This document shows, in pieces, positions 1 through 64,000 of a stretch of 64,000 bases of DNA. Below the pieces are notes generated by a model. It had not been told where the DNA came from. It made no database searches and was given only the letters and a program-made list of their open reading frames with translations. A program made the translations under genes and the position numbers. Source of the DNA: Nigrospora sphaerica (lineage: Eukaryota; Ascomycota; Sordariomycetes; Amphisphaeriales; Apiosporaceae); NCBI GenBank assembly GCA_018287875.1, contig JAGVVL010000018.1:372001-436000 (forward strand), written 5' to 3'. How positions within the stretch are numbered: position 1 is the stretch's first letter; every line of letters begins with the position of its first letter.

Positions 1-1131
1 CTCGTCCGATTCCTGGCCGTCGAAGAGCAGTGTGGTGGATCGGTTAGAGAGGAAGCTGTGTATCCAATTAATAGTCCATATAGGTACTCGGAGCGCTCGT
101 AGGTTGCCGAGGAGTCTATTATGGTCAACGGAGTCGAAAGCACCCGAGATATCTAGCGATAGGAGGGTCGCAGCGCCTCTATGCTTCCAGGCTGTGCGGA
201 CTAGGTCTGTGAGCAGCCGTAGCGCGGTTTCTGTAGAGCGGCCCTTCCGGTTGCCCATCTGTTCGTCCGGGAGGAGTCCGTTCTCTTCGGCAAAGCTAGC
301 CAGCCGTTGCGCTAATAAGCTTTCGATCGTCTTCCCTATAGTGTTAAGTAACGTAATAGGCCTCCAGCTGTTAGCTTAGTGGTACTCGTTTAGCTGTTTT
401 CCGGGTTTCCAGAGGATGACTGTTACTACTTTACGGAACGCTGTTGGGTAGTATCCTATACGCTAGCATACCTCTGTTAAAGAGGCTAAGGCACAGAAGA
501 GGGGTTCTCCTAGTCGTTTAAGGAATCAATTAGGAAGCTGGTCTAGTCTAGGTGCCTTCCACTGGCCTGCCTTAGTGAGGACTTCTTACACTTAGTCCGC
601 CGTCACCTTCCGGTCCATATCGAGAGGCGGTGCAAGCCGGTGCGTTATTCGGAACCCGGTGTGCGCGGCCTTAGGAAGGGGATAAAATCTTTCCCGAAAG
701 GCCTTTGTTTTCTCTTTGTGGGTCGTTGCTTCGCCTTATGGAGTGTGTAGTGTAGGGACGGCTGGTGGTAGCGGTGGCGCGGCTCCTTCGGTTCTAGCCC
801 ATCTTGCGATTTTCTATACTCCGGCTGGCTGGCTAGAAGCCTCGTGGAGCATGGTTCTCCATGTCGCTGTTTTTGCTATACGGATCGCCTTCTTTTTTAT
901 AAGGGATGCTTACTGGAGCGCTCGCCAGGTTTCGTCTGTCCTATCGGAGAGCCATGTCCGCTGGGTTTTCCTCTCTTTCTCTATAGCCTCCCTTATTTCG
1001 TTGTTCCATTAGGCCTTGCCTTTCCCTTTAAGATAGCGAAGGGGGGCAGCTAAGTCGGCTATCTTAGTCAGCTCCTTAATTAATATTTCGGTGTATCTGT
1101 CGATGTCCTCTGGTGTCTTTAGTGACTCTGG

Positions 1132-1900
1132 TTATGGTAGGTATGCTGCTTTAGCCTTCGCTTGGTTATAGTCAGCTGTTTTCCAGCTGCGCCGTGGCTT
1201 ATTCTGGGGGTCGTTTCGATCTCCAGCTACGCGTATCACCTGTGGGAGGTGATCAGAGCCAGCGTACAGGGCGTATCCGTTGTAGGCGACTCGGAGGTCC
1301 TCCGTGGCCCAGGCTAGGTCAATTGTAGAGTCCGCGCACCCTCTTCGAGTCCATGTCGGCACTCCGGGGGGGGGGGGGGGGGGGGTGATTAGCTGGAGTC
1401 TCCATTGCTCTGCTAGTTGGAGCAGCTTATCGGCTGCCCTGTAGGGTCGGACGTTATGTCCTCCCTAGACGGGGTGGTGGACGTTAAAGTCGCCTATGAG
1501 GACTGTTCGTCCTAGCTGGGGGCCGGTAAGGAGGGTTTCGATAGCTGGCAGGTCTAATCTGTTAATAAACCCGGGAGGAGGTGAGTATACGTAAATAACG
1601 GTTATAGGATTGTCTGGCAGCTGGATTGTGACATAGCACCTATCTGGCTGCGCCTTATAGGTCCACTGTACTAAGGGGAACTTCTTGTTAATATAGATAC
1701 ATGCTCTACCTCCCTCGGTAGCGTATAAGAGGTAGTACAGAGAGGATTTTAGGCAATAGGTAGTCGGCATATATAGGTTTCGCTAGGGCTCTTAGATAGC
1801 TAGGATATCGTACTCTTCGGAGATAGCATCGACTGCCGGGATCTGTGCTTTCTTGCTTTTCTACGTGTTCCAGTGTAGGATCTTTAGCGCTGTTATAGTC
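1132..1900 (-). pseudogene. LINE family 1 ORF2 endonuclease domain, copy 1
   Basis: Two open pieces (1465-1770 and 1132-1362) together give the exonuclease-endonuclease-phosphatase fold region of ORF2, with GDFNVHHPV near the centre and GSDHLPQVIRV near the end, the usual Asn and Ser-Asp-His positions of APE-type endonucleases. They are separated by a stop (a TGG or CAG site turned TAG) and by the 20-nt poly-G tract at 1366-1385. In a live element this enzyme nicks the target DNA. Copies 2 and 3 carry the same domain. Confidence 0.8.
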
Positions 1901-2639
1901 GAGCGTGGATGCTGTTCAGTGTTAACTCCGGTGTTTCGATATCCATGTCGTCTATCTCTTCGTAGGTTCTGCTGCGGGCTCTGCCAGTGCTTCTAGTACG
2001 GCAGTTGGTTACTCGACGCTTCCGCGGCTATACTGTTTGCCAGTCCTCGGCTGTTAGCTTAGGGGGTTCTTGCAAGGGCAGTGCGAATCCCTTCGGTCTC
2101 GTAACATAAGTAGCCTTAGCGATCTGGACCTGCTCTTGGCGGACTGGACACTCCTTAGACCACGTAGTGTGTGGTCCTCGGCATGCTGGATAGCAGTACT
2201 GGCTCTTATTCTCGGCTTCTGGGCATTCTTTGTTGTTATGCTTTGTTAAAGAGCAGAGCCCGCACCTGCGTGCGTGGCGGCAGACACAGGCGATATGTCT
2301 ATAACAGTAGCAGTGGTAGTATTACTTAAGCTGCGCTCCTTCAGCGAAGGGCTCGTATAGATAGTAGCTATATTGCCAAATAAGGCCGTCTCGGCATAGC
2401 TGTTCCGCTTATTAAACCGTGGGTACTGCAATATATAGGGCCGTGACCTTCCTAGACGAGGTCTTGGCATTGCAAGGGAGCTTAGCCTCCAGGACGTCGA
2501 TAGGGCCGCCGGGCTGGTTCCGGAGTTGGACTTCTAGCTGCCCTTTGTTTGTCTCTACGGCCTCCTTATTAATGCCATGGGCCACCACCAGGATCTTTCT
2601 TTTCTGGATAGAGGCGTTCTCTCCGAAGGCCTCGGTAGT

Positions 2640-3251
2640 CTAGGCCCGGTCGGTTTCTAGCTGTCGCTTCTCTTCTGCTGTCTTGCAGGTAATGGCATAG
2701 TCTCCGCTAGGAAGCTTCCATGTGGCTATTGCTGTTTCTTTGCCTGTTGCTGCGTTAACTTTCCGCACGATCTCTTCGTAGGTGCGGCCTTTAGTTCCTG
2801 CGGCCTTGATTATTACCTCCTGTTCGTGTCGAGTAAGTAGAGTCTTAGCTACCTGGGGGGCCCTAAATGCTAGGGTGGCGGTAAGGGAAGTAGCGGCTAC
2901 AGTGTATATTTTAGGAGCTTTAATTTCCTTATAAATAGCTTGCAGCGTGTTCTCGATAGTATTGATACGTCTTTTAACGCTAGGCTGGTTGTCCGATTCC
3001 TTAGCCGCTGTCTTTAAGACTGTAATGGCGGCTTGAACTACTACGGCTAAGGCCGCAATGTTGACTTCACTAGCTAGGAAGCGTTTAAAGTCGTCTATAG
3101 TGCTGCGTATATCCTCTGGACTGCGTCCAGGTGTTGTAATGCTGTTTGGCGATGGTGTTCTTGAGTCCGGAGGTGACGGCTCGGGGGGTGGGGCGGGCCT
3201 ATGGCGGCTCCCACCACCTGCGCTTTGCCTCGAGGGTGGTGAATCGACCAT
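2640..3251 (-). pseudogene. LINE family 1 ORF1 (gag-like), copy 1
   Basis: A 203-residue open stretch starting MVDSPPSRQSAGGG. It is proline-rich over residues 20-50, then helical, with a conserved block TYEEIVRKVNAATG and the end CKTAEEKRQLETD. The same protein is encoded at 51051-51662 in copy 3. In LINEs of this type ORF1 binds the element RNA. The frame continues past a stop at its end towards a cysteine-rich region (about 2140-2320) that fits the zinc-knuckle part of ORF1, but that part is broken by stops. Its start follows the leader directly, which supports the chosen ATG. It is inactive as part of a decayed element. Confidence 0.75.
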
Positions 3252-3449
3252 TTATAGGCTAAATGAAGCCTTAGGAACAGTTTCCGGGCTATCCGGTAGC
3301 TTATAGAGTCGTGGTTGTGAAGTTATCGCTATGTGGGGTCGGTTTCGAAAATGTTTTTTAGTCCAGGAAGAATTGCTTCCATAAGTCAATTAAATGGAAT
3401 AAATAAAATATCTCAGCCACCACAATAGATATGGGATAACTGTTTGGCC

Positions 3450-5078
3450 TCAAGAAACCGTTATGGTATCCTCTGCCTCCGAAACCTCTTCTTCGGACGA
3501 AACGACCGTGATATCCCCTTTAAACAGCCCAGTGGCTGCAGGTCCTGCTTGACTCGCCGTTCCGACCTCACCCTTGACCTTGCGTACGTCCACTATGCTT
3601 ATAAAAAGCTCCTACGTAGTCGCATGGACCTTGCGACGCTTTTAAGGCTTTTGGCGATCTAGCGCAGCGCTCAGTTGGTCTCGCTCGCGCTTCAGGATGG
3701 AGATTTGAGCGGTCGCTTTGTCCAGAGCCTTGCCAGTCTTCCGGAACACCTAGCGTAGCGTGGCAATATCGTACACCTTATCCACACCACGCAGTTCCCA
3801 GTGAATATAGTGTATTTAACGCGAAGAGCGAGGCGTCTTAACACTAACTGCAGACATCTCTGCTAGCAGAACGTCCTCCTTTGGCGGTGGAACTTGCCAC
3901 GAGTCGCTATCTGGTCTGTCGGCCTCACGCTACAGCGCGAAGCGACTATTTAATGCTTTTCTGGCGTCCCTGGGCCAGATATCGGTTACTCGCTAGCCGA
4001 AAGCAATCTGGTGAGGCGTGAAGGCCTCTTTGCGAGCCTTGTTCCAGGCCTCGAGGAACTTAGGCTTCTTCGGCGTCATCGTGAGGCTCGTCGCACAGGC
4101 GTTCCGTAGATGCTTACGGTATGCGTGTTTTAACACCGAAAAGGGCCCCAGATCTAGTGGCTAGAGGACCTGCGATGTGTACGCTGGCAGAAAGTTAAGC
4201 CAGACCTTCGCCTCTAAGCAGGCCATCATGAAGTCCTTTGTACAGTGGCTGGAGTGGCCATCCAGAATAAGGTGTCTCTATTACTCGGGGTCCCCTGGAG
4301 TGGTCAACGGGAGGAAGATCTGCTTCAGCCAGCGTGGGGCAATTGAATTGCTCGTCCAGCCAGCCTGTGAGGCCTCAAAAGACCAGTTCTCGAAGTCATC
4401 CTCGTCGACTTGGGAGGTGAACCACTGCTGCTGAACGCTCTTCTCCTTGAAGATAACAAGAGGAGGCAGCACACGGCCAGTGGCAGAGATAGCCTCGAGG
4501 GAGGTCGTCCATTCGCCTATCCCGGTGTCCATCGCGAAGACCTCTGTAAGCGCAGACAGCCCGACGACTAAAGGATTGTCTCCAAGGCCTATCTGAGCGC
4601 CAACCTCGTCGAAGTTCCATGTGTGCTCCGGAGGGACCTTCGTTATGTCCTCTAGGTCCAGCCTGGAGAAGAACTCCTCGATATTCTCGCGAGACGCGCC
4701 GTTAACGCGTTTGTAGTCAATAGAGGTGGACGCCATACTCTTAACCTGAGGCTAACGCTTACAGAAACGGAGATGCCAGCGTTTTCCGATGATACGGTCG
4801 CCTCCAGAGGCCTTAGCTAACGTCTGCGCGTATAAACGAAAGCAGCTATATGGAGGAGCCCAATTAAGGCGCGCCTAAGTTAGCACCCACTTAGTAAGGG
4901 CGTACTCTAAGGTTAGCGATAGGTTCTGGCGATGCACCTAGGCATCGGGCTTTAAGGGACGACCCAGAATCCTCCTTCTGATGCTTTCCCTGGAGATATT
5001 AAACTGTCTAAAGGCCTCGCGGATAGATAGGCCTCCTGAGACTTCCTTAAGCGCTGCCGCCAGCGGCAGTACTTCCAT
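3450..5078 (-). pseudogene. Fot1/Pogo transposase, family A, stop-ridden
   Basis: A frame of about 540 residues from an ATG at 5078 to a TGA at 3450. It starts with a psq-type helix-turn-helix (SIREAFRQFNISRESIRRR), continues with a CENP-B-like DNA-binding part, then a DDE catalytic part. The open core 4281-4736 contains the first catalytic Asp in TWNFDEVG and the block VLPPLVIFK. The C-terminal tail has the usual coiled segment (KALDKATAQISILKRERDQL), a basic patch and an acidic end. Several in-frame TAA/TAG codons occur where glutamine or tryptophan is expected. The region around 3900-4280 is the most decayed. It is not expected to make an active enzyme. Confidence 0.85.
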
Positions 5079-5259
5079 ATAAAAAATAGCTAGTATTAAA
5101 CGAAAGAGAAAAAATTAAAGAATCGTTGCGCCTTAAAACGAAGGTCTCACGACACCTAGTTATTTATCTATTCGCATTTGAAGGTATCTATCTCATCCGA
5201 TTTTGGTGGTAGAAACAGTGGTGCGGTGATGGTGCGGTGCGCTGAGGGGGGCTCGAGCT
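3450..5259 (-). mobile_element. Fot1/Pogo-type DNA transposon, family A, one end present
   Basis: The element end is at 5259, where agctcgagc sits beside a TA dinucleotide (5260-5261). The same end, followed by about 165 bp of matching sequence, is present in the opposite orientation at 63836-64000. The transposase is on the minus strand. The other terminal repeat was not found between 3300 and 3450; the LINE whose 5' end lies at about 3366 probably inserted there and pushed that end out of the window to the left. Fot1/Pogo elements move by cut and paste and duplicate TA. Confidence 0.75.
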
Positions 5260-5261
5260 TA

Positions 5262-6099
5262 CCTGCTAAATATTTGGTCAGCCAGTGCCCGATTAGGTCG
5301 AATAGCTCCCCATCGACAGTTAGACACGGCACGCATCCGCAGCAAGCGGAAGGATACTGCTATGGGTCAGAAGGCGAAACGACCCTGTTTGTGGATCTCC
5401 AGATGCAAAGGCGGGTGTTGAGGCTGGAAAGAGGACGCAAACGAAATTGGCTTGGGGGATATTGTGGGGCAAATGGGATGGGAATAGGGAAGGTTGGTAC
5501 AGGCAGGAACGGCCAGACGAAATATACAAGGCAGCAGCAAACGAAAATGTCCACAGCTCCGGGTCACGCAACGGGTATAATTATCTGCAGCCTCAAGGAG
5601 ATTAACCTCCCGTATAGACGGCGATGAGTACCACACTTAGACCTAGGTACTTAGCTTATCGCAGTCTCGTTTGTCTTAGGTCTGCAGCAGGCATCGAGGC
5701 CGTTGCGGTGTATTTGAATTACGTCGCATACATGCACACATTATTTCCCCCCGTGGCTTACCCTGGGACATCGGATCTGAATTCCGGGCGACAGACCGCG
5801 AGGCGAGCCACACAGCACCTGGCAGATGCAGCCCAGCTCAGCCTGGATCTGACAGGCTCGGCTACTGACAACTATTTTGAGGAGTGGCAATTGGAGAAGC
5901 CATCAAATGCCGGACTCCCTTCCCGTCAGCCGCCACCGTATCATCAACGGCCGTATCTACGAATGTACACTATCCGTTGCACAGTATTGCACAATGTGCT
6001 ATGTCACGAGGGTCTCTCCATTATCTGTGTCTCTCGAAACGGTGACATAGTTTTCCGCTGCAGGAGTTGACGCTACTGGCGTTCCAAGCTCAATGGTTG
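5262..6099. other. No supported gene
   Basis: Open frames of about 148 residues occur on the plus strand (up to 5627 and 5624-6070). They have no recognisable motif, and the first one starts inside the end of the family A transposon, so I do not call them genes. No repeat or RNA gene was seen here. Confidence 0.4.
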
Positions 6100-6475
6100 A
6101 GTCACGTCACGACTGTACAACGGCGGCGCGCAGCATTTCTAAGATGCGTTCCGTGATGGTGGCAATGCGGTCCTGGACGGCGGCGTCGATGACCTCCTAC
6201 AAGCTCCGGAGCAGTTCGTCGTCGACGTAGTCCTTAACGAGGTCCGCTATGTGGGCGTGTAAGACCCCTTCGTGACAACACTCTTACGGGAACCAGGGCC
6301 GCGCGAACTGCGAGGGAGGGGGGGGGGCGCGGGACGGGGCTTTTCACAAAAAAGAGCGTATAAAGTGGGGCATAAGCTGAAGATAACTTTAAGAAGACTT
6401 TCCCGGCTGTCCGGTGGCTTATAGAGTCGTGATTGTGAGATTTTCGCCGGATGGGGTCGACTTGAAAAGCTTCTT
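6100..6475 (-). mobile_element. Diverged LINE 5'-end fragment (leader plus start of ORF1)
   Basis: Positions 6388-6475, read on the minus strand, match the leader of the family 1 LINEs (shared blocks around ccggacagccgggaaa and tataagcc). Downstream is a proline-rich stretch and then a helical coding-like stretch (about 6108-6260, with DLVKDYVDDELLRSL) broken by one TAG and closed by TGA. This arrangement copies ORF1 of family 1, proline-rich then helical, but the protein sequence is different. It is probably the surviving 5' end of a related LINE. It has a G-rich run at 6313-6326. Confidence 0.5.
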
Positions 6476-6547
6476 TTTTGCTTGAAAAATTTCATTCACT
6501 CCCAGTGACGGCCAGTAGGGAAACCCTCCGCATTGTTCCTAAAACTA

Positions 6548-7312
6548 TTAAAGGGGAATGGTGAAGCCCGCCGCCTGGGTCTTGAAGCCAACAGTCTCGA
6601 CATATAAGGTGCCGGACGGACAACCTAAGCAAGCAAAAGAGGAAGTCTTACCCTGGCTATCGGCGAGGAACCCCCAGCCGTTAGCCCAATGACCGCGGTG
6701 TTCCCAACTTGCCTTAAGATTCGGAATCGCGTCTTCCAGTTGAAAGTAAAAGTCCAAAGTACCGGGCGACATCGCCTCATCGGGCAAGGTTTTCCAGCCA
6801 TCATAAATAGGTGGGATTTCAACCTCGGGGCCCGGTTTTTTATTGACCGGGATAATGTCCTTGCAATATGGGAAAATAACATGACTGCCGCCGTAATTAA
6901 AAGCTTTGATTATGTCGCATTCTTGATTATTGCCGCAATGTTTCGTGGTTGAGCGAGTAGCGACTAAGCTTAAAGAGGGCGGCAAATTACAGAAAATTCG
7001 CATCGGATGTTTTTCATTCTTTCCAGGCGGAGAGCACCTGCCACGGAAGGAACGGAAGCCCTCGCCGAAACGATCGACGCAGTCTTGGCCACGTGCTTCC
7101 ACCACAGCCTGGCCAGCTGGGTCACCCCTATTCATCGATTCAAGCAGGACGACGGCGCGCTTAAAAACTGACGAATCATGGCGCCTATGTTGCCGTCGCG
7201 TATGCATGAATTCGTCACGCGTTAGGTTGAAAAGGATGAGAGGCTCCGGGAAAGATACCGCAGCGACCGAAAGGGAGAAAACGGTGGCGGCGAGAATATG
7301 ATGATAAAACAT
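6548..7312 (-). CDS. Cysteine-rich secreted protein A (candidate effector)
   Basis: 254 residues from the ATG at 7312; the frame is open 19 codons further upstream, but only this start gives a clean signal peptide (MFYHHILAATVFSLSVAAVS). A Lys-Arg pair at residues 51-52 is a possible Kex2 site, so residues 21-52 may be a propeptide. Eight cysteines at 78, 93, 108, 126, 132, 150, 228 and 231 suggest disulfides and an extracellular role. No intron is needed. I do not recognise a named family, but the spacing Cys93-x14-Cys-x17-Cys-Gly-x4-Cys-x17-Cys is almost the same as in the protein at 22414-23160, and the two share a later pattern (TLDFYFQLED against PLEVYYRLDD). It sits between transposon debris and a gene island, a setting common for effectors; that role is inference. 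Confidence 0.75.
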   Translation of the reverse strand: MFYHHILAATVFSLSVAAVSFPEPLILFNLTRDEFMHTRRQHRRHDSSVFKRAVVLLESMNRGDPAGQAVVEARGQDCVDRFGEGFRSFRGRCSPPGKNEKHPMRIFCNLPPSLSLVATRSTTKHCGNNQECDIIKAFNYGGSHVIFPYCKDIIPVNKKPGPEVEIPPIYDGWKTLPDEAMSPGTLDFYFQLEDAIPNLKASWEHRGHWANGWGFLADSQGKTSSFACLGCPSGTLYVETVGFKTQAAGFTIPL

Positions 7313-7439
7313 GTTGGTAGGACCGGGTGGAATTGTAGACGTATGCTTGAGCTTTAACGGGGCCTGCAACAGGAAGGGTGTTAAAGCGGAGAAAGGGGGG
7401 TTGATTAGAAAAAAACAAAAATATTAGGAATGGGACGAA

Positions 7440-8148
7440 GCTTCCAGCTATATACCCATTCGTTAACTCTAATAAAGTGGAGGGAAGGTACCGATGAAGA
7501 ACTCTAAATGGTTTCGCTCATGCTGATTTAGGTTATTACCAGGCTTATGGCCATTATCATGAAAGCTATAGCTCCCTACTATGACAGTATAGGATTATGC
7601 ATAAAAACGTAAATTTGCTGTGACTAGGGTGCCCATACTATCAACCCGGGCTCAGAACATAAAGCCCTGACGAGAATCGGAGAGGCCGAGAATCAGAGGA
7701 GACTAAGAGGTTAATAAGGAGTCGAATATCTCGAAACACCGTCCGTCCCGTTTAGACCTCGCTGGCGAGCAGTGTCTGCATACTCAACAGGATGAAGTCG
7801 CACCTACAGCGGCGACAAATCTAACTTTTATGAGCACCATGTACTGAAAGAGCGAAAATAGCTTTAATACAACACTCATTTAATACGAATAAATGTAAGT
7901 TTTAAAAAGGGATATAAAGAATCTTAATTCATTATTGACGCAATTAAATTAAAAAAGGGAATATAAACTATTTTTACGTGCTTATTCACAGATAGATACA
8001 CATGCCGGCAACGTGGCCCTTTGCTCCCTCTTCTCCCTCTCTCAGTTCGCGCCTGCTCCTTGTGCGTAACGGTTACCGAGTTTCGCAGCGCCTGAACGGC
8101 GACAACGGCGCTACTTCCTCCCTTCCCAAGCCTTGGGCACGGCCTCGC
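7440..8148. other. AT-rich intergenic stretch
   Basis: No gene found. The part 7840-7990 is markedly AT-rich, with runs of A and T. It could be a transposon relic that has lost all coding similarity, but no terminal repeats were seen. Confidence 0.4.
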
Positions 8149-8160
8149 TCACCCTTTACT

Positions 8161-8700
8161 TAGGCGCACGTGGGTTCGGCGCTCTAGAGGACGGCTCTGA
8201 GAGTAAAGAGGGCGCCGCCGCTCCGGGCGACGCGCACGTCGGCGAGACGGCAAAGCCGCATAGCGTCGTAAGCGACGGCGGACGCGACGGGCAGGAAGCT
8301 GATGACGGAGTCGGCGCGGTCGAGCGGATTCGCGTGGTACGCCATGTCGGTGGCATCGAAGACGCGGCACGACGTACGACCCAGAGGGGGAGGGCGGCTG
8401 GCGAGGTGGTGCCGCGCCCCTCGAGGTCCAGGAAGTCCGAGAGGGCGTCATCGTGCTTGCCTACTTGACGGCGCAGGTCGGCGACGTGAACGCGCGGGTT
8501 GCTAAAGTGAAGGAGCAGCCGGTTCATGGCTGTGTCGCATAGCGAGACGTCGACGTAGATTTGCTTACATGCGTACGGGCGGAGGCGGTTCTGAAGCCAC
8601 TGCATGCCCATATCGATTCTCCGTATTTTCTCGAGCCACGTCTCGACTCCCTTAGCGCTTTTCTTTATCGTGCCGGGATCCCACCCTTAGGGCTGTGGCT
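8161..8700 (-). pseudogene. Degraded coding fragment of unknown family
   Basis: On the minus strand an open frame contains a protein-like stretch: ETWLEKIRRIDMGMQWLQN, then DVSLCDTAMNRLLLHFSNPR, then VGKHDDALSDFLDLEG. After that it becomes low-complexity, while a different minus frame turns protein-like (RVFDATDMAYHANPLDRADS, VRVARSGGALFTLRAVL) up to a TAG near 8208. This switch suggests a single-base shift near 8390-8410 in a once-real gene, or an unrecognised intron. I do not recognise the family. An upstream stop near 8690 closes the frame. Confidence 0.35.
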
Positions 8701-9088
8701 CATCGAAGCGTTCTTTATGTCTACCTTCCAATCCGGGCGGACAGCACTGCTTCTTCCCAGGGAGCATTTCAGCGTGGAGAAGATGACGACGAGGCCGGGG
8801 CATTGTCGGTGCCATACGTGTTAACCCTCGAATTTTGAACTCTCCTTGTGGCGTAATAATACAAAAAGACGCCCACAGACCCTTGTGTACGAATACAGAG
8901 TCCAGCCTAGAACGCACCGGCCCTAGAACACGGTCCCAAACGTCAATCATGATCCCAAGCGTCCACGAGCATTCTCAACGTCCACCATTGTGCAGCGGTT
9001 TCTCACCTGTCAAATCACGCTGTGCTGATGAAAGTTTCCTTAAAGCTTTGCCCGGTTCTGAGGACCCTCGACCGTCGGGAGACTGGGC

Positions 9089-9730
9089 TTAGAGACGCAG
9101 CACGTCACAAATGCGAGGTCGCTTCTTTGTGGGCGTCTTCGTGGGCGAAGAGTGGGCCAGGATATGCTTTCCCAACGGGACGAATCGGGCATCATTAGCG
9201 CGAGGCAGTGACGGACTCGAGGCGCGGGGCGGGCTGAAAGTTGCTGCGTCGCCCAAAAGGACCGCCTCGTGGTCGTCGGTATCGGTCGAGCTGGCCGTGG
9301 TTTCCCAGGCGCCACCGACGTGCTGCGAGGGCGGGCTCGAGGCGAAGGGCTGGTTCAACGGGGCCGGACCGACAGGGCTCGTTGAGGCCTGCAAACTGGC
9401 CTCCACGGGACTCGGCTTAGTCTGAGAGCTAGTGTCGGCCGGAGACGTTGGCAGCAGGCGAAAGGGCGACTGGCGAGGTGGAGGCCCTTGGGACGCGGGT
9501 GCGGGTGGCGGGCCAGCTGCGCCGCAAAGACCTCCAGGGCGGCGACGTGCAGGTGCTCGGCCGGCTCCCAGGTGGGGCGGCCAGGGCGCGCCCGTGGCCA
9601 GGTTTTCTTCCTCCCACTGCACGAGGTACTCGTACGCGCCCTCAGTCTTGGTCTTCCTGCGGCCGTTCTTGTAGCGCGCGACGTGGTGGTGGTCCAGTAC
9701 CGCCGTCATGGTGTACATCTTGCGCGCCAT
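9089..9730 (-). CDS. Chromodomain protein with an apparent one-base frameshift
   Basis: The 213-residue frame begins MARKMYTMTAVLDHHHVARY and reaches EYLVQWEEENL, the first two strands of a chromodomain, a reader of methylated histone lysine. The expected closing motif is present but in the neighbouring frame: near 9565-9585 the other frame reads TWEPAEHLHVAALEVFAAQL, the classical W-E-P-x-x-x-L of chromodomains. One extra C in the run at the PWPP-to-TWEP junction would explain the shift. Beyond it the original frame ends in a disordered tail rich in Pro and Ser, closing with a basic PTKKRPRICDVLRL that looks like a nuclear signal, so a second compensating shift or an intron may restore the frame. 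It may be a pseudogene or a base-call error in a C-run. Confidence 0.55.
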   Translation of the reverse strand: MARKMYTMTAVLDHHHVARYKNGRRKTKTEGAYEYLVQWEEENLATGAPWPPHLGAGRAPARRRPGGLCGAAGPPPAPASQGPPPRQSPFRLLPTSPADTSSQTKPSPVEASLQASTSPVGPAPLNQPFASSPPSQHVGGAWETTASSTDTDDHEAVLLGDAATFSPPRASSPSLPRANDARFVPLGKHILAHSSPTKTPTKKRPRICDVLRL

Positions 9731-11329
9731 GGGGTTCGCGTTGCGTCAAGGATAGGCGAGTGGTACGCGAGTGAAGGAATCGGGATGGTTTGACCCGGCG
9801 ACGGGATGGAATGCGTGTCACGGTACGAGATAACAAGAATTTGGCGATACATATGTCGAGTGGCGCGTGCTTCACTAAGAATCCGAGTCAAAATAGATAA
9901 ATTCCGAAATGGGCAATGCCGATCCCAACGCTCGTCGAGGCCGTCGGGCGCGACGTGTGTGTGTGTGTGATATGGATGTGGGAGATAGGTAAGAAGATAC
10001 GAGGTCGAAATATTGGGAGGATGGAATGATGGACGTGTATGGCTGCCCAACGGGCCTGTTGATGGAGGCAGTTCAACTAATTCACAATTTACGGAAGGCG
10101 CCATTTGCCTAGTGAGGCATCGAGGGTGGGGTGACGTGTGAGAGCGATACTGCCTGCCACTCGGCCGTAACCCGCCCGGGATTGGCCTGAAGTACTGGAC
10201 AATACGTGACTCTTCTATCTCCGACATCATTTCATTCTATGCCGTACATGGGTTCATCTATTCGACGTTCACTGGCGCTGACGGTGCATGCAGGCGACGT
10301 GGCGTTGGCAATTGCGGATGGGATTCAAGAGAATGCGATCGGGCGGCGATGTGGATTTGAAGAGGGGACTGATTACTATGGATGGACGGTTGAAGCTTCC
10401 ATGCCCCGCACATACACTGGTGGGAGCTCTCAGTACGTACCTACGTATCTACGTTTTTACCTAAAGCGGGCGCGAACAGCGTTGGACATGGAAAGTGGAA
10501 ACTTGGGACTTGTTCATCGAGCGACAAGATCTATCGGACGGGGTGAGATGGACCCGTAGAAATGCCCACGTGGTGCGGAAAGTACCGAATCCCAGCGTCA
10601 ATCCAGACAAAGTCAATTCAGAGAGGCGTAGGTACAGCTTTCCAGTTCGTTCATCCCTCTCGGCGCCAATCCTAGGATTGCACAGACGGTGTAACTCACG
10701 TTTCCATCACGTTCCTATTCCCCTCCCGTTATCCACCTCATAACATGATGGTGGCACTCCCATCGTCCCATCGCGCTCACACGTGCTCTCTCTCGCACGC
10801 CACCTCTGTCGGCCACGCTCGCGGCGTTCTATGTACTGCAGTTGAAGGCGCTTATCCCTTTACGCGCTCCGCTCCATTACACGTGCTCCGGTTGTTGTAA
10901 TTAGCGATCTTGCCAACTGTGCTAATAGACGAACTACGAGTTGCCTCTGCAGACGGCTGTAGCGAAGTAGAAGGGCAGGTCGACATGTTGCTACTTCATT
11001 TTTGCCCTGCCAAATCCACAGTACTGGTAACCTGATCTGTGCTGGCAGCCTCTCAGCTGAAGAGGATACCCCCAATTCCATGATGACGCCTCAGCGCCGA
11101 GAGCAATAGTGCACCAACCCCGATGGCACATACACTTTTCCCGATCCCTTTTCATGCCATCAAGAATGTTGGTCAACAACTCCTTACAAAGGTCAGCATT
11201 AAATCCAGCCCCAAACTGCTCCGGCCGGCCACCAAGTCATATTCCCCTCTCTTCACGATTAATCAAGCACGACGTACCATGACTGTCTGGGAACCTCCTC
11301 TATGATTTTTAAAAACTTCTGCATTTGTT
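9731..11329. other. Intergenic, no supported gene
   Basis: A (GT)n microsatellite lies near 9954-9969. Open frames at 9706-10230 (minus) and 10206-10559 (plus) show no motif or convincing composition. No RNA gene was recognised before the 5S gene at 11330. Confidence 0.4.
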
Positions 11330-11448
11330 ACATACGACCATAGCTTCCAGAAAACTCGGGATCCCGTCCGCTCTCCCATAGATAAGCTGGAAAGCGCCGA
11401 ATTAGTACTAGGGTCGGTGACGACCTGGGAATCCTCGGTGTTGTATGT
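11330..11448 (+). rRNA. 5S ribosomal RNA gene, copy 1
   Basis: A 119-nt stretch beginning acatacgaccatag and ending gttgtatgt, the fungal 5S ends that pair as helix I. It contains the tcccgtccgctc loop region and a ggtcggtgacgacctggg block near the 3' end. A T-run directly follows (11448-11451, then more T), the usual RNA polymerase III stop. Helix II differs from the common ascomycete form, yet both sides have changed together (cttccag against ctggaaag), so it should still fold. The sequence at 24761-24879 is identical on the other strand. Dispersed 5S genes of several isotypes are known from Pezizomycotina such as Neurospora. Confidence 0.9.
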
Positions 11449-11614
11449 TTTTCCTTTTTGATGTTTTGCCACCCTCTCAAGTCACTGTCAAGTTTCCCCA
11501 TTCCATCATCCATCCCTTCTTTCACATCGATCATTCATCCCTTCACATTCCAAAGTCATCACCGCCAGAACACCAGAAAACCTTGACTGCTCTCCCCTCG
11601 TCTATCGCTCCATC

Positions 11615-12401
11615 ATGGACCCAAAGACTCCCAGCCGCAAGCCCCGCGTCAAGGGCATCGTGTAGAGGTCAACACTCGCCCCTCGAAGTTGGTCTACCCC
11701 GCCTGAGGGCTGTCAACTAACTAACGAGTCGACAGAGTCCGACCGAGGATTTGCCGACTACCCCAGCTCTATCGTAATTGAGACGCCTGGCTACCGCGCC
11801 CGCTTCCGGGTACATGCCGTCCCAAGCTCGTCACGAGGCCAAGGTGCTAACCGAACACTGCCATAGAACTCGGAGTCGAGCAATGCTGGCAGTCGTACCA
11901 GAAATCACCCCTCGACGCCGATGCGATCGATGCAGACGCCGGCCCTGCACGTCAAAATTGGGTACGTCCCTCCCGTGTTTGTGAGAGTGGTGGACCGTTT
12001 CAAATCCTCACTGACGAACACTGGCGCGGAAGCCTCAGTCGCCCATCGCCGAGAGCTCTCCGAAGATCATGCCCCTCACGTGTACAACTCGGCCGGTGGA
12101 GACGCCCGCCGCAGATTCTGTGTACAACGCTTCTGAGCCCTGCGAGGTTCGATACTGATATATTCTGCTACAGAAGCCCGAGACATCCGAGCCAGAAGCA
12201 TTCGAGACCGAGGCTACGGATAACGAGGCATCCGAGGCTACCGATGCCAAGATGGCAAAGCCTGAGACGGAGACGGAGCCCATGGTCGCCTCCCTCCAAA
12301 AGGAGCCGCAGGCTGTCCAGGCTGAGACCGTGAAGCTCAAAGCTGCACTTCAAGCTGTCAAAGCCAACGTCAGGGAGCTGACAGGCTCTCACCAGGGCTG
12401 A
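11615..12401 (+). CDS. Multi-exon gene for a small acidic protein of unknown function
   Basis: The last two exons are well supported. 12039-12119 reads SPIAESSPKIMPLT and is bounded by cag and gtgtac; 12174-12401, after ctgctacag, reads KPETSEPEAFETEATDNEAS and ends in a short helix, VQAETVKLKAALQAVK, before TGA. The 54-nt intron between them keeps the frame. Upstream, an ATG at 11615 (MDPKTPSRKPRVKG) after a pyrimidine-rich leader, an exon near 11734-11806 (SDRGFADYPSSIVIETPGYR) and one ending near 11961 look real, but their exact joins are uncertain. Introns with ctaac branch sites separate them. The product is mostly disordered, rich in Glu, Thr and Pro, with basic N-terminal residues. No family is recognised. 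Confidence 0.5.
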
Positions 12402-13572
12402 AAGAGGGCAAGCCACAACGATCATGTTCAATAACAGCCATCTGAACATTAACCACAGTCGGAAGGCACGCTTCCGACCAGGGAGCACCAACATGACAAC
12501 AGGTCGCCCGCCAGGAGCACAGCCAGGAGAAGTAAACATTAGTATTATCACATCATATCATGGGAATATAGGCATCTCTCATGAAGTGGCCGGGTTGATC
12601 AGCACATCTACTGAATCCTCCTATACTGAGCGGTTTTCGTAGCTGGATGAAGAGAAGTCTCCTTATCATCCCTTATATCGATTTCATCTGTCTGACAGAC
12701 TCGAATAGTCGCCGGCAAGCAATGTACTTTAAAACCACTACTGTTAGCATACGCTGCCTCCGATCATGAGACGACGCATGTTTAGCTTTACCAGTTCTAT
12801 ATTCTCCATCTTACAGTGAGCGGATAGCTTACTTCATGTGTCTTCAAGATACCCACGTCGTTGCTGGTGTTACTGTTCCTGAAACCTGAGGAAATGAGGC
12901 CCAGTCCCAAGATAGGCTGCTGCTAAGGACGCTATGGCATTACTCCCGATGGACCTAAATATTACCGAAGTTTTACAGCTGCGAAAGTAGGCTTTTAAAG
13001 ATATGACTGTCGATGAGCTTTCTACGTCGGCGCTACGGCTTAGGATACTTCCGTGATGTGGTCCTCAGCGATGTTCCATTGCCGGATGATTAAGTCGAAA
13101 GATAACAGGACCGAAATAGGTTCTCCAAGGTACGCATGCATTCAGGGCGCTAGTGATAAGTGGCAAGCGAACTATTGAACGCATGCCAAGACGGCAGCGC
13201 CTGGGCATCGCCCAATTCTGTCCTTCACCTGCAGATAAGGCCACAGGGTCAAGCCGAAATTGGAAGGTCACAGCCGATTTTCATGCAATGCCCAGAACCG
13301 TTGGCCCAGGGAACCGTTCACGCTCTAGCTGGCATTAGGCAGGTATTTTAGGCGCAACGTCCCGTATTGCAACAAGTGAGGCACGAGATCCCGTATTACC
13401 AAAAGTACGACCCACATGGGGCGGTGATGTGATGACCGGGGTTGAACACAGCTGCAAAAATGGTACAGCAGGCACAATGCCAGTTCATATAAACCTCGAG
13501 CGTCAGCGTACGATATGCAGCCAATTATGATAACGTATCCTCCAGTCCGCCGACGTCTATCCAGCCGACAAG
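12402..13572. other. Intergenic, no supported gene
   Basis: Upstream of the protease gene. No coding frame longer than about 100 residues looks real and no repeat or RNA gene was seen. Confidence 0.4.
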
Positions 13573-16500
13573 ATGCGTGTGGCTGCCACCGCCTTATGGG
13601 CGGCACTCGTTGCCGCTCACGAAGTGAGAGCTGCCGCTGATGGATCTGAGGAGGCGTCCAGCGCCGTCATCGCAAAGCACTACATCGTCGAGTACGAACC
13701 CGTGAGTGATGCCCTTGTAAACCCTTGGGAGTACTGTGGCACTAAACCCGCGCGGGTAGGGGACTTCACGCATGGCATCCGTCGACGACGAAATCGTTGT
13801 GCTGAAGAGCTTCGAGTCAAGTGTGTTCTCGGGCGCCCACGTCCAGACAGACACCTATAACCTGGACACGCTCGCCCGCGTGCGGGGCGTCAAGAATGTC
13901 TGGCCCAACCAGCAAATTCAGCTTGCGCCCACGGAGCCTCTCGCGCGGCCCGGCGCTTTGGCCGCGTCGGGCGAGTACGACCCGCATAACGCCACGGGGG
14001 TCGGCAAGCTGCACGCGCTGGGCTTTTACGGCGAAGGCGTCGTCGTCGGCGTCGTGGACACGGGCACCGCGTACAAGCACCCGGCCCTCGGCGGCGGGTT
14101 CGGGCCCGGCTTCAAGGTCGAGGGCGGTTATGACTTCGTCGGGGACCGGTCCTGGCCCAACGGCGGCACCAAGGAACCTGACGGGGACCCTGACGACCAG
14201 CAGGGCCACGGAACGCACGTGGCCGGCATCATTGCGGGCGAGTCCGACTTTGGTTGGGTCGGTGTGGCCCCCAAGGCCACCCTTCGCTCCTACAAGGTCT
14301 TTAGCCAAGCGGGAAGCACGGATACGGCGACGCTCATCGAGTCATTTCTGATGGCCTACAGCGATGGCGTGGACATCATCACGGCGAGTATTGGTGGTGC
14401 CAGCGGCTGGGCGGAAAACGCCTGGGGCGTAGTGGCATCGCGGTTGGTGGATGAGGGCGTCGTCGTGACCATTTCGGCTGGCAACTCGGGCTCGGACGGC
14501 CCCTTCTTCGGGACGAATGGCGCGTACGGTACCAACGTTGTCGCCGTCGCCTCCATCGCGTCTGAGAGGTTGCCGGCCACGCCGTTCGCCATCACATTTA
14601 ACGAGGCCGCAGGTGGCAACTGGACTGATATCGAGGGTTACCTTCCGGCTTCTGGCTACTATCCCCCCAATATCGCCGACTGGGAGGTGCGTCCCATGAG
14701 CTTCAATACGTCGGCACCGGCCGATGGCTGCGAGCCCTACCCGGCCGACACGCCGCGGCTCGAGGGCGTCATTCCCATGGTCCGTCGCGGGACATGCTCC
14801 TTCGCCATCAAGCAGACGAACCTGGCCGCGCTGGGTGCCGAGTACATGCTGTTCTACAACAACGAGAGCCCCATGACGACGCCCTCGAGCGTCGACGACA
14901 CAACGCATATTGCGCTAATCACGGCCGAGCTGGGCGCCGCCGTCATCGCCACGGTCAAGTCCGGCGGAAACGTCACGGCCGACTTCTCGGTGAACCCGGA
15001 GCGTCCCGTGGGCGTCGGGTACGCGGCGGGCGGCCTGGCCAGCACCTTTACGAGCTGGGGCGGTACCTACGACCTGGCCATCAAGCCCGACGTCGCCGCG
15101 CCTGGCGGCAACATCTACAGCACCTATCTGGATGGCGGCTACGCCGTGCTCAGCGGCACGTCGATGGCCTGCCCCTACGTTGCCGGCGTCGCCGCCCTGT
15201 ACATTGGCGCGCACGGCGGCCGCGCCCGCCACGGTCCCAGTTTCGCGCGCGCTCTCGGTCGCCGCCTCATCGCCAGCGGCCGCTCCGTTCCCTGGTACAA
15301 CGGCGCCGGCGGGCCCAACTACGACCTGCCCGCGCCCGTCGCCCAGGTCGGCACGGGGCTCATCGACGCCTTCAAGGTCGTGCGCTACAAGACGGCCATC
15401 GACTTTGAGAAGATGGCGCTCAACGACACGCACCACTTCAACCGCTACCACAGCGTCCGGCTCACTCACGACGCTGACGCCGAAGCGCCTGTGACATTCC
15501 GCTTTACGCAGGAGCCGGCTGCTGGGTTCGAGGTGGCCGGCTGGTTCCCGCTCGGGACGACGCCAGGCGAGTACCGCGTTAAAAAGTTTGAGGAGCTCAC
15601 GCCGAAACCCCTTGTTGTGCCGGCGTTCCTCCCAGACACCGTTACGCTGCGGCCCGGCGAGACAAAAGACGTCCCGTGAGTTGTTACCCTCCCACTGGCT
15701 AGAACCCCCCCCTCCCTTTTTTTTGCGAGACTCTGACACCTCGTCAACACCGTAGGATAGCCTTTGACCCACCCGACAGGCTGGGCTGGAACTCGTCGGC
15801 GCTGCCGCTGTATTCTGGCAAGGTTTTGATTTCCGGCAGCAATGGCGAACAATTCTCTGTGCCATACATGGGTGAGTGGACACCTTCCCATCCCTGTGCC
15901 GTTGGAGTCAACGACGTAAAAACACAAGTCGGCGACATGTAGACTTTGGTCTTTGAGGAAAAGGCTGACGACGAACCGTCTTCCACCCAGGGATCGCCAG
16001 CAACCTCGAAAGAGAGGTGAAGCCCATCTTTCGTACTACCTACCCGTTTTCCAAGTCAACTGTGCAGTTTATCGACATCAAAGAGAAGCCATAGTAAGCA
16101 TTACCCACTAGAGTTTTGCACATCTAATCTGTAGGTTGCTGACATCCCAAACTCATAGCTACACCTTCAATCTCTCCACGGCTGCTCAGGACTTCCCTAA
16201 AATCTACACCAAGCTCGTCTGGGGCACGCGCGAAATCCGTTGGGACGTAAGTATTCAGCAACCTTCAGCATCACCGTCTCAGTTCTTTTGTTTTCCTAGT
16301 GGCTGCTTCGTTACGCTGCCCCGGAGTTTCCGGGCTGAGCCGACACAGAACGCTTGCTAACACGTACCTATTTTCTTGACCCAGATTTTCGAGGCGGACT
16401 GGCATGAGTACAGCTGGACCTACCCGCCCGTGCCCGGAGAGGCGGGCTACGTAGGCACCGTGGCGTCGTGGGTGGGCGCAGGACAGGTCGGTAGCTTCTT

Positions 16501-16828
16501 CGACCCGGCTAGGCAGGACGCCGACGATACCTTCTCGTTCCCCGTGCGCGACGTGACGCGCAACGCCTTCTCGGCCCTCTCCTTCGGCGAGTACTGGTGG
16601 TTCGGCAAGCTCGGAAACGGAAGCCAGATCGCCAACGGGAAGTATACGTGAGTCCCCCAAGTCTGTTGCTTCTCTGGATGCCCCACCCGACGACGCTGGC
16701 ATAGTTTGCTGACACTGTCTGTTTCAAGCATGCGATTCGCGGCGTTGCGTCCGTTTGGAAACCCTGCCGCGGCAGATAACTGGGATGTCTTCCAGGTTCC
16801 GCAGATCCAAGTTCTGGGTCACTATTAG
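13573..16828 (+). CDS. Secreted subtilisin-like serine protease (S8A, PA domain type)
   Basis: Seven exons: 13573-13701, 13760-15675, 15756-15871, 15991-16093, 16159-16246, 16385-16647 and 16729-16828. The joins keep the frame and give 904 residues. A signal peptide (MRVAATALWAALVAAHEVRA) is followed by an I9-type propeptide (YIVEYEPG..FSGAHVQTD), then the peptidase with Asp143 (VVDTGT), His193 (GHGTHVAG), Asn285 (SAGNSG) and Ser511 (GTSMACP). A protease-associated insert lies at about 365-415. The C-terminal 250 residues form the Fn3-like part found in C5a-peptidase-type subtilases. All catalytic residues are present, so it should be an active extracellular endopeptidase used for feeding or host attack. 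Introns 4 and 6 have clear gctgac branch sites. GC content is higher than in the surroundings. There are no clear cluster partners nearby. Confidence 0.92.
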
Positions 16829-17222
16829 GTTACTACCTCGATAGTACGATTGCCGTTTTCGTTCATTGTGCTGGCCGTAGTCATCTAAATTACCGACGGC
16901 GCATAAATGGAAGCCTGTATTACGTCTATGAAATTCCAGTTTCCATACCGAACTTTCCCATTTCGGTGCTTAATGCTTGGCCATCAGGTTGTCCTTAGCC
17001 GTGGTGGCGTGTTAGCACGGTCCACCATCATGGTTTGTGTCGAGCTCGACTTCACCCTAAGAGAGTGGGGATCTACAGGCGGAGTTAAAAGGTCAGCGAC
17101 CACAATTCGGCTTAAATGCCCGCGCCGCTGGCGCCTGGCTTAGGGGGCTCCATTCCAGGGGTAGCCTTGTTATTGGGCAACCCTCCCATGCATCTACTTC
17201 GTGTGGATGAGGTACATAACTA
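16829..17222. other. 3' flank of the protease gene
   Basis: No gene seen. It ends at the TA target of the mariner element. Confidence 0.4.
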
Positions 17223-18592
17223 CAGTGGGGTGTTAAATCTGACCACTTTCTAAGTCACTTTTTATGCAGAGGTCTCCGCGCCAAGAAGCTATACCTATTC
17301 TGTCTAGTAAATATTTAGTAGAGGAGCCTTCAATACAACTCTTTTCGCGTCTTACATACGAGGTTATTTACGTCAATATTTTCCATTACTGCTACCACCA
17401 CCGCCACCGCCGCCATGCCACCGACGAGAGGCTCAGAAGTCTCAGCATGCCTCCGTAAGCAGATTATTCGCTTAATGGACCAAGGCTTTAAGCCCACACG
17501 AATTTGGCGCGCTATGGAGTCAGAGGTGACTATGGGAGGGGTTCGATCGACAATATGCGCTGAGAAACGCCGTCGCGAGGCTGGTGAGGCCTCAACGTCA
17601 CTTCTCCCTCGAGGGAGACCAACAAAACTCGACGCCGCCGACCGCGAGAAGCTTAAAAACGCCATCAATGAGAAGCCAACGATAACGAACCGCGTATTAC
17701 TTGCAATTATCGATAATAAAGTGTCCCTTCGTACGCTCCAACTAGCGTTACGTACTATAGGTGAGCGTCGATGGCGCCAGCGGTAAAGACCCTTATTTAC
17801 GCCGGAACACGCTCGTAAGAGGCTTAAGTGGGCTCGCCGCCACGAAGACTGGACCGTCAATAACTGGAAACGCGTCTGTTAAACTGACGAGGCCACTATC
17901 GAACGCGGCGTCGGTAAGAAGCCTAAATGGACCTTCAATTCGCCGCGTGAACAATTACAACAACACGACGTTACAACGTACACCGCGAATAAGGCCGTGA
18001 GACGTATAGTATAGGGAGGCTTCTTATATAACCGGCGTACGCACCTCCAAGAGCTCTTCGGCGACCCTGAGTCGGCTCGAGGGGGTGTCTCGTCTAAGGT
18101 TATTTATACGCTTTATTCTCATTGCCTCCCATGGCTGCTATCTGGAGGGAAAATCTTTATGCACGATAACGCCAGGGTACATACCGCTGGTATTGTTAAG
18201 CAGCTATTAGAGCGTATAGAGGTGGAAGTCATAATCTAGCCGCCACATAGCCCAGGCCTCAACCCTATTGAGAATCTCTGGGCGCTATTTAAAGCAGAAA
18301 TATATCAGCGTCATCCCGAGCTTAAGACGGCGCCGGATAACGAGACGACGTTACAACGTCTCGTTATTGCTGTAAAAGAGGCCTGGTTAGCAATAAGCTG
18401 CGATGTCCACCATGCCCTCTCCAATAGCATGGTAAGACGCGTCCAAGCAATAATTGCAGCGGAGGGATGGTACACAAAGTATTAATCCTTAGCGCTAAGG
18501 AGTTACTAAACAAAATAGGTGTAGTTTCTTAGCGCGGACACCTCTGCATAAAAAGTGACTTAGAAAGTGGTCAGATTTTTAACACCCCACTG
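17223..18592 (+). mobile_element. Tc1/mariner-type DNA transposon, complete with TA duplication
   Basis: Inverted ends start cagtggggtgttaaatctga at 17223 and finish with the complement at 18592. They match over about 60 bp with few differences and are flanked by TA at 17221-17222 and 18593-18594. The length is 1370 bp, normal for the family, with one transposase gene inside. The ends look usable but the gene has four internal stops. Confidence 0.95.
17415..18485 (+). pseudogene. Tc1/mariner transposase with four in-frame stops
   Basis: One frame runs from MPPTRGSEVSACLRKQI to a final TAA at 18483. The N-terminal paired helix-turn-helix region covers about residues 1-110. The catalytic part has TDEATIERG (first Asp), FMHDNARVHTA (second Asp) and HSPGLNPIENLW (Glu) with 34 residues between the last two, that is DD34E. 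Stops are at 17784, 17880, 18012 and 18237. Those at 18012 and 18237 stand where the family has Trp (TGG to TAG) and that at 17784 fits CAA to TAA, all CpA to TpA changes. There is no frameshift, so inactivation is by point mutation alone. Confidence 0.92.
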
Positions 18593-18594
18593 TA

Positions 18595-20028
18595 GTAGCA
18601 CGGCTAAGGCTGTGAGTAGCTTCGGCCTCTGGAGCCGCTGGAGCCGTTGGAGCCACTAGAGATCATTTGGGACAGCACTGGTTACTTAGTGACAGGGATT
18701 CTCCCGGTACGTGGATGCCCAGCCGGTGCGCCAGCCAGGCCTTCGTCATCGTCGCTCCATGACTCATCACATCTCGAAAACGATGCAACCCGAATAAGAC
18801 GGCGACGCCCGAAAATGGGCGACGGATTGATGACCCGATCGAATCGTCGAGAGCCAGGTGTCCGTCAAGGCGCCCGCACCCCGGGCGAACAGCTCGGACA
18901 GCTAACCATGCCCACCCCTCGGACCGACTTTCGAGGCATAAGTTCCCTCTTCTTCTCTTTTCTCACCTCCCGGCGACCTAGCAATTGCCCGGCTTGCGTC
19001 CGCCTACGAGGACATGAAATGTACCACTATTTGGCCTCCTATCCGTCCGGGGATATCGGGCTACCGTGTGAGCTTTTCTTCCGAGACCTGCTAAGTCTAC
19101 CTGCGTACATTTGGACTGACGACCAGGGCTTCCATCATTAACGGCCCCTTCCACATATCCTGTGCCCACCTTCTTCCACATTCGTCGCTACCTCGGCATC
19201 CACCCTGCCCTTTTAGCCCAGCCTCAACTTCGCTCAACGAACCAACGATCCACACGAAGTCGCCATTAGAGTCCCACGAACAAAGCTCACGCCGACAGTA
19301 AACCAGCCTGCCGATCATCTCTTCGACACAAGTACCGCACAGCCTCGGCCTTGTGCGAACACCAGACATGGGCTCACGAAAACGCCGCTTCATGCCTACA
19401 CTCACGCATACACAGACACACATAAACGCACGCTGCACTCGTAGTCGCCCAGGGCCTGGACCTACAACACGTCGCCCGACAAGACGGCAGTGGCGTAGAA
19501 AGAGGCGGCGCGAGGCAGCGCAGCGCATTCGCGTGCTCGAACACAATGGTTCGCTTGAACTGCGCCTGCCATTAGGGCGGCTTGCTCGAGAGTTCGCCTA
19601 GCTTGGAAGTTCTCGGCAAGCGGCAAAGGCGGAAGTCATCCACTAAGGCGGCCCAGATCCCCAAATTGGATGGTGGCTATAGACCCTGCAAAAGCTAACC
19701 CGACGTAGGAAAAGTGATGCGCTCGGTGGGGAATGCGCGTACAGCTGACTGGCTGGCCCTACAAGATTAAAATTCGAGGCTCGAACGAGGGTAAGCAAGC
19801 GCCCCTGCCCAGCCCACTATTAACGGGGTTTTCTTTTTCAGCTGACATCCACGAAGCATGGGGGCCGACGTCGTGATAGGTTCGATGGCAGGGTGCACAC
19901 GAGCGCTGCATTGGACCGGGGGCCGGCTTACCTCTGGTCTTTTCCTACGTCCATGGCTGCCCGTCGGCCAATTCTTTCTTTTCCTTCTCGGTCCTCCATC
20001 CCCCAACACAGAGCACCACCTGTCCGTC
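18595..20028. other. Intergenic, no supported gene
   Basis: Open frames at 18647-19141 (plus) and 19097-19546 (minus) have low-complexity composition and no motif. Short CA-repeat character near 19400-19430 explains the Cys-Val run of the minus frame. Confidence 0.4.
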
Positions 20029-21007
20029 ATGGCTTCGGCGACGTGTCTTTGGCTGTGGTGTCTCCTGGCGGCCGTGGGCGCCAGCGGCATCAGCACGATA
20101 AGAGATGACAGCACCAACCGCTGGGTCACTCCGCCCGTCGACGGCGCCAACCACGACTACACGGGCAACCCGCAGTACAGGGTCGGCGAACGCGTGCAGT
20201 TGGAGTGGCGCACCAACGCCACCGGCCCCGTCGACGTCGTCATGTTCCAGGACAAGGGCGAGAACAAGGGCGCCATGATTGTCGGTACGTAGCGCCGCCC
20301 GGTACTGCTGACGCCTCGCGCGGGCCCCGACGCTGACGGGGAGGAAACCGGAATCGACGAGCATAGCGGGTACAAGCCTCACAACCTACACCTGGACCGT
20401 ATCGTACGGCGGGCTGAACAAGAGCCTCGGCAACGCCTTTTGGCTTGAACTCCAGGGCTTGCCCGTGCGCGTGGCCAGCCACTACTTCTTCATCGACGAC
20501 GCCGTCACCACCTCCACCACCACCGCTTCTTCGGCCTCCGCCACTCCATCGTTCACGGGGACGACGACCTCGCCCTTGGCCAGCATGACCCACAGCGCCG
20601 CAGCGTCCGCGACACCGGATACGAGCAGCAGCAGCATGGACCGCGGGACCATCGTCGGCATCGCCGTCGGCGCAACGCTGGGCGGCTTGCTCGTCGTCGC
20701 CCTGGCGGCCTGGTGGCTGGTCCGGAAGCGCAAGAGGCCCGTCCCCGAGGGGGCCGAGAAGTCGGCCTTGGGGACGACGAGCCCCATGGGGGCCGACGGC
20801 GTCTCGTACGGCTACAGTCCCATCGGGGAGGGGTATTACGAGCACGGCCACAAAGGGCCACAGTACGACGCGGCCGAGATGTCCTCGATTGTACCCCCGG
20901 TTGAAATCTCCTCTACCCGGCCGCCGGCCGAATTGCCATCGTATCGACCGCCTGCCGAGCTGGATGGCATGCCCGAGGGTTATGGTTCGGATTCATTCCG
21001 AAGATGA
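20029..21007 (+). CDS. Single-pass membrane protein with Ser/Thr-rich stalk
   Basis: Two exons, 20029-20284 and 20367-21007, joined across an 82-nt intron (gtacgt to catag), give 298 residues. The ATG at 20029 yields a signal peptide (MASATCLWLWCLLAAVGASG). Residues 40-115 form a beta-rich ectodomain (YRVGERVQLEWRTN, TYTWTVSYGG) that resembles small Ig-like fungal surface domains, though I cannot name the family. A Ser/Thr-rich stalk (about 132-175) probably carries O-glycans. One membrane helix lies at about 179-203, followed by RKRKRP. The cytosolic tail of about 90 residues has Pro-rich repeats (STRPPAELPSYRPPAEL). The layout is like wall-stress sensors of the WSC/Mid2 kind, but WSC cysteines are absent. 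Confidence 0.8.
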
Positions 21008-22413
21008 GGGTGCAGTGGGGGGAGGAATGGGTATAGATTTCCAAGGGGCAAAATTAAACGCTCTCCTTCAATGTTACCATTTTGCGTGTGCTGCCCCCGT
21101 GGGTGTTGATGGCCAGTCTCCCTCAGCGCTTCCTTTTCCGGCCCCTAGAGCATAAATATCAATAGCTCATTAGTGGGCAGAACCCCCGGCGGACATCCAT
21201 GTTTGGCGGGGTGCAGCGTGAGGTCTGTCACGCACCTTAATCGCATCGAATTATGCACCTAGTAAAATTAGTAAAATTACACTCTTTCCACGATTCCATC
21301 CGTTACAGGTTGTTACTATTCATGACGGGAGCTCTGCGCGACTACCGGCCAATTCATTTCTCGATGCTTGCGGCGAAAGAGCAAAGGGGGGAAGGAAGGG
21401 AGGTTTAATGGTTTGTCTTGTTCTCAGCTGTTCTAGGCCCTTCTCCCGTTTCTTTTTCGGGGCGCGGATAGCCGGATCTGGCGAGTCTTGGTCGCTCTCA
21501 TCCTCGATGAAAGAGTTGCGAGCCGAATCCCGCGACTCTATCAACAGCTCGTTGCCGGGAAGCACTGCCAGCCCAACCCAGGCCTTCTTTGTTACTTCTT
21601 CGTTCGGGAAAGGTGCTCCGGCCCCATCTCTGGATGACAGTGTGTGCAGTACTGAGGACCTGGTCCCTAATTAACCACACCTGGCGTTATACCAGGATCC
21701 TTTCCTCCTTAGCCTAGTTACCCCCAGCTAGACTTAAACCTTCTGACAGCCCGTGCCTCGTTTTTCTTTGCCGTGACACCCGCGCCCGCTATTAATAAAC
21801 ATATCGCTAACCCTACCCTTACCTTTCGTCGAGACTTCCGTAACTTTACAGTGGGTACTATTAAACGTAAATTGCGCGTTACTATCATTGTCTTCAAACG
21901 AAACTCTCCTTAACCTCGGCGTGGATAACGGTGTGTTCTATGTAGACGGTAAGATTTTAGACCTTGCATAGTGAGGTTTAAAGTTGGTCCGTACCGGCAA
22001 CGCCGGAAACTCTGCTTCAATCCGCATCCGTTTGTTCTCATAGTCCCGCTACGTTTATCTTGTAAGTGAGAGGCCATTTACTAATATGTGAATATATAGG
22101 GCGCTATTACCATGTAGGGTAAAGTGGGTAGCTTATTAAATATCATGGAGGATGCCAGGTCGATGTGTTTACGTACCTTACTTGACGAAGAAAAGCCGCG
22201 ATTACATTAGAAGGCTTTTATGCACGGGTGGGACCGTGAATCTGGTATGCCACTGGAGACCCTTCACCTTCACCCTCGATCATCGTAGGCATTGAAAGTT
22301 TCGTTTATACCGCGCCAGTTTCGTTTCAAATACATCCTTTCGTCTCATTTCAATAGTCCAATTCCCGCCCGCCCCTACTCCATTTTATCCTCTCCGACTT
22401 TCTCGCCGACAAT
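21008..22413. other. Intergenic, no supported gene
   Basis: A frame at 21408-21674 has no recognisable features. From about 21780 to 22320 composition becomes more AT-rich, possibly old transposon sequence. The last 100 bases before 22414 are pyrimidine-rich with a ccaat site (22349-22353), fitting a promoter and leader for the next gene. Confidence 0.4.
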
Positions 22414-23160
22414 ATGCACTACTTTATCCTTCTTTTCGTTGCTCTTATTGCTGACGTAGCTTCGGGGCAACACACCGACGACGATCCCAGCAAATCTGTT
22501 GAACCAATCTTGTTTTCTAAGGTCTCGCCGTTCGAACCATGGACGGGATACTTCCAAGGCGAAAAGTCGCCCAGAAACCAACAGGCCAACGACTTCTGCA
22601 GCCAACTCAGTCCGTCTCCCAAGAACCAGGGATGGTTGGTCAATCAAGCATACTGCTACAGACAAGACCACACCAAGAGTTCCTTCAAGGTCGATTGTGC
22701 CGCCAAAGCGCAGCCACTGCAAACTTCCCGAGACCACCGGCTCCAATGTGGCCAAGGCCTAATGTGTACCGAGTTCCACGAGCAGACCCAGGTCGGTCAG
22801 GACGGCTGGGACGTTGTCTGCGTTCCCTGGGTGTACTTTCGTCAATTCCCAGTTCTGAGCGGACTCACGATATGCAGTTCCTACTACAGGAACGACCGCC
22901 AGGATAACAAAGCCGTCAATATCACGTTACAGACCACCGTGCTCGACACCCAGAAGCTCAATCGAATCCCGCCGCTGGAGGTCTATTATCGATTAGATGA
23001 CGGGGCTTCAGTTGGCACATGGCGAAGATTTGACCCGGTTGTGGAGTCGGGAATCATTACCGTGCCTCATGGCTCCCAGGCTCAAGCATGCGTCACACCT
23101 GACCAAGGGTCTGACGATATTGCTTTCGTTAATCTGGTCGGTTTAACTATTCTCGATTGA
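22414..23160 (+). CDS. Cysteine-rich secreted protein B (candidate effector)
   Basis: 248 residues without introns. The signal peptide MHYFILLFVALIADVASGQ ends near residue 19. Eight cysteines lie at 62, 81, 95, 112, 118, 136, 154 and 226. The central spacing Cys81-x13-Cys-x16-Cys-Gly-x4-Cys-x17-Cys nearly repeats that of the protein at 6548-7312, and both continue with a beta-rich second half and a C-terminal hydrophobic strand (FVNLVGLTI against YVETVGF). There is one likely N-glycan site (NITL at 169). Unlike protein A it has no dibasic site after the signal peptide. No named family is recognised. Role as an effector or wall protein is inference from secretion, size and cysteines. Confidence 0.78.
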   Translation: MHYFILLFVALIADVASGQHTDDDPSKSVEPILFSKVSPFEPWTGYFQGEKSPRNQQANDFCSQLSPSPKNQGWLVNQAYCYRQDHTKSSFKVDCAAKAQPLQTSRDHRLQCGQGLMCTEFHEQTQVGQDGWDVVCVPWVYFRQFPVLSGLTICSSYYRNDRQDNKAVNITLQTTVLDTQKLNRIPPLEVYYRLDDGASVGTWRRFDPVVESGIITVPHGSQAQACVTPDQGSDDIAFVNLVGLTILD

Positions 23161-24760
23161 GCCAGGGACTACTGCTGCTAGATAGTTGGGACCGGGCAGT
23201 TCTGACAGGGCGTGAGGGTGGTGCAGGCGTCGGGAAGGCCGAGGGCTGACACCGATTGCTCACACGAAAGGTTGGAGCGACGCATTACGCAACGCATATT
23301 TAACCTTGTCACCACTCGTTTTCATAGCAGTCCCCCTTTATAGGGTCCATCCCACTAAAATGCGAATCATTTAATTTCTCCTCCAATATAGCTGCCTTCA
23401 TTCGCCAAGGTGTCCATCCGCCGTTCTTGCAAGTCTTTTGAGGGCATTGCAAACTCTAAACTGATTAAACTGTTGTGGCAGTAGCAGTGTAGGGGTACTT
23501 ACTGTTACTGTAAGTCAGACGACGCTGCGGGGATTCTTCCCGTGTGAGTAGCCCCCAAAACTGATAACCCAGTGGGGACACACACACGCCTGCGATGTAC
23601 TTTGGACGGAGGAGCAGCGCCCGGTTTTGATTAATGTACGGTGCACGGGGTTTGATCACGGCTGGCGCCGCGACAGAGCGGACCGCCAACCGTCCCGCCG
23701 TCACAGGATTGGTTGAGGGTGCCGTTCCATGGCATCGGTAAGGGATGCCCTCGGCCCAATGGCAGGATGCCGCCCAGTGTTGTTGGTTTGTGGTTATGCG
23801 GGAATGCTTTCTTGCGTACGCTGCCGTGATTGCTCGTTGATGCAGGTGCCATCACGCCGTCCGGATCCGGTTTCGGAGCGGTCGAGGCGGCCACGCTTCC
23901 CAGAGGCAGGATGTCGCCCGGTCATCTTACCAAGGTGGCGTTATCGCTATCGCAATGCAGACTGTTGGCGCAGGCTGTTTTCTTCGCAGGAGACGTGCCG
24001 AGTTCCCTGCGTGCTTCCCTTCCCATGTTCCTGGAAGCCACTCTCTGGAAACTCGGCTTTTCGCATGAGGTGCCTCGACCCTGGCTGGACATTCACCGGC
24101 AGTCCGCGATTCATGACTTTGCATATTTCTCTCACCACAGCGAACGGCTGTCTCACCCTCTCTTGCTCCTCGTCCCGTGGATGTATTCTGTCTGTGCCAC
24201 TTCTTTTGTTACTATGCCTCAGTAGCACACCGTTCCATAAATGACCCCTGGTTCACGTGCCATCCTTACTGACAGGCCCGCGGCACGTCACCCGACCATA
24301 CTCCGCAAGAATCTGGCCCACCTTCAGGTGCTATGCAGTCCGGCGCTTGCTGAGCGGTGACCACCGCGGTAAATCCGGAGACCGTGCCCCGTGTGTATAT
24401 TGTGAATCGAAGTCGTGGCGGCGGCCCGGGCGGGTCGTACCACAGGATCGTCCTGACAAGCATCTTGCGCACCTTCATGAGCGTCGGGTTTGACCGGACC
24501 GCCGTGGAGCGCCTCGGGGCTGCTTGGCGTTGTTTGGAAGCAGGGTACTTTTGCATGATGCCTGGAGGGATAACCTGGAATTTCGCTGCCCAGCCCTTAA
24601 AGTGCGTTTCTGGGTTGGTCTGCAGATAGCTTAACCGTCACCTATTTCTCCCCGGTTAGATACCCGTGCCATGCAGTCGTTATTGTCGCCGGCCGGTTTT
24701 AGAGCTTCGAGCCATGATTGCCCCTGTTGCAAGGGGTAAAAAAAGAACGACGAAACAAAA
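23161..24760. other. Intergenic with uncertain frames
   Basis: The frame 24357-24629 (plus) contains a cysteine-bearing end (EAGYFCMMPGGITWNF) but has no ATG and a stop just upstream, so it could only be a last exon. Longer frames at 23729-24244 overlap in several registers and none stands out. No repeat was found. Confidence 0.35.
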
Positions 24761-24879
24761 ACATACAACACCGAGGATTCCCAGGTCGTCACCGACCCTA
24801 GTACTAATTCGGCGCTTTCCAGCTTATCTATGGGAGAGCGGACGGGATCCCGAGTTTTCTGGAAGCTATGGTCGTATGT
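24761..24879 (-). rRNA. 5S ribosomal RNA gene, copy 2
   Basis: The reverse complement is identical over all 119 nt to the 5S gene at 11330-11448, including the changed but still paired helix II. On its own strand it is followed by five T and a further T-run, a polymerase III stop. Flanks are unrelated to those of copy 1, so this is an independent dispersed locus rather than a recent segmental copy. Confidence 0.9.
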
Positions 24880-25794
24880 GCATGAAAAGTTTGTTGAAAG
24901 ACTACATATCGTCAAACTTCAAAAGCGAACGCGGTCTTTCTGCAACCTCGTGTTGCAACTTGACCTTGCCACTGCCGCGCGCGCACATATATGGGAACCT
25001 CCTCTACCCATTTATTTCCTCCTTTTTCTTTTCTCTTTATTAAAATACTTAATGATATTCACATGGGTTCAATACCCAGGCCACCCCCAGTGGGCTCGTT
25101 ACTGCCGTCCCATTTGCGCCAAGCGATCGCGACTGATCGACGGCCATCTCTCTCTTGTGCGGCTGGCACGATAAAGGAGGGCCATTCCTTGCGTGGCGCA
25201 TGTTGCTCAAAGATGCTGCTTCTTTCAGTGAAGGGCGAGTCCGCACGTCCCACGAGCACGCCCAATGAACAGTACTCAGGGTCGACGCCCGTCAAGGCTG
25301 CGGGTGCTGGTCGGCTCAAGCCAAGACCAGAGAAGTCAATGCGAGGTATCACGGCCCATTTCGGACTATCTCGCCACGTGACTAACGGCTCACCTGCGCT
25401 GCCAAACTCCAGTTGATTAAATGTGTTCGCCTGCCGAGGGTTACGAGTTCCTTCCGGGGCGCACGGGTGGAAATACTAACCAGGTGAAAAGGCGAGGATG
25501 CCTAGGGTACAAGGGCGGCATGCGTACGCACGTAGTAGACTCGGGTGATTTTGAGGCGCGCAGCCGGGAATCAAAGGGTGCTCCCATGTATGAATCACCA
25601 GTCTCTAGAAGTAAATGAAGTACGAGGTCGAGATGGCCTGCGGCCTCGGCAGCGCCATGTGGTGGGAGAGCCATTTCTTTAATTAACTTATGACACTCAT
25701 GACTGACTACAATCTACGGCGATAAAATTCCGATCGTCAGCCCTCTGAATCGATTTCGATGGTCACTCTGCCTTTTTAAAGAGTCGTAGAACTA
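24880..25794. other. Intergenic, no supported gene
   Basis: Frames at 24991-25416 and 25421-25618 show no motif. The region ends at the TA target of the next transposon. Confidence 0.4.
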
Positions 25795-27740
25795 AGCTCG
25801 AGCACCCCTTCGAGCGCCAGCCCCTTCGAGCGCCAGCCCCTTCGCGCGCCACTGGTTTCAGCCATGCCTCACGACGACCCCTGCAGACAAAAACACGAAT
25901 ATCTCGGGCGCCAGGATAGATATGAGCAAGCAGTTTAGCTTCAAGAGATCACGATACACTCTTCTACCTCTTCATCATCATCTTCATCCCAATCCTCCAG
26001 GTCTATCCAGTCCCCTTGGCCTGTAGGCTCGTCCGAGCTGTCCGGCAGCACCCCCATCTCCCTTTTGACCCTCCTGACGTCTGACATCTGCACGAAGCGC
26101 TCCTGAGCGGTCGGCCTTACTCTACGACGCTTCTAGGGCCTCTGCCGTTCCAGGGCAGCCGCCAATTGGTCTCGTTCGTGTGTAAGGCTGGCGATTTGAG
26201 CGTAACTATCGTCAAGGGCCTTGCAGAGCTTCCTCGTGAGGAACCGGAAAGTCGGCTTGCTATAGGCTGGCTCCATCCTACGTAGGTCTCTGGCGATGCC
26301 ATTCAATTGACGTGCGCTCCTTGGGGTCTGGAACACCACCGCAGACATCGCAGCCAGCGTATCGACCTCTGGATCCCTTAGTTCTGGTATTCTGGGTCGT
26401 TCTTCAAGGTCCTAGTCTCGCTGCCGCGCTAGTCGGCTGTTGAGGGCCTTAAACCGGTCCCTAGGAAAGATACCAGTTGCAATCCAGCCTGCTGCGATAT
26501 TTAAAGGCGTGAAGGCCTCCTTCCTGGCCTTATTCCAGGCCTCCAGGAACTATGGCTTATTTGGAGTCATCGTGAGGCTGGAGGCGCACGCCTCACGCAG
26601 CTTAGTGTGGTATGCCCTCTTCAATACCGAAAAGGAGCCCAGATCCAGGGGCTGAAGCACCTGGGAGGTGTGCGCTGGCAGGAAATCCAGCCAGACCTTC
26701 GCCTTAAGGCAAGTTAACATGAAGGCCTCGTTAACGTGGCTCCCATAGCCGTCCAGGATAAGATACCTCCAGCCACCGTGGCGGGGCCTCGTTTCTGGCA
26801 GAAACACCTCCTTTAGCCAGCGCAGGGCTATTGAATTATTAGTCCAGCCGCTTTTCGAGGTGCAGAAATGCCAGTCCACGAAGTCCTCGTTGTTCACTTG
26901 GTTTACGAACAATTGCTGTTAGACCTCAGCGCCCTTAAAGATGACCAGGGGCGGCAGAACGCGGCTATCAGCGCTAACGTACTCCAGGATCGTCACCCAC
27001 TCCCGATTTCCAGGATCCATGGTGTAGATTTTCCTCACGGCGGCTGGGCCGATAACCAAAGGGTTATCTCCAAGCCCAATCATGCTGCCAATCTCGTCCA
27101 CGTTGTAGGTGTCCTCTAGCAACACCTCCGCGAGCTTAGGGTGGTCCAGACAATCGAAAAACTCCACGATATTAGTGCGCGAAGCGCCGTTAACGCGTAG
27201 AAAGTCGATGCCGGTGGCTCGGATAGACCTGACCTCTAGATAGCGGCGAAAAAACGCGACGTGCTAATGTTTACCAAGGTGATTTTGGCCTCCAGACTGA
27301 CGATAGATCCGTAGCGCGTACAGGCGAAAACGGCTGTGCGGTGGTGCCCAGCCTAGTCTGGCTTATAACAACACTTAGTCGACTAGTTGTTGTTCCTGGA
27401 TTGGTGATAGGGACTGCCTCTCGGCGTTGAACTCCTTTCGAGTTATCGTGCCCTTAATGCGGCGCCTCAAATAGTCCTTGGAGACATGGAACTGCTTGGC
27501 GGTGGCTCTGATGGACTTGCCGGCGGTGATCTCCGCCAAGGCAAGCTCCAGCTGGTCTGGATCCATTTCGATACCTTCACGAGAAAGAGCAGAAGATAAC
27601 GATTCTATCGAACTATCCACTATGGCTGTAGGCTAAGTGTGTGGCTAAATATCGTGGAGTGACATGGACGGAAGCATCGTGAGGCATGGCTGAAACCGGT
27701 GGCGCGCGAAGGGGCTGGCGCTCGAAGGGGTGCTCGAGCT
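25795..27740 (-). mobile_element. Fot1/Pogo-type DNA transposon, family B, complete
   Basis: Both ends are present: agctcgagcaccccttcgag at 25795 and its complement ending at 27740, with TA at 25793-25794 and 27741-27742. The inverted repeats continue through gcgcgccac and tttcagccatgcctcacg. The left repeat carries one extra 17-bp unit (gagcgccagccccttc-like) that the right lacks. Length 1946 bp. One transposase gene on the minus strand. Confidence 0.93.
25941..27620 (-). pseudogene. Fot1/Pogo transposase, family B, with internal stops
   Basis: It starts MDSSIESLSSALSREGIEMD with a psq-type helix-turn-helix (KSIRATAKQFHVSKDYLRRR). The DDE domain has TYNVDEIGSMIGLGDNPLVI (first Asp), YLILDGYGSHV (second) and LQPLDLGSF (third), all intact. 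The tail has a coiled coil (TLTHERDQL-like), the block KRRRVRPTAQERFVQMSDV and an acidic end closing with TGA at 25941. Stops between these pieces (for example after IFKGAEV) stand where glutamine is expected. A second gene is not present. Confidence 0.88.
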
Positions 27741-27742
27741 TA

Positions 27743-30283
27743 TAATTATTTCCAAACACAACCCGCAACATAAAAGAACCTCTCTTTATCGATAAATAGC
27801 TCTTCGATGTTGAGAAAGGCGTCAGTGTATGTCTTCCCGATCGAAGCATACGAGAAGTAACTCACCGTCTGGTACGGTGATACCCGGAGAGACCATGTGC
27901 CCTTTGCTCAACGCGGCTCGGTTTTGCAGCCAGGGGTTCCGGCCCCGTCCGCCTTCTCGGTCGCGCGGCTGCTGTGCAGGTTGTAGCTGTGGCGCTTCCG
28001 CTCGCGGCCCTTCTCCAAAAATGGGGGGAACCCCCTTCTCCATTCGTCGACGTTGTTGCCGGCCATTTTCGAGGCGCTTACTTCACGGAGGGCCGCAGCA
28101 AACAGGCGGCAGCGTGTTCGGTCACTGTGACGCTCACGACGATGTTTCAAGTCGGAGGACGGCTGTGTTGGGTGGGACGACTGCTTGGGATTGACGTGAA
28201 ATTCCAACTCCAGCTGGCACGCTGCCAACAATAATGAAAAACCAGCCAATTGGCGCTTGCGGTGCCGGATAACTTCCCTGTCCGTCGGCTCGTGGACTTC
28301 CATTTGTGAAGTGTTGTAGTTGTTGAGATGAAGTCACTTTGTGCGGCAGCGGAGGTTGGTCGCTAAAAAGACGCTTGGGCTGCGTGTGTGGAGATGGCAA
28401 AAAGGACGCTTGGACTGAACCAACCGTGGCCGCAAAACGGCTGAACTCAACTCGCCACCCACGCCATCTGTTTTCCCCACGCCGATCCCATGTCACTAAA
28501 ACCGCTACCCGCCCGCCATCAAACTGTATTCTGACTTCATGGCTCCGAACAAATCGAAGTGTGGGGGTCGAGAGCTCGTCAATGGTGGGTTTGTGAGCGT
28601 TAGGCGGCTGGGCGGGATTTCCAGGTAGGTGTGTAATAAGTACTCTAACACTCTGCAAGTCAGAAATTCCCGCATCTTCGACTGCTTCGGCCACCTGCAT
28701 GTTTCCAGAGGCTTCCACTGGCGAACCAACTGGAAATGATGTAGGCCAGCTACTGAAGACGGCGGAATAGGTATGCGTTGTACATAGCTAAACCTAACGC
28801 ACTGTACAGGTTTTCCCCATTTGGGTGCAAGTGCTATTCGTGAAGCTCCTTTGACGCAGGGCCCGTTCAATCCTTGGGATTCCAGACTTAGTAGGCCACA
28901 GTAGTTTCAGTAATCAACAGGTTCTGCGCTGCGGCTGTGTACACCCGGCCCAGACGGCAATGCATAGACGACCACCTTCGTCCTGTCTGCCATCCATGCG
29001 ATCACTCGAAAAACTGCGCAACATGGTAACCGGCGCTTGGATGCGAGATTGGCCGTGGCCGCCGTGATGCTGTACAGATACGACGGGTGAACTGAAGAGG
29101 ATGTGATGAGCCGGGGTGGCAGGCACTTTCAGACAGCCGCCATACTTTCACCAGCTGGCATGTGTGACAAGTGCATCCCAGCACAACTACACAGTATTTT
29201 TACCACCTGCACACCTGTGTTTCTACGGCTACTGCCACTGCACCAAGTACGTTGAGCCAAGAAGCTTCCCTCCGCATGCAAAAGGCGGGGGTGATGTCTC
29301 GGACCCATCACGGAGAATGCCGCGAACGTGAAGTGCAATGAAAGTTATTCATTTCGTGACCCCCATCTCCCCATTCCCTCGGCCGGGGACCCCATGATTG
29401 ATTGCTGTCCCATGCACGAGGCTAAATTCCATCTGCGAATGCTCTCGTATGGAGCCGCAGGCCATGATCTGGATGCCGGACTTCCTTCCGTACGTGCATG
29501 CTACAGGCCAAACAGCACTTCACTTCAGCGGCAACCCAGTGTGGCATAAGTCACCGCTCTCGTGTAAGGGATCCATACGATATGGGTGTCCGTAAGCATG
29601 ATGCCGAACGATTCGCTGCGGCCATGGTCCGATGGGTGCGGTGAGTCCGGTGTACAGCCTCCCTCACGCGTGTATCTATCTGACGGGCTGACCAATCCTG
29701 CCCTGCGCTCGATAGCAACCCTCCGACTCCTTTCCCTCCCCCTTTTTCGTTTTCTGCAAATAATTGGAGATTTTATAGTGTACCAATTCTGTAGTCATAT
29801 GACCTGCACCATGGCAGTTCTTGGCCGGTCTGCGAACCGAGGTAAAGATATTCCTCGGCGGGGTAGGCATGCGGCCAAGAAGAGGAAACAGCAGAGCACT
29901 TTTATGTCGGCGAAACATATGCATAGCCCAACGCAACGAGCTCCTGGAATAGAATGGGACCAAGAAGGCAACTATCAAACGCGCTGTAGCCATAGGGCGT
30001 CCTCAATATAAAACAGGACTAGTCAAAAGTGTCGGTTGATTCATAATACTGATACAGGTAGCGCTTGAATCCAGCTCTACGCTCCAACACTAATCTAGCA
30101 GATCACGCTTCAGTCCCCGCAGGCAGGACTCTAAGCACCCGGGGAAGCGATCGCAGGTAGACTTTTCAAAGTACCAACAGTCTAGTGTGCCAGACAGGGT
30201 GAACGCAGGGAAAGAAACAGGAAGGCAGAGCAAATGGGACCGGGATGACTTTCGGGTCTATGGGGATAAAGCTAATTGACTCC
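27743..30283. other. Intergenic, one weak coding candidate
   Basis: A minus frame at 28134-28718 (194 residues) contains FVRSHEVRIQFDGGRVAVLV and WRGWRVEFSRFAATVG, which read more protein-like than the surroundings, but its C-terminal half is low-complexity and it overlaps another frame at 28505-28870. I cannot assign it. Nothing else was recognised. Confidence 0.35.
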
Positions 30284-30985
30284 TTAGGGTTCCTTAGATT
30301 TCACGCTTTTGGCGCTCGAAAGAGAAGCGCCCTGACTCGTGTCCACTATCGGCGGCCCTAGATAGTCAAGAAACACCTTGCCACAGTGCTTGATGTGGCC
30401 CTCGTTGTCGTACCTAGCCTCGATGGTAGCCCTCGTGAACCTGGTCCGATGCAACTTCCGCCAGTAGTAGAGGCAATGGACGATGTGCCAGGTGTTGGTG
30501 GTGTAGTAGAGCTCGCGCGTGTCGGCCAACAATCCCACCTCGGACGGCACCAGGGGGACGGTGCCGTTGTTATCGGCAAAGTAGTCCCAAGCGCCGTCGG
30601 GCCCAGGCCCCGCCCGGTTGAACTCGGCCGTCAGCTCGTCGTCGCGGCACCGGTCCGGTAGCCAGGCCGAGGCCAGCAGGTCGTACTTGCAGCCCATGGC
30701 GACGGCTTCGGCGGCTGAGCTGCCGCACGCGCATACATTGTCCCGGTTGGTGGTTGTGTGTTCGAACCCCCGACGTGAAAGATCAGCCAGCCCGTAGAAA
30801 GCAAGGCCTACGACACACAACCTCAGGGCCATGGCCGAGCCATCTAGGACCGAGCATCTCGAGCCTCTGGGAACACGATGCTCGTCCAGACGTTCCGCTT
30901 CTCCGTCGCCGTCACCGAGCCACTGCTCCTCGGGCTTTTCCTTGTTTGTGATTCTGTGGTAGAGGGCTGCCAGGGGGGATGGCAT
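30284..30985 (-). CDS. UstYa-like (DUF3328-related) single-pass membrane protein
   Basis: 233 residues from the ATG at 30985; the frame is open further upstream, but this start gives a normal length with a hydrophobic helix at 52-68. The lumenal part has GCKYDLLASAWLPDRCRDDE and then two His-x-x-His-Cys motifs, HIVHC (167-171) and HIKHC (197-201). Paired HxxHC motifs mark UstYa-type proteins, oxidases acting in fungal ribosomal-peptide and other secondary pathways, which probably bind copper. This protein lacks the LRQxxMC stretch that follows in classical UstYa, so it is a relative rather than a certain member. It lies 1.4 kb from a prolyl-4-hydroxylase in the same direction and 3.2 kb from the repeat peptide gene, which makes a shared peptide pathway possible. 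Confidence 0.65.
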   Translation of the reverse strand: MPSPLAALYHRITNKEKPEEQWLGDGDGEAERLDEHRVPRGSRCSVLDGSAMALRLCVVGLAFYGLADLSRRGFEHTTTNRDNVCACGSSAAEAVAMGCKYDLLASAWLPDRCRDDELTAEFNRAGPGPDGAWDYFADNNGTVPLVPSEVGLLADTRELYYTTNTWHIVHCLYYWRKLHRTRFTRATIEARYDNEGHIKHCGKVFLDYLGPPIVDTSQGASLSSAKSVKSKEP

Positions 30986-32370
30986 TTTGAATATGCGGTT
31001 GTGCTCTGGGACAACGTCAGCAACTCCTCCTACCATACGCAGTGTACAATAAGACTTACATGCACGGAGCAGTGGAAATACAGAAGAAGCCGACTTTTTG
31101 GGTAGTTCGGTCACGGTATGGAAGGATCCGCGATGGCCAGGAAGTATGAAACACCCGAGGTGGGAGATGCCGTATATGAATTCTGACTCGGCCACTCGAA
31201 AGCCTTGGGTTCTTGGGAGATTCGGCATCGTCATGATCTCGAGGTCGAAAGGGGCAGGTCGGCACGGTCAAGTGCGGGGTAAATCGCCTCAAGTGTCATC
31301 GCATCCCCGTGAGGACGTGATTCATGATGACGGACGGGTATGAGGGTAGCCAGCCGGCGCGTAGTTTTGGAACTGCCTGAAGTCAAATGCGGGCGCTGCG
31401 CGCTGACGGCGAAAACCTACAGCCGAGCGGTGAAGATGCCCATGTACTGAAATGGTACTTTCGGTCCAGGAACACGGAGGGCCACTTTTACCCCAAACGC
31501 CCAGATAGAGGGTCCACGTAGATCGCAACCCTTGCGGCGCATACCCGTTGGCGACTCAAGTCTCAGCCAGCATGCCCGCTAGCGAGTCAGTGCTCAGCCG
31601 GCACAGGAATAGGCAGAGATACAAGAGGAGGCAGAGGCGCATCAGACGGGAAAGGAAGACTTTAAGTTTCTGACAACCACGGATGGACAACGGCCACCGC
31701 GGGTCTGCTCCATGGTACGTACGAAATGCAAGGGATGGATTACCCGCTTGCATCCCTTGTTCCACCAAGCCCTACGACCACCTCTGCCTGGGCTCTTGTC
31801 TAACAAGACCCGACCACTTGTGCGCTGACAAATGCACAATTTGCCGAGGCGCCATTTCGTCAACTACAGTCCTAGGCGCCCGTCAGATCGAGCGCAGACG
31901 GATACGAGTTCGCCGTGGCCCTCATTCGTCAACACGGGCCAGGATGGCACGGATACTGCCGTCCTACCCCTTCCCAGCTTTCACTAACCCTTTTCGCTCA
32001 AGCCAGTCGGAAGACGAGGACTCGTCGGACAACACCACGATCTGCATGACAACCATGCAATTACGGGAAAAACCAAGAGGCTTCGTGTTCCCGTGCGGAC
32101 CGTCTGTACTTTCTTTTCCTTTAGAGAACCGGCTAAAATAGCAAGTTGCCGCCGGCAAGGGGGTGAGTGGGTATCGGGGCCTGGCTGTTGGACAAACATG
32201 GGTAGCGTACGCTGACTACGAATGGAAAGTGAAAAAGCCTCTTACTAAAGACGGATGCCGGCGGCATTGCTTCCATTCAACACTACAAGGGCCACTGCTC
32301 AAAAGTACCACGTCGCGACAACGAGACGTATTGCTATATCGTCAATACGCGGCCTCCGCCACGAGTCATC
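30986..32370. other. Intergenic, no supported gene
   Basis: The frame 31683-32141 (plus) has some cysteines and an acidic patch but no recognisable domain. No repeats were seen. Confidence 0.4.
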
Positions 32371-33269
32371 TCAGTCCAGGGTCCAGATGTTCAGACCCGT
32401 TTTCACACCGTTCTGCGGGGGCAGCCCCGCGTGGAGCATGCGATCGTCCCCGATGCGATGCGAATCGATGTTTTTCCAAAACAGGGCATTCCCCGGAATG
32501 GCCCGCACCGTCAGTGCGTTGGCGTCGTCGCAGTCGACAAACTGGCACCACTTCCGGTCCTCCCGGGCCCAGTCCACGGCCAGGCGCGGGAAGCTCGTGC
32601 CGCAGCTGTCGCAGCTGGCCTCGAGGATGGCGAAGATGGTGGTGACGCGATCCATCCGGTGGGGCGGCACCACGTCGTAGAAGTGGTCCAAGTGCGGTCG
32701 GTACTGCTGGCCGGCGCGGTAACGCGTCAGCTGTAGGGATTCGACGCTGCGCGTGGGCGCAAACCCCTGCAGCGCCGCCGCGCGCGCCGTGATGCGCACC
32801 ACGATGGGGTCGTCCTCGGGCAGGAACGCCGTCGAGCTCGTGCGTACCGCGTCGGGAAGGCTCGTGCCGTTGTCAAACTTGACCGTGGACGGCTCAAAGA
32901 AGGGCGTGCTATAAAAGAAGGAGCACCGCGGTTAGCTGTTTGCTCGCCGTCTGTACTCACGCGAGCGAGGGGGGGAGGGGCAGGCACGCACCCGAGGCTG
33001 AGCAGGTAGTCTCTCTCGTGCTTTGGGATGAAGTCCACGATGTAGATCATCAGCGGGTCGTAGGAGAGGACGCGGATGCTGTACCCCGTCTCCGGGTAGT
33101 GCGCCGCCACGTAGGAATAGAGGTGCGGCCAGAGGGAGTTGACGGCGGTTGCGTATAGGGACGTAACAACGGGGTACGCCCGGGGCCATAGCATGGAGAA
33201 GAGCGGAACCGCCAGGGCCGCGATGGACAAGGAGTACCAAACCGAAGGCTTGCTCAGATAGGTCATCAT
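32371..33269 (-). CDS. Membrane-anchored prolyl-4-hydroxylase (2-oxoglutarate/Fe(II) dioxygenase)
   Basis: Two exons, 33269-32992 and 32908-32371, with an 83-nt intron (gtgcgt to ttatag), give 271 residues. Residues 10-30 form a hydrophobic signal anchor, placing the enzyme in the ER or Golgi lumen. The catalytic domain covers about 70-270. His165 and Asp167 (RPHLDHFYD), His252 (RMLHAGLP) and the oxoglutarate-binding Lys262 (GVKTGLNIW) are all present, so activity is likely. Such enzymes hydroxylate proline in secreted peptides using oxygen, oxoglutarate and Fe(II). The start codon faces that of the repeat peptide gene at 34195 across 925 bp, so the two may share a promoter region. That the proline-rich precursor is its substrate is inference; general collagen-like or wall substrates are alternatives. 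Confidence 0.9.
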
Positions 33270-34085
33270 GGTGAAGAGGTTTCAGCAAAGAAGTACTGTG
33301 AAGATAGGGCTTTGCGGGAGATTACGTGTTTCTGGCTTGCAGGAGAGAAGCCATGGGAAAGCATAGGAAACCTCGTGTGCTTTATTTGCCATTCCCTTTT
33401 CGTAGCAGTGGCTACCTCGCACGGAATTGACGTGGATTCCCACGCTCGCTTGGGTGATAAGCTCCTCTCGGAGTCGCATAACGATGTCCGCGAAACCCCT
33501 CCTGGTTGCCCGTCCAGACTCTGAGCCCAGGCGGTAACGACTGCCTACATCTTCCCAGTGGCCAGCCCAATGCGTACGCTGGATTTGACTCTCTGTAACC
33601 CCTCATTGCGTACTATCCCCGTTATCATGGTGGGGAGCGTACTTAAGGTTCGTCCGTCAAACGGACGTGGTCCACTATAGGCACCTGGGGATGCTATACT
33701 GCGCGCGATTCATGTGACGGCTTTTGCCCCATAAAATTAGATATTTATAAGTGACGGTAAAACACATCCCGCGGGATCCGTTCCGTCTACATGGAATTCT
33801 AGGTTCAACCCACGGGTTACGGGATGCTGTGCTCTGTCAGAGCGGTGTGATGACTTTTAGCGCTGCTGACAGAACAGAAGGTTCAACTTCGTCTGATCTA
33901 TCATGCATGTCTACAGTAGTGATACTATGCTTCTATGCTGTAGTGAGAATGTCCACCGGCGGTCTGTCGTACCCTCTAAGGACGGGGATTGCGGCATCCA
34001 ACTGAGAAATGCACGAAGCTGTGGAAAGTCCTTTCCCAACAGAGATACTTTCGCCGATATGTTGAAGTTTGAGGGTTCCTCCGTC
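33270..34085. promoter_or_regulatory. Divergent intergenic region between hydroxylase and repeat-peptide genes
   Basis: No coding frame looks real. This interval separates two start codons pointing away from each other and would hold the promoters of both genes. No transcription-factor site is claimed. Confidence 0.4.
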
Positions 34086-34093
34086 TATATAAG
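34086..34093 (+). promoter_or_regulatory. TATA box of the repeat-peptide gene
   Basis: TATATAAG lies 102 bases before the ATG at 34195, a normal distance in fungi, and is followed by a C/A-rich leader with tccc and cacatctt stretches. A strong TATA box suits a gene that is highly induced. Confidence 0.6.
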
Positions 34094-34194
34094 GCCGGAG
34101 TGCCCGCCGTTTCAGACACATAAATCATCCCATTTATCACCAGGACCTGCAGTAAAAACATCCTTATCCCACAATCACATCTTCCGCATTTACA

Positions 34195-34689
34195 ATGAAG
34201 TTCTCCTCAACCCTACCTCTTGCTTTCGCAGCACTTGCCCTCGCCGTCCCCAAAGTCTATGTCGATGGAGACAACAGCCTCGACACCCGCGACAACAACG
34301 TCCAGGCGCCGGGCCCCAGCCCCGGCGTCGGCCATGGACGTGTTCAGAACGCCGAAGCCCCTGGCCCCAGCCCCGGAGGCGGTGGTCATGGACGTCGTCA
34401 GGAGACAGCACCGGGCCCCAGCCCCGGTGGTGCTGGCCATGGACGTCGCCAAGCGACAGCCCCGGGTCCCAGCCCCGGCGTTGGTCATGGACGTGTTCAG
34501 AACGCTGAAGCCCCCGGGCCCAGCCCCGGAGGCGGCGGTCACGGACGTCGTCAAGCAACAGCCCCGGGTCCCAGCCCCGGCGTTGGTCATGGACGTGTTC
34601 AGAACGCTGAAGCCCCCGGGCCCAGCCCCGGCGGTGGCGGTCATGGACGAAGGAACGCCGGCGAGGAGGATGGTGGAGATGACTACTAG
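34195..34689 (+). CDS. Secreted tandem-repeat peptide precursor with plant CEP-like cores
   Basis: 164 residues, no intron. The signal peptide is MKFSSTLPLAFAALALA. From residue 38 to 156 there are seven perfect-length 17-residue repeats. Repeats 1, 4 and 6 read APGPSPGVGHGRVQNAE. Repeats 2, 3, 5 and 7 read APGPSPGGGGHGRR or APGPSPGGAGHGRR followed by QET, QAT or NAG. RR pairs at 67-68, 84-85, 118-119 and 152-153 are possible Kex2 sites, releasing peptides with one or two cores. The tail is acidic (EEDGGDDY). The core matches the land-plant CEP hormone consensus P-G-x-S-P-G-V/I-G-H. There are no cysteines, and apart from two tyrosines (residues 22 and 164, both outside the repeats) and one Phe pair in the signal region no aromatics, which argues against UstYa-type tyrosine cross-linking within the cores. 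A divergent prolyl-4-hydroxylase is next door. Function as a hormone mimic is inference. Confidence 0.88.
   Translation: MKFSSTLPLAFAALALAVPKVYVDGDNSLDTRDNNVQAPGPSPGVGHGRVQNAEAPGPSPGGGGHGRRQETAPGPSPGGAGHGRRQATAPGPSPGVGHGRVQNAEAPGPSPGGGGHGRRQATAPGPSPGVGHGRVQNAEAPGPSPGGGGHGRRNAGEEDGGDDY
34306..34662 (+). repeat. Seven 51-bp tandem coding repeats
   Basis: 357 bp, exactly seven units of 51 bp, each encoding 17 residues of the precursor. Units alternate between RV and RR types, so the pattern is partly a 102-bp higher-order repeat (units 1-2, 4-5 and 6-7, with 3 single). Units 4-5 and 6-7 are almost identical in DNA, showing recent duplication. Repeat number is likely to vary between strains. Confidence 0.9.
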
Positions 34690-35252
34690 ACCTTATTTGC
34701 TGTCAATACTCGGGGCGAGTGGTTCGGAGGCTCTTGGAAGCGCTCGATCGTTGTATGGAGTTCTCTTCGGAGTTTTAGCTCGGCCGATCGTGCGCGGGTT
34801 CCCTTCTTTTACGCCCTTAGTTAGTCGCTACTGATCGAATAATAAGTAACGATTCACGAAGCACAGTAAACTATGTATGTTTAAGTTGGTTACGACTATA
34901 CTGCTGTCTCAAAGATGAGTCTTTACTTATTATGATACTGTCGCACCACAGCGGCACTGGCAAGATAGAAACGGACTTTCAGGTTGTTCATTAAAGGAAA
35001 CCAACGCAAGGAAAGATGCCAGACATGGCAGACTATATACTGAAGCTTGCCAAGACTCCTGTGGAGCTTCTCACGTGATCCCACTGATAAGTTGTCGACC
35101 TTGGGAATGGCCTCACGGCGCGACAGATATACTTAGTCGGCCTTCCTTCTTATTTATTCTTTTCTGGCACCTACTGTTAGTGCCAGCCCGCTATTTACTG
35201 CCAAATCCTTAACAACCCTCCAACGGCGCCTCAACGCCAACCCAGAGGCCAG
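34690..35252. other. 3' flank of the peptide gene
   Basis: No gene seen. From about 35100 the sequence may already belong to the 5' leader of the LINE that follows; its exact start could not be fixed. Confidence 0.4.
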
Positions 35253-35672
35253 ATGGACTCTGGGACCATCATTGTGATGGCTTCACCTCCTCGTGAGGAC
35301 ACTGTCGATAAGGTGATGACGGGAAACGATCCTCCCGGCCACCTTGAAGAAGCTTCCCCCACTTATACTCACAAGAGGAAACGAACGGGGCAGAATGAGG
35401 CCCCTGCGAATGGTCCACTACGAAACCGAAGGAAGGTCGACGACACTCGAGAAACTTCGACGACGGAAGAAGCCGCGGCCATAGTACAAGGACACCAGCC
35501 GGCTTCGGACGCACTAGCCCTGGTTTTAAGCGATATAAATAAACGACACGACACCCGAAGATCGGTACTCACTAAGATTGCCCACACTTTAGATAGCATT
35601 ATCGAAGAATACCACGATAAGGACAAGGAATTAGCTATAGAGATTACGAAAGGTTTTACAGCGTTCCTATAG
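35253..35672 (+). pseudogene. Family 2 LINE ORF1, N-terminal part
   Basis: 139 residues open before a stop: an acidic and polar start, a basic patch (THKRKRTG, NRRKVDD) and a helical end (TKIAHTLDSIIEEYHDKDKE). The same frame is recognisable beyond the TAG near 35670 and continues broken to about 37050, so the open stretch is only the first part. As ORF1 it would bind element RNA. No independent gene function is suggested. Confidence 0.6.
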
Positions 35673-37366
35673 GCTAAGATCGGGTATGTAACTTACCCCT
35701 ACCCGAACGAACGCCTCCTATTAGAGACCGGCCCGACTTATGCGGAGCCTCTCGGGGCCCCCACACGTAGCTAGGCCGACGTCGCTCGAGCGGGATAAAA
35801 GCCATCGCCTTAAGATAGCGTAAACAAGCGGACCCAGTAAGCGAATTAATAAGAGGACCTCCGAGTTCTTATAAGAATCCTAGAGGAACACCGAAGCTGG
35901 GTATATACCCAGTACAACTTCTCCTTACGATAGGCTGTATATAAGACCCTCGACCTATCTTTAGCCGATATTCCCGATGTCTACTATACAGCTATAGGCG
36001 TCGCCGTCCGCCTAAGAAACAAGGAAATAAAGGAGACACTACTCCGAAAGAAGGAAGAACTAGCGCGAAGCCTCCGAGCTAACGTAGTCGAGGTCCCGAT
36101 CACGTGGGTGAACTACGTCGTCCCCGGCTACCCGACACGCCTCCCGAACATTTTCGGCGAGACATTCGAGATAGACACTCTATTATAAGACGAAGTCATT
36201 ATGTAAACCGGTGTCGCGTTAGTAAGCGTGCGCTAGTTACGACAGGAACCGATTTCGGGGACGAATAAGAGATTATATATTATCTCGTTCCTATAGAAAG
36301 TCTGTCCGTTCCGGCTCTTCGCAGTGAGCGGGCCCGCCTAGTTAATCGAAAAGCGGACAACCCTTAGCAGTGTCACGGGGTGGACCGTGACAGACCGTAC
36401 CGGCACAGGGCAGCCTCTGAGACATCCTAAACTGGCTACGGATTAGTCGTCCCGTGATGGAGTTCTGTCAAGACCGCTCGGTACGGACCTCCGTTGGGGA
36501 TTTAGATAAGAAGTCTGCGACCGAGGAGACTTCAGTTGTAGCTCTTCAAGCTACGTCCTGTCCACCAAGCCTGACCTGTACCGACAGAATAGGAACCTGG
36601 ACCTGTAGCATAGAACCTGAATCGACTCCGTTATCCGCCTGCCTGCCCGCTCCTTGACAAGCAGACACAACCCGGGCTGCCAAGGATACCACCCAAGCCG
36701 ATTTTGCACACGAACAGATAGATACAAAAACTGCAGCACCCGACTCTTAGCAGGACATAACCACCTATAGCCGTGTTAGCAACGCCCACGGTGTGCGAAC
36801 TACTATAGGCCTGCTTTAGTAAACTATAAGAACTGTCCGGCGAAGCTAATAGTGAAACATAGAAAACTGGTACGCCTTATATAAAGCGAGCTTGTAAAGA
36901 TCCGCTAAATAGGCAACCTGCTTTATAAGGCAGCCCAACTATAAGAAACAAGCTAAGGAGGCAATATATAAGAGGAGGCCAGATTAGATACCGGCAGGAA
37001 CACTGCCAATGTAACTATAAAGGACCCTACTTACATGCTTATAGAATTCTTAAGAAGACAGCCTTAGTCCTTATAAGAAGATAAGCCGAAGCGTAATCGA
37101 AGGAATATCCTATATATCGACTATAGCGTGCTTAACTATATAGGCCCTAGGGACGATAAATAAAGTAAACTACCGAACACGCTCGACATATATTAAGCTA
37201 GAACGATAAGTCCTATAGGTCACGTAGGCTAACGTAAGCAAATCGCCGCTAGTACACACGGCTTTACTGTAACAATACTAGGAGGACTATATCGATATAG
37301 TCCTTATATAGGAACTATCTATTACGAAAGACAGCCGAAACAGATTTAATTTACACCCGGGCTATA

Positions 37367-39211
37367 ACGTGGGTGTCGGGTGAGTGGCGCACTTCCAGCT
37401 AAAATTCGTTACTTCAACTTTAAGACACTACATCTCCACAAATAAACATGGAGAACGCATCTAAAGAGGGTCAGATAGTTCTTGCTATTCAAGCACTCTA
37501 GAAAGACCCTCATTTAACCCGGCGAGCCGCTGCAACAATCTATAACGTCCCGGAAACCACCCTACGTCGAAGAATGGCCGGCACACACGCTAGGCAAGAT
37601 ACCCGCCCTAAGTCAGCTCGATTAACCGAACTGGAAGAGAAGACGCTTATCAGATACATACTAGACCTAGATGCGCGAGGGTTTGCGCCGCGACTTCGTG
37701 ATGTGGAAGATATGGCTAATGTTATTGCCGAGTCGCGCAACGCGTCACGTGTCGGCACGCGTTAGGCCTCAAGCTTCGTTAAGCGACAACCGGACCTCCG
37801 AACGCGTTTCTCTCGCGTATACGACTACCAGAGGGCCCTCTGCGAAGATCCTAAGAAAATCGCGGGCTAGTTCGCGCTTTTCGCGAACCTAAAGGCCAAG
37901 TACGGCATCCAGGACGAGGATATCTACAACTTCGACGAGACCGGCTTCACGATGGGCTAAATCACGTCCTCAATGGTCGTGACCGGTGCCGATCGCAGCA
38001 GAAAGCGAAAAAAAGTCCAGCCTGGCAATCGCGAATGGGTTACCGTGATCCAGGGCGTCTGTTCCAATAGTTAGTGTGTCCCGCCGTTCATCGTGGTAAA
38101 AGGCGCCTACCACCTCGCTAATTGGTACGCCGACAGCACCCTCCCGCGCGACTAGGTAATTAAACCGACCTAGAATAGATAGACCGATAACGAGACCGGC
38201 CTGGACTAGATTCGGTATTTCGATAAACACACCTCGTCGCACGCAATAGGCCGATATTGTCTATTAGTGATCGACGGGCACGAGAGCCACGTTTCGACCG
38301 AATTTTAAGCTTTCTGTAAAGAGAAGGACATCGTGGCGGTCTCTATGCCTCCACACTTGTCGCATCTACTCCAGCCACTTGACGTTGGGTGTTTCAGCCC
38401 ATTAAAGCGGGCGTACGGTTGCGAAATCGAAGGGTTCATGAAGTCACTCGTTAACTATATTATTAAGGCCGAGTTTCTAATCGCCTTCCAAGCCGCATTT
38501 ACGAAGGTTTTTACACCGAATAACGTCAAGGCTGGATTCTAAGGAGCCGGATTAGTGCCTCTAGATCCGGAAAGAGTGCTCGCAAAGCTAGATATGAAGT
38601 TATCGACACCTTCGCCCACTGGAAGCCTTCCGGCCGCGAGCGTCCTATAGGCCTCTTAGACGCCGCACAACCCAACCGAGGCGACTTTGCAGACTGATTT
38701 TATTAAGAATCGAGTCCGCCATCACTAAGGAAGCTCTCTAACACCGATTTTTATCGGCAGTTGACCAGTTTACGAAGGGTGCGATGGCGATAATACACGA
38801 GGTCGCTCTTTTATAGGCGGAGGTCAAGACTCTTCGAGAGGCGAATTCCAGCCTCGCAAAACGTCGGAGAGTAAAAAAGACCCGTCTATAGCAAGGAGGA
38901 ACACTCGAGATTGGCGAGGCCCAAGATCTTTTAGATCAAAAGGACGTCGATACGCAGTTAGGAGAGGAAACGCGTATAAGGAGCGGTCGGGCAACGAGGT
39001 CAGAACCGCGCGGGCAGCGATGTGGCATTTGCGGAACAGCCGGACATAATGCGCGAACATGTGAAATGAATGTAGAAACATCTGAAGAGCCGGAATCTAA
39101 TTAGTTTAAATTGATTTAAGGCGTTATAGTTGGGTAATCGATTGATTTATCGTGAAGGTTTCCTTTAGGTGCGCCACTCACCCGCCTGCGCCACTCACCC
39201 GACACCCACGT
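37367..39211 (+). mobile_element. Fot1/Pogo-type DNA transposon, family D, nested in the family 2 LINE
   Basis: Ends acgtgggtgtcgggtgagtg (37367) and the complement finishing at 39211, with TA at 37365-37366 and 39212-39213. The right end carries the inner cactcaccc block twice. The length is 1845 bp. It interrupts the LINE between its ORF1 and endonuclease, so it arrived after the LINE. One transposase frame on the plus strand. Confidence 0.93.
37448..39104 (+). pseudogene. Fot1/Pogo transposase, family D, with C-terminal zinc knuckle
   Basis: It starts MENASKEGQIVLAIQAL; the psq-type helix-turn-helix (RRAAATIYNVPETTLRRRM) and the CENP-B-type helices (RPKSARLTELEEKTLIRYIL) follow. The DDE domain has IYNFDETGF, LLVIDGHESH and LLQPLDVGCFSPLKRAYG, all acids kept. 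Near the end a CCHC knuckle, RCGICGTAGHNARTC (about 39018-39062), is seen, reached through one frameshift. About fifteen in-frame stops, mainly TAG, make it inactive. Zinc knuckles at the end of Pogo-type transposases occur in some fungal families and may help nucleic-acid binding. Confidence 0.88.
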
Positions 39212-42200
39212 TAGTGTTTATATCCTAGTCGATAACTAAGATAAAGTCGCCTCTTAACCTCGGGTTATAACTTACGTTAATAAAAGCAGCAGGCTAAAGA
39301 CAAGATAAAAGCGGCCATGGAAGATTAGAGACCTCCTATAGCTTAAAATTGACCACTTTATCTTCATTAATATATACAGACCCCTAAAAGAGCCGCTAAG
39401 CTAGGCGACATAACTCCTATTAAACCTGCAATTACTATCCTACTGTATCGTCGTAGGGGACTTCAACGCCTGGTATAACGCTTGGGACCCCGATGTGGCC
39501 CTAACCCGCAATGGAGGTTCCGAGATCCACGACTAGGCTGTCGCCAACGGGCTTGGCTATATCGGGGAGATTGGGATCCCTACCCACGCCGCGGGACGGA
39601 CCATCGACCTAGCCTTTTCTAACATCCCTTTTGCGGCAGCGGAGGTAGACCCGAGGCTTCGGATAGGAGCAGACCACGAAACGATCCGAATCTCGATCCC
39701 TAGAGGTGAACAGACATAGGGGACGCAGTTCCGGTACTCGATACTAGACTATAAACTCGAAGCTTTTGCTGGCACCGTCGAGCTAGGCATGCAAAGCCTC
39801 ACGCTACTTCCTCCGGTACCGACGACGGATTAGCTGGATCAACAGGCAACGAAGATCCTAGGCGTATTATGTAGAGCGCTAGAAACGATCGGGAAGCAGC
39901 CAGCTAAGGACGGTCGCAAGGCACTATAGTGGACCGACGCCTGCTGGGAAGCCCGAGATGCGTTCCGATAAGCAAAAAGGCAACATTAAGGGGACTGGAG
40001 GCACCTAAAAGAACGGAAACGCTTCCTCGCGGTGGTACGGAGAGAAAAGCGGGAGTACTAGCGACAGTAAATCGACTTAATCCAGTCCGACAAGGACCTA
40101 TATAAGGTCGTCGGATAGCATAAGCTGCAGCCTGCCTTATAAGCGCCACCTTTAGTTATCGAAGATAAGACAATTGAGGACACGGAAGAAAAGGCACACG
40201 CTTTACGCAAGGCTCTTTTAGAGCGTTTTACGGACGCCGAAGACCTCGAGGACGACCCTCTCGAGATCCTTACAGTACCGCGACGTACTCTGCCCTGGGA
40301 TGCCTACATCTTAAGAGAAGAGTTAGCAGCCGCTATAATCGCGGTAAAGAGCACCTCGCCGGGGGCCGATAGCATCTTAGTACGACTATTAAAAGCGTGT
40401 TGGGAGGTTATCTAAGAACCCGTACGATCCCTCTTCTAAGCTTGTCTACAGATTAGTCACCACCTATGCCTATTCCGCACAGCCGAGGTCGTGATACTGC
40501 GGAAGCCGAATAAGAAGGACCTCTCGAACCCTCGCTTATGGCAACCGATCTCGCTTCTCTCCTACCTCGGGAAGGGCCTCGAGAGGCTCGTAGCGAGACG
40601 TATAGCCAATATCACGCTCTTATATAGGGTGATCAGCCTATAACAGGCGGGCGCCTTGCCGACTCGGGCAGCCTTAGACCTCCTTGCCTGCCTTATATAT
40701 AAGATCGAGCATTCCCTAGAGAACAAGGGCACGGCTTCGATCCTCACTGTGGACGTAAAAGGCGTATTCGATGCCACCTTTAAAAAACGACTCATGCTCC
40801 GTATAAGATAATAGGGCTAGGCTATGCAGCTAGTTAAGTTTATAGGCTCCTTTATAGAAGAAAGATAAGCGCGGATCCGACTTAAGGACGTTATAATAAC
40901 GCTATAGACGATCTAATACAGCCTACTATAGGGATCTCCCACCTCCCTAATACTCTTCCTTCTATACATTGCAGATATTCTACTCGAAGATACTAAACAC
41001 CGATTCGGATATACGGACGATATATGCTTCTACCGAGCCAGCAAGTCCCTATACGATAACACACGACAGCTAGCGAATAACCTAAACGACGTCCTCAACT
41101 AGGGTAAGGAACATAAAGTTAACATCGACCTGGATAAAAGCGAGCTGCTCTATTTCACATACATAAGGAGCCTAAAGGAACTCCCTAATGTGATAGCACG
41201 GGACCACGGGCTGACTATAAATGCCTTGGTCTAGCCTATACGATAGCTCGGTGTCTGGTTTAACTCGAAACTTCGGTTTATAGAGCACGTGAAAAAGAGA
41301 GCTGCACAGGCTCGGTTTCTTATATAACACCTACGGAGCCTAGCCAACACCTAGCGAGGCCCCCCGCTAAAAGCTCTCCGGAAGGCCATCTACACCTGCG
41401 TCCTCCCTACCCTCACCTATAAGGCGGAGGCATGGTACGAGGGGCGTACGAAGATCCGGAAGAAAGCGCGCCGGCAGCTTAATATAGAAGTGCCGACCTA
41501 ACAGGAGGCACACATAGACGAACTAGACAGGGTCCTAAGGGAGGCGATACAGGCAGTACTGCTTATATAGAAGACAACACCTTTAGCCACCCTATATAGG
41601 GACGCAGGTGTCCTAATAGCGCGAATCGTATTAGAAGCGGCGTTCTATCGCTTCGGATAACGGCTCTAGTTAGTAGACAGGGACCATATGCTAACCATGT
41701 GTATAGCGCTGCGGCTGTACCCTCCTAGCATTAAATACGGCTCCCTATAACCAGCGCGGACCAGGCTTTAGAGAGCAGCCAGACTCTTACCCGATATCCA
41801 GAGGCCAGATTACATCCCGAAGAGATACACGCCGAAGCAGGAGTCGTAGAAAGATAAGAAGACAACGGCGAAGGAGTTTACCGTGTGGCAGACAAGACTA
41901 CCCGATACCTACCTTATCGTCTTCTCGGATAGGTCGAAGGGACCTAACGAAGCAGTCGGCTAAGGTTTCGCTATTTACCGAAATGGACGGAAAATAAGCT
42001 AAGGTAGGGGCCGACTAGGCCTTACGGAGGTCTTCGACAGAGAGGTTATAGGAGCGTAGCAAGGTCTACGTTAAGCCCACCGAATTAACCTAGGCGCGAT
42101 AATCTATATCTGCCTAAACAATACGTCTGTCATCTAAGGTCTCATAGGAAACGCGCCGAAAAGCTTATAAGAGGCCTTCCTCGGCTTCTAAGAACTAGCG

Positions 42201-42968
42201 ACTATAGCCGACGTCCGCGTCCGATAGGTACCTGGCCACGAGGGCATCCAAGGGAACGAAGAGGCCGACAGGCTGGCGAAGGAAGGGGCCGCGCTCCTAG
42301 CAGATCACACAGCCTAGGCTACGTACGCAGGTATAAAGCGACTTCAGAAAACAATCATCGAGAAACAGTTTGCTGCATGGTGGGAGGAAGCCTCTTAAGG
42401 GTGTAAGCGCTACTGAGAACTTGGGTTCACCGATGCTACTCTTAAGGCTCCAACAGAGCTGGACCTCCCTAGACAGACACTTTATAATCTCCTCGCGCTC
42501 CGATCAGGACATGGAGACTTCGACTGGTACCATAGGAAGTTCCGACACCGCCAGAACAATCGATGCGCCTGCCGAATACTACGAACACCAGAACACCTAG
42601 TCTACTGCTGTAAAACGCGAAGGCACTAGGCCTAATGGCTAAAGTTTAACCCCGAACCGGATACCTTATAAGAATACTGGCAAAGACTGATACACAGCTT
42701 AGAGCAGTTTCAGCTCTTTGTTTCCTTAACAAAGTACTACGAGGATACATGCCCATCATCGATAAGTAGTAGAGGTTACTCTACGTGAGGCAATAGCTAT
42801 CCAGACAGAACCAGCGCCGGGAACAAACTCGCACAGAGGAGTGATAGAGACGGTTGGACTAAAAGTTTGCCATTGGGCTCGATATACGGGATATCTAGAT
42901 ATGTAGATAGACTCTCGCACGCCAGATGCCCCCTGGGAGGCGGGACGTTGTCCCAATACGGCGATAAT

Positions 42969-42995
42969 ACAAAGAAGAAGAAGAAGAAGAAGAAG
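42969..42995 (+). repeat. (AAG)n tail of the family 2 LINE
   Basis: About nine GAA/AAG units directly after the coding remains. Simple-repeat tails of this kind mark the 3' end of LINEs that do not use poly(A). Confidence 0.7.
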
Positions 42996-42996
42996 A

Positions 42997-44107
42997 TATA
43001 CTTAGTATACCTTTACTTAAAATTAACTCGTAATAAAACACCCTTTGGAACTTGTGTAGTTCTTAGCCTTTTGGTATTAATAATAAGTTTTGTTTAGATA
43101 TATATCACGATCTGGAAGCGCTGTATCCTAATTTCACGTCAAGTGGATTGTTTCTTACTGACCGATTCCTGTGTACATACAAAATTCCAGCTTTTGATCC
43201 TCAAGGGGTTCCGTTGCTCACACCCTGATTAGGTTCTCCCTCTTTCCAAGGCTCCTTTATTGCGAAACGGCGGCGAGTGGAATACCGAAGGGTTGAACGA
43301 AGTCGCCGACGCCCAGCAAAACGCTCAAGCGCGTCGATGGCATACGAGAGGCCAGTATAAAAACATTGGGTTAAACGGTACAGCCAGTCCAGCGCAACCG
43401 GCACCACCAACGTGGCTAGTCCTAGTCTTGTAAGGCGAAGGGACAGGAAACACGGCGAAGGACGGCAGAGCGGCGCCCCGCGGCAAAGGCGAGGGACATA
43501 TATGATGGGTAGCACGGCGTCGGCCAAGGCCGGTGACGGCGACTAGGTACAGACGTGATAACGCCAGGGTGTCGAGAATGGCTTAGCATTGCGGATAAAC
43601 CGGCCAATCACTATCCGGTCGTTTTGGAAAGGCATGCCATTTGTAAGGCCGAGCATGAAATTCGTGGCGCAATAATGGAAGGAAAACCTTCACTAATACT
43701 ACCCAAATACGGAGTGGAACACACAAGCCGCAACCACCAGCTGCCTAGAAGTAAAGCCAAAAATCACTACATTGATTCCCATCTCCATCGTCCGACATCC
43801 TCGCTGTCTTCTTACTCTAATTGTGTTGAACTATTGCATCTTCAACGACGCTACACTAGCTCTGGATATGATCAACGACACGATCGCCAGTGCGACCACG
43901 TCGCTATCTCGCCGTATTTTTTCACTTCACCCTACTTTATCCCCATATGATGAGTAGTTTTAGTGAGACCTGTCACGCTCCGGATTTTACACATCCAGAA
44001 GTTAGAAAAGTGATGAGGTGAAGCATGGGGTCAAAGTGATGTGTAGGAGAAGGCGTGCTCCTCTGCCAGTCTTAGCAGCAAGGAGCAGTAAATATATTAC
44101 TTTATTT
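42997..44107. other. Intergenic, no supported gene
   Basis: Frames at 43201-43527 (minus) and 43555-43950 (plus) are short and without recognised motifs. The region lies between two LINEs and ends at a target-site duplication. Confidence 0.4.
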
Positions 44108-44290
44108 ACTAGATTAGGCACCCCTTAAGCCAACAGCCGAAGACTGGCAGACAGTACAGCCGCGGAAGCGTCGAGCAACCAGCTGCCGTACTAGAAGCAC
44201 AGGCAGAGCCCGCAGCAGAACCCACGAAGAGATAGACGACATGGACATCGAAACACCGGAGTCAACACTAAACAACATCCACGCTCGACC

Positions 44291-47200
44291 ATGACAGCGC
44301 TAAGGATCCTACATTGGAACACGCAGAAAAGCAAGAAAGCACAGATCCCGGCAGTCGATGCCATCTCCGAAGAGTACGACATCCTAGCTATCCAAGAGCC
44401 CTAGCGAAACCTACATATGCCGACTACCTATTGCCCAAGATCCTCTCCGTACCACCTCCTATACGCTACCAAGGGAGGTAGAGCATGCATCTATATTAAC
44501 AAGAAGTTCCCCTTAGCACAGTGGACCTACAAGGCGCAGCCAGACAGGTGCTATGTCACGATCCATCTACTAGACGGTCCTATAACCGTCATCTGCGTAT
44601 ACGCACCTCCTCCTGGGTCTATTAGCAGATCAGACCTACCAGTTATCGAAGCCCTCCTTACCAGCCCCCAGCTAGGACGAACAGTCCTCATAGGCGACTT
44701 TAACGTCCACCACCCCGTCTAGGGAGGACATAACGTCCGACCCCATAGGGCAGCCGATAAGCTGCTCCAGCTAGCAGAGCAATGGAGACTCCAGCTAATC
44801 ACCCCCCCGGAGTGCCGACATGGACTCGAAGAGGGTGCGCGGACTCTACAATTGACCTAGCCTGGGCCACGGAGGACCTCCGAGTCGCCTACAACGGATA
44901 CGCCCTGTACGCTGGCTCTGATCACCTCCCACAGGTGATACGCGTAGCTGGAGATCGAAACGACCCCCAGAATAAGCCACGGCGCAGCTGGAAAACAGCT
45001 GACTATAACTAAGCGAAGGCTAAAGCAGCATACCTATTATAACCAGAGTCACTAAAGACACTAGAGGACATCGACAGATACACCGAAACATTAACTAAGG
45101 AGCTGACTAGGATAGCCGACCTAGCTGCCCCCCTTCGCCATCCTAAGGGGAGAGGCAAGGCCTAGTGGAACAACGAAATAAGGGAGGCTATAAATAAAGA
45201 GAGGAAAACCCAGCGGACATGGCTCTCCGATAGGACAGACGAAGCCTGGCGAGCGCTCCGGCAAGCATCCCTCATAAAAAAGAAGGCGATCCGCATAGCA
45301 AAGACAGCGACATAGAGAACCATGCTCCACGAGGCTTCTAGCCAGCCAGCCGGAGTATGGAAAATCGCAAGATAGGCTAGAACCGAAGGAGCCGCGCCAC
45401 CGCTACCACCAGCCGTCCCTACACTACACACTCCACGAGGCGAAGCAACGACCCACAAAGAGAAAATAGAGGCCTTTCGGGAAAGATTTTATCCCCTTCC
45501 TAAGGCCGCGCACACCGGGTTCCGAATAACGCACCGGCTCGCACCGCCTCTCGATATAGACCGGAAGGTGACGGCAGACTAAGTGCAAGAAGTCCTCACT
45601 AAGGCAGGCCAGTGGAAGGCACCTGGACCAGACCAGCTTCTTAATGGATTCTTTAAACGACTAGGAGAACCCCTCTTCTGTGCCTTAGCCTCTCTAGCAG
45701 AGGCATACTGGCGTATAGGATATTACCTAACAGCGTTCCGTAAAGCAGTAACAGTCATCCTTTGGAAACCTGGAAAACAGCCAAACGAGTACCACCAAGC
45801 TAGCGGCTGGAGGCCTATTGCGTTACTTAACACCATAGGGAAGACGATCGAAAGCTTACTAGCGCAACGGCTAGCTAGCTTTGCCGAAGAGAACGGACTC
45901 CTCCCAAACGAACAGATAGGCAACCGGAAAGGCCGCTCCACGGAAACCGCGCTACGGCTGCTCACAGACCTAGTCCGCACAGCCTGGAAGCATGGAGGCG
46001 CTGCGACCCTCCTATCGCTAGATATCTCGGGTGCATTCGACTCCGTTGACCATAACAGACTCCTTGGCAACCTACGAGTGCTCCGAGTACCTATATAGAC
46101 TATTAACTGGATACGCAGCTTCCTTTTTAACCGATCCACCACACTGCTCTTCGACGGCCAGGAATCAGACGAGATCCCGATCCCGGCAGGCGTCCCGCAG
46201 GGCTCACCCTTATCGCCTATCCTCTTCTGCCTCTACATAGCCGGTCTTTATAAGGCCCTCCGTGCTATTCCCGGGATAGCCACTATCGCTTTCGCAGACG
46301 ACACGAACCTCGTAGGCTTCGGCTTAGACCCCGAGCAGACCTGCAAGCAGCTGGAAGCCGCTTATAGGACCTGTAAAGAATGGGCAGTTAGCCACGGCAT
46401 GACCTTCGCAGTCCAGAAATATCACCTAGTCCACTTCTCTCGAAGACGGAAAGGTCCGGACACAAAGATAGCCTTAAAAGGCCACGAAATCGAACCAGAA
46501 GACTCCTGCCGCATCCTCGGGGTCCACGTGGATAGACGCCTCCGCTGGGACACCCATATCCAATCGATCTCCAAGAAGATGACCACGCAAGTCTACGCCC
46601 TAGACCGCATAACAGCTTCGACATGGGGCGCGTCCTTCCAGCGGGCCCGCCAAGTCTACACCGCGGTCGTCAGGACCGCTATAAGCTACGGAGCCTTAGA
46701 ATGGCACCGGCATATATCGAAGAATAGGGCTAAAATGCTTAACAATATCCAGACTGAGTGCCTCCGCAAGGTCACAGGGGCCTTCAAAGCGATAGCAACC
46801 GAGATACTAGAAACAGAAGCCTATATGCCACCTCTAGACATATGGCTTAATAAGAGAGTGGCGGCGTCGGAAGAGAGGCTCCAACAGCCACGTATCGCAT
46901 CACTTATCCAAGCCAGATGTGATAACGCAGCTAGATGGATCCTAACGAGACCGACCCGCCGGCGCAGACCGAAAGGCCCCGACGTCCCTGACCGTAAGGG
47001 ATGGCTAAATAAGTGGCTAGCTAGAGACTCGGCATGCAAGGCCGAAAAGAGAGACTGGCAACAGAGATAGCAGCAGATACAGCAAAACCGAACAGCGCGA
47101 GCCCTGGCAGCAACTAAGATACCGCCAGACAAGCATATCCTCAAGCTCCATAAGGGACTCCATAAGGCCGAGAGCTCCATCCTTGTCTAAGCGAGGACTG

Positions 47201-47480
47201 GCAACATCGGACTAAGAGACTTCCTCTTTAAACGCAGGGTTCCGGGCATCGTCAGCCCATAGTGCGACTGCGGTCAAGGCAGGGAAACCGTCTGTTATAT
47301 CCTCGTCTTCTGTCCACAGGAAAGAGAAAGACGAGAGCGCCTAATCTAGGCCTTAGGAGAACCGATAGACACGGACAGGATACTCGACTCCCCAGGGAAA
47401 GCAGGGATTATCGCGAGATAGCTACTCCGTTTAGGCAGGCTAGGCATGTTCCAGCTTGCAAATCAGCTCATTAGCTAAGA
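44291..47480 (+). pseudogene. Family 1 LINE ORF2 (endonuclease and reverse transcriptase), copy 2
   Basis: It starts MTALRILHWNTQKSKKAQIP. The endonuclease has IGDFNVHHPV (near 44690-44720) and GSDHLPQVIRV; a frame change occurs at the C7 run near 44803. The reverse transcriptase has APGPDQL, LSLDISGAFDSVDHNRL, GVPQGSPLSPILF and an intact catalytic FADDTNL (about 46290-46310). A long open piece at 46399-47070 covers the thumb region (ILGVHVDRRLRWDTHI). The C-terminal end has a CDCGQGRETV...C cluster. No RNase H was seen. About ten stops remain, so it cannot be translated in full. Confidence 0.9.
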
Positions 47481-47649
47481 AGCGGGCACGATGAGCCCGA
47501 TCTTGGTATGGCAGGTCAAATAGCAGGAGGAAGCGGAGCGACGCAGAGGAACCCAGGTTTTTCACCCGGCCGGACGGCAGCCCGGAACGGTTTTCCTGGG
47601 CTTAGACACGCAGGGGGTCCTCATGGCCTAGAAAGGTCGCTAGGCGTAA

Positions 47650-47674
47650 GAATAATAATAATAATAATAATAAT
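47650..47674 (+). repeat. (AAT)n tail of LINE copy 2
   Basis: Eight AAT units between the end of the LINE and its right target duplication. Copy 3 has the same tail at about 63649-63666, which identifies it as the family's 3' end. Confidence 0.85.
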
Positions 47675-47691
47675 ACTAGATTAGGCCCAGT

Positions 47692-48690
47692 CTACCGCGT
47701 ACTACGTAGGACCCCTACTGAAAAAGGTCCTGCACGTCCAGTTCCGACCCAGGATGGTCTCCACACATAAAAAGGGAACGGTAACTTGATTCTACCCTGA
47801 CGGATGTCGTCGGAAGCTAGCCACGAACTCAAGCGTGTATCCTCCAGAACAGAGGGCTGCCTGTAGAGGCGCGCCCGCAAAATCTGCCTGACTACGTCGA
47901 CCGGGTCCTTCACCAAAATGTACCTGACTTCAGAAGACTTAGGAAACCTCTTCAGTTCATAGGGACGGTGGAGGTGACCGGGCTCCATCCAAGGCTCGCT
48001 GCGTCCAAAACCCTCCCCGCCTGCCAAGAGGACGCGCGTTACCTGGGATGCCACTCGCTCGACGTATTCGGGCTCGGGGAATGCGGGCGTGAGCAGGTAG
48101 TCCACTTTGCCGGCTCTGGTACTTTCATCCTCGTATTCATCCTCATCGTCCTCGGTGTAGAGAGCTTTATAGTATTGCGTCCCGTAGAGCTGTATGAAAC
48201 TTCGAGACGGGGATACGAATGTGTCGTGCTGCGGGTTCAGGTACAACGCAGCACCACTTGAGGCCTCGGTCACGCTTTCGGACTGCTGACCAAGTCCCTG
48301 GAATGCCATGAGTGCCACGCCGACGCGCCTTGACTGGATGCAGGACGCGATAGCCTCGTAACTCGGATTAAGAGGGCCTCGCCTCCTGCTATGTTCGCCA
48401 TTGCTGCTGCCCTGGTCAGGTTCAGCGAGTTGCAGACTGAGGGTTTTGTACAGCGGGCAAACGGGCAGTCGAAGGGAGTAAAAGGCGAGGGCGCACTGCC
48501 GGCTCTCGACCGAAACGGAGAGGAGGGGGGAGACGAGTCCGGCGTGTGGCAAGATGTGAGTACCTGGGTTGGGCGCGTCGGGAAAATAGGTGACGATCAG
48601 GCGTGTATCCGACTCGTTCGCCAGGGCCTGCTCCCAAACTTGAATACGGATCTCACTGGGAAATGAAGAGAATGACGGTTCACAAGACAT
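47692..48690 (-). CDS. 2EXR-domain protein
   Basis: 332 residues, no intron. The N-terminal FSSFPSEIRIQVWEQALANES followed by SPLLSVSVESRQCALAFY is the 2EXR domain, a large family of filamentous-ascomycete proteins of unknown biochemical role with an F-box-like start. Residues 100-250 are variable, with an acidic loop (EDDEDEYEDES). The C-terminal third has LKRFPKSSEVRYILVKDPVD and a Trp-containing PFYVWRPSWVG. The stop is only 5 bp from the right duplication of LINE copy 2, so the LINE lies in what would be the 3' UTR and could affect transcript ends. Coding sequence is clean and shows no RIP-type stops. Confidence 0.82.
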   Translation of the reverse strand: MSCEPSFSSFPSEIRIQVWEQALANESDTRLIVTYFPDAPNPGTHILPHAGLVSPLLSVSVESRQCALAFYSLRLPVCPLYKTLSLQLAEPDQGSSNGEHSRRRGPLNPSYEAIASCIQSRRVGVALMAFQGLGQQSESVTEASSGAALYLNPQHDTFVSPSRSFIQLYGTQYYKALYTEDDEDEYEDESTRAGKVDYLLTPAFPEPEYVERVASQVTRVLLAGGEGFGRSEPWMEPGHLHRPYELKRFPKSSEVRYILVKDPVDVVRQILRARLYRQPSVLEDTRLSSWLASDDIRQGRIKLPFPFYVWRPSWVGTGRAGPFSVGVLRSTR

Positions 48691-49568
48691 GGCTCCTAGC
48701 TTTTGCTGTGTTCTCGGTAAAAGGGTAGCGTGTAGCGAGTTTCTAGAAACTGGATGACAGCTTCAATAAGTACAGAAGAGGGGATGTGGAGCCATCGCGG
48801 TTTTAAGGTAGTCTTCGAAGAGGCCACCTACTGTGTACATATGAGTGGATTTAAAGTGGACCCTGACAAGCTCGTCGTAGTCGGCCCCCAGCAATCTAAA
48901 ACAGTTAAGAAGTTGAAATACTGGGCCCAACGAATGATGGGCCAGAGTTGCAAAACTGTTTCCAGTCGGCTTGGTTTGGTGCTAAAGTTATGTCTGCACC
49001 CACTGGCGCTCAGCGAACACTTTTAGGGTCTCTCGTCCCTAGTTTTCGCTGCATTGCTCTTCGGCTGTGGGACGAGTAATGGTTAGGGCCAAAGCGTCTC
49101 GATTCGTATGTCCCCCGCTGCATGCGAAAGGATTCGAGCACCGCCACGGGGCTTAAACCAAGCCCTTGCTTGGCAGCTGAAAATGAACACTAGCTTGGCG
49201 GCCGCTTAAGGAAAAGCCCAAGAAGCTGTGATGCCAGTCATTCGCCACAGCCGGGCCTTTCAACGCGGCACAGCCACACACCTGACAGTGAATACTGTGC
49301 AGAGGTACATATGGCCTTGATGGTAAGTTGCCGATGCTAGAAGTACCTCGCTTTGGACAGGTCCAGTGCCAGTATAAGACTACGTGACCAGCGTCAGACT
49401 CCGCAAGAGGCTGTGAGCTTTAGGCTAAGCTGCATTAGGACAGAGGAAGTCTCTCAAGTGCAGCACTCACCTTATAAAGCTTTCGGTCGCAAGGACATTG
49501 CAAGTCGTTTGTCACTCATCCGCTCTAGTTCCAAACAGCCACCTCTCTTATTCCGAGCACGAAGCGAC
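48691..49568. other. Intergenic, no supported gene
   Basis: The frame 48754-49026 has no recognised motif. The end of this stretch is the 5' region of the tubby-like gene, whose frame is open upstream of the chosen ATG. Confidence 0.4.
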
Positions 49569-50174
49569 ATGGCTCCCGCTTACACGTTTGTCGGCCCCGA
49601 CCGCAACGGCATTGTCTATCTTAAACAATCGAAAAAAGAGAGTATCCCAGCTTTTCTAGTTTCGAAATACGGCCGCAAAAAACCCCAAGTGCTCATTCAC
49701 CGCGTCTTACCAAATGATCAGCGGTTTCCCTACGCAGCCGCTAAATACTCGTCTATGAATGGATCTGTCGTCGTTGATATAGGCGGCAGGCAGACGAAGC
49801 TGAAGCACCCCTTTGGTGGCATCAGGACCACCAAGGAGTTTCCCTCACCCATCGACGGCGAAAAGCTTAAGTGGAAGAACGGGTTTTGGGGAAACAAGCA
49901 AACCTTGTACGACAGCAAGCGAAAAAACAAAATCGCTCGCATTTATCACAAAAGCTCCGCGGATGGTGGCCTACCCAAGATGGAAATATACGTCACGGCC
50001 GAGTCGGTCACGATCGACAATCTGCTCATCATCGGTATGGTCATGTACCGCCAGGCCCAGAAGGACGACCGCGATATGGCTGTAGCATCTGATATCTCGA
50101 CGACTGTACTTGAGGTAGTGGGTGCTGTGAATATCGGAGGTGGCGAGGGTGGTTGCGGCGGGGGTGCGACATGA
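49569..50174 (+). CDS. Tubby-C-terminal-like (DUF6593/LURP-type) protein
   Basis: 201 residues from MAPAYTFVGPDRNGIVYLK. The frame is open 72 codons further upstream, but that part is unlike protein and this ATG lies in a better context. The layout is a run of beta strands with FPSPIDGEKLKWKNGFW in the middle and IARIYHKSS before a hydrophobic C-terminal helix (TIDNLLIIGMVMYRQAQKDD). This resembles the fungal DUF6593 family, with the tubby/LURP fold of a beta barrel around one helix. The biochemical role is unknown. A Gly-rich end (GGGEGGCGGGAT) follows. No signal peptide. There is no intron. Confidence 0.6.
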   Translation: MAPAYTFVGPDRNGIVYLKQSKKESIPAFLVSKYGRKKPQVLIHRVLPNDQRFPYAAAKYSSMNGSVVVDIGGRQTKLKHPFGGIRTTKEFPSPIDGEKLKWKNGFWGNKQTLYDSKRKNKIARIYHKSSADGGLPKMEIYVTAESVTIDNLLIIGMVMYRQAQKDDRDMAVASDISTTVLEVVGAVNIGGGEGGCGGGAT

Positions 50175-50919
50175 TATGGTGTTACCGTGTAATGATAATC
50201 GACACGAGTACGTAAAGATGGGTTTATAAAGGAGATCTTTGCATACCCCCAGCCTCCACACCACGCTGCCTATAGCTACAGGCATAATGCACTGAGGGTA
50301 CTTTAACGCATGGCCATGTGCAAATATAGCCCACTAGACTGCTTCTTCCATCTGAAATACTGGGGAAAGGCTAGCACTTGAAGCTAACACCGAACGTGAA
50401 CCCGTACGTCCTGGTGCATATTGACCTTGTCCATGAAGCGCGTGACGTCACACTTTCCCGCAATTTTCGTGCCATTAAATGATGGCTTCCATGTCTTTGA
50501 CGACGGGGCGCGAGTTCATGACGCGTGCGATGCTCCACGGGCCACCGGTAGCTCGACCCACGCATGACTACATTAAGATTTGCTACCGGATCCATGTCAA
50601 AAGGTGCCTCCGGCTTTAGACGTAGCCATCTAGTACTTTCGTAATAGATAATCGGGGAGCAGTTAAGTCTGAGCTGAATGGTACCGTTGCCTCGGAAATC
50701 TCAGCCGAAGATGCTAAAACATAAACCGCAGGGGCCAAATCGATAAGGTCTTGAATGTCAAGGCCCTCGGATAGAACTCGACGGGTTCCGGAAACTCCCG
50801 GGCCACGAGGAAGATCACATTACTCGGGGCGTGCTATCATTTATATTGCAGATGCCTTACGATGATCGGGCCGAAACCTGGGGCTTTCGGATGTGTGCAT
50901 CTCGAGAATACTGTACAAT
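50175..50919. other. Intergenic, no supported gene
   Basis: No frame or repeat stands out. The right boundary is the target duplication of LINE copy 3. Confidence 0.4.
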
Positions 50920-51050
50920 AGGCAGGCCCAGGCTGACAAAAAAAAAAAACCTTTCGAAACTGATCCCACACGGCGATAACTCTACAACCACGACTGTATA
51001 AGCCACCGGATAGCCCGGAAACTGTTCCTAGGGCTACATTTAGCCTAGAA

Positions 51051-51662
51051 ATGGTTGATTCATCACCCTCGGGGCAAAGCGCGGGTGGTGGGAGCCGCCA
51101 ACGGCCCGCCCCACCGCCCGAGCCGACGCCTCCGGACTCGCGAACGCCATCGCCAAGCAGCAATGCGACACCGGGACGCAGTCCAGAAGCCATTCGCAGC
51201 ACCGTCAACAGCCTCAGACGCTTCCTAGCTGGCGATTCCGACGTTGCGACCTTGGTCGCAGCCGTACAGGCCGCCATCCCAGTCCTAGAGGAGGCAGCCA
51301 AGGAACCCGACAGCCAGTCTAACATCGAAGAGCGTATCAGCGCTATCGAGAACACGCTACAAGCTATCCATAAGGATATTAAAGCTCCTAAGATATACGC
51401 TGCTGCCGCTACTACCCCTACCGCCGCTCCGGCGCCCAGGGCCCCCCAGGTAGCTAAGACACTGCCTCCTCGACACGAGCGGGAGGTCACGGTTAAGGCC
51501 GCGGGAACTGAAGGACGCACCTACGAAGAGATCGTGCGGAAAGTCAACGCAGCGGTAGGTAGAGAAGCAGCAGTAGCTACACGGAAGCTTCCTAGCGGAG
51601 ACTACGCTATCACCTGCAAGACAGCGGAGGAGAAATGCATACTGGAAACGGACCGGACCTAG
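51051..51662 (+). pseudogene. Family 1 LINE ORF1, copy 3
   Basis: 203 residues, MVDSSPSGQSAGGG to ILETDRT, collinear with 2640-3251 of copy 1. Proline-rich start, a helical middle (VAAVQAAIPVLEEAAKE, ERISAIENTLQAIHKDI) suited to trimer formation, then TYEEIVRKVNAAVG. Downstream, in broken frames to about 52240, there is a cysteine-poor remnant of the zinc-knuckle part. The frame closes with a TAG where copy 1 also has one. Confidence 0.75.
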
Positions 51663-52405
51663 ACCGCAGAAGCCTTCGGTAAGAACGCCTTAATCCAGAA
51701 GAGAAAGATTCTAGTAGTGGCCTATAGCATTAACAAAGAAGCTGTAAAGGCAAACTAAGTGCAGCTCACAACCTAACTCCGAAACTAGCCTGGAGGCCCT
51801 CTCGAAGTGCTGGAGGCGAAGCTTCCTCGCAGCGCTAAGACTACCTTTGAGAAGGTCACGGCCTTATATATTGCTGTGGCCACAGTCTAGTAAGCAGAGC
51901 AGCTATACCGAGACGGCCTTATCTGGCAGTACAGCTACTATCTATGCGAGCCTTTTACCAAAGGAGCGCAGCTTAAGCAGTGCTACCGCTGCTTCTAATA
52001 TAGACACATTAGCCGTGTCTGCCGATACGTACCGAGATGCGGCCTACGCTCCTCAACTAAGCACGACGACAAGAGCTGCCCAGTATCGAGCAACCGGGAA
52101 GGATACTGCTACCCAGTATACCGAGGACCACACACAGCATAGTCTAAGGAGTGCCCAATCCGCCAGGAACAGGTCCAGATTGCTAAGGCAGCCTATATCA
52201 CGAGACTCAAGGGATTCGCACTGCCAATATAGGAGCCTCCGAAGCTAACAACCGAGGACTGGCAGACAGTGCAGCCGCGAAAGCGACGAGCAACTAGTTG
52301 CCGCACTAGAAGCACTAGCAGAGCCCGCAGCAGAACCCACGAAGCAGCAGACGACATGGATATCGAAAAACCGGAGCCGACATAGGATAGCATCCACGCC
52401 CGTCT

Positions 52406-54746
52406 ATGACAGAGCTTCGAATCCTACATTGGAACACGCATATACGAAAACCAACGCAGACGCCAGTGGTAGACGCCATCAACGAGGAATACGACGTACT
52501 CGCTATATAAGAACCGTGGCAAAACCCTCACGCTCCAACCACCTACTGTCTAAGATTATCTCTATATTACCTGCTCTACACTCCCGAGGGGGGCAGAGCT
52601 TGTATCTACATAAACAAAAGATACCCACTAGCGCAGTGGACATACAAGGCGTAGCTATATACTTGCCGCATTACGATCCAACTATTAGACGGCCCTATAA
52701 ATATCATCTACGTTTACTCTCCCCCACTAGGATCTATCAGTAGACTAGACATGCCAGTTATCGAAGCCCTCTAAGCCGAGCCCTAGCCGAGACAAACAGT
52801 CTTAGTAGGCGACTTCAATGTCCACTATCCAGTTTGGGGCGGTTATAATGTCCGACCTTATAAGGCAGCCGATAAGCTACTCCAGCTAGCAGAATCCTGG
52901 AACCTCCAGCTGATCACCCCTCCTGGAACGCCAATATGGACCCGAAAAGGAAGCGCGGACTCTACAATCGACCTAGCCTAGATTATAGACGACCTCCAAG
53001 CTGTATACGACGGATACGCCCCGTACTCTGGGTCCGATCACCTCCCCCAGGTGATACGTGTAGCCGGACCTCGAAGCGACCCTCAGGACAGACTACGGCG
53101 CAGCTGGAAAACAGCCGACTATAACCAAGCGAAGGCAGAGGCGACACACCTACCACAGCCAGGTCTACTTAAGTCACCAGAAGAGATCGACAGATACGCC
53201 GAAATGTTAACTAAAGAGCTTATCTGGATAGCCGACCTAGTTGCCCCCCTCCACCAGTCTAATGGGAGAGGCAAGGCCTGGTGGAACCGAGATATAAAAG
53301 AAGTCATAGAGAAGGAAAGAAGGGCTTAACGGACATGGCTCTCAGACAGGACGGACTCAGCCTAGAGAGCCCTCCGGTAAGCATCACTCTTAAAGAAGAA
53401 AGCGATCCGCAAAGCAAAAACAGCGGCGTGGAGAAACATGCTACACGAGGCTTCTAGTTAGCTAACTGGTGTCTGGAATATCGCGAGATAGGCCAGAACC
53501 GAAGGGGCCGCACCGCCGCTACCGCCAGCCGTCCCCACGCTCCATACACCGCGGGGCGAAGCAACGACGCACGAGGAGAAAACAGAGGCCTTTCGAGAGA
53601 GGTTTTATCCCCTCCCTAAGGCCACGTATACAGGCTTCCGAACAACAAATCGACTTGCACCGCCTCTCGACATCGACAGCGAGGTGACAGCGGAGCAGGT
53701 CCAAGACGTCCTAAGCAAGGCAGGCCAGTGGAAAGCACCTGGACCAGACTAGCTTCCGAACGGATTCCTTAAGCGACTAGGAAAGCCCCTTTTCGAAGCC
53801 CTGGCCTCCCTAGCGGAAGCATACTGGCGTATAGGATACTATCTAAAAGCGTTCCGCAAAGCAGTGACCGTTATCCTCCGGAAACCAGGAAAGTAACCAA
53901 GCGAATACCACCAAGCTGGCGGATAGAGACCTATCGCCCTGCTTAACACCATGGGGAAGGTGATTGAGAGCCTGCTAGCCCAACAGCTAGCCAGCTTTTC
54001 CGAAGAGAACGGGCTGCTCCTAGACGAACAGATAGGCAACTGGAAGGGACGCTCCATAGAAACTGCTTTACAGTTATTAACGGACCTAGTCCGCATAGCC
54101 TGGAAGCATGGAGGCACCGCAACCCTCCTCTCGCTGGATATCTCGGGGGCTTTTGACTCCGTCGACTATGGAAAGCTCCTTGCTAACCTACGAGCGTTAA
54201 GGGTCCCTATATGGACCATTAACTGGATTCGAAGCTTCTTATTTAACCGATTAACAACAATGCTTTTCGATAGCCAGGAATCGGACGAGATCCCGATCCC
54301 AGCTGGCGTTCCACAAGGCTCGCCCCTGTCGCCTATTCTCTTCTGCCTCTACACAGCCGGTCTCTACAAAGCTCTCCGCGCTGTCCCAAGGATAGCTGCC
54401 ATAGCCTTCGCAGACAATACGAACCTCCTCGGTTTCGGCTTAGACCCAGAATAAACTTGCGAGCGGCTGGAAGCCGCCTATAAGGTCTGCAAAGACTGGG
54501 CTACTAGCCACGGCATGACTTTCGCAGTTAAGAAATACCATCTAGTCCACTTCACTCGAAATAGAAAGAGTTTAGATACTAGGGTCACCTTAGAAGGCCA
54601 CGAAATTCAGCCGGAGGACTCGTGTCGCGTGCTCGGCGTCTAGATAGACCGACGGTTACACTGGGACACCCATATCCAGTCGATCTCCAAGAAGATGGCC
54701 ACACAGGTCTATGCCTTAGACCGGATAGCCGGCTCGATATGGGGCG
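52406..54746 (+). pseudogene. Family 1 LINE ORF2, copy 3, 5' part
   Basis: It starts MTELRILHWNT; the endonuclease (VGDFNVHYPVWGG, GSDHLPQVIRV) and reverse transcriptase (LSLDISGAFDSVDYGKL, GVPQGSPLSPILF) are recognisable. The catalytic motif reads FADNTNL instead of FADDTNL as in copy 2, so one metal-binding Asp is lost by a G-to-A type change. Many TAG/TAA stops. It ends at the Gypsy insertion; the remainder is at 62615-63640. Confidence 0.88.
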
Positions 54747-54911
54747 TGTCACGGTTCAAGGAACGAAGGATCTGTTGATGACCCAAAGGTTCTATTGAGA
54801 TGCGAAAACTACAGGTGAAGAGGAAAAGAAGAGGAGGAACAGGCTCCTCTCAGTCACTGTTTGGCAGGAATATATCCAGCCAACGGCGGTACGTACCGCC
54901 AGGCAGCGGTA

Positions 54912-56772
54912 AGTTCGAGGACCCCCATTCGGGCCCCCCCCACTTTCGGGCCCCCCAAAAATCAGCCAGCGAAAACCAGCCCTATCAATAGAACTTCAAA
55001 TATAGCCTTAATTAATGATAACTCTAATACACGAACCAGCCTCACTTAGGCTTTCGCTGTCACTCTCTTCATCTAGACCACTTTCGGCTTCTCCGACCGC
55101 CAATTGAGCCCGGTGGATGTCTTCGATATTCGCGAACTTCGAATTGGGGCTTAAATCCACCTTCTTCCTTTTCCTTGGTCTGATAGTGTCAATCCTAGCT
55201 TCGAGAGCTTGAATTTGCCTTTGAGCAGTAGCTGATTGGACGTTCTTCTCATCAAAGGCCTTTTGGATCTTCCGGAAGAGTAGTCGTTATGTGGTTGAGT
55301 GTTTAGCTAGCTGGTTCGAAAGCTGTACTTGGTCCTTAAAGTCCGACGTCTTCTTTGGAGTCGACCAAACCACTGTAGAAGTATGGGATGTCTTTTGAGG
55401 TGTTGAGAACTCTCTATTTAAGTAGGATCTCTTCGAATTTGTCGTATCGGGTGTTAATTGTTGTGCATTTTGAATTAAATTCCGACTAAGAAGCGGTTTA
55501 GCTATATTAACCGGCCAGAGACCGGCGGCTTTCCACCCATTCCGGATATTCTGACCGGTAAGGCCGGCTAAGCGAGCCTTCTTATAGCAGGCAAGAAAAT
55601 TCCGCTTGCCAACTATCGTCGAGTCTGTTAACTGAGTTAGAAATCCGAGCTCTTTCCGGTACGCCGATTTTAAAGAACTGAAAATGGCTAAATCGAGAGG
55701 TTGGAGGACGTGAGAGGTATACGGGGGCAAGAAAAGAAGATATATCCGATACGAGAAGCATTGGAACATAAAATCAGTCGTTGTATGGCTGCCATGGCCG
55801 TCCATCACGAGTAGGCGGTACTCGGAAGGGTCCTCGGGGGCGGTATTCGGGATAAAGACCTTCTCGAGCTACTCGAGCGCTGTTTAGTCTGTAATCCATC
55901 CGTTTTCGGTTGCAGTGAACTGCCAGCCTCCGAATTGGCTTAAATCGAGCGGGAACCATTGCTGCTAAACTGTCTTGCCCTTAAAAATGACTAATAGGGG
56001 CAGGGCATGGCCTTAGGCGGAGATGCATTCGATAAAGGACGTCCAGACACGAGAACCAGGCTGCTTCTTTCGGACTGAGCGCTTTTCCGAACCTCCAAGT
56101 ACTAGACCGTTAGATCCAGCACCTTCTAGGAGCCCTGCTTCATCCATATTGTAGCGGTTAGCCGGCTTCACCCTCTGGATCTCCGGTAACTGAAGATACC
56201 GGAACCATAGTCGAGTTACCTCGACTGAGGCGCCATTAACACGCTGTGAGTCGATGGACCGGCTCTTATGGACCTGTATAGCTGGGTTCCTGCGTAGGAA
56301 GGCCTGCAGCCACCTCTTTCCGAGTGGCTCGCTGTCACCCTGAGCCCGGAGGATACGTTCGGCGAACTCCTTCACTTGGGCGTGCGAAGGTGGAAGCCCT
56401 AGGGCAGCTTGGGTAAGGATCCAGGTCGTAAGCAACTCTTCCTAGACTGGTCTGAGCCTCTGTTGGTATGCGAACGCATCTGACCTGCTTTGTTGGCCTC
56501 GAAGTCTGTTTTGTAGTGTTGATTTCGGTATGCCGTATTCTCGCGTAGTCTGCTTAATTCCGTGCCCACTCGTAACGGAGCTAAGGGCCCTTTGCATATC
56601 TTCTTTGGAATACTGTTTCATATTAGCTATAACTGTTATAATATGAGTTTATAGAAAGATTGGACGCCAATTGAGTTCAGAAATAGAAAGAACGTCCGAA
56701 AGGCCGAAAATTCGGTGGCTGGTTTTTAGGGGGCCCGAAAGTGGGGGGGGCCCGAATGGGGGTCCTCGAACT
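54912..56772 (-). mobile_element. Fot1/Pogo-type DNA transposon, family C, nested in the LTR
   Basis: Inverted ends agttcgaggacccccattcg (54912) and the complement ending at 56772, continuing through gggcccccc and cactttcgg blocks for about 48 bp. TA at 54910-54911 and 56773-56774, confirmed by the empty site in the other LTR. Length 1861 bp. It is the youngest layer of a three-level nest. Confidence 0.96.
55008..56621 (-). pseudogene. Fot1/Pogo transposase, family C, with about six stops
   Basis: About 538 codons in one frame without a frameshift: MKQYSKEDMQRALSSVTSGH, helix-turn-helix GIKQTTREYGIPKSTLQNRL, CENP-B-type helices (56013-56435) with RVNGASVEVTRLWF, then the DDE domain with RYNMDEAGLLEG, LLVMDGHGSHTT and LQPLDLAIFSSLK. 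The three acids are kept. The tail has a coiled coil and RPRKRKKVDLSPNSKFANIED. Stops such as those after LRPV, ISA and KTV stand at expected Gln or Trp codons. Only point changes separate it from an open frame, so this copy decayed recently. Confidence 0.92.
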
Positions 56773-56989
56773 TAAGTCGTCCATGCGTTGCCATGCCCTT
56801 GTACCTATGTACCCATGCCGTAACATTACCCCCCCTCAAGAAATGAAACTTGTCCGCAAGTTTCGGTCACTTCTTCCGGGCAATTCTCTTTCTCGTTCGG
56901 TTCGTCGAAGCCGGAGAGTTGTCGTCGGCGTGAGGTGGGTCGATCTTGTCGTCAGCTGCGGCGTTAAGCTATAAAGCCAGTCGCTTCGG

Positions 56990-59900
56990 CGGTCCTGCGT
57001 TGTCTGGATACTCCTCGTGGTATTCCTAGAGAAGTGTGGCGCTGTTCTTAAATGACTCTGCGTTGTACTACGTTGCATCCGGGTCCTAACCCTTCCAGCG
57101 CACCTAGTATTGAAGTTTCCTATAGTGCAGTCGAGAGGATAGCACTCGGTCTACCTCTTATTCTTCGTCTAACGAAGGATCCACGATTTCGCCTTCCGGA
57201 TTCTCGGCCTGTTGTCCCGGGAGAGGGTCGTCTTAGAATCGCCGAAGGCGATCAGCGTGAAACACGTTCGTGCCCTTCCAGTCTGGCGGCGTGTCAAGTT
57301 CGTAGGAGTGTCCTCTTATCCCTTTAATAGTGTAACATTGCTGCGTTAAGGGGAACGTCAGGGCGTCGCCAGGTTAGTCCGTCGTCTATGTCCGTTTAAG
57401 GATAACCACCCTATCCCCGACCTTAAAGTCTGGCTCGCGTCGCGACTTGTTAGCCTGGTCGTATATACAGCGTTAAGATAAGGTAGCCTGTTGTCGTGCC
57501 GCTTTTGTATATTAGTGGAGTGTCTTCACAATCTTCTACGCGTCTTATTATCCGAGACGCTCTGTTATCGGAAGCTTGCTAATATCTTAAGTTTAGTCAG
57601 CTTTGGAATATAGCAGCGGTATAAGGAAACCACGCTCCACTTTATAAGGAGACAGTCCCGTCGAGTCCTAGGGTAGGCTAGCCTAGATAGCGTCCAAAGC
57701 TGGAATCACTAACGAACAGTTATCTTAGAAGTGTAATAAGTAAGGCAGAATCCGTTACTGGATAGCCTAGTTTATACGCTCCACTTGCCCTTGTGACTGG
57801 GAGTAGCCGGAGGATCCCAGTTTCCAGGTAATGCCCAGCAGCTTGGAGACTTTATCGGTGAAGTGAGAGACGAATTGGGGTCCACGGTCGCTCCTAATCT
57901 GCTGTGGTAGTCTAAAGACGCGATATAGACTATAGTAGTATATCTTAATAACGTCTTTAGCTGTCACCAATCGGGTGCAGGGAACGCACTAACTTCTCTT
58001 ATTTAACAAGCAAACCATAATAAGGAGGTTGTTAAACCCCTTTCAATCTTTAAACATGGTCTTAAAGTCTATCTGAATCGACTGCTATAAGCGAAGCGGT
58101 ATCGGAAGCGGATAAAGAAATCCTGGTGTCTTATCCTAGGGGACTTTAAACAATCGGCACACTCGATAGTTGGCCACGAAACCGTCGACGTCTTTAGATA
58201 ATCCTGGCCACCAGTACTGGCTCTGCACTAGCTTACAGAGCTTATTGCATCCCGGGTGCGCGGATATTAAGCGCGAATGGAAGTCTTCTAAGATGTGCGT
58301 CCTTAGATTGTCTTATTTGGGGACCACCAGTTTGCTGTTCCTTAGGAGGGTTCCGTTAGAGAGGGTCCAGGTAATGCCGTCGGTCGGCTCTGACGTAGTC
58401 TTTTCCCGAAACAGCTGGAGAAGGGGGTCGGTGCGGTTAAGTTCGACGGCACGATGTACCAGCATTGACCTAGAGAGTGGTGGCGGTGGTAGGTCGTCCT
58501 CTAAGAGGGCCACCTTACTTAAGGGTTCCACTATAGAAAGCGCTGGTATATATCTGTGTTCGCCCTCCTGGAAGATGGCCAGGTGTCGCATCGCCTCGGT
58601 TTTCTCTTTCTGTGTTTTCAGATCTTCCGTTTTCCGTGACAAAGCGTCGGCCGCGGTATTCTGCGTTCCTAGGCGGTACTTTAGCAAGTAGTGGTATTCG
58701 GCGAGGAGCTCCGCCTAGTTTGCTTATCGTAAGTTGAGATAACGTTTCTGGCTAAAGTATTCCAGCGCGCTGTGGTCCGTCACAATCGTGAACTATAGGC
58801 GCTGAAGTCCCACGAGCTCAGCGCGTTAATGCTTAAGGGCTTAGACCACAGCTAACAGTTCTTTATTATGGATGCTATAATTAAGCTCCGAACCTTGGAG
58901 GGTCTCTAAGTAAAAGGCGACAGGGTGCCAGTCGTTAAAAGCGTTATCCTTCTTTTATAATAGGACTCCGGTAATCACTCCGTCGGAAGCATCTGTCTCC
59001 ACTTATATATCGTTCTTGTAGCCGAAATATACGAGGACTAGGGCCTTTAGCAGTCGTCGTTTCAAGGTATCGAAAGCTTCCTAGCACTCCTCTATCCACT
59101 GGAACGTCGGTAAACCTTGCTTCGTTAGGTTGGTAAGCGGTCGAGCGATCCGCCTATACTCGCGAACGAACTTGCGATAGAAATTGCAGAAGCCGAGAAA
59201 TGATTGCACTCCTTTAACAGATGTCGGGGGTGCCCAGTCGCGGATGACGGACGTCTTGGCAGGATCCACGGCCACTCCTTCTGTAAAGATGATGAAGCCT
59301 AAGAACTTCGTTTCCCGAACATGAAATTCGTACTTGTCGGTGTCGGCTTACAATCCGGCCTCTCGGAGGCGCTGTAGGACCCTCCTCATATAGTCCTCGT
59401 GTTTTTCAACTGAATCCGAAAAAATGACGATGTCGTTTAAGTATACCAAGCAGAAATCATCTAGATAGTCTATTAAGGTGTCATTTATAAAGCGCTGAAA
59501 GGTCGCGGGTCTGTTCGTCAATCCGAATAGGAGTACGTTATACTAAAAGGTGCTATAATAGGTACGGAACGCTGTTAACTCTTCTAATCCTGGCGCCATT
59601 CGGATCCGGTGGAATGTTTATCGGATATCTAGCTTTGTGAAGACCTTTGCCTTGGAAATCCGGGCCATAGTCTCCTCGATTAAGGGAAGTAGGTGCCGGT
59701 CTTTATAAGTAACGGAGTTGAGCTTTTTAAAGTCCACGTAAAGGCGTAGTCCTCTATTCCCTTTAAGCGCGAAGAGGATTAGTGCCGCCTAAGGCGCTTC
59801 ACTTAGCTCGATGAATCCCTTTGCTAAGTTCTCGGTTATATACTTCTAGTATGTCTCCATTTCCTTAAGCGACATCTTCTGTAGGCCCGAGTATCCTAGG

Positions 59901-62110
59901 AGCTCGTCTAACTTAGCGTCATTATTTAAGATGATCTTATAGTCGCAAGTGCAATGCGGTAGCAACTTATCGGACTCGAACTTGCTGAACATATCTAAGT
60001 ACTCGTGGTATTACTCTGGTACCACTTATAATGCTTTTTTACGAAGAGTGTCTAAGTCTAAGGGTAACACGTCCCCTCGTGACGTTTGCTTCTCGAGGAT
60101 AATCTTGTCTATCGTATGGAGGCTAATGACGTGCCAATCTTGAGGGTTTCGGCAGTAGGACATTTCCATCGCCGGTACGGAGATAAAAGCGACGTCGATG
60201 CGTTCTTTAAAACTTCCTGCCGAGCTCCGGCGTTAGATAAAGGGTCCTTAAGAGTCGCGTTCCATCGGGGACAACGGTGCCCTCGGTGGCGGTGTCAGAG
60301 ACGGTGGGGGCACGTCGGTTAGTTTAGCTAACGCGCGTTTTATCTTCGCGATACCTTCATCGTTTCGTTGTCCCTGCGTAAAAGTGGCCATGAATCGTGT
60401 TAGGATTTTCTTATATCGAATTATCGGTGGCGACTTCTCGCAATCGGTGTCGGTCGCATATGGACTGCGGATAACTAAAGGATCCGGATGTCGTGATCTT
60501 CGGCCTGCCAGGCGTCGCTGGTCTTCTATAGCCATCTTTTACTCGCGGCTTTAGGCGTCTGCATTAAAGGTAGGGTTCTATAGAAGCTGTCCGGCTTAGT
60601 CCATAGCGATATAATGTTCTATACGCTGGGGGGTCCATTCCTCGGGGAAGAGAAGATAACGGCAACGAATATCCAGCGTCATATCGTGTGTTTCCAACTA
60701 TTTGCGACCGACTATCACGTCGTGGCGCATATTAAGGACTAGAAAATAGGTTCGGGCAGTAAGACGGCTCTGGATTTAGAAGTGTCCCAGTAGGGCAATG
60801 TCCACTAGTTGCGATAAGGTACCGTCAAATCCGCCGATAGGTTGAGGGTGAAAGTCACGAACAGTGGGAAGGTGTAGGTATCGGAGGAGCCTTCGAGCGA
60901 AGGCCACGCTTATAAACAGGTATCCGCTTACTCCGGTGTCGACGAGGGCCTAGGCAGAGAGAGACGATCTATTATAAGCTATAGTATAGGGGAAGGTAAA
61001 CGGTCTTCCCTTTAAGTGCTTGCTCAAAAAATTAGAGGATCGCTTATCCCGCGAGTTCTCAATATCGACGACTTCCCTTAGATCGGAGTCCACTTATCCA
61101 AGGGTATCTAGTTTTCCGAATCCGTGATATCTTCGACTTAGTCGGAGTTAGGAATCTCGATCGCAAGACCATTAGCGTTCGAACAGGGATGGGGAGTTCC
61201 TATCCACTGGCTGACTAAAGCGTTAATACGGTTTAAACGGTTAACATTAACTCGCTTCTTTAAGCAGTTGTTAATATAGTAGCCAGGCTTTTCGTAGTTA
61301 AGATAAAGTCGGTTCTCTAAAAGGCGACGGAGCTTGTTAAGACCGTGTTAACAGGCCAGGGCTAAGGTAGTGTAACGCTTCTCCGAAGGTTTGGCAGGAT
61401 CCGATTGGTCGACAGCGGGGATAGGGGTTCGGTGATTACCGCCACGGTTTCCGCGGTTCGCGCGATATCTAGGGTCGTCACTCTTAGCAGACTAGAGGAC
61501 CAGTACAATCTAGGCGGCCTCGGTTGTAAACGCGTCGAATCCAATACTGCTCTTAATATAGGAGGAGGCTAGTGCCGTTTGCAACTCTGTTGTAAGCTTT
61601 CGGTTAAAGAGGCGCTTCCAATCTGTTTTAACTTGGCCAGTTTCGCCGGCAAGTCGAAGGAACTTGTTCTTAAAGACCTGGAAATCCATTCCCGCGGCTA
61701 TATAGAGGTTCTCAAATTCTAAAAAGGCAGCCTCCATTTAGTTAGGGTTATAGTACTATTACTAAAGATACGCTATCAAGGCCTCGTACGACTAAATCGG
61801 AGTAGGGTGCGTCTATTGGAGGTAGGGCTGGAGATCATCGCTGGCCTCTCCGCTAAGGCGGCCTTCGATATAGGCCTGCTTAGAGAGGTCTGTGGGGAAA
61901 CGGGAAGCGTTCATTAAGATCTTGTTCTTAACCTGACGGAACCAAGTCTCGAACTTGACGATATCCTTAGACTTCTGATTGTAGAAAACCGGGGGGTCAG
62001 GGAGGCGCTTAACCTCCAGTCGGGAGCCCTCAATATCGGGAAATACAGGCGGTGGTGTGCCTTAAGTACTTCCTGCTGTCTGCCGGATTAAGGCAGCCAT
62101 CTACTGTTAG
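56990..62110 (-). pseudogene. Gypsy gag-pol of the chromovirus
   Basis: Minus strand, from right to left: gag with MEAAFLEFENLYIAAGMDFQ (61737-61510); an aspartic protease with ALVDTGVSGYL near 60940; a reverse transcriptase whose catalytic motif reads VYLNDIVIFSDS (near 59440) where YLDD is expected; the connection SFLGFCNFYRKFVREYRRIA (59081-59275); RNase H ending RLGTQNTAADALSRK (58313-58687); integrase core with QIRSDRGPQFVSHF and SGYSQSQGQVERIN (57767-57970); and a C-terminal chromodomain (about 57170-57010: VDRVLSSRLHYRKLQY, EYHEEYPDNAGPP). Many TAG/TAA stops and the lost YLDD Asp show it is dead. Chromodomains steer integration to heterochromatin. Confidence 0.9.
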
Positions 62111-62398
62111 AGATCCTTTATCTGTCTCTCTAACTTAAGGCGTCTGTGGCGCTCTTGGACGAATCTGGACTCGGTGTTGTCAACGTCGCTGGTGTTATTC
62201 GTATCGGCGGAACCCTCACGGGTATTGTCGGGGTCATCCTTGTGAGTTTCTGTGATCCGGTGGAGGGATCCACCCCGTTTGGCCGGCATCTCAGCGGTGT
62301 GTGTGGGTCGCGCTTGCAGCTGCGTACCCGTCGGAATATCTGTAGGGTTTGGGATATTGATAGAAGCCTTCCTAGGCGGATGAGGAGACCTGTAGTTG

Positions 62399-62614
62399 TG
62401 TCACGGTTCAAGGAACGAAGGATCTGTTGATGACCTAAAGGTTCTATTAAGATGCGAAAACTACAGGTGAAGAGGAAAAGAAGAGGAGGAACAGGCTCCT
62501 CTCAGTCACTGTTTGGCAGGAATATATCCAGCCAGCGGCGGTACGTACCGCCAGGCAGCGGTAAGTCGTCCATGCGTTGCCATGCCCTTGTACCTATGTA
62601 CCCATGCCGTAACA
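62399..62614 (-). repeat. 5' LTR of the Gypsy element
   Basis: 216 bp, complete, beginning tgttacgg and ending ccgtgaca in element orientation. It contains the promoter of the element. It is nearly identical to the interrupted LTR at 54747-54911 plus 56775-56825, which also totals 216 bp. Confidence 0.93.
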
Positions 62615-63640
62615 GGGCGCGTCTCTCCAGCGAGCCCGCCAAGTCTATACAGCCGTCGTACGGTCTGTTATAGGCTATAGAGCTTTAGAGTGGCACCGTC
62701 AGATTTCGAAAAATAGAGCCAAGACGCTAGACGATATCTAAACAGAATGCCTCCACACGGTCACCGGAGCTTTCAAAGCCACGGCTGCCGCAGTAGTAGA
62801 AACGGAAGCCTACGTGTCCCCCTTAGACACATGGCTCAACAGAAGGGTGGCGGCATCGGAAGAGAGGCTCCAACAGCCACGTATCGCATCGCTTATCTAA
62901 GCGAGATGCGATAATGCAGCCAGCTGGATCCTAACAAGACCGACTCGCCGGCGCAGACCAAAAGGCCCTGACGTTCCTGACCGCAAGAGGTGGCTAAGCG
63001 AATGGCTGGCTGGAAACTCAGCACGCAAGGCTGAGAATAGAGACTGGCTTCAGAGATGGCAGCAAAGCTAGATATCACGGCAAAACCAGACATCGCGAGC
63101 TCCAGCAGCAACTAAAAAGCCGCCAGACAAGTACGTCCTCAAGCTCCATAAGGGGCTCCACAAGGCCGAGAGCTCGATCCTCGTTTAGGCAAGGACTGGC
63201 AAGATAGGGCTACGAGACTTCCTCTTTAAGCGTAGGGTTCCAGGCTTCGACAGTCCGTGGTGCAACTGTGGTCAAGGCAGGGAGACCGTCCGGCATATCC
63301 TCGTTTTCTGCCCAAGGGAGAGAGAAAGACAAGAGTACCTCGTCCAAGCCCTAGGAGAACCGATAGACATGGACAGGATGCTCGATACCCCAGGGAAAGC
63401 AGGAATTATAGCAAGATGGCTACTCCGTTCCGGAAGACTGGGGATGTTCTGGCTTGCAAATCAACTTATCAGCTAGGAAGCGGGCATGCTGAGCCCGATC
63501 TCGGTATAGCAGGTCAGAGAGCAGACAAGAGCGGTACGACGCAGCGGAACCTAGGTTTTTCATCCGGCCGGACGTCAGCCCGGAACGGTTTTCCTAGGCT
63601 AAGATGCGCAGGGGGTCCTCATGACCTAGATAGGTCGCTA
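62615..63640 (+). pseudogene. Family 1 LINE ORF2, copy 3, 3' part
   Basis: Continuation of the ORF2 broken at 54746: SLQRARQVYTAVV, then WLNRRVAASEERLQQPRIAS and the C-terminal cysteine cluster CNCGQGRETVRHILVFC, collinear with 46640-47600 of copy 2. Stops occur throughout. It ends before the (AAT)n tail. Confidence 0.88.
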
Positions 63641-63677
63641 GGTGTATGAATAATAATAATAATAATAGGCAGGCCCA

Positions 63678-63835
63678 ACGCTCCAGGATGGTGTTTCTCA
63701 CGCGAAGTGACTTCGCTATTGGCTATGTCACTATAGGTAGCGTGGGCCGACGGAATAAGCGGGGCGAGCCGGTAGGACACCAAGTTCGTGCGCCATCTGC
63801 GTGCCTGTGGCTGCTGCACCACTACGAGCGCCGTA
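63678..63835. other. Sequence between LINE copy 3 and the last transposon
   Basis: About 160 bp of unassigned flank ending in the TA (63834-63835) at which the next element inserted. Confidence 0.5.
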
Positions 63836-64000
63836 AGCTCGAGCCCCCCTCAGCGCACCGCACCATCACCGCACCACTGTTTCTACCACCAAAATCGGAT
63901 GAGATAGATACCTTCAAATGCGAATAGATATATAACTAGGTGTCGTGAGACCTTCGTGTTAAGGCGTAACGATTCTTAAATTTTTTCTCTTTTGTTTAAT
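63836..64000 (+). mobile_element. Fot1/Pogo-type DNA transposon, family A, second copy, first 165 bp
   Basis: It begins agctcgagccccc after a TA and matches, as reverse complement, positions 5259-5095 of the family A copy near the window start, including accaccaaaatcgg and ggtgtcgtgagaccttcgt. The rest of the element lies beyond the window; by comparison the transposase should start about 20 bp further on. Confidence 0.9.

Follow-up and report, generated by a model that had tools for sequence, protein, structure and literature searches.

A tandem-repeat precursor with CEP- and PIP-like cores adjoins a predicted prolyl 4-hydroxylase gene in the fungus Nigrospora sphaerica

We analysed a 64,000-nucleotide stretch of N. 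sphaerica DNA (the window; positions 372,001 to 436,000 of contig JAGVVL010000018.1, assembly GCA_018287875.1), in which the gene of a small tandem-repeat precursor and a divergently transcribed prolyl 4-hydroxylase (P4H) gene lie side by side (Table 1). The precursor frame was the sole match to itself across the 51.6-Mb, 33-contig genome (11 candidates scored). Its N terminus is hydrophobic and, going by hydropathy only, resembles a signal peptide (best nine-residue hydropathy 2.62), and the precursor is apparently secreted.

Table 1. Features of the precursor–hydroxylase locus (positions are those of the window)
Feature	Position	Strand	Remarks
Divergent prolyl 4-hydroxylase gene	32371..33269	-	271 aa; exon 1 33269-32992, exon 2 32908-32371
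Intergenic region, start codon to start codon	33270..34194		925 bases, shared by precursor and P4H
TATA-like sequence TATATAAGG	34086..34094	+	~100 bases 5' of the start codon; read by eye
Repeat precursor ORF	34195..34689	+	164 aa, intronless
Signal-peptide-like N terminus	34195..34245	+	~17 aa; from sequence and hydropathy; cleavage point guessed
Repeat 1, APGPSPGVGHGRVQNAE	34306..34356	+	VGH type, single Arg
Repeat 2, APGPSPGGGGHGRRQET	34357..34407	+	GGGGH type, dibasic
Repeat 3, APGPSPGGAGHGRRQAT	34408..34458	+	GGAGH type, dibasic
Repeat 4, APGPSPGVGHGRVQNAE	34459..34509	+	preceded by RRQAT; CEP profile 25.5 bits
Repeat 5, APGPSPGGGGHGRRQAT	34510..34560	+	
Repeat 6, APGPSPGVGHGRVQNAE	34561..34611	+	preceded by RRQAT; CEP profile 25.5 bits
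Repeat 7, APGPSPGGGGHGRRNAG	34612..34662	+	acidic tail EEDGGDDY next

As the first-pass annotation of this DNA had claimed, the precursor is built of seven 17-residue repeats: the APGPSPG unit starts at residues 38, 55, 72, 89, 106, 123 and 140, a spacing of exactly 17, and Tandem Repeats Finder gave periods of 51, 102 and 153 bases, of which 102 corresponds to one VGH plus GGGGH pair. The cores, too, were those described, namely PGPSPGVGH in three of the seven and PGPSPGGGGH (3/7) or PGPSPGGAGH (1/7) in the other four; units 1, 4 and 6 are identical, and in units 2, 3, 5 and 7 GGGGH or GGAGH leads into GRR. The extra Gly reported before the basic site is found after every core (Gly-Arg in 7/7), and the single Arg reported for three repeats belongs to precisely the three VGH cores (GRV). 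That annotation had missed that the basic site splits perfectly by core type, VGH being followed by GRV, which is not dibasic (3/3), and GG(G/A)GH by GRR (4/4), leaving the three VGH repeats without an Arg-Arg site of their own. With four Arg-Arg sites among seven repeats, the precursor has the layout by which fungal Kex2-processed repeat proteins (KEPs) are recognized, at least three repeats with dibasic separation.

The gene on the other side of the intergenic region is interrupted by one intron of 83 bases (GT...AG, splice sites chosen by eye), and its protein has a single N-terminal hydrophobic, membrane-type segment (hydropathy 1.64 over 19 residues). Exon 2 matched PF13640 above the cut-off, and the best PDB sequence match was a Chlamydomonas (algal) P4H (E 2.4e-16). 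The exon-2 frame was modelled from 35 sequences with a mean pLDDT of 88.8 and a pTM of 0.83, its opening residues being translated intron and of low confidence; Foldseek matched the model best to 3gze, the algal enzyme crystallised together with (Ser-Pro)5 (E 3.4e-11, TM 0.75). An alignment of 35 sequences (the window enzyme and 34 of 67 database hits) shows no variation at the metal ligands H165, D167 and H252 or at the 2-oxoglutarate-binding K262 (numbering of the spliced protein). At two positions where Tyr has drawn attention in the algal enzyme (PMC9676403), the window enzyme, aligned to it, has Tyr as well. The fold and catalytic residues are common to this enzyme and Chlamydomonas P4H-1 (PDB 3gze, 2jig), and on the modelled double-stranded β-helix and the HxD...H plus Lys signature we assign it as a prolyl 4-hydroxylase with predicted catalysis, and as the candidate source of proline modification at this locus. 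Among the 67 database hits, many bear the name prolyl 4-hydroxylase and come from Colletotrichum and Pleosporales; one Colletotrichum destructivum protein is 56% identical over 83%, and a P4H encoded on a contig of ~6.2 kb is 78% identical. A tree built on 35 rows places the enzyme of the window in a clade with two database sequences (100/100), to which its own paralogues L010 and L011 do not belong; a further sequence, L012, was left out for having too few filled columns.

The pairing of the two genes is one case in this genome, noticed after the fact. Because the genome has only seven PF13640 loci, the window P4H included, the chance of lying within ~2 kb of one is about 0.07% (7 x 5 kb / 51.6 Mb), itself after-the-fact arithmetic. 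In seven 10-kb stretches, six of them at the remaining PF13640 loci and the seventh at a weak match that has three stops, we judged no frame to be KEP-like by a test that took ATG-started frames of at least 50 residues with a pentamer occurring at least three times, and which intron-containing genes would escape. Three of the seven had low-complexity frames only, for example poly-Leu, poly-Asp, Arg-Asp, and Ala-Val-Gly antisense to an Asn-Gly-Thr run.

A Pfam scan of 20 window frames, which included the precursor and both P4H frames, gave a match at E <= 0.01 for nine; P4H aside, the matches of these 20 suggested no further peptide-modifying enzyme nearby. Genome-wide, neither the peptidylglycine amidating enzyme (PF03712), which the Gly before the basic site would call for in an amidated peptide, nor RALF gave a match, and the control of each search was silent as well. 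The window also contains a subtilase frame of 639 aa (13760-15676, + strand; PF00082 and PA domains) ~19 kb from the precursor. It further has two dispersed 5S rRNA genes, one at 11330-11449 (+) and the other on the opposite strand at 24760-24879 (-), each scoring 100.7 bits. Mobile elements lie downstream of the precursor, as reverse transcriptase (PF00078) and DDE_1 transposase frames at 45583-47067 (+) and 55290-55868 (-). Two frames, 2643-3251 (-) and 50964-51659 (+), encode nearly identical Ser/Pro-rich protein text and are apparently copies of one dispersed element.

We measured the likeness of the repeats to plant C-terminally encoded peptides (CEPs), which the first-pass annotation had taken as the sign of a fungal CEP mimic, with a profile built from 16 published CEP domains of plants, nematodes and one bacterium (PMC8618561, PMC10608282, PMC11649690). 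The 15-mer RRQATAPGPSPGVGH, present twice with the VGH of repeat 4 or of repeat 6 as its end, scored 25.5 bits and that of repeat 1 19.9 bits, against a leave-one-out range of 14.2-44.5 bits for the 16 CEPs themselves, two of which fall under 25.5; AtCEP4 scored 26.8. By comparison, 322,196 background 15-mers gave at most 14.7 bits; they came from all six frames of the window, 34001-35000 excepted, and from fetched loci, some of them picked for related motifs. None of 5,000 shuffled 34-residue units reached 25.5 bits (maximum 18.0). In addition, repeats 4 and 6 agree with nematode MhCEP11 at 10 of the 11 residues from position 5 to position 15. The CEP likeness of the VGH repeats is quantitatively real, and in this the earlier reading stands; its comparison was too narrow. 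The G-type cores reached 9.1 bits at best on the same profile because they are one residue longer.

The C-terminal half of the CEP motif, PGxSPG(V/I)GH, occurs in three of the seven repeats. Its N-terminal (F)(R)PT with Pro4 does not: repeats 4 and 6 have RRQAT there and repeat 1 has DNNVQ, in line with the lack of F-R-P-T pointed out earlier, and in repeats 4 and 6 Thr5 is the one residue shared. All VGH cores hold Pro7, Pro9 and Pro11 together. The comparison with both plant families that the annotation had called for came out in two ways, PSPGVGH being the ending of group II CEPs, whereas the SGPS of the PIP motif is absent, Pro taking the place of its first Ser. The V-type cores fit the CEP spacing and the G-type cores that of PIPs, the latter partly by reference to the AtPIP1 sequence. 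Group II CEPs, CEP4 and PIPs fit better as plant relatives, ahead of the canonical group I CEPs; the first-pass annotation had missed both this and the adjoining P4H.

Group II CEPs (Arabidopsis CEP13-15; receptor CEPR2) are described as ending in VPSPG(V/I)GH, with N termini markedly divergent from the canonical ones (PMC12494267). They share with the VGH repeats the C-terminal PSPG(V/I)GH with Pro9 and Pro11, and an N terminus unlike that of group I, but the fungal cores run on into Gly-Arg and come in seven tandem copies in a Kex2-type precursor. The activity of group II CEPs depends on their proline hydroxylation pattern, hydroxylation of Pro9 promoting that of CEP14 (PMC12494267), and CEP4, which carries Pro9, also requires RLK7 (PMC12494267, PMC11649690). 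PIPs combine SGPS with GxGH, some precursors having two such motifs (PMC4526919), and proline hydroxylation raises the activity of PIP1 (PMC4154866). Like members of this PIP/PIPL family (receptor RLK7), the fungal G-type cores have GPS and then GxGH; unlike them, the four repeats concerned (4/7, PGPS...GxGH) start the motif with Pro, continue into Gly-Arg-Arg and do not place it at the precursor's end. The CEP mimics of nematodes (Meloidogyne, Rotylenchulus) are likewise non-plant, with likeness confined to the CEP domain, and some Rotylenchulus precursors also hold several domains, but in most nematode domains the N-terminal Pro-Thr part is retained, and their last residue is His, Asn or Gln (PMC8618561).

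We propose that the two genes form a module in which a Kex2-processed repeat precursor and its own prolyl hydroxylase yield secreted hydroxyproline peptides, a reading that we regard as moderately probable. The precursor would enter the ER and the secretory pathway, and the P4H, anchored by its N-terminal segment, would hydroxylate prolines in A-P-G, G-P-S and S-P-G. At each of the four Arg-Arg sites Kex2 would cleave behind the pair, and the arginines would then be removed by Kex1-type trimming. Predicted to result are the 15-mer QETAPGPSPGGAGHG and two 32-mers, in each of which a VGH core is linked to a GGGGH core, besides the acidic tail and a larger fragment from the N terminus; to set the VGH cores free, cleavage in the region of Gly-Arg-Val would be needed. 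The resulting hydroxyproline peptides would act as secreted signals. A Kex2-type P domain is present in the genome (one match, partial, 57 of 86 positions). In favour of the module we further count the repeat anatomy with its split of basic sites, the core codons that vary silently, the features of the P4H and the small number of such loci, the CEP profile score, and the likeness to group II CEPs and PIPs together with the effect that proline hydroxylation has on these.

Several observations count against this module. No homologue of the whole precursor was found at E <= 0.001 among 5.8 billion proteins (the 7,992 candidates with most shared words were scored), nor one of residues 1-44 at E <= 10 (seven candidates), in a collection that did not return the precursor itself and seems to be without this fungus, other fungi being present among the P4H hits. 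The pairing was seen at none of the seven other P4H-like stretches (0/7). That the two genes lie together may be coincidental; members of the wider P4H family are present in many Colletotrichum and Pleosporales. Finally, a 32-mer is a long product if Gly-Arg stays uncut.

One role for such a module, which we hold as a tentative possibility, is that of an endogenous fungal signal or cell-wall peptide with an alpha-factor-like layout, in which QATA, QETA and NAEA would serve as Ste13-type X-Ala spacers. This role is not exclusive of the two-gene module. KEPs, pheromones included, occur in nearly all fungi surveyed, X-Ala spacers being possible in them (PMC6339444), and the precursor layout is the same. 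However, the two cysteines and the PYGxPxG of Ascomycota pheromones are both absent from the core, and these pheromones are described as unmodified (PMC6339444), whereas a P4H adjoins this gene.

Outside the fungus, the leading guess is that the peptides would address plant CEP/PIP receptors after C-terminal trimming by a fungal or plant protease. We consider it plausible, though less likely than not, that released hydroxylated peptides bind plant CEPR1, CEPR2 or RLK7 and alter host immunity, nitrogen signalling or root growth, a role that is also compatible with the two-gene module and does not exclude other readings of it. The 25.5-bit score falls inside the CEP range, PSPGVGH is identical to the group II ending, the G-type cores share GPS...GxGH with PIPs, and the modification that boosts CEP14 and PIP1 is the one the neighbouring enzyme is predicted to make. 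There are also precedents: nematode CEP mimics arose without similarity to plant CEPs beyond the domain (PMC8618561, PMC10773996), and a 2026 review describes fungal mimics of RALF, SCOOP, CLE and CAPE, its CEP mimic coming from a nematode (PMC13157962). In contrast, every His is followed by an extra Gly and mature CEPs end at His, the VGH cores never stand at a dibasic Kex2 site, FRPT and Pro4 are missing, GPSPGVGHGR is also found singly in a phage-contig frame, and many plant peptide families are on offer for chance matching. For mimicry the C-terminal Gly would have to go, and from the VGH cores also GRV and the residues beyond. A carboxypeptidase contributes to the C-terminal trimming of CLE peptides (reviewed in PMC13157962), and by analogy trimming of the fungal cores to His is possible. 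The fullest form of this idea, an independently evolved two-gene unit making CEP-type PSPGVGH and PIP-type GPSPGGxGH mimics with its own algal/plant-type P4H for CEPR1, CEPR2 and RLK7 targets, strikes us as unlikely.

It is improbable that the gene is a Gly/Pro-rich tandem repeat drifting in low complexity, with no selected function and a CEP likeness owed to chance. Gly and Pro do make up 48% of the repeats, but the CEP score was reached by none of the 5,000 shuffled units. Moreover, pairwise comparison of the seven cores at codon level counts 55 synonymous differences and no non-synonymous one; with at least eight silent events in the core, and ~32% of single-base changes silent, P is ~1e-4, an approximate value that assumes independent and equally likely changes in repeats that share history. 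Across whole G-type units (six unit pairs) there are 42 silent and 12 amino-acid-changing differences. The core looks selected, within that approximation, because its codons differ silently only.

The motif also occurs elsewhere. A scan of the genome for the codon pattern P-S/x-P-G-V/I-G-H, blind to motifs split by an intron, gave seven matches, three within the precursor gene, and none for the reversed-pattern control; the other four decode to PRPGVGH, PTPGVGH, P*PGIGH and PTPGIGH, none with Ser. The PGxSPGxGH pattern likewise gave seven matches, three in the precursor (reversed control, two), and its four matches elsewhere count in favour of drift: one lies opposite a long frame, which we take to be a P-type ATPase, one inside a frame that is presumably a chitin synthase, one is without Ser and one is in a short frame. 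Beyond this genome, the GPSPGVGHG(R) codon pattern matched once each in two viral and five prokaryote contig stretches, with the exact ten-mer in three of the seven. One of these stretches, a phage contig of the viral collection (L029:10035-10063), has GPSPGVGHGR once in a frame; it is a chance match and a warning against claims made on a motif only.

A dikaritin-type RiPP precursor (ustiloxin-like cyclic peptide) is exceedingly improbable and was rejected: the Kex2 repeat layout and the many UstYa matches in the genome (52 exon-wise) would suit it, but the nearest UstYa (PF11807) match on the contig is more than 2.6 Mb off and the repeats have no Tyr.

In Xanthomonas, the sulfotransferase RaxST adjoins RaxX. 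RaxX, a tyrosine-sulfated PSY mimic (PMC13157962), resembles the peptides proposed here in being hormone-like, of microbial origin and dependent on a modification of host type; that modification is Tyr sulfation in RaxX and putatively Pro hydroxylation here, where the receptor is putative as well. Compared with fungal KEPs, which have a signal peptide, tandem repeats and dibasic sites (PMC6339444), the precursor has a signal-peptide-like N terminus and the same repeat organization, but differs in having two core types, one alone with Arg-Arg, in being proline-rich and in its adjoining P4H. By word search, the main texts of two KEP surveys (PMC6339444 and PMC7329392) make no mention of a CEP or of a mimic. 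A second review gives nematodes as the only known non-plant source of CEPs (PMC12825991), and an older one lists a Ralstonia CEP sequence (PMC8618561). A 2026 survey reports CEP-like motifs in four of its eukaryote lineages and no PIP/PIPL beyond vascular plants, in a text without any word starting with "fung" (PMC13091385). Literature searches had no paper on fungal CEPs among the matches listed (in one of them, the best 25 of 6,740), which leaves their absence unproven. None of the eight papers listed for that combination brought together a Kex2-type fungal peptide and a prolyl hydroxylase, the sole mention of prolyl hydroxylase there being in a plant peptide review.

The activity of CEP14 and PIP1 rests on proline hydroxylation, and at this locus a candidate enzyme for that modification is encoded beside fungal CEP/PIP-like repeats. 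If hydroxylation holds, a fungal peptide of the Kex2 type would here come with a prolyl hydroxylase dedicated to it; if receptor dependence holds, it would, going by the accounts in PMC8618561, PMC13157962 and PMC12825991, be the first fungal CEP/PIP mimic. We offer a search rule, a P4H gene next to a proline-rich repeat precursor. The pair of precursor and P4H suggests, short of proof, a fungal route to hormone-like peptides.
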